Shown here: positions 1 through 53,459 of the stretch, one piece after another
Layout: every line of letters starts with the position of its first letter
Numbering within the stretch: position 1 is the first letter of the stretch
Assembly: GCA_005885245.1 (NCBI GenBank)
Contig: VAWR01000055.1
Location: 1 to 53,459 of the forward strand
From: Actinomycetota bacterium
GTDB lineage: Bacteria > Actinomycetota > Thermoleophilia > Gaiellales > Gaiellaceae
Length of the DNA: 53,459 nucleotides
Reading direction: 5' to 3'
Translations under genes and position numbers: made by a program
Notes under the pieces: generated by a model
The model's database searches: none
Told to the model about the DNA's origin: nothing
The model's input: only the letters and a program-made list of their open reading frames with translations

Positions 1-1062
1 GAGGGTGTGGGGGACGTCGCACCGAGTACGCAGCCGGACGAGAGCCCGCCGGCGCGCGAGGCGGCGATCGGGACCAGCAACGGGAAGACGTTCGTCTCGC
101 CGGTGGTGGCGAAGATTGCATCCGAGCACGGCGTCGACCCGAGTCAGGTCACCGGAACCGGCCGCGGCGGACGCGTGACGAAGAAGGACATCCTGGGCTT
201 CATCGAGTCCGGCCCACCGGCACCAGCGGAAGCCCCCGCGGCCGCCCCCTCGCAGCCCACGGCACCCGCTCCCGCCCCGCAACCGCAGGCTCCGCCTGTT
301 CCCGCCACGGCCGCGGCTCCGGCGCCCGCCCAGGCCGCGCCCTCGCAGCCGGGCGAAAGCTTCGAGCCGATGACCGCGATGCGGAAGGGCATCGCGGAGC
401 ACATGCGCCGCTCCCTCGATACGTCCGCGCACGTCACGAGCGCGATCGAGGTCGACATGTCGAAGGTGAGTGCGATCCGCGCGAAGCTGAAGAAGGAGTA
501 TGAGGCGAGCTACGGCGTCAACCCGACCTACCTGATCTTCGTCGCGCGAGCGGCGGCTGAGACTTTGCGCGACTACCCATGGGTCAACGGCGAGATCCGC
601 GGCGACCAGATCGTGACCCGCGGCTACGTCAACCTGGGCTTCGCGGTCGAGCTCCAGGACGGCAAGGGCCTGATCGTGCCGGTGGTCAAGAACGCGGAGA
701 CGCTGAACCTGCTCGGCATGGCGAAGGCCGTGACCGACATCGCGCAGCGTGCGAGAGACAAGAAGCTCTTGCCGGACGAGGTTCAGGGCGGCACGTTCAC
801 GATCACGAACCCCGGCGGCTACGGAACGTTCCACGGCACGCCGGTGATCAGCCAGCCACAGGCCGCGATCCTCGGTACCTACGCAGTCGTCAAGCGCCCG
901 TGGGTCATCCAGGACGACATGGGTGAGGACGTGATCGCGATTCGCCCGATCATGAACCTGACCCTCACGTACGACCATCGCCTGGTCGACGGCGCACTCG
1001 CGGGTCGCTTCCTGCGCGACCTGCGCGAGAAGCTCGAGACCTGGGACGAGTCCGCCTACTAG
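1..1062 (+). CDS. Dihydrolipoamide acyltransferase (E2) of a 2-oxoacid dehydrogenase complex, 5' partial
   Basis: The frame is open to the window edge, so the N-terminal lipoyl domain lies upstream; the first residues (EGVGDVAP) look like the end of one. Next comes a peripheral-subunit-binding domain (about residues 30-68, FVSPVVAKIASEHG then VTGTGRGGRVTKKDI). A Pro/Ala-rich flexible linker of about 50 residues follows, then the acetyltransferase domain. The catalytic motif DHRLVDG is near the C-terminus. E2 moves acyl groups from lipoamide to CoA in the cytoplasm. Whether the complex uses pyruvate, branched-chain oxoacids or 2-oxoglutarate cannot be told from this part. The lipoate genes just downstream fit its cofactor need. 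Confidence 0.93.
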   Translation, partial: EGVGDVAPSTQPDESPPAREAAIGTSNGKTFVSPVVAKIASEHGVDPSQVTGTGRGGRVTKKDILGFIESGPPAPAEAPAAAPSQPTAPAPAPQPQAPPVPATAAAPAPAQAAPSQPGESFEPMTAMRKGIAEHMRRSLDTSAHVTSAIEVDMSKVSAIRAKLKKEYEASYGVNPTYLIFVARAAAETLRDYPWVNGEIRGDQIVTRGYVNLGFAVELQDGKGLIVPVVKNAETLNLLGMAKAVTDIAQRARDKKLLPDEVQGGTFTITNPGGYGTFHGTPVISQPQAAILGTYAVVKRPWVIQDDMGEDVIAIRPIMNLTLTYDHRLVDGALAGRFLRDLREKLETWDESAY

Positions 1063-1065
1063 CGT

Positions 1066-1434
1066 CTAACGGATTCCGGTATCGACGAAGAAGTCGACGC
1101 GGACGAACCGGCCACGTACGACTCGCACCGTCGCCGGCGTGATGCCCCGGCCGATCAACACCTTGCCGGGGATGCGAACCGAATAGCGGCCGGGACGCAG
1201 AGTCACTCGGTACCTCCCCTGCCCGTCGGTCCGCACGCGACCCGCGACGATCCTGTCGCGCACGAAGATCAGCTTCAGGTTTGCAGCAGGCTCGTCGCAG
1301 GGCTGGCCGACGACGCAAACCGGCGTCACCGGACCACGCATCACGACGCCACGAAGGCCGCTCGACACCGAGGCCGAACCCGTGCCGGCGAGGCTCAGTG
1401 CCGTTGCCATGACGAGCAGGGCGATGGATCTCAT
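1066..1434 (-). CDS. Small secreted protein with carboxypeptidase-regulatory/prealbumin-like fold
   Basis: About 122 aa. The ATG at 1434 is followed by a clear signal peptide (MRSIALLVMATALSLAG, then small residues GSAS). The mature part has a short extracellular beta-sandwich pattern: DGQGRYRVTLRPGRYSVRIPG resembles the carboxypeptidase regulatory-like domain used in adhesion or surface proteins. Longer upstream reading of this frame only shadows lipB. It converges on the E2 gene (3-nt gap) and is divergent from lipB across 33 nt. A TACCAT hexamer lies 6 nt before the ATG, suggesting a leaderless message. Specific function unknown. Confidence 0.6.
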   Translation of the reverse strand: MRSIALLVMATALSLAGTGSASVSSGLRGVVMRGPVTPVCVVGQPCDEPAANLKLIFVRDRIVAGRVRTDGQGRYRVTLRPGRYSVRIPGKVLIGRGITPATVRVVRGRFVRVDFFVDTGIR

Positions 1435-1440
1435 GCACGA

Positions 1441-1446
1441 ATGGTA
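1441..1446 (-). promoter_or_regulatory. Candidate -10 (TACCAT) for the small secreted protein
   Basis: TANNNT hexamer read on the minus strand, ending 6 nt before the ATG at 1434, as expected of a leaderless promoter. No convincing -35 was seen. Confidence 0.35.
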
Positions 1447-1454
1447 GGCGTCGT

Positions 1455-1460
1455 TAGGCT
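1455..1460 (+). promoter_or_regulatory. Candidate -10 (TAGGCT) for lipB
   Basis: TAGGCT ends 7 nt before the ATG at 1468 and only 1 nt before the ATG at 1462. If transcription starts at the usual distance, the mRNA begins at or near 1468. This favours the second ATG as the lipB start. Confidence 0.4.
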
Positions 1461-1467
1461 GATGCCA

Positions 1468-2181
1468 ATGCCCCCCGGCGCTTATCTCCTCGAACTCGGA
1501 CTCGTGCCATACCAGGAGGCCTGGGATCTCCAGCGCGCCCTGGCCGGGGCGGTCTCGCAGGGCGCGATCCCGGACGTGGCGATCCTCCTCGAGCATCCGC
1601 CGGTGGTCACGCTCGGCCGCCGGACCGACTCGAGCGAGCTGCACGTCCCGGCAGGAGCCGCGGTCGAGGTCGTCGAGACGGACCGCGGCGGCAGGTCCAC
1701 CTACCACGGGCCCGGCCAGCTCGTCTGCTACCCGATCTTCGATCTCACGCGGCACGGGAAGGACGTGAAGAAGTACGTGCGCGACCTCGAGGCGTCCCTC
1801 ATCCGAACGCTCGCGCCCCTCGGCTTGCACGCGACGGGCCTCGAAGGCCTCACCGGAGTCTGGCTCGAACGCCCGCCGCGCAAGATCGCCTCGATCGGAG
1901 TGCACATCTCGCGTTGGGTGACGACCCACGGCTATGCGCTCAACGTCGACCTCGACGCCGCGCCGTTCACGGAGTGGATCACGGCGTGCGGGCTCGAGGA
2001 CGCGTCGTTCACGACGATCGCCCGAGAGCTCGAGCGCCCTGTGACCGTCGACGAGGTCCGACCGTACGCGCGCGACGCGCTTGCGGACGTCTTCGACCTA
2101 TCCTTCGAGGAGCTCTCGGCCGATGACGGCCACGGGCTCTGGAGCCAACCGATCCATGGAAACCTCGCTACCCGTCGCTGA
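1468..2181 (+). CDS. lipB: Octanoyl-[acyl-carrier-protein]:protein N-octanoyltransferase LipB
   Basis: About 237 aa, normal for the family. LipB moves octanoate from ACP to lipoyl domains, the first step of endogenous lipoate synthesis. The signature RGGRSTYHGPGQLV is at about residues 72-86. The catalytic Lys is in KIASIG (about 139) and the catalytic Cys in TACGLED (about 174). ATGs at 1462 and 1468 are both possible; 1468 sits 7 nt after a TAGGCT hexamer. The 3' end overlaps lipA by 26 bp, so the two are co-transcribed. The adjacent E2 gene encodes a probable acceptor protein. Confidence 0.95.
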   Translation: MPPGAYLLELGLVPYQEAWDLQRALAGAVSQGAIPDVAILLEHPPVVTLGRRTDSSELHVPAGAAVEVVETDRGGRSTYHGPGQLVCYPIFDLTRHGKDVKKYVRDLEASLIRTLAPLGLHATGLEGLTGVWLERPPRKIASIGVHISRWVTTHGYALNVDLDAAPFTEWITACGLEDASFTTIARELERPVTVDEVRPYARDALADVFDLSFEELSADDGHGLWSQPIHGNLATRR

Positions 2182-3076
2182 ACGGCCGCGCCGGCCGGAG
2201 TGGATGAAGGTCCGCGCTCCGAGCGCGGACTCGCGGTACTACGACGTCAAGAAGCTCATCCACGGACAGAGCCTGCACACGATCTGCGAGGAGGCACGCT
2301 GCCCGAACATCGGCGAGTGCTGGGGCCGGGGCACCGCGACGTTCCAGATCCTCGGCGACACGTGCACACGCGCCTGCCGGTACTGCTACGTCCATAGTGG
2401 CCGCCCCGACAGCCCGCCGGACCCGCTCGAGCCGTTGCGGCTCGCGAACGTTGCAGCGCAGATGGAGCTCCAACACGTGGTCGTCACGTCGGTCGACCGA
2501 GACGACGTTCCGGATCGTGGGGCGGGTCACTACGCCGCGACGATCCGCGCACTGAAGGCGAAGCTTCCGCAGGCATCAGTCGAGGTGCTGACACCAGACT
2601 TTCTCGACGTCGAGGAGGACGCGCTGCAGACCGTGATTGGCGCTCGTCCGGACGTCTTCAACCACAACATCGAGACGGTGCGGCGGTTACACGCGCGCAT
2701 GCGCGGAGCCAAGGCGAGCTACGACAAGGCGCTGTGGTTGCTCCAGCGCGCAAAGGAGATTGCGCCGTACCCACTGCTGACCAAGTCGGGCATCATCGTC
2801 GGCCTCGGCGAGACGAACGACGAGGTGGTCGAGACGATGCGCGATCTTCGTGCACACGGTGTCGACGTCGTCACGATCGGCCAGTACTTACAGCCGAGCT
2901 CGAAGCACGTGCAGATCGATCGTTGGGTGCATCCGGACGAGTTCCGCTGGTTCCGCGAGCAGGGTGAGGCACTCGGGTTCGGCTCCGTGTTCTCGGGACC
3001 GCTCGTCCGCTCGTCCTACCGCGCGGACGAACAGCGTCACGCCGCGGAGACCGGTCGGGGAGCCGTCGCATACTGA
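2156..3076 (+). CDS. lipA: Lipoyl synthase LipA (radical SAM)
   Basis: About 306 aa. LipA inserts two sulfurs into the octanoyl chain delivered by LipB. The auxiliary cluster motif CEEARCPNIGEC gives C44, C49 and C55. The radical-SAM motif CTRACRYC gives C70, C74 and C77. The C-terminal SSYRA retains the conserved Ser-containing tail (RSSYR) that ligates the auxiliary cluster. The start at 2156 (METSLPV) lies inside lipB with a GGAG about 10 nt upstream; an in-frame ATG at 2123 is less likely. The gene ends 30 nt before the end of convergent fumC. Confidence 0.96.
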   Translation: METSLPVAERPRRPEWMKVRAPSADSRYYDVKKLIHGQSLHTICEEARCPNIGECWGRGTATFQILGDTCTRACRYCYVHSGRPDSPPDPLEPLRLANVAAQMELQHVVVTSVDRDDVPDRGAGHYAATIRALKAKLPQASVEVLTPDFLDVEEDALQTVIGARPDVFNHNIETVRRLHARMRGAKASYDKALWLLQRAKEIAPYPLLTKSGIIVGLGETNDEVVETMRDLRAHGVDVVTIGQYLQPSSKHVQIDRWVHPDEFRWFREQGEALGFGSVFSGPLVRSSYRADEQRHAAETGRGAVAY

Positions 3077-3104
3077 GGGAGGGGCCGTGAGGCGCCCTCT
3101 CCGA
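3077..3104. terminator. Possible bidirectional terminator between lipA and fumC
   Basis: The 30-nt convergent gap contains an imperfect GC-rich hairpin (GAGGGAGGGGCC, loop GTGA, GGCGCCCTCTCC). There is no T-tract, so this is a weak call. Confidence 0.3.
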
Positions 3105-3106
3105 CG

Positions 3107-4444
3107 CTACGGCTCGGGGCCGCGCGGCCTGGCCATCGCGCGGTAATCCAGGGCCTTGTCGAGCACGTCCTCGGCGACCCCGCGCTCCCGTGCGATCTCT
3201 CGCAGGGACCGACCGGAGGCTGCCGCCTCCTTGACGATCTCGCTCGCAGCGTCGTAGCCGATGTACGGGTTGAGGGCCGTGGCTGCCGAGAGGGTCAGCT
3301 CCGCATAGCGCTCGCACACCTCCCGGTTCGCCTCGATCCCGTCAACGCACTTCTCGGCGAGCAGACGGACCGAGGCCGCGAGAAGCTTGATCGAGTCGAG
3401 GAGGTTCCGAGCGAGCATGGGCACGAAGACATTCAGCTCGAAGTGACCCTGCATGCCGCCCGCAGTGATCGCGGCGTCATTGCCGATCACCTGCGCCGCG
3501 ACCTGCGTCACGACCTCGGGAATGACCGGATTGACCTTCCCGGGCATGATCGAGCTGCCCTTCTGCAGCTCGGGAAGCAAGATCTCCGCGAGCCCTGCGC
3601 GCGGCCCCGAACCCATGAGCCGCAGATCGTTGGCGATCTTCGTCAGCGAGACGGCGACCGTCTTGAGCGCTCCTGAGGTCTCGACCAGGGCATCGCGAGC
3701 CGCCTGCGCCTCGAAGGGGTCAGCGGGCGCGGAGATGGTGAGCCCGGTCTCTTCGGAGAGGCGCTGGCGGACCTGCGCTGCGAAATCAGGGTGCGTGTTC
3801 AGACCGGTTCCGACCGCCGTCCCTCCCAATGGAATCTGGCCGAGTCGCTCGAGGGTCGAGCCGACACGGTCGTAGCCCTGGCGGACCTGTGCCGCGTACC
3901 CTCCGAACTCCTGGCCGAGCGTGACCGGCACGGCATCCATCAGATGCGTTCGACCCGACTTGACCACGTCGTCGAACTCCGCCGATTTCGCCTGAAGCGA
4001 CTCCGCGAGGCGCTGCAGCGCCGGGAGAAGATCGTTCGTGATCTCACCGAGCGCCGCCAGATGAACCGCCGAGGGAAAGACGTCGTTCGACGACTGGCCC
4101 ATGTTCACGTCGTCGTTCGCATGGACGTCCTCACCTGCCAGGGCGGCGATGACCTCGTTCGCATTCATGTTCGACGATGTCCCGGAGCCCGTCTGGAAGA
4201 CGTCGATGGGAAACTGATCGTCGAGCTCGCCTGACGCGATCCGCTCTCCCGCCTCGGCGATGCGTAGCGCCTTCTCCTCCTCGAGAAGTCCGAGCTCTGC
4301 GTTGACTCGCGCCGCCGCAGCCTTGATCCGTCCGAGCCAGCGGGCAACAGACGGCGGAATCGGTTCGCCTGAGACCGGGAAGTTCATGACCGCCTTGCGG
4401 GTTTCGGTGCCCCAGAGCTCACGCTTCGTATCGGTCTGGGCCAT
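3107..4444 (-). CDS. fumC: Class II fumarate hydratase FumC
   Basis: About 445 aa. Cytoplasmic TCA enzyme that interconverts fumarate and malate, oxygen-stable with no Fe-S cluster. The N-terminus MAQTDTKRELWGTETRKAVMNFPVSG is typical of class II fumarases. The superfamily signature GSSIMPGKVNPV is near residues 295-305. SGRTHLMDAVPVTLGQEF and TGSGTSSNMNANEV are the substrate-loop motifs. Aspartase is a close relative, but the fumarase-type N-terminus favours FumC. ATG 4444 follows TAAACT by 7 nt, which looks leaderless, and the promoter overlaps that of the divergent peptidase gene. Confidence 0.93.
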   Translation of the reverse strand: MAQTDTKRELWGTETRKAVMNFPVSGEPIPPSVARWLGRIKAAAARVNAELGLLEEEKALRIAEAGERIASGELDDQFPIDVFQTGSGTSSNMNANEVIAALAGEDVHANDDVNMGQSSNDVFPSAVHLAALGEITNDLLPALQRLAESLQAKSAEFDDVVKSGRTHLMDAVPVTLGQEFGGYAAQVRQGYDRVGSTLERLGQIPLGGTAVGTGLNTHPDFAAQVRQRLSEETGLTISAPADPFEAQAARDALVETSGALKTVAVSLTKIANDLRLMGSGPRAGLAEILLPELQKGSSIMPGKVNPVIPEVVTQVAAQVIGNDAAITAGGMQGHFELNVFVPMLARNLLDSIKLLAASVRLLAEKCVDGIEANREVCERYAELTLSAATALNPYIGYDAASEIVKEAAASGRSLREIARERGVAEDVLDKALDYRAMARPRGPEP

Positions 4445-4451
4445 CGAATCG

Positions 4452-4459
4452 AGTTTACT
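4452..4459. promoter_or_regulatory. Overlapping divergent -10 elements for fumC and the P1 peptidase
   Basis: One octamer, AGTTTACT, reads as TTTACT on the plus strand (6 nt before ATG 4466) and as TAAACT on the minus strand (7 nt before ATG 4444). The whole intergenic gap is 21 bp. The two promoters should exclude each other physically; that is inference from spacing. Confidence 0.4.
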
Positions 4460-4465
4460 GGCGCT

Positions 4466-5473
4466 ATGCGCGCCAGAGATCTCGGAATCGTCATCGGAGA
4501 ACACCGCCCCTCCGGTCAAAACAGCATCACGGACGTCGACGGCGTTCGGGTCGGCCATGCGACCTTGGTCGAGGGGGATGCGATTCGCACGGGCGTCACC
4601 GTCGTCGTCCCCCCGGAGACGCCGCTGTTCGCAGGCTGTCACCGGCTCAACGGCAACGGCGAGTTGACGGGCCTCGAGTGGGTACGCGAGTCCGGGTTCC
4701 TGACCACGCCGATCGGGATCACGAACACCTTCAGCGTCGGAGTGGTACGCGACGCGATCGCAGCTGAGTCCGCTGACGAGGATGCGTGGTCCCTGCCGGT
4801 TGTCGGCGAGACGTTCGACGGGTTTCTGAACGACATCCGCGGCCAGCACGTCGGCGCGGAGCACGTGCGGCAGGCTTTCGCAGCGGCGTCGGCCGGTGCA
4901 ATCGACGAGGGTAGCGTCGGCGGCGGCACAGGCATGATCTGCCACGAGTTCAAGGCCGGCATCGGAACGGCGTCACGAGTCGTCGGTGACTACACGGTGG
5001 GGGTGCTCGTCCAGGCGAACTACGGCAGACGCAACCGGTTCCGCGTGAACGGCGTCCCAGTCGGCGAGCTGATCGGCGGCCGCGTCCTGTTACCGCAGGG
5101 CCGAGACGAGTCCGGGTCGATCATCGGCATCGTGGCCACGGACGCACCGCTCCTTCCGCAGCAATGCAACCGTCTTGCCCAGCGAATGGGGCTCGGCGTC
5201 GGTCGGATGGGGGGCACCGCGGCGCACTCGAGCGGCGACCTCTTCTTCGCCTTCGCCACAGGCAACCGTGCGCTCACCGAGAAGGGCGAGGTATCTCTCC
5301 GCATGGTGTCCGACCCGGAGATCACGCCGTTCTACGAAGCGGTGATCGAAGCAACGGAGGAGGCGATCCTGAACTCGATGCTCGCCGCCGAGACGATGAC
5401 CGGCCGCGACGGCAACACGGTCTACGCGCTCGAGCCGGATCTCCTCCTGGAAGCCCTGCGGGCACTACACTAA
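4466..5473 (+). CDS. P1/DmpA-family N-terminal-nucleophile aminopeptidase
   Basis: 335 aa. Family members (L-aminopeptidase D-Ala-esterase, beta-peptidyl aminopeptidase) self-cleave to expose a Ser nucleophile. The family hallmarks are visible: DVDGVRVGHATL at the N-terminus, NGNGELTG, SVGGGTGM, and the probable autocleavage site G|SIIGIVATDAPL near residue 213, where Ser would become the nucleophile. LGVGRMGGTAAHSSGDLFFAFATGN follows. No signal peptide, so cytoplasmic. The substrate cannot be inferred. The 3' end overlaps the convergent zinc-ribbon gene by 4 bp. Confidence 0.87.
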   Translation: MRARDLGIVIGEHRPSGQNSITDVDGVRVGHATLVEGDAIRTGVTVVVPPETPLFAGCHRLNGNGELTGLEWVRESGFLTTPIGITNTFSVGVVRDAIAAESADEDAWSLPVVGETFDGFLNDIRGQHVGAEHVRQAFAAASAGAIDEGSVGGGTGMICHEFKAGIGTASRVVGDYTVGVLVQANYGRRNRFRVNGVPVGELIGGRVLLPQGRDESGSIIGIVATDAPLLPQQCNRLAQRMGLGVGRMGGTAAHSSGDLFFAFATGNRALTEKGEVSLRMVSDPEITPFYEAVIEATEEAILNSMLAAETMTGRDGNTVYALEPDLLLEALRALH

Positions 5474-5664
5474 GCCAGCCGGAGGCGGCGCCGCTCGAGC
5501 GGCCGGCCCTGAAGGGCGCGCCGTTCCTGGTCGGTCAAGTCGTTGACCGGCGCCCAGCCGACGTACCCGCAGCGCGGACACTCCTGGTTTGCCTGCCGCA
5601 ACGGCGCGGTCCTCGTCTCTCTGTGACTACCGCAGCGGAGGCACTCGACCACGAGCGGCTCCAT
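5470..5664 (-). CDS. Small zinc-ribbon protein
   Basis: 64 aa. Two CxxC pairs (CLRCG at about residue 8 and CPRCG at about residue 29) form a rubredoxin-like zinc ribbon. A basic tail (LQGRPLERRRLRLA) follows. ATG 5664 has a GAGGAAG ribosome-binding site. It lies downstream of the ferredoxin reductase gene (71-nt gap, same strand), so co-transcription is possible. Role unknown. Confidence 0.6.
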   Translation of the reverse strand: MEPLVVECLRCGSHRETRTAPLRQANQECPRCGYVGWAPVNDLTDQERRALQGRPLERRRLRLA

Positions 5665-5735
5665 GCGCTCATCTTCCTCGGCCCGAAGAGGGCGGCGTCC
5701 CCCGATCGGGGTAGGGGCAGTCGTGAGACCGCAGC

Positions 5736-7118
5736 TCAGCTTGCGGCCGCCACATGCTCGGCGGCGTCGAGCAGCTCGTCCCAGGTGCGGAGCTTGACAC
5801 GCGGGCGGCCGAACTTCTCGCCCGCAGCGCGCTCGACCTCGTCGATCGACGTCCAGCCCGCGTACACGACGGGCCTCGACCCGCGCTCGACGAGCAACGC
5901 CTCGACCGCGTCCGCGGACACGTCCTCGCGATGGACCAGCCGCCCCTCCTGGACGTCTTCGAGCAGCGCGGCCACGGTCTCGGCCGCATCCTTCTTGTTC
6001 GTGCCGATGATTCCCGTCGGCCCACGCTTGATCCAGCCTGCGCAGTAGGTCGCACCCAGCGGGCTTCCCGTCTCGTCATGGACCCGTCCGGCCGCGTTCC
6101 GAATCGTGCCGCGCCGGTCGTCGAATGGGAGATCGGGGAGACCGACGCCGCGATAGCCAACGCTTCGAAAGACGAGCCCGCACTCGATGGTCTCGTGCTT
6201 GTCGGTGGGAACTGCGACGAGCCGGCCGTCCTGCTCCTCGAGGCGATTTCGAACGAGCTCCACCGACTCGACTCTCGTCTCGCCGTGGATCGCGGTCGGC
6301 GAGCGGAAGAATAGGAAGCGAATCACGACCGGCTTCCCGCCTGGCTGACGCAGGGCGAACTCGTGCAGTACCTCCAGGTTTCGCTTGGTGTTCGTAGGGT
6401 CTTGCGCGGCGCCGGCGCCCTCGAGCTCTGCCGGATCGACGCGGACGTCGGCTCCTGCCAGCTCACCCATCTCCTTCAGCTCCTGCGTGGTCCAAGAGGC
6501 TTGCGCCGGACCGCGGCGCCCGACGATCACGATCTCCCGCAACGTCGATGCTCCGATCGCCTCGATGGCCGGCTCGGTGGTGTCGGTCGGCGCGAGCTCC
6601 TCGGGTGTGAGCGCGAGCATGCGCGCCACATCCAGCGCGACGTTCCCGTTACCGATTACGACCGCACGCTCGACGTCCAGGTCGAACTCCAGGTCGTGGA
6701 AATCGGGGTGGCCGTTGTACCACGCGACGAACTCGGTGGCCGACCACGACCCGGCGAGATCTTCGCCGGGGATGCCGAGACGGCGGTCACTTTGCGCGCC
6801 GAACGCGTAGATGACCGCGTCGTAGAGCCGGGTCAGGTCCGCGTGCGTGAGATCGCGTCCGACCTCGACGTTGCCGAAGAACCGGAAGCCCGGTTTCGCC
6901 GCGATGCGCTCGAAGGCACGGGACACGGTCTTCAGCTTCGGATGATCGGGGGCAACGCCGAGACGCACCAGGCCCCACGGCGTCGGCAGCCGCTCGATCA
7001 TGTCCACCTCGAACGGCGCCTCCGCGTCGAGCAGCGAACCCGCCGCATAGAACCCCGCGGGCCCCGAGCCGACAACCGCAACCCGCAGCGGCGTTCCTGT
7101 TGCCGTCACGCGAGGCAT
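5736..7118 (-). CDS. fprA: Ferredoxin/adrenodoxin-type NADP+ reductase (FprA-like)
   Basis: 460 aa, as expected for FprA. A soluble FAD enzyme that transfers electrons between NADPH and ferredoxin. The FAD-binding motif GSGPAGFYAAGSLL is at about residues 17-30, and PTPWGLVRLGVAPDHPK is a family signature. NADP binding uses VVIGNGNVALDVARML. GWIKRGPTGIIGTNKKDA near residue 370 is the C-terminal FAD-contact signature. A C-terminal segment of about 80 residues ends the protein. Placed next to an Fe-S assembly gene and complex I, it fits a redox gene neighbourhood. Confidence 0.92.
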   Translation of the reverse strand: MPRVTATGTPLRVAVVGSGPAGFYAAGSLLDAEAPFEVDMIERLPTPWGLVRLGVAPDHPKLKTVSRAFERIAAKPGFRFFGNVEVGRDLTHADLTRLYDAVIYAFGAQSDRRLGIPGEDLAGSWSATEFVAWYNGHPDFHDLEFDLDVERAVVIGNGNVALDVARMLALTPEELAPTDTTEPAIEAIGASTLREIVIVGRRGPAQASWTTQELKEMGELAGADVRVDPAELEGAGAAQDPTNTKRNLEVLHEFALRQPGGKPVVIRFLFFRSPTAIHGETRVESVELVRNRLEEQDGRLVAVPTDKHETIECGLVFRSVGYRGVGLPDLPFDDRRGTIRNAAGRVHDETGSPLGATYCAGWIKRGPTGIIGTNKKDAAETVAALLEDVQEGRLVHREDVSADAVEALLVERGSRPVVYAGWTSIDEVERAAGEKFGRPRVKLRTWDELLDAAEHVAAAS

Positions 7119-7169
7119 GCTAAGCGCCGTCCGCGACGCCAGACAGCTACCGCGAGCGCTGCCTCGCCG

Positions 7170-7574
7170 CTAGTGGCTACAGCCCGAGCCGCAGCCGTCG
7201 ACGGCGCCTTCTGCTTCCGCGCCCTCTTCGACCTGGAACGAGTGGCCGCAGCCGCAGGAGGAGCTGGCGTTCGGGTTGTTGATCGCGAACCCGGCAGCCT
7301 GGATGGAGTCGACGTAGTCGATCTCGGCGCCCTTGAGGTACGGCGCGCTGAACGGGTCGACGACAACCTGAACCCCGTGCATCTCGAACTCGTGGTCGCC
7401 CTCGGCAGCGCCGCGGTCGAAGCCGAGCCCGTACTGGAAGCCCGAACAGCCACCGCCCTGGATCGCGACGCGGAGCACGTTGACGTCCTGCTCCTCCGCG
7501 AGGAGCTGCTTGATCTTGGCTGCCGCGGCCTCGGTCACGGTCATCAGCGGCAGGACTCTTTCCTGAATCTCCAT
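7170..7574 (-). CDS. HesB/IscA/ErpA-type A-type Fe-S carrier protein
   Basis: 134 aa. A-type carriers bind and deliver Fe-S clusters to apoproteins. The three conserved cysteines are present in GGGCSGFQY and in SSCGCGHSF. An unusual acidic then Cys-rich tail (GAEAEGAVDGCGSGCSH) adds two more Cys and a terminal His. The start at 7574 has AAGG immediately upstream and a TAGGAT hexamer 9 nt away. It is divergent from nuoA, whose complex needs many Fe-S clusters, and 51 nt upstream of fprA. Confidence 0.9.
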   Translation of the reverse strand: MEIQERVLPLMTVTEAAAAKIKQLLAEEQDVNVLRVAIQGGGCSGFQYGLGFDRGAAEGDHEFEMHGVQVVVDPFSAPYLKGAEIDYVDSIQAAGFAINNPNASSSCGCGHSFQVEEGAEAEGAVDGCGSGCSH

Positions 7575-7686
7575 CCTTGTCTGATCCTAGCAACGGGCCC
7601 GGCTCTGGGACACTCCCCGAGGCCCAGCTTGTAACACTCGTCTCAGGCACGGTTGAGCGGTTTTCGCCATGCTTCGTGCCACAGAA

Positions 7687-7705
7687 GGGAACCTGTTAGG
7701 TTCCC
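7687..7705 (+). promoter_or_regulatory. Perfect hairpin in the nuoA leader
   Basis: GGGAACCT-GTT-AGGTTCCC is an 8-bp perfect inverted repeat ending 22 nt before the nuoA GTG and just before its ribosome-binding site. It could be an operator, an mRNA-stabilising 5' hairpin or an attenuator. The rest of the 153-nt erpA-nuoA gap shows no clear -35/-10 pair. Confidence 0.45.
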
Positions 7706-7727
7706 CGTCGCTCAAGGGGAAGGACGC

Positions 7728-8090
7728 GTGCTCGACAACTGGCTGCCGTTCCTGATCTACGCGATCTTCGCGCTGGTCATTCCCGCATCGATGATGTGGT
7801 TCTCCTTCGTCTTCGCCACGCGACCGCACAGGCGCACGCGGCGGCGGGAGCTGCCCTTCGAGTCGGGCGTCTCGACAGGTCCACCGCAGACGCAGCGGTT
7901 CACCGTCAGCTTCTACCTGACGGCGATGCTCTTCATCGTGTTCGACATCGAGATCGTGTTCCTGTATCCGCTCGCGGTGATCCTGCACCAGCTTGCCTGG
8001 TTCGGCTTCTTCGAGTTCCTCTTCTTCATTGCGATCCTCGTCGTCGCCTACGTGTACGTCTGGCGCAAAGGGGCGCTTGAATGGCAATAG
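7728..8090 (+). CDS. nuoA: NADH-quinone oxidoreductase subunit A
   Basis: About 120 aa from GTG 7728 ([11 protein letters not shown]), preceded by AAGGGGAAGG. Longer upstream reading is non-coding leader. Three transmembrane helices are evident. The conserved loop FESG (PFESGVSTG) sits at the quinone-site side and [10 protein letters not shown] is the second-helix signature. First gene of the complex I operon; it overlaps nuoB by 10 bp. Confidence 0.95.
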
Positions 8091-8665
8091 AGGAAGGCAA
8101 GCGGCTCCGCGACTACGGCCTCCAGACGGAGCGGCTGCTCTGGCCGGAGAAGGGACCCGGGGTGTTCGAGCAGGAGGTCGCAGCGATCGAGCAGGCGGTC
8201 GGGCTCACCACGCTCGCGAAGGCGGTCGCCTGGGCCCAGACGAAATCGATGTGGCCGGACACGTTCGGTCTCGCCTGCTGCGCGATCGAGATGATGTCGA
8301 TCGTCTCGTCCCGTTACGACATCGCCCGCTTCGGGATGGAGGCGTTTCGCTCGTCGCCACGACAGGCCGACCTCTTGATCGTCTCGGGCCGCGTCGTGCA
8401 CAAGATGGCGGCGCCGCTGCGGCAGGTCTACGACCAGATGCTCGAGCCGAAGTGGGTGATCGCGATGGGGGCGTGCGCCAGCTCGGGCGGGATGTTCAAC
8501 AACTACACGACGCTGCAGGGCGTGGACAAGATCGTCGCCGTCGACGTGCACGTCCCCGGCTGTCCGCCACGGCCCGAAGCGCTGATGGAAGGCATCGTCC
8601 GCCTGCACGAGAAGGTCGTGGCCGGGGTTCCTCCCGCGTACGAGATCCGCGGAGTCTCCTCCTGA
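8081..8665 (+). CDS. nuoB: NADH-quinone oxidoreductase subunit B
   Basis: 194 aa. This subunit carries the terminal N2 [4Fe-4S] cluster next to the quinone site. Ligands seen: tandem C66-C67 in [11 protein letters not shown]132 in GACASSGG and C161 in VPGCPPRP. The last codons form CTGA with the start of nuoC, indicating translational coupling. Confidence 0.97.
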
Positions 8666-9207
8666 ACTACAACCGCGTGCCCGGGCTCGTCGAGGTCCTC
8701 GAGGCGCACGGCGAGACGACGCTCGTCGTCGACACGCCGCGCCTCCTCGAGGCGGCACGTCATCTCAGGGACGAGCTCGGCTTCGACTTCCTGTCGGACA
8801 TCGCAGCAACCGACTATCTCGGCTGGGACTCCAAGGACGTTTCCGGCTACATCGGCACGCCTGCAGGACGCGACCTCAACAAGCCGTCCACGCAGGGCCA
8901 TCAGCGGCTCCCACGGCCCAAGGCGCGACGCTTCTCGCTCAGCTACCACCTGCTGGGGATGCGCGAAGGCGCACCGCGGGTCCGGCTGCAGGCCTGGGTG
9001 GACGACGGCGAGCCGGTGCAGAGCCTGGTGTCGGTCTGGCCGACCGCCGATTGGCACGAACGCGAGGCCTGGGATCTGATGGGGATCCGCTTCGACGGGC
9101 ACCCCAACCACCGGCGCATCCTCATGGACGACGACTGGGAGGGGCATCCGCTGCGCAAGGACTATCCGATCGGCGGCGAGCCGGTGCGTTTTTCGGGGGA
9201 GGAGTAG
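8662..9207 (+). CDS. nuoC: NADH-quinone oxidoreductase subunit C (probable CTG start)
   Basis: About 181 aa. The conserved 30-kDa subunit motif [24 protein letters not shown] and [11 protein letters not shown] are present. No ATG precedes the conserved region. The best start is CTG 8662: it overlaps the nuoB stop as CTGA and has GGAG 7 nt upstream. The alternative GTG 8677 has no ribosome-binding site. It is a hydrophilic connecting-module subunit, and its stop overlaps the GTG of nuoD (TAGTG). Confidence 0.92.
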
Positions 9208-10469
9208 TGGCGCTCGCCCCCGAGCGGCCTCGGATCTACGAGGGCTCGCGCATACCGTCGCCCATCCCGAGTGTCCTCGAGCTCTCCAACGCGCTGAGGT
9301 CCTCGCAGGACGTCCTCACGGTCAACTTCGGACCGAACCATCCCTCGACGCACGGAGTGCTGCGACTCGTCGTCGACCTGCACGGCGAGGAGGTGGTGGG
9401 CCTCGCCGCGGTGGTCGGCTATCTGCACACCGGGTTCGAGAAGAACATGGAGCAGAAGAGCTGGTGGAAGGCGATCACCTACGCGCCCCGCATCGACTAC
9501 GTCTCCTTCCAGAACAACGAGCTCGTGTTCGTGCTCGCCGTCGAGAAGCTGCTGCAGATCGACGTCCCGCCGCGCGCGACCTGGATGCGCATGCTGCTTG
9601 CCGAGCTCAACCGCATCCACTCGCATCTGGTGTGGCTCGGAACGGCCGCGCTGGAGCTCGGTGCGATCTCCATGTTCTGGTACTGCTTCCGCGAGCGCGA
9701 CCGCATCCTGGATTTGTTCGAGCTCGTCGCGGGCTTCCGGATGCACACGCGGTACTTCCAGGTAGGCGGCCTCGCCGAGGACATTCCGCCGGGTTTCTTC
9801 GACGAGTGCGCGAAGTTCGTCGAGCTGATGCCGCACGCGATCGACGACTACGAGTCGCTCGTCGATCGAAACCAGATCTGGCTCGAGCGGACGCAGGGAA
9901 TCGGCCTGCTCTCCCGCGCGGACGCGATCGCGCTCGGCCAGTCCGGCCCCGTGCTGCGGGGCTCGGGCGTCGACTGGGATCTTCGCCGGGCGCAGCCCTA
10001 CCTCGCCTACGACCAGGTCGACTTCCGCGTGCCCGTGTACCAGGAGGGCGACGTCTACGCCCGCTATCGCGTCCGCATGGAGGAGATGCGCGAATCGGTG
10101 CGGATCGTCGACCAGGCGCTGAGGCGCTTGCCGGGCGGAGCCTGGATCGCGGACGACCGCAAGGTCGTGTTGCCCCCACGGGAAGAGCTCCACACGTCGA
10201 TGGAATCCCTCATCCACCACTTCAAGATCGTCACCGAGGGCTTCAGTGTTCCCGAAGGAGAGGTCTACGTCACGGTCGAGTCTCCCCGCGGCGAGCTTGG
10301 TTGCTATGTCGTCTCGGACGGCGGGCCCAGACCCTGGCGGGTCAAGTTCCGCGCGCCGTCATTCGTCGCGCTCGAGGCGACGGCGACGTGCATGAGGCAG
10401 GCTCTCGTCGCGGATTTGATCGCCATCGTCGGCTCGCTCGACACGGTCATGGGCGAGGTCGACCGGTGA
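9207..10469 (+). CDS. nuoD: NADH-quinone oxidoreductase subunit D
   Basis: About 420 aa from GTG 9207, with GGGGGAGGAG just upstream. The 49-kDa subunit forms the quinone-binding cavity with NuoB. Visible hallmarks: FGPNHPSTHGVLRL, GYLHTGFEKNME, RIDYVSFQNNE and the C-terminal SPRGELGCYVVSDGGPRPWR. The soluble connecting module lies on the cytoplasmic face. Stop overlaps nuoE as GTGA. Confidence 0.97.
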   Translation: MALAPERPRIYEGSRIPSPIPSVLELSNALRSSQDVLTVNFGPNHPSTHGVLRLVVDLHGEEVVGLAAVVGYLHTGFEKNMEQKSWWKAITYAPRIDYVSFQNNELVFVLAVEKLLQIDVPPRATWMRMLLAELNRIHSHLVWLGTAALELGAISMFWYCFRERDRILDLFELVAGFRMHTRYFQVGGLAEDIPPGFFDECAKFVELMPHAIDDYESLVDRNQIWLERTQGIGLLSRADAIALGQSGPVLRGSGVDWDLRRAQPYLAYDQVDFRVPVYQEGDVYARYRVRMEEMRESVRIVDQALRRLPGGAWIADDRKVVLPPREELHTSMESLIHHFKIVTEGFSVPEGEVYVTVESPRGELGCYVVSDGGPRPWRVKFRAPSFVALEATATCMRQALVADLIAIVGSLDTVMGEVDR

Positions 10470-10933
10470 CCACGTATTACGACGAGGTGCAAGAGCTCAA
10501 GCAGCGCTACCCCGACCGGCGCTCGGCCGTGCTCCCCGCGCTTCGGCTCGCCCAGGCGAAGCACGGCCACCTGTCCACGGATGCGCTCCGCGAATGTGCG
10601 GAGGCAATCGGCACGACCCCAGCGTACTGCGAGGCGGTCGCGTCCTTCTACGACATGTTCCATCTCGCGCCTGTCGGCCGGCACCTGGTCGAGGTGTGCA
10701 CGAACATCTCCTGCGCGCTCGTGGGCGCGCGGCAGGTCCTCGAGGCCTTCGAGCAGGAGCTCGACGTCACCGCAGGCGAGACGACGGAGGACGGCGCGGT
10801 GACGCTGCGGCCGATCGAGTGCCTCGGCGGCTGCGGCTGGGCGACGATCGTCGCCGTCGACCACGGTTACCGGACACACGTGCAACCCGACGACGTCCCC
10901 GGGATCGTCCAGGAGCTCCGCGATGGCGACTGA
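10466..10933 (+). CDS. nuoE: NADH-quinone oxidoreductase subunit E
   Basis: About 155 aa from GTG 10466 (GTGA overlap with nuoD). Thioredoxin-like [2Fe-2S] subunit (N1a) of the NADH-input module. Ligands fit C78, C83 (VCTNISC) and C119, C123 (CLGGC). The N-terminal helical bundle (LPALRLAQAKHGHLS) is present. Overlaps nuoF by 11 bp. Confidence 0.96.
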   Translation: MTTYYDEVQELKQRYPDRRSAVLPALRLAQAKHGHLSTDALRECAEAIGTTPAYCEAVASFYDMFHLAPVGRHLVEVCTNISCALVGARQVLEAFEQELDVTAGETTEDGAVTLRPIECLGGCGWATIVAVDHGYRTHVQPDDVPGIVQELRDGD

Positions 10934-12254
10934 CAGCAAGCGGATCGTCCTCGCCGGCGTGGACGAGCACGACCTGACGAAGCTCGCCGACTACGAGTCG
11001 ATCGGCGGGTACAGCGCGCTGACAAAGGCCCGCGCGATGACGCCTCAGGCCGTGACCGACGAGGTGATCGCCTCGGAGCTGCGGGGGCGCGGCGGCGCGT
11101 TCTTTCCGACCGGACGGAAATGGTCGTTCGTCCCGAAGCCGGATCAGAACCCGAATCCGCACTACCTCGTGGTCAACGCTGACGAGTCCGAACCGGGGAG
11201 CTTCAAGGACAACGAGATCATGGCGCGTGTACCGCACCGCTTCTTCGAGGGGTGCCTGATCGCCGCGCACGCCGTCGAGTCGCGACACATCTTCGTGTAC
11301 ATCCGCGGCGAGTACACCGGGCCCTACGAGGTGCTCGTCTCGGCGTTGGAGGAGCTCGAGACTCGCCCCGACCTGCGCGGCGACGTCACGATCGTCGTCC
11401 ACCGCGGGGCGGGCGCGTACATCTGCGGCGAGGAGACGGCGCTGCTCGAGTCACTCGAAGGCAAGCGGGGGCAGCCGCGGACGAAGCCGCCGTTTCCCGC
11501 CGTCCAGGGTCTGTACGCATCGCCGACCGTCGTGAACAACGTCGAGACGCTCGCCACGGTGCCGGCGATCATCGAGCTGGGCGGCGCGGAGTACGCGAAG
11601 CTCGGCGTTCCTGACTCGCGTGGTACTCGCGTCGTCTCGATCTCGGGCCACGTCGAGCGTCCGGGCAACTACGAGATCGAGAACGGGCTCAGCATGCGCG
11701 AGCTCATCTACGGGCTCGGCGGAGGCATCCCGAACGGCCGGACGCTGAAGGCGGTCATTCCCGGCGGCTCGTCGACCGTCATCCTCAGAGGCGACGAGAT
11801 CGACGTCGGTTACGACTTCACCTCCCTGTTGAAGCTCAACACCGCGATGGGCTCGGCGGGCGTCATTGCTCTCGACGACCGCTGCTGCATGGTGCAGCTC
11901 GGCATCCGCGTCTCCGAGTTCTACGAGCACGAGTCCTGCGGCAAGTGCACACCGTGCCGCGAGGGAACCCGCTGGATGACGCAGATCCTCCGCAGGCTCG
12001 AGTCGGGCGAGGCGGTCCAGTCGGAGCTCGACCTCCTCCTCGACGTCTGCGACCGGATCAACGGCAAGTGCCTCTGCCCGCTCGGCGAGACGGCCGCGAT
12101 CGCGGTGGCCAGCTACGTGGACAAATTCCGCGCCGAGTTCCAGGCGCACATCGACGAAGCCGGTTGTCCGTTCGGCGACTCGTCGCCGCTGCACGACGTG
12201 CCGGCGCCCGTCTCCCTCCATGCGTCGAGCCCGGCGGCGGCGGAGTTCGTATGA
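10923..12254 (+). CDS. nuoF: NADH-quinone oxidoreductase subunit F
   Basis: 443 aa. NADH- and FMN-binding subunit, with the N3 [4Fe-4S] cluster. The FMN/NADH loop reads GRGGAFFPTGRKW (about residues 55-67), with Phe where most homologues have Gly (GRGGAGFPTG). Also seen: NADESEPGSFKD and GAGAYICGEETALLESLEG. Cluster ligands are C339, C342 and C345 in CGKCTPCREG and a later Cys near 383-385. A 115-nt gap with palindromes separates it from nuoG. Confidence 0.97.
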   Translation: MATDSKRIVLAGVDEHDLTKLADYESIGGYSALTKARAMTPQAVTDEVIASELRGRGGAFFPTGRKWSFVPKPDQNPNPHYLVVNADESEPGSFKDNEIMARVPHRFFEGCLIAAHAVESRHIFVYIRGEYTGPYEVLVSALEELETRPDLRGDVTIVVHRGAGAYICGEETALLESLEGKRGQPRTKPPFPAVQGLYASPTVVNNVETLATVPAIIELGGAEYAKLGVPDSRGTRVVSISGHVERPGNYEIENGLSMRELIYGLGGGIPNGRTLKAVIPGGSSTVILRGDEIDVGYDFTSLLKLNTAMGSAGVIALDDRCCMVQLGIRVSEFYEHESCGKCTPCREGTRWMTQILRRLESGEAVQSELDLLLDVCDRINGKCLCPLGETAAIAVASYVDKFRAEFQAHIDEAGCPFGDSSPLHDVPAPVSLHASSPAAAEFV

Positions 12255-12369
12255 GCCACGTGATCGGACTTTGTGGCTCAGAGCCACTTGCACGGAGCGA
12301 CCACGTTCCGCGCGCGGCGGAATCGCGAGCCCACGGGGTTTGTGGCTCAGAGCCACAAGGTGGGAGACG
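12253..12369. repeat. Palindrome array between nuoF and nuoG
   Basis: Two exact copies of GTGGCTCAGAGCCAC lie at 12273-12287 and 12342-12356; the second extends to a 9-bp arm (TTGTGGCTC/GAGCCACAA). A lone half-site GAGCCAC at 12253-12259 starts in the nuoF stop codon. There is no T-tract. This is one of only two sizeable gaps in an otherwise overlapped operon. Another copy lies at 47051-47075. Confidence 0.75.
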
Positions 12370-14517
12370 GTGAGTACGCCCGAGACCGTCACGCTCACGA
12401 TCGACGGGGTCTCCGTCGAGGTGCCGAGGGGGACTGGGCTCGTCGAGGCGGCACTGGCAGCCGGGATCGAGATCCCCGTCTTCTGCTACGAGCCGCGGCT
12501 CGGCGCGCCCGTTGGTGCCTGCCGCATGTGCCTCTGCCAGGTAGAGCCCGGACCGCCCAAGCCGCAGGCCGCCTGCACGCTGACGGCGCAGGACGGGATG
12601 GTCGTCCGGACCGCGCTGACCTCGCCCGTCGCCGCCGAGGCGCAGAACGCAACGCTCGAGTTCATCCTCGTCAACCACCCGCTCGACTGTCCCGTGTGCG
12701 ACAAGGGCGGGGAGTGCCCCCTGCAGGACCTCACGTTCCGCTACGGGCCCGGAAACACGCGCATGACGTTTCCGAAGCGCACCTTCGAAAAGCCGATTCC
12801 GGTTTCGCCGCTGATCGCCCTCGATCGCGAGCGCTGCATCCTCTGCTACCGCTGCACACGCTTCAGCGAGGTCGTGGCGGAAGACGGTCAGCTCGTCGCG
12901 GTCAACCGCGGCGCCGGCTCGATGATCGCCACCTTCGACGACGAGCCCTACCGCGCGCCGTTCAGCGGGAACGTCGTCGAGCTCTGCCCGGTCGGCGCTC
13001 TGACCTCGACGACGTACCGTTTCGAAGCCCGGCCCTGGGAGATCCAGGACGTCCCCACGGTGTGCGGGATGTGCCCCGTCGGCTGCAACGTCAACGCCAC
13101 GACCCGGGAGGGCAAGGTCAAGCGCATCCTCTCCCGTAACCATCCCGAGGTCGACGACGGGTGGCTCTGCGACAAGGGTCGCTTCGCCTACGGCCACCTC
13201 CATGCGCAGGACCGGTTGCGCGATCCGCTGCTGCGCGTGCGGCGGCGAGGCTTCGAGGAGGTTTCGTGGGAGCGCGCACTCGACGAGGCGGAGCGCCTGC
13301 TGCGCGAGGCGGCCGGCCGGATCGTCACGGCGCTGTCCGGTTCGGAGACCGTCGAGCAGGCGTACGCGCTCGCCAAGCTCCTGCGCCAGGGCCTCGACGC
13401 GCATGCCGCGGTCTTCTGCGAGGAGATCTCCGATGCGCTCGATGCGTTCCGCGTGCCGCTGTCGGCGATCCGCGACGCCGATCTGGTCGCAGTCCTCGGC
13501 GATGCACCGGTCGTCGAGCGTGCGCCGATCGTCGACCTCTGGATCAAGGATGCGCGCCGCAGAGGCGCACGCGTGCTCCACGAGCTCGACGAGGGAGCCG
13601 TTCAGAGCGCCGACCGGGCGATCCTCGTCTGGTGCGGCCCCGGCGGCCACGGCGGCGCGACGGTCGCAGCTCTGGCGCAGCGCCTGGGCGCGGCCGGCGC
13701 CTTCTACCTCCCCGAGACCGCGAACGGACGCGGTGTCTGCGACGCCTGGGCGGCGGCCGCCGACGTCGAGCCGACGAACCCCGAGCCGACGAACCCCGAG
13801 CCGATCGGGCTCCTGATCGTGTCCGGAGACGAGGCAGCCGCGAACCCGGACGTCCGCGCGCTCGCCGAGCAGGCGGAGCGCGTCCTCGTCGTCTCGATGT
13901 TCCACGGTGTCGCAGCAGGATGGGCGGATCTCGTCTTGCCGGGTACGAGCTATCTCGAGCGCGACGGCACGTACGTGAACCTCGAAGGGCGTGTACAGCG
14001 CCTTCGCCGCGCCGTGATCCCACCCGCACCCGATGAGCTCGCCTGGCTGTCGAAGCTGGCGGAGCGCTTCGGGGTCGAGATCCAGCCCTACCCCTCCGCG
14101 GTCTTCGAGGAGGTCTCGGGGATCGCCTTCGGCGGCATTCCGTTCGGAGAGATCGGAGAACGCACCCCCCTCCCGGCCGCAACCACCGAGCCGGCCGCGG
14201 CGGCAGTCGAAGCACCGCCGCCGGCAGCCGCAGCCGACGGCGGGCTGCGCCTCGTGCGCTATCGCGCGCTCTTCTCCGGTCCAGCGGTCGAACGGATACC
14301 CGAGCTGCAGTTCCAGCGGCCGCGGCCCGAGATCGAGCTCGCCGAGGCGGATGCACGATCCCGCAGCATTCGCGGCGGCGACGAGATCACGATCCGCTCC
14401 AACGGAACCTCGGTCAGGTTGCGCGCGCGCCTCAGCCGAGAGCTGCGCGCGGGAGTCCTGCGCGTCCCGGAGGAGTACGCAGGCGACCTGCAACCCACGG
14501 TGGAGATCCAAACGTGA
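12370..14517 (+). CDS. nuoG: NADH-quinone oxidoreductase subunit G
   Basis: About 715 aa from GTG 12370, with GGGAGA upstream. Cluster ligands in order: [2Fe-2S] C39, C51, C54, C69; N5-type H-x3-C-x2-C-x5-C (HPLDCPVCDKGGEC); N4-type CILCYRC; and the N7 motif CGMCPVGC with a fourth Cys in GWLCDKGRF, so N7 is retained. The C-terminal half is a degenerate molybdopterin-oxidoreductase fold with an Ala/Pro-rich insert (TTEPAAAAVEAPPPAAAA). A 15-bp tandem repeat at 13768-13803 encodes repeated EPTNP. Stop overlaps nuoH as GTGA. Confidence 0.95.
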   Translation: MSTPETVTLTIDGVSVEVPRGTGLVEAALAAGIEIPVFCYEPRLGAPVGACRMCLCQVEPGPPKPQAACTLTAQDGMVVRTALTSPVAAEAQNATLEFILVNHPLDCPVCDKGGECPLQDLTFRYGPGNTRMTFPKRTFEKPIPVSPLIALDRERCILCYRCTRFSEVVAEDGQLVAVNRGAGSMIATFDDEPYRAPFSGNVVELCPVGALTSTTYRFEARPWEIQDVPTVCGMCPVGCNVNATTREGKVKRILSRNHPEVDDGWLCDKGRFAYGHLHAQDRLRDPLLRVRRRGFEEVSWERALDEAERLLREAAGRIVTALSGSETVEQAYALAKLLRQGLDAHAAVFCEEISDALDAFRVPLSAIRDADLVAVLGDAPVVERAPIVDLWIKDARRRGARVLHELDEGAVQSADRAILVWCGPGGHGGATVAALAQRLGAAGAFYLPETANGRGVCDAWAAAADVEPTNPEPTNPEPIGLLIVSGDEAAANPDVRALAEQAERVLVVSMFHGVAAGWADLVLPGTSYLERDGTYVNLEGRVQRLRRAVIPPAPDELAWLSKLAERFGVEIQPYPSAVFEEVSGIAFGGIPFGEIGERTPLPAATTEPAAAAVEAPPPAAAADGGLRLVRYRALFSGPAVERIPELQFQRPRPEIELAEADARSRSIRGGDEITIRSNGTSVRLRARLSRELRAGVLRVPEEYAGDLQPTVEIQT

Positions 14518-15503
14518 GGGAGGTCTGGTGGATCTCCCTGATCAAGGCCGCTGTGATCGTGAACCTGATCATGGTCGCGTTCGCCTACACGACCTGGCTC
14601 GAGCGGAAGCTGCTCGGCCGCATGCAGAACCGCTACGGCCCGAACCGCGCCGGCCCCTTCGGCCTGCTCCAGCCGTTCGCCGACCTGATCAAGCTCGTCC
14701 GCAAGGAGAGCTTCTTCCCGTCCGCCGCACACGAGTCGCTCTACATCGCCGCGCCCATCGCCTCGATGTTCACCGCCCTCGCCGCTTTCGCCGTGATCCC
14801 CTTCGGGGCCGGCTGGAAGATCTGGCACTACCACGTCGACGGAGAGATCGCGAACGTCTCGATCGCGCTGATCCTGATCTTCGCCCTCGGATCGATCGGG
14901 GTCTACGGCGCGATCGTCGGCGGCTGGGCCTCGCAGTCGAAGTTCGCGCTGCTCGGCTCGATGCGGACCTGCGCGCAGCTCGTCTCGTACGAGGTGTCCC
15001 TTGCGCTTTCGGTGCTCGGCGTCGTCCTGATGGGCCAATCGCTCAACCTCGTCGACATCGTGAACAAGCAGGGCGCGACGATCTGGTTCTTCATTCCGCA
15101 ATTCGCCGGACTGCTCGTCTTCCTCTTCGCGATGATCGCGGAGACGAGCCGACCGCCTTTCGACCTCCCCGAGGCAGACACGGAGCTGGTCGCCGGCTAC
15201 CACACCGAGTACGGCGGCATGCGCTGGGGGCTCTTCCAGACCGCCGAGTACATCAACCTGATCACGCTTTCCGCTCTGGCGGTGACGCTCTTCTTCGGCG
15301 GTTGGCACGGGCCGTACGCGCCGCTCGGACCAGTCTGGTTCCTGCTGAAGGTCTTCGTGTTCGTCTCGGCGTTCATCTGGATCCGCGCCTCCGTGCCGCG
15401 GCTTCGATACGACCAGCTGATGCGCTTCGGCTGGAAGGTCCTGCTCCCGGTGGCGACGATCAACGCCGTCATCACCGCCCTCCTGGTGGTCTGGGTCTCA
15501 TGA
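14514..15503 (+). CDS. nuoH: NADH-quinone oxidoreductase subunit H
   Basis: 329 aa from GTG 14514. Eight or so membrane helices. This subunit links the quinone cavity to the proton channels. Hallmarks: WLERKLLGRMQNRYGPNRAGPFGLLQPFADLIKL and the acidic loop AETSRPPFDLPEADTELVAGYHTEYGG. A 73-nt gap follows before nuoI. Confidence 0.97.
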   Translation: MREVWWISLIKAAVIVNLIMVAFAYTTWLERKLLGRMQNRYGPNRAGPFGLLQPFADLIKLVRKESFFPSAAHESLYIAAPIASMFTALAAFAVIPFGAGWKIWHYHVDGEIANVSIALILIFALGSIGVYGAIVGGWASQSKFALLGSMRTCAQLVSYEVSLALSVLGVVLMGQSLNLVDIVNKQGATIWFFIPQFAGLLVFLFAMIAETSRPPFDLPEADTELVAGYHTEYGGMRWGLFQTAEYINLITLSALAVTLFFGGWHGPYAPLGPVWFLLKVFVFVSAFIWIRASVPRLRYDQLMRFGWKVLLPVATINAVITALLVVWVS

Positions 15504-15558
15504 GCGTCGCTCGCCTTAGGCTCGCTCCCTTCTTTAGATCACGACCTTCCCCCGCTCG

Positions 15559-15579
15559 TCGGCCGGAGAACGGCCGATG
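15559..15579 (+). promoter_or_regulatory. Hairpin enclosing the nuoI ribosome-binding site and start
   Basis: TCGGCCG-GAGAA-CGGCCGA is a 7-bp perfect stem. Most of the Shine-Dalgarno sequence (GGAGAA) is the loop, and the A of the nuoI ATG closes the stem. It sits in the 73-nt H-I gap and could restrict nuoI translation. The rest of the gap shows nothing definite. Confidence 0.45.
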
Positions 15580-16074
15580 AGCCCGCAACCCACGGACAGC
15601 GTCAAGGGCTTCGCCGTCACCTTCCGGCAGCTCTTCAAGAAGCCGATCACGCAGCAGTACCCCGAGTACAAGCGGCCGGTCTACCCGCGCTTCCGGGGAC
15701 GACACCGCCTGCACCGGCACGAAAACGGTCTCGAGAAGTGTGTCGGCTGCTCCCTCTGCGCGGCGGCGTGTCCCGCGGACTGCATCCGGGTCGTGGCGGA
15801 GGAGAACACCGCGGAGAACCGTGTCTCGCCGGGGGAGCGCTACGCGCGCATCTACGAGATCAACATGAGCCGCTGCATCTTCTGCGGCTATTGCGAGCTC
15901 GCCTGTCCGTTCGACGCGATCACGCTCGGCAACGACTACGTTATTTCGGAGTACTCGCGCGACGACCTGATCTACACGAAGGACATGCTGCTCGCCGAGC
16001 CGATCAAGCTAGTTCCGGTGGCCGACCGCGACCTCTACGACACGCCGATCCCGTACTACAAGGAGCACGCGTGA
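15577..16074 (+). CDS. nuoI: NADH-quinone oxidoreductase subunit I
   Basis: 165 aa. Eight-iron ferredoxin-like subunit with N6a and N6b. The two motifs are [12 protein letters not shown] and [12 protein letters not shown]. An amphipathic N-terminal segment precedes them. The stop overlaps nuoJ as GTGA. Confidence 0.97.
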
Positions 16075-16628
16075 TCGTCGCCACAGTAGGCAACGTGCTC
16101 GTCTGGGCGGTGTGGATCGTGGCAGCGTTCGCCTGCCTCGGTTCGGGTGTCGCCGTCGTCTCCTTCTCGAACCCGTTCTACTCCGCGCTGGCGCTGATCG
16201 GGAACCTCGGCTCGCTGGCCGTTCTCTATCTGCTGCTCTCCTCCGAGTTCGTCGCGGCCGCCCAGGTGCTCGTCTACGCCGGTGCCGTGATGGTCATGTT
16301 CCTCTTCGTCATCGCCTACATCGGCCCCCGCACAGAATCGCCCTGGGCGGGCGGCCCGAGCTGGCAGGCGGTCGGAGCGGTGCTGGCGGCCTCCGCACTG
16401 CTCGTCGAGATCATCGTCGTGATCGGATTGAAGGCAGGCGGACGGCTTGCGCACTCCCATCACATCGGTGGCTCCTTCGGCAGTCCGAGCTACGTCGGGA
16501 GGCTTTTCCTGAGCGACCACCTGCTCGCCTTCGAGATCACCTCGATCGTGCTGCTCGTCGCCGCAATCGGCGGCGTCATCCTCGGCGCGCATTCACGGCG
16601 GGCCACCGACGAGGTGCCGCCGCTTTGA
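16071..16628 (+). CDS. nuoJ: NADH-quinone oxidoreductase subunit J
   Basis: About 185 aa from GTG 16071. Five predicted helices. The motif [26 protein letters not shown] is the conserved third helix, with the pi-bulge region. Membrane arm subunit. Stop overlaps nuoK as TGATG. Confidence 0.95.
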
Positions 16629-16933
16629 TGGGCCCCGGGACAGCGTGGTACCTCTCGGTCGCCGGTTTCCTGTTCGCGGTCGGCTCGCTCGGCGTGCTGA
16701 TCCGCCGCAACCCGCTGATCGTGCTGCTCTCGCTCGAGATCATGCTCAACGGCGCGAACCTCGCGCTGATCACGTTCGCCCGGCACCTGGACAGCGGTGA
16801 CGGGCAGATCTTTGCGCTTGCGGTGATGGCGGTCGCGGCGTCAGAGGTCGTCGTCGGACTCGGACTGATCGTCGCCCTGAACCGAAAGCGCGTCCCCCTC
16901 GACGTCGACCGGCTGAGCAGCCTGCGCGGGTAA
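16628..16933 (+). CDS. nuoK: NADH-quinone oxidoreductase subunit K
   Basis: 101 aa, three helices. Conserved Glu residues for proton translocation are in LLSLEIMLNGANL and in AVAASEVVVGLGLIVAL. ATG 16628 overlaps the nuoJ stop; an in-frame TTG lies just before it. The stop TAA overlaps the nuoL ATG. Confidence 0.96.
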   Translation: MGPGTAWYLSVAGFLFAVGSLGVLIRRNPLIVLLSLEIMLNGANLALITFARHLDSGDGQIFALAVMAVAASEVVVGLGLIVALNRKRVPLDVDRLSSLRG

Positions 16934-18819
16934 TGACCGTCGCTGCCTACGGCGCCTGGGTCTGCCTGCTCTCGCCGCTGGCCGCCGCAGGGCTGATCAC
17001 CCTTGCCGGCGGTCGACTGTCGAGACGCGGGTCCGGCTATCTCGCCACCCTCGCCTGCTTTGTCGCATTCGGCGGCGCGCTCACGACCTTCATCTCGCTG
17101 CTCGGGCGCCGAGGCGACCAGCGCACCGCCGTCTCGACCGCCTGGACGTGGATCTCCGGCGGCTCGTACCGGTCCGGGTTCGAGGTGCTGATCGATCCGC
17201 TCTCGGTGTTCATGATGCTGATCGTTGCCGGTGTAGGCGGGCTGATCGTCGCCTACTCCATCGGTTACATGGACGGAGACGACGAGGAGCGGCGCTACTT
17301 CGCGTACATGTGCGTCTTCGTCTTCTCGATGCTGCTGCTCGTGCAGGGCGGGAACCTCCTGCTCCTGCTCGCAGGCTGGGGAATGGTCGGCCTTTCGTCA
17401 TACCTGCTGATCGGCTTCTGGCACGACAGGCCGAGTGCGATCGCAGCCGCGAAGAAGGCCTTCGTCATGAACGCGATCGGCGACGCGACGATGGCGCTCG
17501 CCTTCTTCCTCTTGATCAAGAAGGCCGGCTCGCTCGACTTCGGGATCCTCGGCGGCGAGTACAGCTCGACCGTGGCGAACCTCGTCGCGCTCGGACTGCT
17601 CGGCGGCGCGGTGGCCAAGTCCGCACAGCTGCCGCTGCAGACCTGGTTGCCCGACGCGATGGAAGGCCCGACACCGGTCAGCGCCCTGATCCACGCGGCG
17701 ACCATGGTCACTGCGGGTGTCTATCTGATCGTCCGCACGCACGCGATCTTCGAGCAGGCGCCGAAGGTCGCCGACCTCGCCGCCGGGCTCGGCGCAGGAA
17801 CGCTTCTCCTCGCCGGGTTGATCGCGTTGGTGCAGGTGGACATCAAGCGCGTGATCGCGTACTCGACGATGTCGCAGATCGGCTACATGTTCCTCGGCGT
17901 CGGTCTCGGCTCCTATGCGAACGGCATGTTCCACCTGATGACGCACGCCTTCTTCAAGGCCCTGCTCTTCATGGCCGCCGGCATCGTCATTCACGCGCTT
18001 GCGGCCGAGCAGGACATCCGCAAGATGGGCGGCCTACGGCACCTCATGCCGCGCACCTACCTGGCATTTCTGATCGGGTCCCTGGCCCTCGTCGGCATCT
18101 TTCCGTTCGCCGGCTTCTTCTCGAAGGATTCGATCCTGGCCGCTGCGATGGATCACGGCGCGTACGGCTACATCCTGTGGGTCGCGGGTCTGGCCGGCAC
18201 CTTCCTCACCGGCCTCTACACCTTTCGCCTGCTCTTCCTCGTTTTCTGGGGCGAGCCGAGCCCGTTCGTGCGCGAGCACTTCCACGCGCTCGGGAGAGAC
18301 GTCCCCGGAGTCTCGCTCGCGGCGCCGGTCGCAGTCCTGGCCGGGCTCTCGGCCATCGGCGGCTGGATCCAGTGGGCGCCGCTGTGGCACCCGATCGAGA
18401 CCTGGCTCCAGACCGTCGCGGAGCCGACAGTCAGCCCCGCGAACTGGCAGGAGTGGGTGACCTCGGCCCTGGCGCTCAGCCTGGGCCTCGGCGGAATGTA
18501 CGTGGCGTTCCTCTTCTACGGCCCGCGCCGGATCGCGGTGCCGCGCTTCGCCCTTCCGCAGCGCGTGCTCGAGCACAAGTTCTACTTCGACGAGCTCTAC
18601 GACGCCTTGTTCTACCGTCCGGCGGTCTGGAGTGCTAAGGCCCTCCACCGCTGGGTCGAGCGACCGCTCATCTCCGACTCGGCGCGTGAGCTCGGCGACG
18701 ACGCGCGTGACCTCGGCGGCCTCGTTTCGCAGCTGCAAACCGGACTTCTGCGCACCTACGCGCTCGCGATCGCCTCGAGCGTCGCGATCCTCGCCATCGT
18801 CTTCGTGGCGGTCAAGTGA
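16933..18819 (+). CDS. nuoL: NADH-quinone oxidoreductase subunit L
   Basis: 628 aa. Distal antiporter-like proton-pumping subunit. Seen: SVFMMLIVAGVGGLIVAYSIGYM, WGMVGLSSYLLIGFWHDRPSA, the broken-helix region AQLPLQTWLPDAMEGPTPVSALIHAATMVTAGVYLIVRTH, and MTHAFFKALLFMAAG. The C-terminal part (KFYFDELYDALFYRP then a long helix and a final transmembrane helix) is the lateral-helix region specific to NuoL. Hence it is not an Mrp antiporter. Confidence 0.97.
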   Translation: MTVAAYGAWVCLLSPLAAAGLITLAGGRLSRRGSGYLATLACFVAFGGALTTFISLLGRRGDQRTAVSTAWTWISGGSYRSGFEVLIDPLSVFMMLIVAGVGGLIVAYSIGYMDGDDEERRYFAYMCVFVFSMLLLVQGGNLLLLLAGWGMVGLSSYLLIGFWHDRPSAIAAAKKAFVMNAIGDATMALAFFLLIKKAGSLDFGILGGEYSSTVANLVALGLLGGAVAKSAQLPLQTWLPDAMEGPTPVSALIHAATMVTAGVYLIVRTHAIFEQAPKVADLAAGLGAGTLLLAGLIALVQVDIKRVIAYSTMSQIGYMFLGVGLGSYANGMFHLMTHAFFKALLFMAAGIVIHALAAEQDIRKMGGLRHLMPRTYLAFLIGSLALVGIFPFAGFFSKDSILAAAMDHGAYGYILWVAGLAGTFLTGLYTFRLLFLVFWGEPSPFVREHFHALGRDVPGVSLAAPVAVLAGLSAIGGWIQWAPLWHPIETWLQTVAEPTVSPANWQEWVTSALALSLGLGGMYVAFLFYGPRRIAVPRFALPQRVLEHKFYFDELYDALFYRPAVWSAKALHRWVERPLISDSARELGDDARDLGGLVSQLQTGLLRTYALAIASSVAILAIVFVAVK

Positions 18820-18823
18820 TCCC

Positions 18824-20263
18824 ATGACCACCGTCCTGATCCTGCTCCCGCTCGCAGCCGCGCTCGTCATCTGGGTGCTGCCGCTGAACGACATCTCTGC
18901 CGGCGCGCTGGCGCTCCTCGCCGCGCTGGCCGAGGTGGGGCTCTGGATCCAGATGCTCGTGCGATTCGACTTCGGCCAGAGCGGTCTCCAGTTCTCGCAG
19001 CAGCGAAACTGGTTCAGCGATCTCCACGTCTCGTACCACGTCGGCGTCTACGGATTCTCGGTGTGGCTGATCGGACTGACGGTCATCGCCATGGCTGCTG
19101 CAATCGCCTACGGCTTCTGGGTCGGCCGCGAGCGTGTGCGCGCGTACATGGGACTGCTGTTGTTCCTGACGGGTGCCGTGGTCGGCGTCTTCAGCGCCCA
19201 GGACCTGCTGCTGTTCTACGCGTTCTTCGAGGCGATGATGATCCCGCTGTACGTGCTCGTCGGCGTCTGGGGCGGGCCCGGCCGCATGGCGGCGACCCTG
19301 AAGTTCGTGATCTACACGATGGCGGGCTCGCTGCTCATGCTCGCGGCGATCGTCGTCTACGGGCTCTCACAGGACACCTTCGACCTCGTCCAGATCGGCC
19401 AGAGCTCGAGCGACTGGATCTTTCTCGGATTCGTCGCCGCGTTCGCGATCAAGGCGCCCCTCTTCCCCCTGCACGGCTGGCTGCCGGATGCCTACCGCGA
19501 AGCGTCGCCCGAGGTGGCCGCCATCCTCTCCGGCGTCGTGTCGAAGGCCGCGGCGTACGGTTTCCTGCGGATCGCGATCACGAAGTTTCCGGATCCGGCC
19601 CATCACTACCGCACCCCGATCCTCGCCCTCGCCGCGATCGGGCTGATCTACGGCTCGCTCCTCGCCTTCCGCGCGCCCGATCTACGCGGGGTGATCGCGT
19701 TCTCGTCCCTGGCTCAGATGGGCCTGATCACGATGGGCGTATTCGCCGTCAACGACCTCGGTTTGAACGGCTCGGTGCTCCAGATGGTGAATCACGGGCT
19801 CGTCTCGACCTCACTGTTTCTGCTCGCCGGCATGGTCGAACGGCGGACGCTGACCGGCGAGCTCGCCCGCCTTGGAGGAATGGCGCGCGGCCGGCCCGCT
19901 CTCGCCACCGTTCTCCTGACGACGGGTGTGATCTCCCTCGCCGTCCCGCTCTCGTCCGCGTTCGCCGGGGAGTTTCTGATCCTGGCCGGCGTCTTTCAGC
20001 GTGGCTGGGGCTGGGCGCTGGCAGGAGCCGTGGCAATCGTGCTGGCGGCGATGTACGTCCTTCGGCTCGTCTCCGCTGTCTTGCATCGTGCCGACGGTCC
20101 CGCGGTGTCGGACGCCGCGCTCGACCTGAGACCGGCGGAGCTCGGCGTCGTCGTGCCTCTGGTCGCCTGCCTCCTGGCGCTGTCGGCCTGGCCCGCCGCG
20201 ATCACCGGACACTCGTTCCATGACGACCGCGCGCAGGCGGACGTCGCGCGAGGCTTCAGATGA
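18824..20263 (+). CDS. nuoM: NADH-quinone oxidoreductase subunit M
   Basis: About 479 aa from ATG 18824. Antiporter-like pump subunit with about 14 helices. Hallmarks: FFEAMMIPLYVLVGVWGG, KAPLFPLHGWLPDAYREASPEVAAILSGVVSKAAAYGFLR and MVNHGLVSTSLFLLAGMVERR. It starts 4 nt after the nuoL stop and overlaps nuoN as ATGA. Confidence 0.97.
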   Translation: MTTVLILLPLAAALVIWVLPLNDISAGALALLAALAEVGLWIQMLVRFDFGQSGLQFSQQRNWFSDLHVSYHVGVYGFSVWLIGLTVIAMAAAIAYGFWVGRERVRAYMGLLLFLTGAVVGVFSAQDLLLFYAFFEAMMIPLYVLVGVWGGPGRMAATLKFVIYTMAGSLLMLAAIVVYGLSQDTFDLVQIGQSSSDWIFLGFVAAFAIKAPLFPLHGWLPDAYREASPEVAAILSGVVSKAAAYGFLRIAITKFPDPAHHYRTPILALAAIGLIYGSLLAFRAPDLRGVIAFSSLAQMGLITMGVFAVNDLGLNGSVLQMVNHGLVSTSLFLLAGMVERRTLTGELARLGGMARGRPALATVLLTTGVISLAVPLSSAFAGEFLILAGVFQRGWGWALAGAVAIVLAAMYVLRLVSAVLHRADGPAVSDAALDLRPAELGVVVPLVACLLALSAWPAAITGHSFHDDRAQADVARGFR

Positions 20264-21726
20264 TCCCGCGCCCGCACATCGACTGGTTCGCACTGGCGCC
20301 GATGAACGCGCTGCTCGCCGTCTCCGCGATCGCGCTCCTCTCTGCAGTGCTCGTTCCGCGGCCGTGGCGCAAGGGCGTCGCCTCCGCGTTCTGCGCACTC
20401 GGCTACACGGTTGCGCTCGGGTTCGCGGTCGCGCTCTACGTTCGATCGGCGCATCCGCACGGCGTCGTTGCGGATGTCTTCCGCCGCGACCGCCTGACGG
20501 AGCTGGCCGGGATCATCGTCGCGGGAAGCGGCCTGCTCGCGACCGCGATCTCGTACCGCGAGCGCTGGCGCGAGGATCACGTGGGGGAGTACTACGCACT
20601 GCTCGCCGCGGCGGGCGGCGGGATGCTGTTCTTCGTCGGCGCGAACAACCTGATGACCCTGTTCCTCGCGCTCGAGTGGTTCTCGATCTGCCTCTACGTT
20701 CTCTGCGCGATCGATCGCGACCGGCTCGGCGGCCTCGAGGCGGCTCTCAAGTACCTCGTGATCGGGGGGTTCGGTTCGGCTGTGCTGCTTTTCGGCAGCG
20801 CTCTCGTCTACGGCGCGACCGGCGCGATCGACTTCCCGGGAATCGCCGCGGCCGGACGCCAACACGACGCGCTCCTGCTCTTCGGCCTGGCGATGATCGT
20901 CGCCGGGCTCGGCTTCAAAGCCTCGGCGGCTCCCTTCCACATGTGGACGCCGGACGTCTACGAGGGCGCACCGACGCCCGTCACCGCGTTCATGGCCGCG
21001 GCCACGAAGACGGTCGCTCTCGTCGTCACGCTGCGTCTGCTCATCACCGCGTTCTCGGCGGACGCGCACGTCTGGACGGTCGCACTCGCGGCGATCGCCG
21101 TCTGTTCGCTGGTGATCGGAAATTTCGCCGCGCTTGCTCAGCGGGGAGTGAAGCGCATGCTGGCGTACTCCTCGATCTCGCACGCGGGCTTCATGCTGAT
21201 CCCGATCGCCGCCGACTCGGCGCTCGGCGCGCGGGCGCTGCTGTACTACCTCGTTCCCTATACCGCGATGTCCCTCGGCTCGTTTGCGGTGGTCGCTGCA
21301 CGCGAGCGGGAGCTAGGCGTTCCGGTGACCTTCGAGAACATGGCGGGCTTCGGTTGGGAGCGGCCCCTGCTCGGAATTTCGATGTGGGCGTTCATGCTCG
21401 GCTTCGCGGGCTTCCCACTCACCGGCGGCTTCGTCGGGAAGTTCTACGCCTTCGCCGCGGCCTACCGGCACGGCTGGACCTGGCTCGTGATCGTGGGCGT
21501 GCTGGCGACCCTCGTGAGCCTCTACTACTACCTCGGCCTGATCAGAGCGATGTTCATGCGGCGAAGCGAAGACCTCCAGCTCGCGCCGATCGGCGGCTCA
21601 CCGCCCCGCGATGCGCTCCTGCAGGGCGCAGTGTTCGCGTGCCTCATCGTGACCGTCGGCTCGTTTTTCGCCGTGCAGCCCCTGATCGACCTGGCAAAGC
21701 ACGCTTCGAGCTCTCTGCCTTTCTAG
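20260..21726 (+). CDS. nuoN: NADH-quinone oxidoreductase subunit N
   Basis: 488 aa. Third antiporter-like subunit, and last gene of the operon. Hallmarks: FLALEWFSICLYVLCA, GFKASAAPFHMWTPDVYEGAPTPVTAFMAAATKTVAL, RMLAYSSISHAGFML and GFPLTGGFVGKFYAF. Its last 83 bp are overlapped by the opposite-strand padR gene, so no terminator can be placed between them. Confidence 0.97.
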   Translation: MIPRPHIDWFALAPMNALLAVSAIALLSAVLVPRPWRKGVASAFCALGYTVALGFAVALYVRSAHPHGVVADVFRRDRLTELAGIIVAGSGLLATAISYRERWREDHVGEYYALLAAAGGGMLFFVGANNLMTLFLALEWFSICLYVLCAIDRDRLGGLEAALKYLVIGGFGSAVLLFGSALVYGATGAIDFPGIAAAGRQHDALLLFGLAMIVAGLGFKASAAPFHMWTPDVYEGAPTPVTAFMAAATKTVALVVTLRLLITAFSADAHVWTVALAAIAVCSLVIGNFAALAQRGVKRMLAYSSISHAGFMLIPIAADSALGARALLYYLVPYTAMSLGSFAVVAARERELGVPVTFENMAGFGWERPLLGISMWAFMLGFAGFPLTGGFVGKFYAFAAAYRHGWTWLVIVGVLATLVSLYYYLGLIRAMFMRRSEDLQLAPIGGSPPRDALLQGAVFACLIVTVGSFFAVQPLIDLAKHASSSLPF

Positions 21727-22255
21727 GCTCGAGCTTCCGTTCGACCTCGTCGAGCCAGCGCGAGTAGGCGCGCAGGATCGCGCGGGCGAGACTGTGATTC
21801 AGCAACAGGTACTTCTCCCGATGCGGATAGGAGGCGGCGGCGCGCTCCGCCTCGTCGAGACGGCCGTTCAGATCATCGATCTCCTCTCGTAGCGGAAGCA
21901 GGCTCTTGCGGACTCTGCGCTCCCCGACGAGGTCTGCAGCGAGCATCCGCAGAATCGCATCGCTGTCGATGCCCGTGAAGGAGCACGGTTCGTTCATCCA
22001 GTCGCGGAGCGCCTGGAGCCCCTTCTTGGTCAGCGTGTAGTGCGTCCGCTCGCGAGTCTTCCCCGGCTGCTTTTCGGCCTTGAGGTAGCCGAGCGCCGCC
22101 AGGCGCTTCGGCTCTGCGTAGTACTGGCTGTCCGCCGAGCGTTCGTACACCCGGCCTCGGCGCGCGTATTGCACGAGGTCGTGCGGGCCCGCGCCGTTTC
22201 GCCCGATCAGGGCGAGGACGCCGTAGGAGAATTGACTCAGCTCAGATCTTGACAT
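21644..22255 (-). CDS. PadR-family transcriptional regulator
   Basis: 203 aa. The N-terminal winged helix is SYGVLALIGRNGAGPHDLVQYARRG ... YYAEPKRLAALGYLKAEKQPGKTRERTHYTLTKKGLQAL, followed by a coiled-coil dimerisation helix (VGERRVRKSLLPLREEIDDLNGRLDEAE). A lysine/arginine-rich tail of about 30 residues overlaps the nuoN 3' end antisense. It is divergent from the FAD oxidoreductase gene across 51 bp. Its ATG overlaps that gene's -35 box, so it probably represses that gene. The ligand is unknown. Confidence 0.88.
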   Translation of the reverse strand: MSRSELSQFSYGVLALIGRNGAGPHDLVQYARRGRVYERSADSQYYAEPKRLAALGYLKAEKQPGKTRERTHYTLTKKGLQALRDWMNEPCSFTGIDSDAILRMLAADLVGERRVRKSLLPLREEIDDLNGRLDEAERAAASYPHREKYLLLNHSLARAILRAYSRWLDEVERKLEPRKAESSKRALPGRSGAARRKTSRRSR

Positions 22256-22277
22256 AGCTCTGATTCGGAGTTATAAG
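22249..22277 (+). promoter_or_regulatory. Near-consensus promoter of the FAD oxidoreductase gene
   Basis: TTGACA (22249-22254), a 17-nt spacer and TATAAG (22272-22277). This is by far the best sigma-70-type promoter in the window. The -35 box overlaps the padR start codon. Confidence 0.75.
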
Positions 22278-22290
22278 CTCCGAAACGGAG
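22264..22290. promoter_or_regulatory. Candidate PadR operator over the -10 box
   Basis: TTCGGAG-N7-CTCCGAA (22264-22284) is a perfect 7-bp inverted repeat centred on the -10 box. A second overlapping one, CTCCG-AAA-CGGAG, spans 22278-22290. The position suits an operator that blocks RNA polymerase. Confidence 0.55.
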
Positions 22291-22306
22291 TCTACCAGGA
22301 GAGACC

Positions 22307-23680
22307 ATGAGCGCAACCGCTGTCACCACCGAGTTGAGCCTACGGGGCGAGGTCATCGGGCCGGACGACGCCGACTACGACGAGGCGAGAAAGATCTGGA
22401 ACGGCTCCGTCGACAAACGGCCCGCCCTGATCGCGCGCTGCCGGGGCGTCGCCGATGTCCTCGCGGCACTGGACTACGCCCGCGACAACGACCTGCTCAT
22501 CGCCGTGCGGGGAGGCGGTCACAGCATTCCCGGCCACTCGACGTGCGACGGCGGCATCGTGATCGACCTCTCGCAGATGAAGGGAATCCGCGTCGACCCC
22601 TCGGCGCGAACCGTCCGAGCGGAGGCCGGAGTCACGTGGGGTGAGTTCGACCGGGAGACGCACGCCTTCGGACTCGCGACGACCGGAGGCCAGATCACGA
22701 CGACGGGCATTGCGGGACTCACCCTGGGCGGCGGCGTCGGCTGGCTGATGCGCAAGCACGGGCTGACCTGCGACAACCTCCTGTCGGTCGACGTCGTCAC
22801 TCCCGACGGCCGCTACGTGACGGCTAGTGAAAACGAGAACCCCGAGCTCTTCTGGGGTCTGCGGGGCGGGGGCGGCAACTTCGGGATCGCAACCTCGTTC
22901 GAATACCGCGTGCACCCGCTCGAGCAAGTGCTGGCCGGACCGCTCGTCCATCGGCTCGAACGAGCCGGCGAAGGTCTGCGGTTCCTGCGCGACTTTCTGG
23001 ACAGCGCACCGGACGAGCTCACCACCTTCGCGGTCTTCGCAACATGCCCGCCACACGAGCCGTTCCCGGCGCACCTGCACGGGCAACCCGTGTTCCTGAT
23101 CGTTCCGTGCTGGTCAGGACCGCAGGACGAAGGGGAACGCCTGCTCCGTCCGCTGCGCGAGTTCGGGCCGCCCGAGGCCGATCTCGTCGGCCCGTTGCCC
23201 TATCCGATCTTCCAGTCGATGCTCGACGGCACGGCACCGTGGGGGCTCCGCCACTACGGGAAGTCCGACTTCCTCGGCGAGCTGGACGACGAGGCGATCG
23301 ACGTGCTCGTGGACAGGGCAGCGGGACTGCCCGGACCGCTCTCGCAGGTGTTGATCGCGCAGCTCGGAGGCGCGGTCGCGAGGGTGAGCCCCGATGCGAC
23401 TGCGTTCGGCAACCGGGGCGCCGGATTCTTCTACCACTCGATCGTTCTCTGGACCGACCCCGAGGAGGACGCCGACCAGATCGCGTGGGCGCGATCGCTG
23501 TGGCAGGGAATGCGGCCCCACTCCGCGGGCGTCTACGTGAACTTCCTCGCTGAGGACGAAGGCCGGCTCGACGAGGTCTACGGAACCCGGACCTTCGAGC
23601 GGCTCACTGCGCTGAAGGAGGAGTTCGATCCGACGAACGCCCTCCGGCTGAACCACAACATCGCGCCGGGGCGGAGCTAG
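22307..23680 (+). CDS. Bicovalent-FAD oxidoreductase of the berberine-bridge-enzyme (BBE) type
   Basis: 457 aa. The PCMH-type FAD domain contains RGGGHSIPGHS, whose His is the usual 8-alpha attachment site. LGGGVGWLMRKHGLTCDN has the Cys of the 6-S-cysteinyl bond, so bicovalent FAD is likely. A C-terminal BBE segment (FDPTNALRLNHNI) is present. No signal peptide. These enzymes oxidise sugars, alkaloids or polyketides; the substrate here is unknown. GGAG lies 9 nt before ATG. The PadR-controlled promoter and the neighbouring exporter suggest a detoxification or secondary-metabolite role (inference). Confidence 0.88.
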   Translation: MSATAVTTELSLRGEVIGPDDADYDEARKIWNGSVDKRPALIARCRGVADVLAALDYARDNDLLIAVRGGGHSIPGHSTCDGGIVIDLSQMKGIRVDPSARTVRAEAGVTWGEFDRETHAFGLATTGGQITTTGIAGLTLGGGVGWLMRKHGLTCDNLLSVDVVTPDGRYVTASENENPELFWGLRGGGGNFGIATSFEYRVHPLEQVLAGPLVHRLERAGEGLRFLRDFLDSAPDELTTFAVFATCPPHEPFPAHLHGQPVFLIVPCWSGPQDEGERLLRPLREFGPPEADLVGPLPYPIFQSMLDGTAPWGLRHYGKSDFLGELDDEAIDVLVDRAAGLPGPLSQVLIAQLGGAVARVSPDATAFGNRGAGFFYHSIVLWTDPEEDADQIAWARSLWQGMRPHSAGVYVNFLAEDEGRLDEVYGTRTFERLTALKEEFDPTNALRLNHNIAPGRS

Positions 23681-25821
23681 GCGGACTCGGTCGCCGGCCG
23701 GGCTTCCGCAAACGGGTCGCTCGGCCTCGTCCGGAGCGGACGCGCCGCCCAGGTCGGCAGCCACCAGTTCCAGCGGCCCAGCAACCGCATCAGGGCAGGG
23801 ACGAGCAGCGCCCGGATCACGGTGGCGTCGAAGATGATCCCCGCGGCCAGACCGATCCCGAACTGCTTGATGTCGACGCCCGGGCTCGAGGAGAGCACGA
23901 AGAACGCGAACATCAGGACGAGAGCTGCGCTCGTGACCAGCTTTCCGGTCCGCGCCAGACCGAGAGCGACCGAGTGCTTCGTGTCGCCACTCTCGTCGTA
24001 GGCCTCGCGCATACGGGTCAGCATGAACACCTCGTAGTCCATCGAGAGGCCGAACAGGAACGCAAAGATCATGAGTGGAATCCACGGGATGATCGACTGC
24101 GTGGCGTGCACGTTCCAGATCGCCTCGGAGCCGTGTCCCTGCTGGAAGATGAAGACGATGATTCCGTAGGCCGCCGCGAGCGAGACGAGATTGAGGATCA
24201 CCGCTTTCACCGGCAGCACGAGCGAGCGGAAAGCTCGGGCGAGCAGGATGAATGTGACCAGGACGACGAAGCCGAGGACGTACGGGAAGTTCGAGTAGAC
24301 GGCCTTGACGAAGTCGCGGTCCTCGGCCGCGACACCGCCGAGGGTTCCGCCGGTGCCGTTGAGCGCGGCACGGACCCGTTTGATCGTGCTTCGCACCTGC
24401 TTCGATGCCCCGTCGCTCGTCGGGAACGCCTCGACGAGGCTCGACGAGCCTCTGCGCCAGTCGGGCGGTGCGACCGCTGCAGCGATGCCCTCGGTCGCGC
24501 GGAGCTTGTCGACGATCGGCTGCCGGCTGGCGCCGTGCTCGACGAGGACGTCGAACGGCTTCATCACGCCGGGCGAGACGCCCGCATCGGCCAGCGCAGT
24601 CCGCCCGGCGATAGCGTCGCCCTTGCCGGGGAAGTCCTTCGCCTGCGCCTCGCTGGGATTGAGCTGCAAACCGGAGTAGACGAGCGTGCCGACGATCACG
24701 AGGCCGACGGCGGCAACCGGAACCGGCCGTCGCATGACGAGCCCAGCCCAGCGACCCCACCAGCCGTCTTCGGGGTGGCCGGAGTCGACGAACCGCTTCG
24801 GTAGTAACCGCACGCTGTTGATCCGCGTCCCGAGGGTGGCGAGCAGCGCGGGCGCGAGCGTGATTGCGGCGATCACCGACACCGCCGGGATCAGCATCCC
24901 CCCGATCCCGATCGAACGGATGAACGGGAGCGGCAGGATCACCATCGAGAGCAGCCCGACCGCGACCGTCGAGCCGGAGACGATCACCGAACGACCGGCG
25001 TGCGTCATCGTCTCCACGAGCGCGGTTTCGACGTCCTCGCCCTCGCGCAGCTCGTCACGGAAGCGGAAGATCATCAGCAGCGCGTAGTCGATCGCCACAC
25101 CGAGGCCGACGAGCGCGATCAGGAACTGCACGATGATCGACACGTTGGTGACGTAGGTGAGCGCCCAGACGAGGCTGAAGGTGTTGAGGATCGAGGCGAC
25201 TGCGATCGCGATCGGAATCAGGACGGCCGGCAGCGTCCCGAAGACGAAGAACAGGATCACGAGCGAGCCCGCGCCGCCGATCACGGCCTCGGTCAGGACG
25301 CTCGGCCCCTGACCGCCGCCCGACGAAGCATCGATGATCGGGTCGCGCCCCGTCAGGTTGGCCTCGACTCCGGCCGGTGTGGCCGCCTTCAGCTTGGCAC
25401 GCACCTGGTCGATGTGCACGGAGGAGCTGAAGGTGGGCGTTCCCGGCGGGTAGATCTCCGCGAAGGTGGTGTGCCCGTCCTTGGAGACGTAGGCGTCACT
25501 CCCCGTCGACCAGAAGGAGGAGACGCGCGAGCCCTCGTTGACCTTGGCCGCGGCGGCGATCGCGTTCTTGATCCCGGCGGCGTCCGTCACCTTGCCGGCG
25601 CTGTGGAACACGGCCACGAGCGGCGCCTGCTCGCCCGTCCCGAAGGTCTTGAGCGTCCTCTGGTTCGCCTCGTATGCGGAATACCCCGGAATCGAGAAGC
25701 TCTCGAACCAGCGTTTGGAGACCTGGCCGGCCGAAAAGCCGCCGAACAGGGTCAGCACCACCCAGGCGCCGATCACAGCGCGGCGGCGGCGGACGATCAC
25801 GTGGGCCAGTCGGGCGAGCAT
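23677..25821 (-). CDS. MMPL-family (RND superfamily) transporter
   Basis: 714 aa. Two repeats, each with one N-terminal transmembrane helix, a periplasmic/extracellular domain and a bundle of five or six helices. Seen: VGLGVAIDYALLMIFRFRDELREG and FGLSMDYEVFMLTRMREAYDESG, the paired helix-4 motifs with Asp-Tyr proton-relay residues. It exports lipids or small hydrophobic compounds in actinobacteria. ATG 25821 is preceded by AAGG. Its stop overlaps that of the convergent FAD enzyme gene by 4 bp. Confidence 0.9.
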   Translation of the reverse strand: MLARLAHVIVRRRRAVIGAWVVLTLFGGFSAGQVSKRWFESFSIPGYSAYEANQRTLKTFGTGEQAPLVAVFHSAGKVTDAAGIKNAIAAAAKVNEGSRVSSFWSTGSDAYVSKDGHTTFAEIYPPGTPTFSSSVHIDQVRAKLKAATPAGVEANLTGRDPIIDASSGGGQGPSVLTEAVIGGAGSLVILFFVFGTLPAVLIPIAIAVASILNTFSLVWALTYVTNVSIIVQFLIALVGLGVAIDYALLMIFRFRDELREGEDVETALVETMTHAGRSVIVSGSTVAVGLLSMVILPLPFIRSIGIGGMLIPAVSVIAAITLAPALLATLGTRINSVRLLPKRFVDSGHPEDGWWGRWAGLVMRRPVPVAAVGLVIVGTLVYSGLQLNPSEAQAKDFPGKGDAIAGRTALADAGVSPGVMKPFDVLVEHGASRQPIVDKLRATEGIAAAVAPPDWRRGSSSLVEAFPTSDGASKQVRSTIKRVRAALNGTGGTLGGVAAEDRDFVKAVYSNFPYVLGFVVLVTFILLARAFRSLVLPVKAVILNLVSLAAAYGIIVFIFQQGHGSEAIWNVHATQSIIPWIPLMIFAFLFGLSMDYEVFMLTRMREAYDESGDTKHSVALGLARTGKLVTSAALVLMFAFFVLSSSPGVDIKQFGIGLAAGIIFDATVIRALLVPALMRLLGRWNWWLPTWAARPLRTRPSDPFAEARPATESA

Positions 25822-25869
25822 GCTCTGCCTTCTACCTGCAGCGACGCCTGCTACGCAATTGTGAACGCG

Positions 25870-26220
25870 TCAGGCGGACTCGGGGACGGTGTGGCTACGC
25901 GGCAGCAGCGCGCCGATCCCCATTACTGCGTACACGACGAGCACCAGGACGAGCGACGAGACCGCAAAGGCCGGTACGCCTCCGACCACCGCAGGACTGC
26001 GGAGCGCGGCGCTCAGGACGAGCAGGAAGACGGATAGGGCCGCAAGGCCCGGACGCAACAGGCTGCAGCGGGCCTCCAGGGAGTCGCCGTAGCAGGCCAG
26101 GGCGAGCACGAACGCAGGGGGGATCGCGAGGAAGACGAAGGCGAGGGCGACGCCGTGACTGCCGCTCGTGTCCGCGATCAGGGCGGCGAGGACGAGCAGC
26201 GACGGGAGCGCGCGGGGCAT
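25870..26220 (-). CDS. Small multi-pass membrane protein, unknown function
   Basis: 116 aa from ATG 26220; an in-frame TTG at 26229 is an alternative start. Four hydrophobic segments are apparent (SLLVLAALIADTSG, ALAFVFLAIPPAFVLALACYG, LAALSVFLLVLSAAL, SSLVLVLVVYAVMGIGALL). It ends with RSHTVPESA. It lies 48 nt upstream of the MMPL gene on the same strand and may be co-transcribed. No family recognised. Confidence 0.5.
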   Translation of the reverse strand: MPRALPSLLVLAALIADTSGSHGVALAFVFLAIPPAFVLALACYGDSLEARCSLLRPGLAALSVFLLVLSAALRSPAVVGGVPAFAVSSLVLVLVVYAVMGIGALLPRSHTVPESA

Positions 26221-26294
26221 CCCGGCCAAGCTTCGCCCTCGGATCGGACGTTCCTTTACGCTCCGCGCCGGAGCCCCTGACGCAAAGGAGACCC

Positions 26295-26990
26295 ATGGCC
26301 GACGCGACCCTGACCTGGCTCGGACACGCTGCGTTCCGCCTCGACTCGCCGGGCGGCAAGCGCATCTACGTGGATCCGTGGCTCGAGAACCCGAAGTGCC
26401 CGGACGCGGAGAAGGCTCCCGAGCGCTGCGACGTGATCGCGGTCACGCACGGCCACGACGATCACGTCGGCTCGACGATCGAGCTGTCCAGGAAGTTCGG
26501 CCCGCTCCCGATCGTCGCGCTGGTGGAGCTGAAGGGCTGGCTGAAGGAGAACGGAGCTCAGGCGGATGACCTGCCGGGCCCGAACAAGGGCGGCACCGTC
26601 GAGGTCGAGGGCATCTCGTTCACGCTGACGAACGCGTTTCACTCCGGTTCAGCGCCGGACGGGTCCTACGGGGGCGAGCCAACGGGCATCGTCGTCGGGT
26701 TGGAGGATGGGACGAAGGTCTACTTCGCGGGCGACACGTGTGTCTTCGGCGACATGCAGCTGATCGGCCGCATCTACTCACCCGACGTAGCGGTTCTGCC
26801 GATCGGCGGTCACTTCACGATGGACCCGCGGGAGGCGGCCGTCGCGTGTGAACTGCTCGGCGCCGCGCGGGTCGTCCCGTGCCACTACGGGACCTTCCCA
26901 TTGTTGAGCGGCACGCCCGACGAGCTGAAACGGCTGGCGGCAGGGGTCGAAATCGTCGCACTCGAGCCGGGCGGCTCGCTCGAGCTGTGA
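26295..26990 (+). CDS. Metallo-beta-lactamase-fold hydrolase, UPF0173 type
   Basis: 231 aa from ATG 26295, with a strong AAAGGAG 5 nt upstream. The metal motif is THGHDDHVGS. WLGHAAFRL at the N-terminus, AFHSGSAPDGSYGGEPTGIVV and YFAGDTCVFGDM complete the UPF0173 pattern. CHYGTFPLL supplies a late His ligand. Cytoplasmic; substrate unknown. Followed by a GTGA overlap with the next gene. A TACGCT hexamer about 37 nt upstream of the start could be a -10 box. Confidence 0.9.
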   Translation: MADATLTWLGHAAFRLDSPGGKRIYVDPWLENPKCPDAEKAPERCDVIAVTHGHDDHVGSTIELSRKFGPLPIVALVELKGWLKENGAQADDLPGPNKGGTVEVEGISFTLTNAFHSGSAPDGSYGGEPTGIVVGLEDGTKVYFAGDTCVFGDMQLIGRIYSPDVAVLPIGGHFTMDPREAAVACELLGAARVVPCHYGTFPLLSGTPDELKRLAAGVEIVALEPGGSLEL

Positions 26991-27262
26991 GGGAGCGCTG
27001 GTTCGGGGCAACGGGCCGGCGCGTGCCGGAGATCGCCGTCGAGGGGGAGATCGACCTCGACGACGCGCTCGTGCTCGACGAGGTCGTGGTGCAAGAACTG
27101 CAGACCGCACATGAGGTAGGACGTCCGATCGTGGTCCGCGCGGCTTCCCCAGAGGAAGTGAAGGCCGCGCTCGCGCACCCCGAGGTGGCGGTCGCACTCG
27201 TGCCGCCGGATCGGCGCGACCTCCTCGAGCTCGACCTGCGCGAGCTGACGTATGGCCCGTAG
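26987..27262 (+). CDS. Uncharacterised 91-aa protein
   Basis: GTG 26987 overlaps the upstream stop (GTGA), and the 3' end overlaps the DUF1028 gene by 11 bp, so it is translationally coupled on both sides. Sequence: VRERWFGATGRRVPEIAVEGEID then acidic and beta-rich segments (LDDALVLDEVVVQEL, RPIVVRAASPEEVKAAL, VAVALVPPDRRDLLELDLREL). No cysteine, no membrane segment, and no family recognised. Overlap on both ends argues it is real. Confidence 0.6.
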   Translation: MRERWFGATGRRVPEIAVEGEIDLDDALVLDEVVVQELQTAHEVGRPIVVRAASPEEVKAALAHPEVAVALVPPDRRDLLELDLRELTYGP

Positions 27263-28112
27263 CGCCGTCGTCGCAACGTACTCGATCGCCGCATGCGACT
27301 TGCAGGCCGGCCAGTGGGGAGTGGCGGTGCAGTCGAAGTTCCTCGCGGTCGGGTCGGTCGTTCCCTGGGCCGAGCCGCAGGTCGGTGCGGTCGCCACCCA
27401 GGCGTGGGCCAATCCCCGCTACGGACCGGACGGTCTCGCGCTGCTCCGCTCCGGCAAGACGGCGGAGGAGGTGGTGGGCGCTCTCACCACGGCGGACGAG
27501 GGTCGCGAGCACCGTCAGCTCGGCGTGGTCGACGCGGCCGGGCGAGCGGCGAGCTACACCGGCGGGGAGTGCAACGACTGGGCGGGGAGCCGCAGCGGCG
27601 ACGGCTACGCGGCGCAGGGAAACATCCTCGTCTCCGGCGAGACCGTGGACGCGCTGGCCGTCACGTTCGAGTCCAACGCTCACCTGGAGCTGGCCGAAAG
27701 GCTGATCGAATGCCTCGCCGCCGCACAGGCGGCCGGTGGTGACAGCCGCGGTCAGCAGTCCGCCGCGCTGCTCGTGGTCGAGAAGGACGCCGGCTACGCG
27801 AACCTGTCGGACTCCGTCGTCGATCTCCGCGTCGACGATCACGATCGTCCCATCGCCGAGCTGCGGCGGCTCTACTCGCTGCACAACGAGCTGTTCGGCG
27901 TGACGCCGCCGGAAGACTGGCTCGACGTCGATCAAGCGTTGGGTGCCGAGCTACGACAGCGTCTCGACAGGCTCGGCTACGAAGGGGAGCTCGACAGGGC
28001 CTTCAACGCCTGGGCCGGTACGACGAACCTGGAGGACCGCACCGACGGCGTCGAGCGCATCGATCCGGTCGTCCTCGAGGTGCTACGGAAGCAGTCGGAA
28101 TCCTCCACGTAA
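27252..28112 (+). CDS. DUF1028 family protein with C-terminal peptidoglycan-binding-like segment
   Basis: 286 aa. DUF1028 proteins have an Ntn-hydrolase-like fold. Seen: TYSIAACDLQAGQWGVAVQSKFLAVGSVVPWAEPQVGAVATQAWANPRYGPDGLALL, then YTGGECNDWAGSRSGDGYAAQGNILVSG. The C-terminal part (SLHNELFGVTPPEDWLDVDQALGAELRQRLDRLGYEG) is the peptidoglycan-binding-like extension common in this family. No signal peptide, so a cell-wall role is uncertain. The TAA stop lies inside a palindrome. Confidence 0.85.
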   Translation: MARSAVVATYSIAACDLQAGQWGVAVQSKFLAVGSVVPWAEPQVGAVATQAWANPRYGPDGLALLRSGKTAEEVVGALTTADEGREHRQLGVVDAAGRAASYTGGECNDWAGSRSGDGYAAQGNILVSGETVDALAVTFESNAHLELAERLIECLAAAQAAGGDSRGQQSAALLVVEKDAGYANLSDSVVDLRVDDHDRPIAELRRLYSLHNELFGVTPPEDWLDVDQALGAELRQRLDRLGYEGELDRAFNAWAGTTNLEDRTDGVERIDPVVLEVLRKQSESST

Positions 28113-28202
28113 CACTGTGTTACTTGGAACTCCACGCCGGCCCATGCCAGTCTGGGACTCAGCCGAGACGCCTCCGTTTTTCCAAGTAACACTGTGTCAC
28201 TT
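28109..28202. repeat. REPIN-like doublet of inverted palindromes
   Basis: Palindrome A, GTAACACTGTGTTAC (28109-28123), is perfect. Palindrome B, AAGTAACACTGTGTCACTT (28184-28202), has one mismatched pair. The larger units 28109-28129 and 28180-28200 are inverted copies of each other with 19 of 21 positions matching and 50 nt between. A covers the TAA stop of the DUF1028 gene; B covers the TGA stop of the convergent deacetylase gene. It may also end transcription in both directions. Confidence 0.65.
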
Positions 28203-28853
28203 GCGCTGGCGCGGCGCGTGCACGCCGGCCAGGGTGACGAAGCGGTAGCCGCGGGCGCGGACTGCTTTGATCACACCCGGCAGCGCTTGCGAGTCGATCG
28301 TGCTGCGGTCGCGCGAGGAACCGAGGTGCATCAACACGATCTCGCCCGGCACGAGATTGTCCAGAACACGGCGCCGCGCACCCGCGACGCTCTGGAGCCG
28401 AAGGCCCATCCAGCCCCAGGTATCGACGGTCCAGCGCACGGACACGTAGCCGAGCCGACGGACGATTCCCAGCGTACGCGCGTCGCGTGCGCCGTACGGG
28501 AAGCGGAAGAGCGGTCGCGGGTCGCGCCCGGTTGCGTGCAGGATCATGTTCTGCGCGCGGATGATCTCGCGCGTCACCCCCGGCGTGGAGAGCCGACGCA
28601 GGTCGAGGTGATTCACCGTGTGGTTCGCCACCGGGTAACGCCGGCCGATCACGCGCGCGAGCAGCGGGTACGACTGCACGAAGTGGCCGGTGAGGAAGAA
28701 TGTTCCGGGAACGTGCTCCCGACGCAGCGCAGCGAGGACTCCCTTCGCGCCCTCCGCATTCCCACCGCCGTCGAACGTGAGCGCCACGACATGCCGACGC
28801 GTCTGGAGCCGGACGAGCTCGCCGGCGACGATCGCCGGCGGCAGTGCGAGCAT
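28197..28853 (-). CDS. Polysaccharide deacetylase (NodB-homology, CE4-like)
   Basis: 218 aa. NodB motifs: ALTFDGGG (residues 25-31), NHTVNH (H78, H82), RFPYGARD, DTWGW and IVLMHLG. The second Asp of the usual TFDDG is Gly29, so one metal ligand is missing, although TFDGG variants are seen in actinobacterial relatives. No clear signal peptide is evident from this start. ATG 28853 overlaps the upstream stop (ATGA). Last gene of the leftward operon. Chitin, peptidoglycan or related N-acetylated sugars are possible substrates. Confidence 0.82.
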   Translation of the reverse strand: MLALPPAIVAGELVRLQTRRHVVALTFDGGGNAEGAKGVLAALRREHVPGTFFLTGHFVQSYPLLARVIGRRYPVANHTVNHLDLRRLSTPGVTREIIRAQNMILHATGRDPRPLFRFPYGARDARTLGIVRRLGYVSVRWTVDTWGWMGLRLQSVAGARRRVLDNLVPGEIVLMHLGSSRDRSTIDSQALPGVIKAVRARGYRFVTLAGVHAPRQRK

Positions 28854-29581
28854 CAGCCGTCGCCCGGCAGACGAACTCCCGCGGCCCGCAGGCGCAGGGC
28901 AGGGACCGGATCAGCTGCAGGCTGAGCGACGAGCATGACGGCGCCGTAACCGTCCCCCACGAGCGAATCGACGAGGAGTTGCAGGCCAACCGCCAGCGCG
29001 AAAGCCTTGTGCGCGTGCTCGCCGCCGAACGGCACGAGCTCCTCGTCGGAGGCAGCGCCCGCAATCACGTCGCCGTAGGTCACTCGCCCCATCGACACGT
29101 CGCTGACGATCGGCTTGCCGTCGGAGCTGGCGATGCCGATGGCCAGGGGATTCGTCCCGGTGAGCTTCGGTCCCCCGTCGGGATGGCCGAGCCGCGGCGG
29201 CGAGGTCGCCGTGAGGACGGCGAGGAGCCCGCCCGCTGCAAGCCTTCGAGCCCAGTAGCCGAGCATGCCGGTCGGAAAGCAGTCGCGGGCCACGATCAAG
29301 CGGGCCGCCTCCGGCGGGTCCTCCAGCTGACCCGCGCAGATCGCAGCCAGCGTCAGGTAGCCGAGCGCACCGCGGCCTTCCCACCGCTCATAGCAAGCCT
29401 CCGCAACGACGCACTCGGGCTCCGCGCCCGCATCGATGCCGGGCAGGGTCTCGAGCCAGTCCACTCGTGCAAAACCGTGGCCGCGCTTGCCGCGACGTTC
29501 CGCGTCCTCGAAATGGTCGGCGAGCGTCTGCGCGTCGGCGGCAGAGAAGCCGAGAGCGGTCAGACGCGCCAACAGCTCCAC
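28853..29581 (-). CDS. Compact Ldh2-family (malate/L-lactate dehydrogenase type) oxidoreductase
   Basis: 242 aa from GTG 29581, against about 330-360 usual. The N-terminal part has the catalytic-His region (RRGKRGHGFARVDWL). The middle has LTGTNPLAIGIASSDGKPIVSDVSMGRVTYGDV, typical of NAD(P)-dependent Ldh2 enzymes. The canonical NSNHFG loop is not seen, and roughly the last 80 residues of the family appear absent. The frame is uninterrupted and coupled at both ends, so this is a short form rather than an obvious pseudogene; activity is uncertain. Confidence 0.65.
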   Translation of the reverse strand: MELLARLTALGFSAADAQTLADHFEDAERRGKRGHGFARVDWLETLPGIDAGAEPECVVAEACYERWEGRGALGYLTLAAICAGQLEDPPEAARLIVARDCFPTGMLGYWARRLAAGGLLAVLTATSPPRLGHPDGGPKLTGTNPLAIGIASSDGKPIVSDVSMGRVTYGDVIAGAASDEELVPFGGEHAHKAFALAVGLQLLVDSLVGDGYGAVMLVAQPAADPVPALRLRAAGVRLPGDG

Positions 29582-29593
29582 GTTTGGGGAGGC

Positions 29594-30670
29594 CTAGGGC
29601 GAAACCATCGTCAGCGGTTTGACGATCGAACCGCGATCGGCCGCGAGCAGCGTCTCCGCGATCCTCCGCAGCTCGCCTGCGCTGTCCGAGTGGGGCGCCG
29701 CCGCCATCAGCGGCTCTCCGGCGTCGCCGCATTCACGAAGGAGGGGATCCAGGGGAACCTTGCCGAGCAAGGGAATGCCCAGCTCGTCGGCGAGCCGTTG
29801 CCCGCCGCCGGAGCCGAAGACCTCGCCGGTCATGTTCTCGACGACGCCGACCAGCCGCATCCCGGTCTTCTGCGCCATCACGCCTGCGCGCGAGGCGACC
29901 TCCTCTGCGGCAGGTTGTGGCGTCGTGACGACGATCGTCTCGGCGCGAGGCAGCAGCTGGCCGAGCGAGATCGCAACGTCACCGGTACCCGGGGGCATGT
30001 CGACGACAAGCATGTCGAGGTCACCCCAGTGCACGTCCGACAGAAACTGCTCGAGCGCGCGGTGCAGCATCGGCCCGCGCCACATCACCGGCTGGTTGTC
30101 GTCGAGGAAGAAGCCGATCGACATCAGCTTCAGATCGTGTTTCACGGGTGGGACGATCATCTTGTCGACGAGCACCGGCTTCTGGCGGATGCCGAGCACG
30201 TGCGGAATGGAATGGCCGTAGACGTCGGCGTCGAGCACTCCAACCTGCTTGCCCCTCTGCGTGAGCGCGACCGCCAGGTTGGCAGTGAGGGTGGACTTGC
30301 CCACGCCCCCCTTGCCGCTGCAGACGGCGAGGACGCGCGTCGAGGCGTCGAGGGAGAGCCCCTTCGACCTCTCCTGCACACCACCACGCAGCTTGGTTGT
30401 GAGCGCCTGACGTTCCTCGGCCGTCATCACATCGAAGCCGAGGGCCACGCGCTCGACGCCGGGCACGTCGCGCAGTACGTCCACCACCTGTTCCTGGAAC
30501 GAGTCGCGCAGCGGACAGCCCGCGATCGTCAGGGCGATCGTCACTCGCACGTCGCCACCCTCGATCTCGACCCCGCGGACCATGTCGAGCTCGGTCACCG
30601 GGCGGCGAAGCTCCGGATCGATCACGCGCTCGAGCGCCTTCATGATCAGGTCGCGGCTGGGCTCACTCAC
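29594..30670 (-). CDS. mrp: Mrp/ApbC-type Fe-S cluster carrier ATPase
   Basis: About 358 aa from GTG 30670 (GTGA overlap with the LigD-Pol gene). Residues 1-85 form the MIP18/DUF59 domain (MKALERVIDPELRRPVTELDMVRG). The deviant Walker A GKGGVGKSTLTANLA follows, then DADVYGHSIPHVLG and VDMPPGTGDVAISLGQ. The CxxC that normally follows ENM (ENMSYF-CPHC) is absent; here VENMTGEVFGSGGGQRLADEL. That loss is also known in other actinobacterial Mrp proteins. Cytoplasmic carrier for [4Fe-4S] clusters. Confidence 0.92.
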   Translation of the reverse strand: MSEPSRDLIMKALERVIDPELRRPVTELDMVRGVEIEGGDVRVTIALTIAGCPLRDSFQEQVVDVLRDVPGVERVALGFDVMTAEERQALTTKLRGGVQERSKGLSLDASTRVLAVCSGKGGVGKSTLTANLAVALTQRGKQVGVLDADVYGHSIPHVLGIRQKPVLVDKMIVPPVKHDLKLMSIGFFLDDNQPVMWRGPMLHRALEQFLSDVHWGDLDMLVVDMPPGTGDVAISLGQLLPRAETIVVTTPQPAAEEVASRAGVMAQKTGMRLVGVVENMTGEVFGSGGGQRLADELGIPLLGKVPLDPLLRECGDAGEPLMAAAPHSDSAGELRRIAETLLAADRGSIVKPLTMVSP

Positions 30671-31575
30671 GAGTCTGAGACTAGCCGCTCCAGCTTCGCG
30701 GCCGCCGGTGCGAGCGGTCTGGGGTCTTCGAGCACGGGCAGGAAGAGATCGGCGTGCCGCTCGACTCGCCCGAGCGCCTCCGTCATCCCAAAATCGCGCG
30801 GCCGGACGCTCGACGTCAGCTCGTCCCACTGGAGCGGTGTGGAGACGGGCGCGCCCGGCTTCGGCCGCACTGAGTACACGGACGCGATGGTTTTCCCGTG
30901 TCCGTTCTGGCGGTGATCGACGAGCACGCCTTCACGCTTCTTCTTCAGCCACTCCGTCGTGACCTTGCCCGGATGCCGACGTTCGAGGAGCCGCGAAGCC
31001 TCCTCGGCGAAGTGGTAGGTCTGCTCGAACGTCGATCGCCGCGTGATCGGGGCGACGACGTGGATGCCATCCGCGCCGCTCGTCTTGACGTAACCCGGCA
31101 GGTCGAGCTCGTCGAGCAGCTCGCGGATCAGGTGAGCGACCTCGATGGCGAGCTCGAACCCATCGTCCGGCGGGTCGAGGTCGAAGAGGACGAAGTCCGG
31201 ACGGTTCGGCTTGTCGACGCGGGAGTACCACGCGTTCATGTCGATGCAGTGCATCTGCACCATCCACAGCACCGCCTCGGTCGAGTTGACGAGTGGGAAG
31301 TCGACGAGCCGCGAGCCGCCCTCACGCGGCCACGTCCTGAACTGCCGGGTCGGGATCCAGTCTGGCATCCCTTTCGGCGCCTGTTTCTGAAAGAACGGCG
31401 GCCCGGTGCTCCCCTCGCGGTAACGCTTCATCGTGAACGGTCGGTCTCGTAGATGCGGCACGATCGCCGGCCCGATCTTGCGGTAGTACTCGAACAGGTC
31501 GCCCTTCGTGATTCCGTCGCCGGGAAACAGGATGCGGTCCGGCGAGCTCAGCTTGACCGTCTTCGCCTCAGGCAT
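30667..31575 (-). CDS. Stand-alone LigD polymerase-domain protein
   Basis: 302 aa. Matches the primase/polymerase domain of bacterial NHEJ ligase D. The catalytic DxD is in FVLFDLDPPDD (about residue 145), with HCIDMNAWYSRVDKPNRPD just before and TSGADGIHVVAPI after. DELTSSVRPRDFGMTEALGR is the conserved C-terminal segment. No ligase or Ku gene adjoins it, so partners must be elsewhere. It overlaps the GNAT gene upstream by 8 bp and mrp by 4 bp. Confidence 0.9.
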   Translation of the reverse strand: MPEAKTVKLSSPDRILFPGDGITKGDLFEYYRKIGPAIVPHLRDRPFTMKRYREGSTGPPFFQKQAPKGMPDWIPTRQFRTWPREGGSRLVDFPLVNSTEAVLWMVQMHCIDMNAWYSRVDKPNRPDFVLFDLDPPDDGFELAIEVAHLIRELLDELDLPGYVKTSGADGIHVVAPITRRSTFEQTYHFAEEASRLLERRHPGKVTTEWLKKKREGVLVDHRQNGHGKTIASVYSVRPKPGAPVSTPLQWDELTSSVRPRDFGMTEALGRVERHADLFLPVLEDPRPLAPAAAKLERLVSDS

Positions 31576-32026
31576 CGAGCCGCGCTCCCATCACGCTCAG
31601 GCGGCGTCCCCACTCGGATTCCTCGCTCTCCCGCACATACGTTCCACCCATCTTCTCGTAGAACCCGATCGCGTTCGGCTCGGCCTCCCACTCCAGACGT
31701 TCCGCGCCGAGGGCCTTCGCGTGGTCCACCGCCTGACGGAAGAGGAGCGAGCCGATGCCCATGCCGATCCACTCGGGCTCGATCCAGAGGTCCTCGAGCC
31801 AAACGACTTCGTCCTTCGGGATCAGCGAGCACCAACCGATCGCGCGACCGCCGGAGTCGGCGACGAAGACGATCAGCTCCCGTAGACGCTCTGGGGTGAA
31901 GTCGCCCTGGTCGGCCCACTCCCGCACCTTGACCCGCTCGTAGCCCCAGTACCCCTTGGCGCCGGCGGCGATCTCCTTGAGGCGAGCGCCTTCGTCGGCG
32001 CGGGCGGGACGGATGACGACGTTCAT
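31568..32026 (-). CDS. GNAT family N-acetyltransferase
   Basis: 152 aa from ATG 32026, which overlaps the DUF72 stop (ATGA). The acetyl-CoA motif is IEPEWIGMGIGSLLFRQAVDHAKALGAERLEWEAEPNAIGFYEKMG. Upstream beta-strands include VVIRPARADEGARLKEI and VWLEDLWI. The variant loop lacks the usual Q/RxxGxG Arg but keeps GMGIG. Substrate unknown. Confidence 0.85.
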   Translation of the reverse strand: MNVVIRPARADEGARLKEIAAGAKGYWGYERVKVREWADQGDFTPERLRELIVFVADSGGRAIGWCSLIPKDEVVWLEDLWIEPEWIGMGIGSLLFRQAVDHAKALGAERLEWEAEPNAIGFYEKMGGTYVRESEESEWGRRLSVMGARLDA

Positions 32027-32763
32027 GCGGACAGCCGCCGCCTCAACCACCGCGCATTCCTGATCGCAAACGTCTCCCAGTCGTTGTTGAAGTAGGCGAG
32101 GATCTCCACTTCACCGCGCCAGTCCTCGAAGCGGCGCGCCCACTCCTCCAGCTCGCGCTCGCTGTAGTTCCCCCGTCGTCCGCGAGAGCCGTAATGGAAG
32201 CGGATGTACGTCCAGTCGGTCGTGAGCTCATGAGTCTGGAACTCCTTCACCTCCGGCCGATCACCGATCACGAGCGCAGCGCCGTGCCTGCGCAACAGGT
32301 CGTACACGGGCTCGACGAACCAGCTCGGGTGGCGGAACTCGAAGCAGTGTCGTCCCGGCGGCAGCGCGGCGAGTGCGTTGGCAAGCCGGTGGTCGTCGCG
32401 GCGGAAATTCGCAGGGAGCTGCCAGAGCACGGGCCCGAGCTTCGGCGTCGCGACCAGCGGCTCGAGACGCTCGTAGTAGCGCTCGATCCCCGCGAGATCC
32501 GTGAGCCGCTTGAGGTGCGTGAGATAGCGACTCGCCTTGACCGCGAACAGGAACCGCTGCGGGGTCTCCTCCACCCAACGTGCGACGGAGGTCCTCAGCG
32601 GGAGGCGGTAGAAGGTGGTGTTGACCTCGACGGTGTCGAAGTGCTCGGCGTAGTGCCGCAGCCAGAGCCGCGCCGGCTTGCCCTCGTAGAACTCGTCCCT
32701 CCATGACTGGTAGTTCCAGCCCGAGCAGCCTATGCGGATAGGGCGTCTGCGAGCCGCCGGCAT
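32023..32763 (-). CDS. DUF72 family TIM-barrel protein
   Basis: 246 aa from ATG 32763, overlapping the inositol-phosphatase-like gene by 34 bp. Family hallmarks: IRIGCSGWNYQSWRDEFY, FDTVEVNTTFYRLP, FLFAVKASRYLTHLKRL, LWQLPANF, CFEFRHPSWF and TYIRFHYGSRG. It ends with YFNNDWETFAIRNA, which matches the conserved FNND/N motif. No biochemical role is established for the family; UPF0759/YecE-like. Confidence 0.88.
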   Translation of the reverse strand: MPAARRRPIRIGCSGWNYQSWRDEFYEGKPARLWLRHYAEHFDTVEVNTTFYRLPLRTSVARWVEETPQRFLFAVKASRYLTHLKRLTDLAGIERYYERLEPLVATPKLGPVLWQLPANFRRDDHRLANALAALPPGRHCFEFRHPSWFVEPVYDLLRRHGAALVIGDRPEVKEFQTHELTTDWTYIRFHYGSRGRRGNYSERELEEWARRFEDWRGEVEILAYFNNDWETFAIRNARWLRRRLSA

Positions 32764-33518
32764 AGCTCGGGGGTTCCCGCTGCCACGACCCGTGAACGCC
32801 CCTCGACGTCCAGAGGCGCCGCTGCGAAAGGCGGCGCATCGGGAAGGTCGACCGCCAGACCGCGCTCTCGGACGAGCAGTTGCGCCGCCGCGATGTCGAC
32901 GGAACGCGCCGGTTTGAGCGAGCACACGGCGTCGACACGGCCGGCAGCCAGATGGCAGAGCGAGAGTGCCAGGGAACCCATGATGCGCAGGCGGTAGGCG
33001 AGGTCGACCACGGCAGCCGCCTTCTCCGCCACGGAAGCCGTCCGTGTCGCCTCGAAGGAGAGGATCTCGATCTCGCCCTTCGGCAGCTCGCCGTCGAGTG
33101 GACGACCGTTCAAGCGCGCGCCCTGACCGCTGCTCGCCGTCCATTCTTCAGCGGTGCCGAAGTCGTGCACGAACCCGAAGTGGACGTCGCCCATCGTCGG
33201 CCCTGAGGCCACGGCGATCGACAGCGAGAAGAAGCCGATCCCGCGCTTGGCGTTCAACGAGCCGTCGATCGGATCGATGACGACGTACGTATCCCCATCG
33301 CCGACGGTCCCGACTTCCTCGGACACGAGCGTGACATCGCCCGCGCGCGCGAAGCGCGCGAGGATCACACGTTCCGCGGCCGCGTCGATCGCGGTGGTCT
33401 CGTCCCCGCCCTTCCCCGCGCCGACGACCGGCTCGCGGTCGGCGCGTCGCGGTAGCTCCTCGAGCACCCCGCGCACGTCGTCGACAGCATCGCGACAGAG
33501 CGCGAGCCAATCAGTCAA
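32730..33518 (-). CDS. Inositol monophosphatase family protein
   Basis: 262 aa. The metal motif DPIDGSLNAKRGIGFFSLSIA is at about residue 82. The earlier acidic pair lies in LVSEEVG, where the family usually has GEE. The late SVDIAAAQLLVRERGLAVD replaces the usual WDxAAG motif with S-VD. These proteins dephosphorylate inositol phosphates, fructose bisphosphate or similar; the altered motifs leave the substrate open. Coupled to the DUF1015 gene by an 8-bp overlap. Confidence 0.85.
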   Translation of the reverse strand: MTDWLALCRDAVDDVRGVLEELPRRADREPVVGAGKGGDETTAIDAAAERVILARFARAGDVTLVSEEVGTVGDGDTYVVIDPIDGSLNAKRGIGFFSLSIAVASGPTMGDVHFGFVHDFGTAEEWTASSGQGARLNGRPLDGELPKGEIEILSFEATRTASVAEKAAAVVDLAYRLRIMGSLALSLCHLAAGRVDAVCSLKPARSVDIAAAQLLVRERGLAVDLPDAPPFAAAPLDVEGRSRVVAAGTPELCRRLADALSA

Positions 33519-34530
33519 GCGGATGGAAGAGCAGACCCGAGGTCAGCTTGGGAAAGAAGTAGGTGCTCTTCTGCGGCATCGTCTCGCCGCGGCGAGCGAC
33601 CGCCCACACATCCTCGATGCGCGTCGGTCTGAGCAGAAACGCAGCCTCGGCATCGCCGCGGTCGACGGTCGCAACCGCCTCCTCACGCTGCGGCGTGTAC
33701 GTCACCCCCTGTGGTGCGATTTGCTCGACGATCTCGACGTCCAGACCGTCGCCGTCCAGAAGCTCATAGCGTCCGTCGCGGTAGAGGACGACGCCGGGTA
33801 GCTCGTCCCCGGGCTCGTCGATCGGCGTGCCGCGCGTCCCGTTGACATGCGCAGCCACGCGGTGCGTCGGAAAGATCGTCAGACCTTCCTGCCGCGTCGG
33901 TACGAGCACGACCATGAGATAGGGAGAGCCACCTTCCTGCGCGTATGCAAGTGCGGTCTCGTAGCGGTGGTGGCCGTCCGCGATCAGGAGCTCGACGCCC
34001 GCGAAGCTCGGCGTGTCGTCGATCCGCCAGAGCCTGTCTCCGCCGCTTCGGAGGTCGGGCTCGCGGTCGGGTGCAGCGAGCGGCTCGCCCTCGTAGAGCA
34101 GAAAGATGGGCTCGAGCTGTGTCCGTGTCGCCCGCAGCAGCCGCAGCCGGCCTTCCTTCGGGCCGCTGTGCGTGCGTTCGTGCGGCAGAACGACGCCCCG
34201 CTCGTACGGCTCGGCGCGCAGAGAGGCGACGAGTCCGGAGCGCGTGCGCTCGACGCCGTCGGGGCCGACGTAATGCTGTGCCAGGAACCAGTAAGCCGGT
34301 TCCCCGTCTCGGGCGAGTACCCCGGTCTCGCGCCAGGCAGCGATGTCCCGCGCGGCGTCCGCCTCGTCGTTCGGTAGCGTGAGGTGCACGACGTTGTATG
34401 GACTGAGGGCGAGGTACTCGCGCCGCTCTTCGGGAGAGATGACGTCGTAGGGCGGCGCCACGAGCTGCTCGAGCGGCCCGGCCCTCGACTCGTCGTAGCG
34501 CTCGGCGCGAAACGGCTTCACGTCGGCCAT
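33511..34530 (-). CDS. DUF1015 family protein
   Basis: 339 aa. First gene of the leftward eight-gene operon. Hallmarks: VKPFRAERYD near the start, LVAPPYDVISPEERREYLALSPYNVVHLTLP, PHERTHSGPKEGRLRLLRATRTQLEPIFLLYE and IADGHHRYETALAY. The His-rich IADGHHRYETA stretch is the best candidate active site. The function of the family is not firmly established. A TAGGGT hexamer lies 9 nt before the ATG. Confidence 0.87.
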   Translation of the reverse strand: MADVKPFRAERYDESRAGPLEQLVAPPYDVISPEERREYLALSPYNVVHLTLPNDEADAARDIAAWRETGVLARDGEPAYWFLAQHYVGPDGVERTRSGLVASLRAEPYERGVVLPHERTHSGPKEGRLRLLRATRTQLEPIFLLYEGEPLAAPDREPDLRSGGDRLWRIDDTPSFAGVELLIADGHHRYETALAYAQEGGSPYLMVVLVPTRQEGLTIFPTHRVAAHVNGTRGTPIDEPGDELPGVVLYRDGRYELLDGDGLDVEIVEQIAPQGVTYTPQREEAVATVDRGDAEAAFLLRPTRIEDVWAVARRGETMPQKSTYFFPKLTSGLLFHPLD

Positions 34531-34562
34531 TTGGCGCCGACCCTAGCATCCGGGTTCGGACC

Positions 34563-34568
34563 TAGGAT
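34563..34568 (+). promoter_or_regulatory. Candidate -10 (TAGGAT) for the OB-HD protein
   Basis: Ends 6 nt before GTG 34575, with no ribosome-binding site between, which fits a leaderless mRNA. Confidence 0.4.
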
Positions 34569-34574
34569 TGGAAT

Positions 34575-35405
34575 GTGAGCGCAATCGCAGAGCTGGCCGA
34601 GGAACGCGTCGTCGAGGGCATCTACGCGGTGGCGCGCAAGCAGCGTCTGCGGACGCGCGGCGGGGCTCCCTACCTCGCCCTCGAGCTCGTCGATCCCAGC
34701 GGCCGCATCGACGCGCGCGTCTGGCACGACGTCGAGCTGCTGGACTCACGCTTTGCCGAGGGAGACGCCGTGCGCGTGCTCGGTCGCGTCGAGAAGTTCC
34801 GCGACCGGCTGCAGGTCGACGTCCGCACGCTCGAGGCTGCGCCGGAGGCCGATCCCGCCGACCTGGCCCCGGCGCTGCGCCGCGACGCCGACGAGCTCGA
34901 CGGCTTCCTCGACTTCCTCGCCGGCGAGATCGCCCATCGCGGGCTCGCAGACCTGGTCACACGCTTTCTCTCGGACGACATGCTGCGGGCCTCGTTACGA
35001 CGCCTTCCGGCCGCCGAGACGCACCATTCGTACGCCGGCGGCCTGCTCGAGCACACCGTCGGGGTTGCGACGGTGTGCCGCGAGACCGCACAGCTTCACC
35101 CACGACTCCGCGTCGACCTGCTGCTGGCCGCCGCGCTGCTGCACGACGTCGGGCGGGTGGCGGAGCTGACCGCCGGCCCGACCTTCCGACAGACCGAGGA
35201 AGGACGTTTGCTCGGACACGTTCACCTCGGACTGCGGATGGTCGAAGAGCGTGCAGCGAGGCTGCAGCCAGACGCCCGCGCAGAGCTCCTGCATGCGATC
35301 TCCTGCCACCACGACGCGCGGGCGGCACGCACGGCCGAGGCGGCCGTTCTCTACCACGCGAACCAGCTCGACGCGGTCGCCGCGACGCGACCGATACCGG
35401 ACTAA
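34575..35405 (+). CDS. OB-fold plus HD-domain protein, YhaM-like 3'-5' exonuclease/phosphohydrolase
   Basis: 276 aa from GTG 34575. The N-terminal OB fold (about residues 8-85) reads VVEGIYAVARKQRLRTRGGAPYLALELVDPSGRIDARVW. The HD domain has HHSYAGGLLEHTVGVATV, AALLHDVGRVAEL, LLGHVHLGLRMV and HAISCHHD: the H...HD...D metal set. This is the architecture of YhaM exoribonucleases, so RNA or single-stranded DNA processing is likely (inference). Confidence 0.87.
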   Translation: MSAIAELAEERVVEGIYAVARKQRLRTRGGAPYLALELVDPSGRIDARVWHDVELLDSRFAEGDAVRVLGRVEKFRDRLQVDVRTLEAAPEADPADLAPALRRDADELDGFLDFLAGEIAHRGLADLVTRFLSDDMLRASLRRLPAAETHHSYAGGLLEHTVGVATVCRETAQLHPRLRVDLLLAAALLHDVGRVAELTAGPTFRQTEEGRLLGHVHLGLRMVEERAARLQPDARAELLHAISCHHDARAARTAEAAVLYHANQLDAVAATRPIPD

Positions 35406-35406
35406 G

Positions 35407-35412
35407 TAGCTT
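35407..35412 (+). promoter_or_regulatory. Candidate -10 (TAGCTT) for the DMT transporter
   Basis: TAGCTT immediately follows the upstream stop and ends 6 nt before ATG 35419; leaderless spacing. Confidence 0.35.
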
Positions 35413-35418
35413 CGCCAG

Positions 35419-36249
35419 ATGGCCGCGATCGCTCTCGCGCTGGGCGCGAGCCTGACGTGGGGACTGGCGGACTTCTTCGGGCCGCTCAAAGGACGCAGTC
35501 TCGGAGCTCTCCGCGTTCTGTTCTATGTCCAGCTCAGCGGCTTGGCCACGATCGCGGTCGCCGTTGCGGTGCGTGGCAAGGGCCCTGCCGATTGGGCGGT
35601 GCTGCTCGCGATCCCGGCCGCGATCTCGGGAACCTTAGGCCTCTATGCGTACTACCGCGGCGTCGCGGTCGGGGCGATGAGCATCGTGGCTCCCATCGCC
35701 GGCATCTCGGCGGTGATACCGGTGGTCGTGGGAATCGTGAGCGGCGACCGGCCCTCGGCCTGGCAATTCGCGGGGATGGCATCGGCGCTCGTCGGCGTCT
35801 TCCTCGCCTCGCGCGAGCCCGGCCGAGGGAGATCACGACTCGCCGCTGGCGTCGGCCTTGCCCTGCTCGCGGCGCTCGGCTTCGGCGGCTACTTCCCGCC
35901 GATGCACGCCGCGGGCAACGCGGACTTCTGGTGGGCATCGCTCCTCTTCCGAACGACCTCCACCATGGTGATCCTTGCGGTGATCGCGATTCGCAGGCCT
36001 TCGGTGTCGCTCGAGCCGCGTCACCTTCCGACGCTGGCGCTCGTGGGAGTCGGCGACATGCTCGGCAATCTGCTGTTCGCAGCGGCGTCCACGACGGGAC
36101 TCGTCAGCATCACGTCCGTGCTCGCGTCGCTCTACCCGATCGTCACCGTCGTGTTGGCCCGCATCGTGCTCGAGGAACGCGTCGCCCGGTCGCAGGAGGG
36201 CGGCATCGCGCTGACCCTTGCAGGCGTCGCGTTGATCTCGGCGGGCTAG
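35419..36249 (+). CDS. EamA/DMT superfamily permease
   Basis: 276 aa with about ten transmembrane helices in two five-helix EamA repeats (residues 1-130 and 138-276). Typical features: GASLTWGLADFFGPL, GLYAYYRGVAVGAMSIVAPIAGISAVIPVVVGI, and TSVLASLYPIVTVVLARIVLEERV near the C-terminus. A metabolite exporter or drug/metabolite carrier; substrate unknown. Ends 16 nt from the convergent ychF stop. Confidence 0.9.
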   Translation: MAAIALALGASLTWGLADFFGPLKGRSLGALRVLFYVQLSGLATIAVAVAVRGKGPADWAVLLAIPAAISGTLGLYAYYRGVAVGAMSIVAPIAGISAVIPVVVGIVSGDRPSAWQFAGMASALVGVFLASREPGRGRSRLAAGVGLALLAALGFGGYFPPMHAAGNADFWWASLLFRTTSTMVILAVIAIRRPSVSLEPRHLPTLALVGVGDMLGNLLFAAASTTGLVSITSVLASLYPIVTVVLARIVLEERVARSQEGGIALTLAGVALISAG

Positions 36250-36265
36250 CTCCCGTGAGCAGGAT

Positions 36266-37174
36266 CTAGACGTTGAAACGCACATTCAGGACGTCCCCGT
36301 CCTGCACCTCGTAGGCCTTGCCTTCGAGTCGCTGGAGGCCGCGCCTCGCGGCCTCCGCGTGTGAGCCGGCCGCGACCAAATCGTTCCAGCGGATGATCTC
36401 GGCGCGGACGAAGCCGCGTGCGATGTCAGAGTGAATCGTGGCCGCCGCATCGAGCGCGCTCTGTCCTCGTCGCAGCGACCAGGCCCGCGTCTCCTTGTCA
36501 CCGGCGGTGAAGAAGCTGATCAAGCCCAGCGCATCGCTCAGGCGACGCACCACCTCCTGGAGCGCCGACTCCCCCTCGCGGAAGGCGGCAGCTTCCTCGA
36601 CCGGCAGCTCGGCGAGCTCGGCTTCGAGCTTGAGATCGATGCCGTTCGGCCCGTTCTCGACGGCGAGCAGCGGCTTCGTGGTCAACGGCTCGAGCTCGGG
36701 AGGCAGATCACCGGCCCAGTCCGCGAGCGTCCCGCCGGCATCCACGTGCGCGAGGATCCGTTCCAGCTCGCCGACCTCCTGCCTCAGCCTCTGATCACCG
36801 GACTTCGCCTGCTTCGCGACTCGTTCGAGACGGCGCTCGACATGATCGCGGTCCGCCACGAGCAGCTCGAGCCGGAGCGTCTCGAGATCGTCCTCGGGAA
36901 CGCGTGTCCCCGAAAAAGCGTCGAGCACCACGAGCAGGGCGTCGACCTGACGCAAGTTTCCGAGCATCTCCGGCCCGGTCCCGCGCACCTCGACGACGCG
37001 GATCGCCGCGGGAGTTACCTTCCTCGGCCGGATCACCTCGGCGATCCGCGAGAGACGCGGGTCCGGAACTCCGGCCATGCCGACGTCGCCCGTCGCGCGC
37101 GCCCCGGTGAGCGCGTGAAAGAGCGTCGACTTGCCGGAGCTCGGCAGCCCGACGATTCCGACCTCGAGCGCCAC
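36266..37174 (-). CDS. ychF: YchF/Obg-family P-loop NTPase, short form
   Basis: About 302 aa from GTG 37174 (VALEVGIVGLPSSGKSTLF), against about 360 usual. The P-loop is GLPSSGKST where GLPNVGKST is normal. YchF-like features: VPDPRLSRIAEVIRPRKVTPAAIRVVEVRG, ELEAELAEL-type segment, ALGLISFFTAGDKETRAWSLRRGQSALDAAATIHSDIARGFVRAEII and the C-terminal TGS domain. YchF hydrolyses ATP and binds ribosomes. Its Shine-Dalgarno GGAAGGGG is part of the terminal repeat of the foldback element just upstream. Confidence 0.85.
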   Translation of the reverse strand: MALEVGIVGLPSSGKSTLFHALTGARATGDVGMAGVPDPRLSRIAEVIRPRKVTPAAIRVVEVRGTGPEMLGNLRQVDALLVVLDAFSGTRVPEDDLETLRLELLVADRDHVERRLERVAKQAKSGDQRLRQEVGELERILAHVDAGGTLADWAGDLPPELEPLTTKPLLAVENGPNGIDLKLEAELAELPVEEAAAFREGESALQEVVRRLSDALGLISFFTAGDKETRAWSLRRGQSALDAAATIHSDIARGFVRAEIIRWNDLVAAGSHAEAARRGLQRLEGKAYEVQDGDVLNVRFNV

Positions 37175-37340
37175 TAGTGCCCCTTCCAGTAATGCCGCCG
37201 AGTTTCTGGGTCGCGAGCACCAAGGCAGAGGCCGCACTCGACCGCAGCAAGGCTGGTGAGCCTTGCTAAGGGCGAGGGTGGACTCTGGCGCAGCGTGATC
37301 GCGGGCCAGAAGCCGGCATGTATTGCTGGAAGGGGCACTA
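37175..37340. mobile_element. 166-bp foldback (MITE-like) element
   Basis: Perfect 15-bp terminal inverted repeats TAGTGCCCCTTCCAG (37175-37189) and their complement (37326-37340), extending to 19 bp with one mismatch. The interior is also complementary: TTCTGG, CGCGA, CAC and CAGAG blocks recur on both arms. The centre is AGCAAGGCT-GGTG-AGCCTTGCT (37246-37267). TA at each outer edge could be an IS630/mariner-type target duplication. No ORF inside. It supplies the TAG stop of the sigma gene and the ribosome-binding site of ychF. Confidence 0.7.
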
Positions 37341-37919
37341 ACGAGAGATGTGTCTCTGCAACGAAACGAGCGCGCGGTGCTGCAGCGATTTGATCGCGCC
37401 CTCGCTCTTGCCGAGGATCGTCGCCACCTCGGCGTTCGGCAGGTTGAAGACGAACTTCAGTGTCAGCACTTGCTGTTGCTCCGTCGAGAGCTCCTCGATC
37501 AGCTCGAGCATGCCCTGCCGGCCGATCGATTGCATGGCGGCAGCCTCGGCGGACGGCTCGGTCTCGTCGCGCGGCTCCGGGACGTCCTCCTCGGGCTGCC
37601 AGCGCCGCGAGGCGCGAAAGTGATCCATGGCGAGGTTGTGTGCAATCCGGAAGAGCCACGCGGAGAACGGCGCCGCCTGCCAGCGAAACCGCTTGATCGA
37701 CTCCAGCATCTTCATGAACGTCTGCGTCGTGAGGTCCTCTGCGTCGTGACGGTTGCCCACGCTCATGTGCAGGTAGCTGTAGATCCGGTCGAAATGGAGC
37801 AGGTACAGCTCCTCGAGCGCCAGGCGATCGCCTTGCTGAGCGCGCTCGACGAGACGCCGGACGTCGGCAGTCGAATCCTTCGCAGGGCGGGGGGCGGCGC
37901 GGGTGGCTTCCTCGGCCAT
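37338..37919 (-). CDS. ECF-like RNA polymerase sigma-70 family factor
   Basis: About 193 aa from ATG 37919. Region 2: LYLLHFDRIYSYLHMSVGNRHDAEDLTTQTFMKMLESI followed by AWLFRIAHNLAMDHFR. Region 4 helix-turn-helix: STEQQQVLTLKFVFNLPNAEVATILGKSEGAIKSLQHRALVSL. The linker is acidic (EEDVPEPRDETEPSAEAAA). No anti-sigma gene adjoins it. The final TAG lies in the terminal repeat of the foldback element. Confidence 0.92.
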   Translation of the reverse strand: MAEEATRAAPRPAKDSTADVRRLVERAQQGDRLALEELYLLHFDRIYSYLHMSVGNRHDAEDLTTQTFMKMLESIKRFRWQAAPFSAWLFRIAHNLAMDHFRASRRWQPEEDVPEPRDETEPSAEAAAMQSIGRQGMLELIEELSTEQQQVLTLKFVFNLPNAEVATILGKSEGAIKSLQHRALVSLQRHISR

Positions 37920-37965
37920 CAGCGAGGAGATGCCCCAGCCGCGACGGTTGGTAACTCGGGAGGGC

Positions 37966-38223
37966 TCACGAGGGCGCAGCCGAGCCGAAGCCGACCCTGC
38001 TCTCGCGAGCGAACCTCTTGACGTAGACGACGCGCTGCAGGGCAATCGTGTAGCGCCCGTCCTCGGCCTCGAGCGCCAGCGCGGCTTCGCCGGTGCCCGC
38101 ACGCAGCTCCGCGGAGCCGAGCGCCTGCTCCAGGGCATCCGCGCTCGACGGCGTGACGAGAGCTCCCATGATCTGCCCTCCGTCGAACGCGACCTCGATC
38201 CGGACCCGCTCCGCTTCAACCAC
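37966..38223 (-). CDS. Small conserved-looking protein, unknown function
   Basis: 85 aa from GTG 38223, overlapping mce by 8 bp. Sequence: RIEVAFDGGQIMGALVTPSSADALEQALGSAELRAG then a beta-strand VVYVKRFARESRVGFGSA. It looks like a compact alpha/beta or beta-barrel domain. No family recognised. Placed between mce and the sigma gene in the same direction, 46 nt before the latter. Confidence 0.55.
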   Translation of the reverse strand: MVEAERVRIEVAFDGGQIMGALVTPSSADALEQALGSAELRAGTGEAALALEAEDGRYTIALQRVVYVKRFARESRVGFGSAAPS

Positions 38224-38620
38224 GTGAGACCACCTCCGTGAGAACGCCGTGAACCGAATCCGGATGGATGAACGCGACCTCCAGGCCGAAGAGCCCTGCC
38301 CGGGGCTGCTCGTCGATGAGATCGGCGCCGGCCCGCGCGAGCTCGACCAACGTCGCGCCGAGATCGCTCACCTCGTACGCAACATGGTGCATACCGGGCC
38401 CGCGCTTCGCCAGGAACCTGCCGACCGGCGTGTCCTCGCCGAGCGGCTCGAGCAACTCCACCCTGCCCGTGCCGATGCGGAGTGAGGCCGCCCGGACGCC
38501 CTGCTCCTCGACGGTTGCGCTGTGCTCGACCTCTGCGCCGAACAGGCGCTCGTACGTCGCGAGGGCTGCATCGAGATCCTCGACTGCGACACCCAGATGG
38601 TGGATCCCCCGTGCCGCCAC
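38216..38620 (-). CDS. mce: Methylmalonyl-CoA epimerase
   Basis: 134 aa from GTG 38620. VOC-fold metalloenzyme that interconverts the (2R)/(2S) methylmalonyl-CoA epimers in propionate metabolism. Seen: IHHLGVAVEDLDAALATYERLFG (first metal His), RVELLEPLGEDTPVGRFLAKRGPGMHHVAYEV (Glu and His) and the family ending FGLEVAFIHPDSVHGVLTEVV. Methylmalonyl-CoA mutase is not in the window. Confidence 0.9.
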   Translation of the reverse strand: MAARGIHHLGVAVEDLDAALATYERLFGAEVEHSATVEEQGVRAASLRIGTGRVELLEPLGEDTPVGRFLAKRGPGMHHVAYEVSDLGATLVELARAGADLIDEQPRAGLFGLEVAFIHPDSVHGVLTEVVSRG

Positions 38621-38648
38621 GCGAGCGACTCTATCGAGCGACGCGGTG

Positions 38649-39638
38649 TTAGCGGACTCGGGTGATGAACGACCGGTTCAAGGTGACGCCGCTCTCCCGG
38701 AGGGACATGGAGCCGCGGATCGTCTTTCCCTTCGACTTCTGCTTGGGCACCTTGAACGAGCACGTCGCGTTCGGGCTCTTCACGGCGCGCCCGGTCGCCG
38801 GCGACGTGAGAATGACCGTGAAGAACCGCCCTTTGCCCTTGAGCGCCTTGCTCCCGAGACGCGCCTTGCAGTCGATCTTCCCGGAAGCTACGGCGGCACC
38901 CGTGTCGCTGTGGGCAGCGCCCATGAGCACGACCAGCGTCGCCCCGGCCTTCACCGTCTTGTCGGCGCTGAAGCTCGTGACCACCACGCGCAGCGCTTCC
39001 GCGAGCCGGTACTTCCAGATCGCGTCGCCGTCGGGCGCGTCGTCCTGCGCGAGCACGTCGTTGCCGTTGAAGGCGATCCCGAGCGCATAGAAGGTCAGCT
39101 CGATCGGAACGGACATGTCCGGAAACCCCGGCGCGAGATCCTCTTGCCGCACGGTCACGGTGCCCACGCCGTCGCTGAACGACCCGGTCACGGATCCCGG
39201 CGCTGGATCCAGCGTCACCATGTCCTCACCGTTCCAGGCGAGCAGCGACGGGCCGGAGGCCTCGAGCACGAGGACGAAGTTCGTGCCGTCGCTCCGCCAG
39301 CCGCTCGCCAGGTCCGGATCGTCTGTTCCGAGCGGCACGGCGACGGCGTCGTCCGGTCCGAGCGAGGAGCGATTGGGAACGGTGATGCGGAACGTGATCA
39401 GACCCTGATCGTCATTCGAGACCGTCACCGCTGCGATGTCGGGTGCAACTCCCGCATCGCCGGTGGGGTCGGTGAAGCTCGAGCTCCCTGCGGCCACGCG
39501 CGCCGGCACGTGCGCAACGGCGTTCTTCACGAACTTGGCCGAAACGCGAGGCGCGACGAACGTCCCACCAGACGCAGACGCTCCGGTGACGGAAACCGCT
39601 GCAAGGAGTGCCACGGCGGCGGAGACCCCTCGCTGCAC
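38649..39638 (-). CDS. Secreted protein of unknown function
   Basis: 329 aa from GTG 39638. Signal peptide VQRGVSAAVALLAAVSVTGASA. The mature part starts with a DOMON-like beta-rich region (SSSFTDPTGDAGVAPDIAAVTVSNDDQGLITFRITVPN) with acidic, possibly Ca-binding turns. The C-terminal Ig-like part has two Cys (KIDCKARLG and NATCSFKVP) that may pair. A TACGAT hexamer is 6 nt before the start. No enzyme motif seen. Confidence 0.7.
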   Translation of the reverse strand: MQRGVSAAVALLAAVSVTGASASGGTFVAPRVSAKFVKNAVAHVPARVAAGSSSFTDPTGDAGVAPDIAAVTVSNDDQGLITFRITVPNRSSLGPDDAVAVPLGTDDPDLASGWRSDGTNFVLVLEASGPSLLAWNGEDMVTLDPAPGSVTGSFSDGVGTVTVRQEDLAPGFPDMSVPIELTFYALGIAFNGNDVLAQDDAPDGDAIWKYRLAEALRVVVTSFSADKTVKAGATLVVLMGAAHSDTGAAVASGKIDCKARLGSKALKGKGRFFTVILTSPATGRAVKSPNATCSFKVPKQKSKGKTIRGSMSLRESGVTLNRSFITRVR

Positions 39639-39644
39639 CGGCCC

Positions 39645-39650
39645 ATCGTA
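39645..39650 (-). promoter_or_regulatory. Candidate -10 (TACGAT) for the secreted protein
   Basis: Ends 6 nt before GTG 39638, in the 33-nt gap after ftsH; leaderless spacing. No clear -35. Confidence 0.4.
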
Positions 39651-39671
39651 GGCCGCACGGACTGGCGGTGT

Positions 39672-41207
39672 CTAGGCCTCGCTGGGCAGCGAAATCACCC
39701 TCGGCGTCCCGACCGTCTCGGAGGCGCGAGACTCGGGCTCGACGTCCGAGAGCAGGTGCAGAACTTCCTCACGGTTGATCGTCTCCTTCTCCAGCAATGC
39801 GACCGTCAACCGGTCGAGCGGCGCGCGATGCTTCTCCAGCAAACGGACGGCCTCCGCGTAGGCCTCGTCGGTGAGACGAGCCTGCTCGATGTCACGCGTC
39901 CGCTTCGTCTCCTCCGACAGGGCGTAGTTGTCGGCCCGAAGCGTCCGCGAACTGACAACGTCGGACATGCCCCACTCGAACACCATCGCACGTGCGATCT
40001 CGGTCGCCTTCTCGAGGTCGCTCGCCGCGCCGTTGGTCACGCGCCCGAAGACGACCTGCTCGGCGGCACGACCTGCGAGCGCGATCTTCAGCATGTCGAC
40101 GAGCTCCTCCTTCGTCTCGAGGTAGCGATCCTCGGAGGGCAGGTTGAGGGTGTAACCGAGAGCGGTACCGCGCGAGACGATCGTCACCTTCTGCACCGGC
40201 GCGATCTCGCCCATCAGATGGGACATGAGCGCGTGACCCGCTTCGTGGAACGCGAGGATTCGGCGCTCCTTCTCGGTGAGCACCTTCTTCTGCTGCAAGC
40301 CCGCGACGACGCGTTCGATCGCGGAGTCGAAGTCCGCGGCCGAGACGTATTGCGCACCGCGCCGACCGGCGAAGATCGCCGCTTCGTTGGCGATGTTCGC
40401 GAGGTCCGCGCCGGTCAAGCCCGAGGTCTGCCGCGCGAACACGGCCAGGTCGACGTCCGCGGCCAGCGGCTTGTTCCGCGTGTGCACGTGCAGGATCGCC
40501 TCGCGGCCGAGGAGATCCGGCGGGCCGACGAGCATCTGGCGGTCGAACCGGCCGGGACGCAGCAAGGCCGGATCGAGGTCCTGCAGGCGGTTCGAGGCGG
40601 CCATGACGACGACCTGATCACTCGGCGAGAAGCCATCCAGCTCGACCAGGAGCTGGTTCAGCGTCTGGTCCTGCTCGCGCGTGAAGCCCTGACCCGTCCT
40701 GGCCGCGCCGACGGCGTCGAGCTCGTCGATGAAGATGATCGACGGCGCTCGCTTGCGCGCTTCGTCGAAGAGCTTGCGCATCCTCGCCGCGCCGAGGCCG
40801 ACGAACATCTCGACGAATGCGGACGCGCTCTGCGAGAAGAAGCGCGCACCGGACTCGCCGGCCACTCCCTTGGCGAGCAACGTCTTCCCCGTGCCGGGCG
40901 GGCCGTAGAGGAGGATGCCTTTCGGGACCTTGGCGCCGAGTTGCTCGAACCGCTTCGGGTCTTTGAGAAAGTCGATCACCTCCTGCAGCTCTGCCTTGGC
41001 CTCCGTCACACCTGCGACGTCGGCAAGGCTCACGGACTCACGCGAGCCCGGTTCGACGTGCGTCGGCCTGACGCGCGGCATCACCGAGAGCGTGCGCCAG
41101 AGCAGGTAGACGATGGCGACCATGCAGAGGAAGAACATCAGCGGCAACCAGCGTTCCGCGATCCTCGGAATGTCGTGGAGCCAGGACCACGGAGAGGCGA
41201 TCAGCAC
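39672..41207 (-). CDS. ftsH: FtsH-like AAA+ membrane metalloprotease with a single membrane helix
   Basis: About 511 aa from GTG 41207; a CTG some 24 nt earlier is the alternative. One membrane helix (WLPLMFFLCMVAIVYLLW, about residues 20-37) is followed directly by FADVAG-like LADVAGVTEAKAEL. Normal FtsH has two helices and a periplasmic domain. Walker A GPPGTGKT, Walker B IIFIDELDAVG, arginine-finger segment PALLRPGRFDRQ and zinc motif HEAGHALMSH are intact. It degrades membrane and short-lived proteins. Last gene of the pncB-pncA operon, 32 nt after pncA. Confidence 0.9.
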   Translation of the reverse strand: MLIASPWSWLHDIPRIAERWLPLMFFLCMVAIVYLLWRTLSVMPRVRPTHVEPGSRESVSLADVAGVTEAKAELQEVIDFLKDPKRFEQLGAKVPKGILLYGPPGTGKTLLAKGVAGESGARFFSQSASAFVEMFVGLGAARMRKLFDEARKRAPSIIFIDELDAVGAARTGQGFTREQDQTLNQLLVELDGFSPSDQVVVMAASNRLQDLDPALLRPGRFDRQMLVGPPDLLGREAILHVHTRNKPLAADVDLAVFARQTSGLTGADLANIANEAAIFAGRRGAQYVSAADFDSAIERVVAGLQQKKVLTEKERRILAFHEAGHALMSHLMGEIAPVQKVTIVSRGTALGYTLNLPSEDRYLETKEELVDMLKIALAGRAAEQVVFGRVTNGAASDLEKATEIARAMVFEWGMSDVVSSRTLRADNYALSEETKRTRDIEQARLTDEAYAEAVRLLEKHRAPLDRLTVALLEKETINREEVLHLLSDVEPESRASETVGTPRVISLPSEA

Positions 41208-41239
41208 GCCCGTGTCATCGGCAGGAGGCCGGATCAGCG

Positions 41240-41845
41240 TTAGCGGAACTGCCCGACGGCCTCTTCCACGGTGGTGAAGGCGACTCCGGCCTCCCGCCAG
41301 GCGGCGGTGCACGCAGCCACGCGAGCCTCGTCCAGCCCACGCGCGGCGTCCTCCACGAAGGTCACGCGGCGACCTCGCTCCAGAAAACCGCGGATCGCCG
41401 CGTCGTCGCACACATCCGTTGCGACCCCGAAGACGAGTATCTCGTCCGGGTCGAGCCACTGGAGCAGGCGGTCCGTGTTCGGATTCGTGAAGACGTCGAA
41501 GCTCTTCTTCAGCAGGAGGAACTCACGCCCGTCGAGGTAGCGCTCCGGTAATGGCTCGAGCGTGATCGGAACGGGATCCTCCTGCTCGGTCTCGGGAATC
41601 TTGCGTGCGCCCCGCGTACCGCGCAGACAGTGCGGCGGGTAGGTGGAGCGGAGGTCCGGCGCATCCGAGATCTCGTCGTCGGTGAGCTCGTGGTCGTCGG
41701 CCGAGGCCACGTGCACGATTCCCGCGCCGCGTGCAGCCTCGACCAGGCGCTTCATCGTGCTCGCCGTCTGCTCCGCTCCCGGGACGTACAGCTTGCCGTC
41801 CGGGAGCATGAAGTCGTTCTGCGTGTCGACGTCCCAGAGAATCAT
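41240..41845 (-). CDS. pncA: Isochorismatase-fold hydrolase, probable nicotinamidase
   Basis: 201 aa. Catalytic triad candidates: Asp in WDVDTQNDFM (about residue 8), Lys in LLLKKSFDVF and Cys in GVATDVCDDAAIRGFLERG. Metal-side residues are suggested by SADDHELTD and YPPHC. It overlaps pncB as ATGA, and PncA product (nicotinate) is the PncB substrate, so nicotinamidase is the best reading; other amidohydrolases share the fold. Confidence 0.82.
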   Translation of the reverse strand: MILWDVDTQNDFMLPDGKLYVPGAEQTASTMKRLVEAARGAGIVHVASADDHELTDDEISDAPDLRSTYPPHCLRGTRGARKIPETEQEDPVPITLEPLPERYLDGREFLLLKKSFDVFTNPNTDRLLQWLDPDEILVFGVATDVCDDAAIRGFLERGRRVTFVEDAARGLDEARVAACTAAWREAGVAFTTVEEAVGQFR

Positions 41846-42927
41846 TCGACAAGCTCGAGCCGCGGGTTCGGCTTGTACTTACGGCCGACCTTCGCGGCAG
41901 GACGGCCATCGGTCAGGACGATGTCCGCAGTGAAGTCGTTGGAACCGCGGATCAGCGACGAGCCGACGCCGTAGGCGTCGACGGGCACGCCTCGTTCCTC
42001 GAACTGTCTGATCTTCTCGATCGTGAAGCCGCCGGACGCAACGATCCGGACCTGCTCGAATCCGTCGAGGTCGAGTGCATCACGCACCTTCCGGACGAGG
42101 CGCTCGTTCACGCCCGTCGGCTTGAAGTCGCCGAGCTCGCTCCAAAGTGAGCGGTCGACGAGCATCTCCGACGTGTCCAGGCGCACCCCCCAGAGCTTCG
42201 GCCCGAGCGCGCGCGCGACGTCGAGGGCGGTCTGGACAGAATCGTTCTCGAAGTCGACGAGCACGGTGATGTTGATGTCGTCTGAGGCCCACTCGGCGAA
42301 CTTCGTGGCCGCGAGCACCGTGTTGCCCCCGTACGAAGCGATCAGCGAGTGGGGAACCGTCCCGATGCCTCGCCCGCCCCACCACGAGGCTTGCTCGTCC
42401 GTCGTGACGCCGATCGGCGTGCCGACGACGCGTCCCGCGACGTAGGCCGAATAGCCGTCACCCGTCTGGACACGATGGTGATCGTGCCGCGCAGGCATGA
42501 AGATGATCGGCTTGCCGTTGGCGGCTTCCAGGACCTGCACGACGTTGGTGGTGATGAGCGTACGTCGAGCGAGGACGCCGAGGTACGCGGTCTCCAGATG
42601 TGCGAACAGCGTGTAGTCGCCCTCGATCGTCATCACCGTCTCCCACGGCTCGATGCGGTCGCCCTCGTAGAGCGCGTGCACGGTGAGCACGTCCCAGTCG
42701 TGCGAGCAGAGCTTCAGGATGGCGATCGCCTCGTCCACTCCACCGAGGTAGGCGTCGTTCTTCTGGAACACCTGCATGACGACGCGCGGGTGTCGGCCGT
42801 CGTGGTCGAGCGTCGCTCGTGCGTGGTTGAAGTACGCGTCGGCGTAGTACCCGCCGCGCATCTTCTCGACCGGCAGGTCGAAGATCTCGGGTGGGAGCCG
42901 CTCGCGCGTGCGTTCCCTGAGGGCCAC
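41842..42927 (-). CDS. pncB: Nicotinate phosphoribosyltransferase
   Basis: About 361 aa from GTG 42927, overlapping the DUF1385 stop (TAGTG). Converts nicotinate and PRPP to nicotinate mononucleotide for NAD salvage. Features: DLPVEKMRGGYYADAYFNHARATL at the N-terminus, MPARHDHHRVQTGDGYSAYVAG with the phosphorylation-type His region, GTVPHSLIASYGG, VRLDTSEMLVDR and VASGGFTIEKIRQFEERGVPVDAYGVGSSL. It lacks a C-terminal extension. Confidence 0.92.
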   Translation of the reverse strand: MALRERTRERLPPEIFDLPVEKMRGGYYADAYFNHARATLDHDGRHPRVVMQVFQKNDAYLGGVDEAIAILKLCSHDWDVLTVHALYEGDRIEPWETVMTIEGDYTLFAHLETAYLGVLARRTLITTNVVQVLEAANGKPIIFMPARHDHHRVQTGDGYSAYVAGRVVGTPIGVTTDEQASWWGGRGIGTVPHSLIASYGGNTVLAATKFAEWASDDINITVLVDFENDSVQTALDVARALGPKLWGVRLDTSEMLVDRSLWSELGDFKPTGVNERLVRKVRDALDLDGFEQVRIVASGGFTIEKIRQFEERGVPVDAYGVGSSLIRGSNDFTADIVLTDGRPAAKVGRKYKPNPRLELVE

Positions 42928-43703
42928 TACTCTTCTTCGAGCTCGAGGCACGCGAGCAAGGCGGCTTCTGCGACCTCGATCTGCTCCGGGGTCGGCTCGG
43001 CCGTGGCGATCCGGTGCTGAAGCTCGTGACCGGGCTTGGCGAGAGCTCGAGCCAGGCGCTTCTCGGGATTGCGCACCATCCAGCCGAAGATCTCGGTGGA
43101 CGCGGCAAGCGCGACGAACTGCGCGCCGAGCCTCGCCTGCGTGCGTACGCGTGCCGGAGCGCGCGCGGCGAGGGTGTTGCCGATCGCTGTCGTCGCGAGC
43201 AGCGGGCCAAGCAGGTGCGAGCCGCAGCGGTCGTGCTCCTTCGCCGCGCGCTTGCCCTGCTCGTAGCTGCCGATCGAGATGTGCTCGGCGCCGTGATACG
43301 CGGCGACGTCTGAGCTACGCAGCGCGAGTGCCGCAGGCGCCAGCGAAAGCAGACCGCTGACCAGCTCCTGGGCGCCCGGACCGACCGATCTGGATCCGCG
43401 CACGAGCCTGACGACCGTCGCGCTCACGAGCATCGACGCCAGCACGGCGGGCCGCTGGAACGGCAGCCTTGCCTCGGGGAGCGCGCGCCGGATCTCCGGG
43501 AGGATCGCCAGCGCGTCGAGCAGGCGCACCGGGCCGCGTAGCAACGGGCTGTCGATCTTCGCGGAACGCAGGCGCTTCGGCCTCGCGGCCACCTTCAGCC
43601 GGCCGTCGTCCGTGCGGATCGCACAGGCCCACGCCTTCGGCCCATGCACCAGCACGCCGTTGGCGAGCGCCATCCCGCCGAGCCGGATCTTGTCTTCGGC
43701 CAT
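42927..43703 (-). CDS. DUF1385 membrane protein (YqhQ-like)
   Basis: 258 aa. The family signature YHGAEHISIGSYEQGK is at about residue 135; an early LGGMALANGVLVHGPKAWACAIR is the other conserved block. Two or more hydrophobic segments (PAVLASMLVSATVVRLV, LVSGLLSLAPAALAL, LGPLLATTAIGNTL) suggest membrane association. Role unknown. First gene of the operon with pncB and pncA; the leaderless promoter lies at 43710-43715. Confidence 0.85.
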   Translation of the reverse strand: MAEDKIRLGGMALANGVLVHGPKAWACAIRTDDGRLKVAARPKRLRSAKIDSPLLRGPVRLLDALAILPEIRRALPEARLPFQRPAVLASMLVSATVVRLVRGSRSVGPGAQELVSGLLSLAPAALALRSSDVAAYHGAEHISIGSYEQGKRAAKEHDRCGSHLLGPLLATTAIGNTLAARAPARVRTQARLGAQFVALAASTEIFGWMVRNPEKRLARALAKPGHELQHRIATAEPTPEQIEVAEAALLACLELEEE

Positions 43704-43709
43704 CGATCG

Positions 43710-43730
43710 AGGTTATCGACTCAGAGTCGA
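43710..43730 (-). promoter_or_regulatory. Promoter and operator-like palindrome of the DUF1385-pncB-pncA operon
   Basis: TAACCT (minus strand, 43710-43715) ends 6 nt before the ATG. The perfect palindrome TCGACTCAGAGTCGA (43716-43730) abuts it, filling the -35/-10 spacer, where a bound repressor would act. Its CTCAGAG core is the same as in the GTGGCTCAGAGCCAC elements. Confidence 0.45.
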
Positions 43731-43740
43731 ATTCCGCAAA

Positions 43741-45045
43741 TCACACCGCGACCAGACGGTGCGCGACGTCACGGAGAAAGCCGACACCAAGCTCGAGATC
43801 CTGGATCGGAACGCGCTCGTCGGCGGAGTGGACCAACCGGGCGGCCAGCTCGGGGGACATCGAACGGGAGGGAAAGAACCCGTAGGCGACGGTCCCGAAC
43901 GCCTGCCGAAACCAGTGGCTGTCCGTGAAGCCGGCGACGCAGATCGGCGCCGGCCTCGCCTCGGGCTCCAGCTCCTCGACCCAGGCGGCCACGGCGTCCC
44001 ACAGCGGCGTGTCGATCGGCGAGCGCGAACCGCCGTGCGCCTCGAGGCCCTCGAGCTCGTAGTCGCCTTCCCCGAGCACCTCCCGCACGATGGCGTGCTG
44101 CTCCGCAGGAGTCATCCCCGGCAGCAGCCGTGAGTCGACCACCAGGTCGCAGATCGCTGGAATGACGTTCCGCTTCTGCGACGCGCTGACCATCGTCGGT
44201 GAAAGAGTCAGCGACAGCAGCGGCTCGACCATTGCCGCGAAGAAGCTCCCGATCGCCTCCGCGCGAGCGACGGCATCCTGCGGAGAGTCGGGCGCCTCGC
44301 CGGTGACGGTCTTCAGGAGGGCAGTCACCTCGGGCATCAGCTGCTGGTCGGGAACGTGTTCGCCGAGCTTCGTGATCAGGGGTGCCGCCTTCACGAGTGC
44401 GTTGTCGGCGATGCCCGGCATCGACGCATGGCCGCTGCGACCGCGGACACGCAGCCGGAACGGCGCGCTCATCTTCTCCGCGACCGAGCAGATGTAGAAG
44501 GGTCTGCCGCCGAGCTCGAGGCGCTCGCCGGATCCCTCGTTGATCAGGTAGTCGCACCGAACCGCGTCCGGGTGGGCCTCGCACAACCACTGGGCGCCGA
44601 AGCCCGCGCCGACCTCCTCGTCGGCGGTCGCAGCGAAGACGAGATCGCCGGCGGGCTCGAAGCCTTCACGGGCGAGCGTGGCCATCGCGACTGCGCTCGC
44701 GGCGACCTGGCCCTTCATGTCGAGCGCGCCGCGTCCCCAGACCTCTCCGTCTCGCAACTCGCCGCCGAACGGGTCCGCCGACCACTCCGCCGGATCCGCC
44801 AGTACCACGTCGGTGTGCGAGAGAAACAACAGGCTGGGACCGTCGCCTCGACCGGGCAGGCGAGCAACGAGGTTCGCGCGCTCTGGAACGCGCGCGTAGA
44901 GCTCGCACTCGGCGCCGCTCTCCTCGAGATACACGCGGAGCAACTCCGCGGCAGCGGTTTCGTTCCCCGGCGGGTTCGTCGTGTCCACACGGATGAGCTC
45001 CTGGAGAAGCTCGGTGACCTCGTCGCGGACGGAGACGGTCGCCAT
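43741..45045 (-). CDS. M20-family zinc peptidase (ArgE/DapE/dipeptidase type)
   Basis: 434 aa from ATG 45045, overlapping the dioxygenase stop (TGATG). Metal motifs: FLSHTDVVLAD, GRGALDMKGQVAAS, TADEEVGAGFG (catalytic Glu pair), INEGSG and a late HSADERV. The dimerisation domain lies between (RGRSGHASMPGIADNALVKA). Cytoplasmic hydrolase of peptide or N-acyl amino-acid bonds; the exact substrate cannot be told. Confidence 0.9.
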   Translation of the reverse strand: MATVSVRDEVTELLQELIRVDTTNPPGNETAAAELLRVYLEESGAECELYARVPERANLVARLPGRGDGPSLLFLSHTDVVLADPAEWSADPFGGELRDGEVWGRGALDMKGQVAASAVAMATLAREGFEPAGDLVFAATADEEVGAGFGAQWLCEAHPDAVRCDYLINEGSGERLELGGRPFYICSVAEKMSAPFRLRVRGRSGHASMPGIADNALVKAAPLITKLGEHVPDQQLMPEVTALLKTVTGEAPDSPQDAVARAEAIGSFFAAMVEPLLSLTLSPTMVSASQKRNVIPAICDLVVDSRLLPGMTPAEQHAIVREVLGEGDYELEGLEAHGGSRSPIDTPLWDAVAAWVEELEPEARPAPICVAGFTDSHWFRQAFGTVAYGFFPSRSMSPELAARLVHSADERVPIQDLELGVGFLRDVAHRLVAV

Positions 45046-45782
45046 CAGTCTTCTTCTTCCTTCGCGCGGGCGGTCAGCTGGTTTCGCGCACGCCAGAGCG
45101 CAGGGAAGAAATTGTGGTGGATCATCTTTCCGAGCACCTCGACGGGCGTCCCTTGCGTGCCTACGACCTGGTCGCCGATGATCCGCGCGACCACCTTGTA
45201 GTGGCGAATGCGCCACATCGTGATGCGCTCGTCCCACTCCACCAAGGCTTCGGCGAGCTGGTAGAGCTCCTCGTGCTCGCGCCCGTGGACGTAGACCTCC
45301 ACCACGTCGAGACCGGCTGCCCCAACGGCAGCGTCGAAGGCCTCCCCGAGCGGAGGCGTAACCCGGCGGACCTCCCGGAACCCCGGGGAGTCGAAACCGC
45401 TCCCGTGTCCCAGCACCCGTCTGACGGTCTGGTACTCCCATGGCGACATCTGCTCGAGCATGTCGAGCTGCGCGGTGACGAACTGCAAGCACAGGGCCGC
45501 GCGGCGCAGCAGGCGGAGCGCTGCGGCGTGTTCACCCGCACGCAAATGCACCGTCGCGCGCGCGACCTCGGATGTGCCGAGCTTGAGCCACAGCTCGGAG
45601 GACTGGTGCACGGTCTGGAAGAGCAGCTCGTCCGGGTGCGCCCGTTCGTCCGGCGACTTCTGCAACGCAAGAAGCTCGTCGGTGCGGAGGTAGCGTTCGT
45701 AGTCCGACGCGCCCTTTCCAGGCAGGATCGGCTCGGAGAAATCCTCATGAGTCTCGGTTGCCACCGGCCTGGGGCGGAGCAT
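45045..45782 (-). CDS. Tryptophan 2,3-dioxygenase
   Basis: 245 aa from ATG 45782; GTG 45764 (239 aa) is an alternative start. Heme enzyme opening the tryptophan indole ring. Seen: DYERYLRTDELLALQ, FQTVHQSSELWLKL (substrate-side His), SPWEYQTVRRVLGHGSGFDSPGF, and WRIRHYKVVARIIGDQVVGTQGTP, which holds the proximal heme His. No other kynurenine-pathway gene is near. It is coupled to the M20 peptidase and divergent from rarA across 11 nt. Confidence 0.92.
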   Translation of the reverse strand: MLRPRPVATETHEDFSEPILPGKGASDYERYLRTDELLALQKSPDERAHPDELLFQTVHQSSELWLKLGTSEVARATVHLRAGEHAAALRLLRRAALCLQFVTAQLDMLEQMSPWEYQTVRRVLGHGSGFDSPGFREVRRVTPPLGEAFDAAVGAAGLDVVEVYVHGREHEELYQLAEALVEWDERITMWRIRHYKVVARIIGDQVVGTQGTPVEVLGKMIHHNFFPALWRARNQLTARAKEEED

Positions 45783-45785
45783 ACT
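45780..45785 (+). promoter_or_regulatory. Candidate -10 (CATACT) for rarA
   Basis: Ends 8 nt before ATG 45794. It overlaps the start codon of the divergent dioxygenase gene (if ATG 45782 is used). Weak: not a strict TANNNT match. Confidence 0.25.
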
Positions 45786-45793
45786 TCTCTGCA

Positions 45794-47056
45794 ATGAGCG
45801 ACCTCTTCTCGGACGCTGCGAAGCAACGGCTACCGGAGATTGCTCCGCTGGCGCTGCGCATGCGGCCGGAGTCGCTGGACCAGTTCGTCGGACAACAGCA
45901 CGTGCTCGGCAAGGGCTCGGCCCTGCGGCTTGCGATCGAGCAGGATCGAGTCCGCTCGGCGATCTTCTACGGGCCACCGGGTACCGGCAAGACGACGCTC
46001 GCCCGGATCGTCGCAAGGGTCACAGGGGCGGAGTTCGAAGAGCTCTCCGCCGTCTCCGCGACGGTCGCCCAGGTGAGAGAGGTGCTCGCGCGCGCGCGCG
46101 AGCGGCTGGGTGCGAACGGGCAGCGGACGATCCTGTTCCTGGACGAGATCCACCGCTTCAACAAGGCACAGCAGGACGCGCTGCTACCGGGGGTGGAGGA
46201 GGGCGTGATCACCCTGATCGGTGCGACCACCGAGAACCCGTACTTCGAGGTGAACTCCGCGCTCCTGTCGCGTGCGCAGGTCTACGAGCTCGAGCCGCTC
46301 TCGGTCGACGAGCTGAAGATCGTTGCTGCGCGCGGTGCGGCGGAGATCGGCGCCGACATACCCGACGAACTGGTCGGGCTGATCGCCCTTCGCGCCGGCG
46401 GCGATGCGCGGTCGGTGCACAACATCGTCGAGCTCGCGTGGCAGACGGCCCGGGCTGCGGGCGAGCCGCTGGCCGAGACGCATGTAGAGGACGCGGCGCG
46501 CAAGCGGCCGCTCGTGTACGACAAGGCCGCCGACGCGCACTACGACTTCATCTCCGCGTTCATCAAGTCGATGCGCGGCTCGGATCCCGACGCAAGCGTC
46601 TACTACCTGGCCGCGATGCTGGAGAGCGGAGAGGACGCCCGCTTCATCGCCCGGCGGATGATCGTGCTCGCCTCGGAGGACATCGGCAACGCCGACCCGC
46701 GCGCGCTCCTCGTCGCGGTTGCGGCTGCGCAGGCCGTGGAGCACGTCGGTCTCCCCGAAGCGCGGCTGAACCTGGCGCAGGCGGCCATCTACCTCGCGCG
46801 GGCACCCAAGTCGAACGCGAGCTACAACGCGATCAAGCGGGCGACGCTCGACGTGCAGAACCGTGGCAACGTGCGGCCACCGAAGGCCCTGCGCGACGGC
46901 AGCTACTACGGACGCAGGCTCGGTCACGGCGAGGGTTACATCTATCCCCACTCCGACCCGGCGGGCTTCGACGTCGACCATCTTCCGGACGAGCTCAAGG
47001 GCACGACCTATTACGACCCGTCCGGAAGCGGCGAGGAAACAGCCGAAGAGAGTTAG
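45794..47056 (+). CDS. rarA: Replication-associated recombination protein RarA (MgsA)
   Basis: 420 aa. AAA+ clamp-loader-like ATPase acting at stalled forks. Begins [34 protein letters not shown]. Walker [16 protein letters not shown], Walker [24 protein letters not shown], sensor 1 [18 protein letters not shown]. The C-terminal tetramerisation part ends [29 protein letters not shown]. Its TAG stop is inside a 25-bp perfect palindrome. Confidence 0.95.
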
Positions 47057-47075
47057 TGGCTCAGAGCCACTAACT
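47051..47075. repeat. 25-bp perfect palindrome, third copy of the GTGGCTCAGAGCCAC element
   Basis: AGTTAGTGGCTC-A-GAGCCACTAACT: 12-bp arms about a single A. It covers the rarA stop codon and lies 6 nt from the end of the convergent phosphoesterase gene. A hairpin with a TCAGA loop would form; it may be a bidirectional terminator, though no T-tract follows. Confidence 0.75.
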
Positions 47076-47081
47076 CACGTT

Positions 47082-47753
47082 TCAGTCGGAGCCACGGCGG
47101 GTTCGCGCCGCCGCCATCTGTCCGAATGTGCCACCCAACGCCTCCCAGGCGTGCGCGACTCGCTCCGTGTCGAAGGGGATCCGCCGGAACTCGAACTCGC
47201 CGTCGTCGTGCCGTAGCGCGTAGGCCCCGCGCACGTCCCCGTCCAGGGGCATCCCGACGCTCCCGGGGTTGACGAGGGTCGTGCCGTTCGGCCCCGGCCG
47301 CCGGAACTGCAGGTGACTGTGCCCGAAGACGACGGTTTGGTCACGAACGCCCTCCAGTATCCGCTCGTCGTCCGACCCTGACTCGGCCGGAAAGCTGTCG
47401 ACGTCGGAAAGAGGCGAACCGTGGACGTACAGGACTCCGTCCAGCTCCTTCTGCGCCTGGAGCGAGTACAACCAGCCCTCCTCCGTCCCCAGACCCGAGT
47501 CGCGCTCACGCAGCGCGTCCACGACCTCCGGGCGGTCGAGCGGCAGTTCGCGCAGCCAGCGTTCCCCGTTGCCCCTGATCCAGGTCGTGTTCGGGAGGCC
47601 GCGCAGGCGAGCGATCGTCTCGAGCGGCCACGGCGACCACGACGCGAAGTCGCCGCCGAGCAGGTAGCGGTCGGCACCGGCGGCCTCCGCATCACCGAGG
47701 ACTTCCTCGAGCGCAACCAGATTCCCGTGGATGTCGTACAGGACGGCGAGCAC
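47082..47753 (-). CDS. Calcineurin-like metallophosphoesterase (YfcE/MJ0936-like)
   Basis: 223 aa from GTG 47753. Metal-binding motifs: YDIHGN (DxH, residues 7-9), GGDFASW, WIRGNGERW (GNGE in place of GNHD/E), VYVHGSP and VVFGHSHLQF. A cytoplasmic single-domain phosphodiesterase or phosphatase. Divergent from the etf fusion gene by 20 nt. Confidence 0.9.
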   Translation of the reverse strand: MLAVLYDIHGNLVALEEVLGDAEAAGADRYLLGGDFASWSPWPLETIARLRGLPNTTWIRGNGERWLRELPLDRPEVVDALRERDSGLGTEEGWLYSLQAQKELDGVLYVHGSPLSDVDSFPAESGSDDERILEGVRDQTVVFGHSHLQFRRPGPNGTTLVNPGSVGMPLDGDVRGAYALRHDDGEFEFRRIPFDTERVAHAWEALGGTFGQMAAARTRRGSD

Positions 47754-47760
47754 GCCCGGT

Positions 47761-47766
47761 TAGGCT
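47761..47766 (+). promoter_or_regulatory. Candidate -10 (TAGGCT) for the etf fusion gene
   Basis: Ends 7 nt before GTG 47774 in a 20-nt gap; same hexamer and spacing as lipB. Leaderless pattern. Confidence 0.4.
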
Positions 47767-47773
47767 CCCACAC

Positions 47774-49519
47774 GTGAAGATCGTCTGCCTGGTCAAGCAG
47801 GTTCCACGCGCCGACGCGATCGAGTTCGATCCGGAGACGAAGTCGCTGCGGCGCGAGGGCGTGCCGCTGCTCCTGAACCCGTTCGATGCCGCCGCGGTCG
47901 CGCAAGCCGTAGCGCTCAAGGAAAGGAACGGCGGCGGCGAGGTCGTCGCGCTGACGATGGGTCCGCCGCAAGCCGAAACGGCTCTCCGCACGTGCATCGC
48001 GCTCGGCGCCGACCGGTGTATCCACCTCTCGGACCGCGTCTTCGCCCTGGCAGACACGCTCGGTACCTCACGCACGCTCGCGCTCGCGGTCGAGAAGGAA
48101 GGGGATGTCGACCTCGTCCTGTGCGGACGCAAGACGGTCGACTCCGAGACGTGGCAGGTTCCCCCCGAAGCCGCTGCCTTTCTCGGCTGGCCGCACGTCA
48201 CGAGCGTCGTCGAGCTGGAGATGAAGGGGAGTGCCATCCGCGCGGTTCGCGAGACCGATGACGGTCTCGAGACGTATGAGCTCACCGGGCCTGCGGTGCT
48301 CTCCCTCGCGCACGCACGTGAAACCGCCGAGAGCGCCGCTGGACCGATCGAGGTCTGGACTGCGAGCGATCTCGTCGACGAGGTGCACGAGAACGACAAG
48401 CGCTTCGGCCAGACCGGCTCTCCCACGCGCGTCCTGGCCGTACGTGACGTGACACCCGAGCGGGGCGGCGACATCTTCACGTCCACCGAGGACGCGGCAC
48501 CGCGGCTGAAGGCGCTCCTGGCCGAACGGCGGGTCGACCCCTCCTCGTGGGAGAAACCGGAACGGCTCGGGGAGCGGCCGGGCAAGAGCTACGACTGCTG
48601 GACGCTGGTCGAGCACGTCGGCGGTCGCCCGATCCGCGCCTCGCTCGAGCTGCTCGGCAAGGGACGCGAGCTCGCCGGGAAGCTCGGCGGCGAGAACGTG
48701 GCGCTCGTTCTCGGCGCCGACGTCGCCGGCCCGACACGCGAGTCGGCACGACACGGCGCCGAACGCGTCGTCGTGGTCGAGGACGAGCGGCTCGCCGACT
48801 ACCACCCCGAGCTCTGGAGCCATGCCGTGCGTGCCGTCGTCGAACAGCTGCGCCCGCACGTCCTCCTCATTCCGGCGACCGCGAACGGCCGCGATCTCGG
48901 ACCGCGCGTCGCGGGCGAGCTCGAGCTCGGCATGACCGGCGACTGCGTCGGCCTCGGGATCGATCGTGCCGGCCGCCTGATCCAGACGAAGCCCGCCTAC
49001 GGCGGCAACATCGTCTCCGTGATCATGGGCTCGACGACCCCGCAGCTCGCCACCGTCCGCCCGCGCATGTTCGAGCCTTTGGAGCCCAGGGAGGAAGAGC
49101 CGCACGTCGAGCGCTTTGACCCGGGCGACTGGCCCGACTCGCGCCTGCGGCAGTCGCAGCACCGGCCTGCCTCCGCGCGCGATCTCGACGAGGCCGACGT
49201 CGTCGTTTGCGTCGGCGCCGGGGTGGCTGAGCCGCCGCAGCTTCGCGACGACGTGGCACTGGGCGGCACGCGTGGGGCCTGCGAACGCGGACTGCTCCCA
49301 CGGAACCGGCAAATCGGGCTGCTCGGACGACAGGTCGCGCCCCGGCTGCTCGTCGCTGTGGGCGTCCACGGAGACTTCGAGGAGCTGACGGGCTTCGTGA
49401 AGGCGAACGTCGTCGCGGCGGTCAGCGCCGATCGCGGCGATCCGGTGATGAGTGCAGCGGACGTCGCCGTGATCGGCGACTGGCGAGAAGTCCTGCCTGA
49501 GTTGCTCGCCGCACTCTGA
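47774..49519 (+). CDS. Fused electron transfer flavoprotein, EtfB-EtfA in one chain
   Basis: 581 aa from GTG 47774. Residues 1 to about 250 are EtfB (MKIVCLVKQVPRADAIEFDPETKSL, LLLNPFDAAAVAQAV, CGRKTVDSETWQVPPEAAAFL). From about 272 it is EtfA (CWTLVEHVGGRPIRASLELLGKGRELA). The FAD domain is at the C-terminus, but its usual motifs are altered: GQTG reads GLLG and GISGAIQH reads GVHGDFEE (near residue 530). ETF carries electrons from acyl-CoA dehydrogenases and similar to the respiratory chain. No dehydrogenase or ETF-QO gene adjoins it. Overlaps the next gene (TGATG). Confidence 0.9.
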   Translation: MKIVCLVKQVPRADAIEFDPETKSLRREGVPLLLNPFDAAAVAQAVALKERNGGGEVVALTMGPPQAETALRTCIALGADRCIHLSDRVFALADTLGTSRTLALAVEKEGDVDLVLCGRKTVDSETWQVPPEAAAFLGWPHVTSVVELEMKGSAIRAVRETDDGLETYELTGPAVLSLAHARETAESAAGPIEVWTASDLVDEVHENDKRFGQTGSPTRVLAVRDVTPERGGDIFTSTEDAAPRLKALLAERRVDPSSWEKPERLGERPGKSYDCWTLVEHVGGRPIRASLELLGKGRELAGKLGGENVALVLGADVAGPTRESARHGAERVVVVEDERLADYHPELWSHAVRAVVEQLRPHVLLIPATANGRDLGPRVAGELELGMTGDCVGLGIDRAGRLIQTKPAYGGNIVSVIMGSTTPQLATVRPRMFEPLEPREEEPHVERFDPGDWPDSRLRQSQHRPASARDLDEADVVVCVGAGVAEPPQLRDDVALGGTRGACERGLLPRNRQIGLLGRQVAPRLLVAVGVHGDFEELTGFVKANVVAAVSADRGDPVMSAADVAVIGDWREVLPELLAAL

Positions 49520-50301
49520 TGCTGCTGCAGCTGCACGAATGGGGAGACCGCACGGCTCCCCCCGTCGTTGCGCTGCACGGGATCGGCGGTTTCGGTCGTC
49601 GTTTTCGCAAGCTCGCGGAAGAGCATCTCGAGGGCTACCGCGTCGTCGCGCCCGACCTGCGCGGACACGGCTCTTCGTCATGGGAGCCGCCGTGGACGAT
49701 CGCAACGCATGTCTCCGACGTCCTCGAGACGATCGAGCACGCGGGCATCGAGCGCGCAGCTTTCGTCGGCCACTCGTACGGCGGCCGGTTGATCCTCGAG
49801 CTCGCCGACCTCGCGCCCGATCGCATCGAACGAGCCGTGCTCCTCGATCCTGCGATCGAGCTCCTGCCTCACGTGGGCTTCGACTTCGCCGAGCGCGAGC
49901 GAAACAACGGTGCCTTTGCCCTGCCGCAAGAGGCCGTCGAGGAGCGACTCGCGTTCGACACGACGACGCCGCGCGCCTTCGTCGAGGAAGACGTCCGGGA
50001 GCATCTCGACCAGGGAACGGACGGGCTCTACCGCTATCGCTATTGCCGGAGCGCAGTCGTCACGGCCTACGGGGAGCTGTGCACGCCTCCGCCGCCGCCC
50101 GAGACTCTGCGCGTTTCCACACTGCTCGTGCACGCAGGCGAATTCGGACTGGTTCGAGAGGAGCAGCTCGACGCCTACATCACCGTGCTCGGTGAACTGC
50201 TCGAGGTCGTCGAGGTTCCGGGCGGGCACATGGTCTTCTGGGACGCCTACGACGAGACGGCGAGCGCCCTCGAGCGCTTCCTAGAGGATCCGAGCGCCTA
50301 G
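49519..50301 (+). CDS. Alpha/beta hydrolase
   Basis: 260 aa. Oxyanion motif LHGIGG, APDLRGHGSS, nucleophile elbow GHSYGG (Ser about residue 89), and the late His in PGGHMVFWD, so the triad is present. Small cap (GFDFAERERNNGAFALPQE). Substrate unknown. Translationally coupled to the etf fusion, so it may act on the same pathway. The 3' end overlaps the arginase gene by 21 bp (convergent). Confidence 0.87.
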   Translation: MLLQLHEWGDRTAPPVVALHGIGGFGRRFRKLAEEHLEGYRVVAPDLRGHGSSSWEPPWTIATHVSDVLETIEHAGIERAAFVGHSYGGRLILELADLAPDRIERAVLLDPAIELLPHVGFDFAERERNNGAFALPQEAVEERLAFDTTTPRAFVEEDVREHLDQGTDGLYRYRYCRSAVVTAYGELCTPPPPPETLRVSTLLVHAGEFGLVREEQLDAYITVLGELLEVVEVPGGHMVFWDAYDETASALERFLEDPSA

Positions 50302-51192
50302 CGCGCTCGCGACGAGCTCCACGGCGAGCTTGCCCGTCTCGTTCTCTCGATCGAGGACGGGGTTGACCTCCACCACGTCGAGCGACGACGCAAGGGCGGA
50401 CTCTGCGATGAGCTCCATCGCGAGGTGCGCCTCACGGTAGGAGAGACCGCCTCGAACCGGCGTGCCGACACCGGGAGCGACGTCTGGATCGAGCGCGTCC
50501 ATGTCCAGGCTGACGTGGACGAAGCCCGAGCCGGCGACATGCGCGAGCGCTTCGCGGAGCACGCGCTCGACGCCGAGCCGGTCGACGTCGCTCATCGTGA
50601 ACACCCTGGCGTCGAGCGTGCCGAGGAGCGCTCGTTCGCCTTCGTCGAGCGCGCGCACGCCGACGAGTGCCACGCGCCCCTCTGCGAGAGCGGGTAGGCC
50701 CCAGCCGTCCCCCTGGAAACGTTCGCCGGCGAGACCCAGCGCAGCGGCGAGCACCATTCCGTGGACGTTTCCGCTCGGACTCGTCTCCGGGCTGTTGAGG
50801 TCACCGTGTGCGTCGATCCAGATCGCACCGCCGGGCCCGTGGACGTCCCGCAGGCCGGCGAGCGTTCCCAGCGCAACCGTGTGGTCTCCACCGAGAACGA
50901 CGGGAAAGAGCTCGTCGCGTGCAGCGCCGGCCACGAGTCCCGCGATCCGCTGCGACGTCTCCTTGATCTGTGGCAGGAAGCGGGCGTGTTCGTCTCCGGT
51001 GGCGGTCGCCTCTGCAACGGCCGTCTCCACGTTGCCGAGGTCGACGTATTCGTGGCCCAGGTCTGCGATCCGGGCCGCGAGCCCCGCATAGCGAATCGCG
51101 GACGGACCCATGTCAACGCCACGACGGCCGGCGCCCAGGTCGAGAGCGGCGCCGATCACGGCCACTTTGCGACGAAGAGGTTGCGGAGACAT
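50281..51192 (-). CDS. rocF: Arginase
   Basis: 303 aa from ATG 51192; an in-frame TTG at 51201 is less likely. Hydrolyses arginine to ornithine and urea. Mn-binding motifs: VVLGGDHTVALG, IWIDAHGDLNSPETSPSGNVHGM and VHVSLDMDALDPDVAPGVGTPVRGG. RRGVDMGPSAIRYAGL is the family N-terminal motif. Agmatinase is a relative, but this N-terminus favours arginase. A TAGCCT hexamer is 8 nt before the ATG. Confidence 0.92.
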   Translation of the reverse strand: MSPQPLRRKVAVIGAALDLGAGRRGVDMGPSAIRYAGLAARIADLGHEYVDLGNVETAVAEATATGDEHARFLPQIKETSQRIAGLVAGAARDELFPVVLGGDHTVALGTLAGLRDVHGPGGAIWIDAHGDLNSPETSPSGNVHGMVLAAALGLAGERFQGDGWGLPALAEGRVALVGVRALDEGERALLGTLDARVFTMSDVDRLGVERVLREALAHVAGSGFVHVSLDMDALDPDVAPGVGTPVRGGLSYREAHLAMELIAESALASSLDVVEVNPVLDRENETGKLAVELVASALGARIL

Positions 51193-51200
51193 GGCCGACA

Positions 51201-51210
51201 AGGCTAACTT
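51201..51210. promoter_or_regulatory. Overlapping divergent -10 elements, arginase and response regulator
   Basis: AGGCTAACTT contains TAACTT (plus strand, 8 nt before ATG 51219) and TAGCCT (minus strand, 8 nt before ATG 51192). The whole gap is 26 bp. Same arrangement as fumC and the P1 peptidase. Confidence 0.4.
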
Positions 51211-51218
51211 GCGAGTCC

Positions 51219-51611
51219 ATGGGGGAGGCTCAAGCGGCAGGCACGATCAGGGTGCTGCTCGCCGACGACGACGAACCGTTTCTCGGCGCCCTCTCACCGT
51301 TGATCGAACGCCAGCCCGAGCTCGCGGTGGTCGGAAGGGCCCTGGACGGCCTCGCCGCGATCGAGCTCGCCGACGAGCTGTCGCCGGACGCGGTTGTGAT
51401 CGACCTGCACATGCCGCGTCTGGACGGCGTCAGCGCCGTCGCCCGCCTGCGCCGGGATCATCCGAGCATGTGCGTAATCGCGTTGACCGGCGACCAGCAG
51501 GCCGCCCTCCACGAGGCCGTCACCGAGGCGGGAGCCGACGCGGTCCTGCTGAAGGACGAGTTCGTGGACGTCCTGGTCGACAGACTCGCGGCGGCCAAAG
51601 CCGGCTCCTGA
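51219..51611 (+). CDS. Receiver-only response regulator
   Basis: 130 aa. Single CheY-like domain: acidic pair VLLADDDEPFL, phosphoacceptor Asp in AVVIDLHMPRLDGVSAV (about residue 62), Thr in IALTGD and Lys in VLLKDEFVD. No output domain and no adjacent histidine kinase. Divergent from arginase through a shared promoter. Confidence 0.9.
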   Translation: MGEAQAAGTIRVLLADDDEPFLGALSPLIERQPELAVVGRALDGLAAIELADELSPDAVVIDLHMPRLDGVSAVARLRRDHPSMCVIALTGDQQAALHEAVTEAGADAVLLKDEFVDVLVDRLAAAKAGS

Positions 51612-51665
51612 TCCACAACGCATGAAATTGCGACGAAGCCTTCAGGCGAGGAGACGCGCGGCGTA

Positions 51666-51682
51666 GCGCGGCAAAGCCGCGC
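51666..51682 (+). terminator. Possible terminator of the response regulator gene
   Basis: GCGCGGC-AAA-GCCGCGC, a perfect 7-bp stem 54 nt after the stop. No T-tract. The 98-nt gap holds no other clear signal. Confidence 0.35.
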
Positions 51683-51709
51683 GGAGTGCGCAGGATAGAG
51701 CTCGCGGTA

Positions 51710-51754
51710 TGGCGAGGGCCGGAATCGAACCGGCGACACCACGGTTTTCAGCCG
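51710..51754 (-). repeat. Partial tRNA-Phe (3' 45 nt), likely att site
   Basis: Identical over 45 bp to the 3' end of the intact tRNA-Phe at 52522-52594: acceptor 3' strand, T arm, variable loop and anticodon loop with GAA. Same orientation. Identity stops abruptly at 51755. This is what integration into a tRNA 3' end leaves behind. Confidence 0.85.
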
Positions 51755-51897
51755 AGGACTCCACCGCAAGGCGCGGTGTCCCCGGCCGGACCGGCGACCC
51801 GTAATTTCCGAGGCCGGCCGCGAGCCGGTCGTAGGCGCGCGCGGACTGGACCCGCAGGCGGGCGGCCGGCTGCTCGGCGGGCCTCGTCGGCCCGGAC
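51755..51897. other. Non-coding 143 bp at the far end of the mini-island
   Basis: Very GC-rich. Holds a short hairpin (CACCGC-GCCTT-GCGGTG) immediately next to the tRNA fragment. No gene or promoter seen. Confidence 0.4.
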
Positions 51898-52299
51898 CTA
51901 AGCCAACGGCTGGACGATGATCAGCGAGTTGCCGTCCGGGTCGCGGAACCAGAACGTCGGCGGCACGGGCCCGCCGAAGCGCGTGACTTCCTCGTCGACA
52001 TCGACACCGGCAGCCTTCAAGGCGGCGTGGTCGGCATCGACGTCCGAGCTGTCAAGGCAGATCCCCGTCTGGCTGCCGCCTGCCTCCCGGTCCGGAGGCG
52101 GCGGGGCGAGGGCGATAGTCGTCGGGGTCCCGGGGATGGCGACCTCGACCCAACGCATGTCCGGCCCCATCGGCACGTCGACGACCTTCTCGAAGCCGAG
52201 CGTGTCGACGTAGAAGTCGATCGCACGATCCGTGTCGGAGATCGTGACGCAGACGCGGCCGACCTGGGTGAGATTGAGCTTGGACTGCACCTTCGACAT
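51898..52299 (-). CDS. Glyoxalase/bleomycin-resistance (VOC) fold protein
   Basis: 133 aa with a strong AGGAGG 6 nt before ATG 52299, unusual among the leaderless neighbours. Two beta-alpha-beta-beta-beta modules: VGRVCVTISDTDRAIDFYVDTLGFEKVVDVPMG and TGICLDSSDVDADHAALKAAGVDVDEEVTRFGG, ending FWFRDPDGNSLIIVQPL. The Val in place of the first metal His suggests metal binding may differ. Substrate unknown. The only gene between the two tRNA-Phe repeats. Confidence 0.87.
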   Translation of the reverse strand: MSKVQSKLNLTQVGRVCVTISDTDRAIDFYVDTLGFEKVVDVPMGPDMRWVEVAIPGTPTTIALAPPPPDREAGGSQTGICLDSSDVDADHAALKAAGVDVDEEVTRFGGPVPPTFWFRDPDGNSLIIVQPLA

Positions 52300-52521
52300 C
52301 TTGAGCCTCCTACTCGTCGGATTCGTCTCTTAGACGCTCGCAGTGCCAAAAACTCATCGCTTCGCCGGACCCCGCCGATTGGCTCTCGGGATTGTGACGA
52401 CGCTACGCTTGGACTATGGCTCCGTGCCGTGAACGCCTTGAAAGGGACATCCAGAGCCGAAGCGAGATCCAGCCCACCTACAGGGTCGTCTCGCCGCTGG
52501 TTAGTACAACGTCCGAAAAAG
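52300..52521. other. Non-coding 222 bp between the VOC gene and tRNA-Phe
   Basis: Lower GC than surroundings, no ORF with a supportable start, and no clear promoter consensus. It holds the 5-T tract (minus strand, 52516-52520) that directly follows the tRNA. Confidence 0.4.
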
Positions 52522-52594
52522 TGGCGAGGGCCGGAATCGAACCGGCGACACCACGGTTTTCAGCCGTGTGCTCTACCGACTGAGCTACCTCGCC
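52522..52594 (-). tRNA. tRNA-Phe (GAA)
   Basis: 73 nt. Acceptor GGCGAGG pairs with CCTCGCC, discriminator A, no encoded CCA. D arm GCTC-AGTCGGTA-GAGC. Anticodon stem CACGG/CCGTG with loop CTGAAAA, anticodon GAA. T arm GCCGG-TTCGATT-CCGGC. A TTTTT tract follows one base after the discriminator and can act in termination. Confidence 0.97.
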
Positions 52595-52623
52595 GAGCGG
52601 CCGCAGTGTAGCCGCGGTCGTTC

Positions 52624-53459
52624 CTACGACGCCCCGAGCCGGGCTCCGTCCTCGAGACCTTCGCGCAGGATGTCGAGCCAGACCGCGGCGTTGCGGTCGT
52701 ACTCGTCCCTCGTCGCCCGGGAAGCCTTCGCGAGGAACCGCTCCCAGGTGACCGCTCGGCAGAGCATGCCGAGGAGATAGCCGTCGGCGAACATCGTGCG
52801 CAGTTCGTCGAGCGGTGCGAACCGCGTCCAGGGCTCGAGGTAGACGTCTCGCTGCCGGAGGACTTCAGCCGCGTCGGGCTCGAGCCCTCGACGGTAGGCG
52901 ATGTCTCGCAGCGTGTTCGTGAGACCGGCGAAGGGATGCGAGACCGCGCCTTCGCCCCAGTCGAGGAGACGAGCATGCCCCTCGGCGACGAAGACGTTGC
53001 CCTCGTGCACCTCTTCATGGATGAGGGTCATCGGCACGGGTGTTGCAAGCCTGGCCCCCACGCGCTCGAGAGCCGGCCCCAGAGCGACAAGCCGCGCGCG
53101 CTCGACTGGCACGGCCTCGAGACCGCGAACGTCCTCGACGAGGCGCGGATAGTCGGCCAGCAGCGTCCAAGGACGCTTGTCCGGCACCCCCAGCGCCAGG
53201 AGCTCGTCGACGTGTGCGATCTGGGCGAGCTGCAACTCGGCGTACTGCCGCAAGATGTCCTCCCACGCGGGCGCCGCCGCGTCGACTTCGAGCAGCGATC
53301 GGAGCTGCGGCCCTCCGTCACGCGTCAGGAGCCAGGTGCCCTCCCAGGCAATGACCTCGGGACCCACTTCGGGATTGCGCCCCGAGACGGCCGCCGTCAG
53401 CGCAGCCTCGAAGGCCATGACGGGAGCGGGCTCCTTGAACCAGACACGGCCCTCGCTCG
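52624..53459 (-). CDS. Aminoglycoside-phosphotransferase-like kinase, 5' partial
   Basis: The frame is open to the window edge (upstream residues SEGRVWFKEPAPV join to MAFEAAL), so the ATG at 53418 is probably internal and the gene begins outside. APH-fold C-lobe: catalytic loop LIHEEVHEGNVFV (HxDxxxxN pattern with Glu in the Asp position) and metal motif LLDWGEGAVSHPFAGL. RVWFKEP resembles the N-lobe strand of maintenance-of-metabolites kinases in actinobacteria. Resistance is not implied. Substrate unknown. Confidence 0.8.
   Translation of the reverse strand, partial: SEGRVWFKEPAPVMAFEAALTAAVSGRNPEVGPEVIAWEGTWLLTRDGGPQLRSLLEVDAAAPAWEDILRQYAELQLAQIAHVDELLALGVPDKRPWTLLADYPRLVEDVRGLEAVPVERARLVALGPALERVGARLATPVPMTLIHEEVHEGNVFVAEGHARLLDWGEGAVSHPFAGLTNTLRDIAYRRGLEPDAAEVLRQRDVYLEPWTRFAPLDELRTMFADGYLLGMLCRAVTWERFLAKASRATRDEYDRNAAVWLDILREGLEDGARLGAS

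Follow-up and report, generated by a model that had tools for sequence, protein, structure and literature searches.

A putative 0.8-kb att-bounded islet without an integrase of its own, at a tRNA-Phe gene that changes orientation among soil Thermoleophilia

The locus described here is probably an integrase-less, att-bounded islet, inserted by site-specific recombination at the anticodon arm of tRNA-Phe. It resembles what a tRNA-targeting integrase would produce, and its status as a mobile element is putative. The locus is more complex than a simple island, with the tRNA gene inverted and a second gene gained on its other side. The window, i.e. the whole stretch of 53,459 bases that was analysed, is contig C138 of genome G000 (3.2 Mb in 213 contigs, 90.5% complete), and is known from one metagenome-assembled contig, without reads. 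The closest named relatives of this genome are metagenome-assembled soil Actinobacteria, part of which are labelled Thermoleophilia. The features of the locus are as follows.

50281 to 51201, minus strand: arginase, conserved left flank
51220 to 51612, plus strand: response-regulator-receiver-like gene (RR), conserved left flank, named by reading, without a family search
51710 to 51754, minus strand: exact 45-bp copy of tRNA-Phe positions 29-73, an att-like direct repeat (sequence match)
51752 to 51785, minus strand: GC-rich hairpin with a 3-nt bulge, adjoining the break of the fragment (z -1.3 for a 201-nt stretch, significance not established)
51755 to 51897, no strand: non-coding left part of the islet, 143 bp, 79% GC (sequence)
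51898 to 52299, minus strand: VOC/glyoxalase-like gene of 133 aa, the cargo (Pfam PF00903, E 7e-17)
52300 to 52520, no strand: non-coding right part of the islet, 221 bp, 58% GC, containing the VOC 5' region (sequence)
52521 to 52594, minus strand: intact tRNA-Phe (GAA), found by ARAGORN, the sole tRNA in the window and the sole full tRNA-Phe found in the assembly
52605 to 52610, minus strand: TACACT, the likely -10 box of tRNA-Phe (comparison with relatives)
52624 to 53418, minus strand: APH-like gene (PF01636), whose 5' end continues in contig C126

An exact copy of the tRNA 3' end in the same orientation had been reported in the initial annotation, and we confirmed it. The 45-mer occurs twice with 0 mismatches, at 51710-51754 and at 52522-52566, against a chance expectation of 0 in 100 shuffles. 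In an alignment anchored at the 3' end, the copies agree throughout positions 29-73 (45/45) and differ at position 74. Over positions 1-28 they agree at 11/28 only (shuffle p 0.11), with 8/12 matches in the bases adjoining the break (p 0.003), a weak extension of the similarity. Past the tRNA 3' end, alignment of the two flanks found no similarity. The copy has the tRNA 3' end as one limit and the anticodon arm as the other. Tyrosine recombinases that use tRNA genes act at the anticodon arm or the tRNA 3' end, and Williams, in 2002, reportedly distinguished anticodon-loop and T-loop classes of tRNA integration sites.

The contents of the islet are also as first described. ORFs and Pfam agree on a single VOC gene and non-coding DNA between the copies; no integrase lies there, and VOC is the only ORF of note. 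The strong AGGAGG noted at this gene is present, 6 nt ahead of its ATG. The same-genus genomes with a close VOC orthologue (74-86% protein identity) are G003, G004 and G007 only, and the gene neighbourhood differs in every carrier. None was found in G001, G002, G005, G006 and G008, several of these genomes being incomplete, so that gaps may account for some of the absences. As cargo, VOC is an ordinary accessory gene, patchy in the genus. We rejected the idea that VOC moves as a unit of its own, since the DNA similarity to other copies covers the gene and up to ~60 bp upstream (the stretch conserved with G003), without special ends. The hallmarks of a phage satellite (PICI-like) are missing, with no integrase or phage-related genes between the copies. 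A search for further copies of the islet in G000 gave none, just weak matches over the tRNA part. Among the matches listed from phage and plasmid records, the best islet matches cover the tRNA region only, and neither the 41-nt tRNA core nor VOC was found in viral contigs.

The flanking genes are conserved across the family, in the order arginase, RR, tRNA-Phe, methyltransferase, SAM-hydroxide-adenosyltransferase-like gene and ABC transporter genes. On the right flank the methyltransferase was checked by Pfam, and the SAM-hydroxide-adenosyltransferase-like and ABC transporter names come from reading of the sequence. The tRNA-Phe spot sits between two convergent conserved units. The window contig stops inside the APH-like gene, where contig C126 overlaps it at 97% over 675 bp; this overlap is not 100%, which points to strain mixture in the assembly. 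The expected conserved right flank was found on C126. The APH-like gene, on the other side of tRNA-Phe from the islet, is missing at this place in relatives and is lineage-specific.

The initial annotation had named identical spacing and cargo in all relatives as fatal to its reading; the relatives have the tRNA alone or other genes. In G003, G008 and G009, which are close in sequence, only tRNA-Phe lies between RR, tens of bases away at most, and the next conserved gene, for a small protein (f16). The fragment, VOC and APH are absent there, and are thus additions in the lineage of the window. Strains lacking the insert had been proposed as a further check, and this was answered in part. The insert is absent in the nearest relatives, yet their tRNA stands in the other orientation, and an exact empty site, in the same orientation and species, was found in no genome examined. 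Nearest to it comes G007, which has no insert and whose single tRNA, oriented as in the window, lies 29 bp beyond the RR match.

Other cargo at the same site had been proposed as a check too, and it was found in G004, of the same genus. Here a copy of tRNA-Phe positions 32-74 lies beside RR, followed by an insert of ~3.05 kb and the intact tRNA, in the same orientation. Identity of this copy begins at position 32, where the anticodon loop starts, and runs to position 74. The insert holds pieces of an apparent cyclase/ATPase/TPR regulator (TPR by Pfam, the rest by reading). The layout of G004 is independent of that of the window, with other cargo. The fragment breaks of the two genomes (positions 29 and 32) fall within 3 bases of each other, both in the anticodon arm; on the other side, the repeats reach the tRNA 3' end to the base or to within one base. 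Clear anticodon-arm copies are limited to these two among 103 family genomes.

As for recombinases, the suggested search for an integrase at the same tRNA-Phe was successful in G013, of the same family. A broken P4-type integrase starts ~120 bp past the tRNA-Phe 3' end, with Arm-DNA-bind_3, Phage_int_M and Phage_integrase domains, split by a frameshift. No second copy of the tRNA-Phe 3' end was found in G013, whose contig ends ahead of any distal att site. Judging from this arrangement, an integrase does use tRNA-Phe in this family. In G000, the PF00589 search recovered two adjacent Xer-like genes where contig C141 ends; C150 begins with an integrase C-terminus, probably the broken end of the second Xer-like gene. 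We rejected a dedicated integrase elsewhere in G000, as this profile search of the 90.5% complete assembly gave none beyond these. The recombinases found in G004 (85% complete) are the Xer-like pair only, similarly placed. With no recombinase in the islet and only the Xer-like pair in the genome, the islet cannot move itself.

The site carries a range of other genes in other species. These include an MFS transporter, an AlkZ-related protein with an EF-G-like GTPase, a short-chain dehydrogenase, a LanC-like protein, a cyclase-ATPase regulator, an amidase, a FUSC transporter and a xanthine/uracil permease. They occur singly or in short sets. For most of these inserts there is no adjoining tRNA repeat, and no integrase was found among 30 scanned cargo proteins, so that the site is a hot spot used by more than one route.

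Several other tRNA-Phe copies were seen in the family. In G006 (L039, 2015-2062, flipped coordinates) the 5' half of tRNA-Phe (1-48) lies upstream of the intact gene and ends at a strong palindrome. In G021 (L046, 5365-5388), 24 nt of the tRNA-Phe 3' end (51-74) recur 34 bp beyond the gene, with a small gene directly after; this matches what a T-loop att site would leave. In G014 (L085/L086) two contigs each end right beside a tRNA-Phe copy, which suggests a repeat or a strain mixture at the site. G062 (L084, ~8996-10248, flipped coordinates) has one intact tRNA-Phe and two 3' fragments, one of them inverted, in 172-bp repeats of 97% identity with palindromic spacers. These fragments reflect segmental duplication rather than att sites. 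By eye, a GC-rich hairpin adjoins each tRNA fragment break in the window, G004, G006 and G062, in genomes that are GC-rich.

Under the reading that we favour, 51755-52521 (~0.8 kb) would have been inserted at the tRNA-Phe anticodon arm, the enzyme presumably being a tyrosine recombinase. The incoming DNA would have carried its own tRNA 3' half, rebuilding an intact gene, and the original 3' half of the chromosome would have been displaced to 51710-51754. Deletion within a larger element may have left the islet as a CIME-like remnant, or a recombinase may have integrated a short cassette in trans; the data fit either. The tRNA has also been inverted in this lineage, and a gene has been gained on the other side too. 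At least one further event is needed, because the tRNA orientation differs from that of the nearest relatives. The order of these events, and any mobility that the islet retains, are likewise our inference. The initial annotation had read the locus as the layout left at a tRNA att site, and the boundaries, the unshared flanks, the other cargo in G004 and the G013 integrase at the same tRNA favour this, as do the absence of the insert in relatives and the patchy occurrence of VOC; a simple island is too simple an account. Against it count the lack of a recombinase or recombinase remnant in the islet, the Xer-like pair as the sole find in G000 and G004, the small number of clear anticodon-arm copies (two among 103 family genomes), the mostly repeat-free inserts at the site in relatives, and G062, where segmental duplication gave tRNA-Phe 3' fragments as well.

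Homology-facilitated illegitimate recombination, which needs no integrase, is rather unlikely. A foreign tRNA-Phe would pair with the resident one on one side, and an illegitimate join inside the tRNA on the other side would leave the 3' fragment. PMC3240628 describes such recombination for several bacteria. It would suit an islet without an integrase in a genome with the Xer-like pair only, as well as the single ordinary genes, mostly without repeats, found at the site in relatives. Against it stand the two exact fragments, which break within 3 bases of each other at the anticodon arm (29 in G000, 32 in G004), and the other limit of the repeats, no more than one base from the tRNA 3' end. We regard as a long shot a broader scheme for this Thermoleophilia family, where one-gene cassettes bounded by tRNA-Phe 3' halves would be integrated in trans, repeated re-orientation of tRNA-Phe would belong to the same process, and the locus would capture genes while lacking an integrase of its own.

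Segmental duplication of the tRNA 3' region has a precedent in G062, where two 3' fragments arose with the native downstream spacer around one intact gene. It is improbable for the window, as the G062 block includes flank, whereas in the window and G004 the identity does not go past the tRNA 3' end, even with an unmutated fragment. Duplication of the G062 kind was rejected on these unshared flanks. A tandem tRNA-Phe gene with a decayed 5' half deserves hardly any credence: it could account for the 8/12 matches next to the break, but 45/45 identity gives way abruptly to 11/28, and no examined relative has two intact tandem tRNA-Phe genes at the site (G006 has the upstream 5' half-gene). Point mutation of a tandem copy, raised in the initial annotation, was dropped as the main account on that abrupt fall. 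An assembly artefact, with the contig misjoined in a 45-bp repeat common to related soil species, draws on the 213 contigs of this metagenome-assembled genome and the strain mixture at the C126 overlap, and is very improbable as a misjoin within the repeat presupposes that the sample does contain a genuine truncated tRNA, and the same structure is present in G004, a separate assembly.

The site-specific insertion that we favour has parallels in known systems. As in tRNA-targeted tyrosine-recombinase elements, an intact tRNA and a direct repeat of its 3' part bound the insert, and the repeat runs from the anticodon arm to the tRNA 3' end with unshared flanks (29-73; 32-74 in G004). An integrase gene inside the element, as these have, is absent. 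Of the known kinds, CIMEs and tRNA-bordered additive islands come nearest, the islet being a very small further case. CIMEs are cis-mobilizable elements at the 3' end of a gene that keep both att sites and cargo without integration or transfer genes (PMC5704250). The islet likewise has att-like repeats and cargo and no such genes, at a tRNA 3' end, but it is far smaller (0.8 kb, one gene) and no parental ICE or IME was seen; as a CIME-like remnant it would once have had, and lost, integrase and transfer genes. As for an ICE or IME with the same att site, a broken integrase lies at the same tRNA in G013, on a contig that ends before a distal att.

The additive flexible genomic island fGI-2 of Methylophilaceae has tRNA 3'-end repeats, variable cargo and islands down to 330 bp and one gene (PMC10872708). 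It resembles the islet in the repeat beside a very small island with variable cargo, and differs in using tRNA-Lys and 20-bp repeats rather than tRNA-Phe and a 45-bp repeat from the anticodon arm. In archaea, the tRNA island PYG1 of Pyrococcus yayanosii (PMC9897764) also has an intact tRNA and a partial copy as direct repeats (44 bp, against 45 bp here), but spans ~21 kb, and the islet has no integrase. Tycheposons, as discussed in PMC10872708, span 4-200 kb and have a tyrosine recombinase as their mark. They share cargo inserted beside a tRNA with the islet, which at 0.8 kb, with one VOC gene and no tyrosine recombinase, falls outside them.

Lastly, we surveyed tRNA-Phe orientation in family f1 (loci L034-L047 and L084-L123, plus window 52521-52594). 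Most relatives have their tRNA-Phe on the other strand, and in the window the gene is inverted with respect to the closest ones. A quick tree of 45 genomes needs at least 11 changes of tRNA-Phe orientation relative to the conserved flanking genes, close to the mean of 12.8 changes given by random dealing of the orientation labels. In contrast, the relative strand of arginase and the SAM-like gene is constant in 39/40. The same tree joins G000 (reversed) with G009 (not reversed) with a support of 88, so the inversion in G000 looks recent. In relatives of either orientation, TAGACT, TACACT or TAAACT is found at about the same distance before tRNA-Phe. This promoter-like TAxACT precedes the gene in both orientations, and the tRNA unit is therefore probably functional either way. 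Inverted repeats such as those at the G062 locus (172 bp, 97%) are one possible route to the repeated flips. Inversion between inverted att copies was rejected, since by reasoning this flips the spacer and not the tRNA. A literature search on inverted tRNA genes found nothing.

Judging from this islet, att-bounded insertions in uncultured soil Thermoleophilia can be very small, and tRNA-Phe stands out as a hot spot of integration and gene turnover in these organisms. The flipping is the less expected part, the kind of islet being already known. An essential single tRNA gene that inverts at least 11 times between fixed neighbours is a testable oddity, and it raises the question of what turns so short a unit repeatedly while the flanking genes hold their position.
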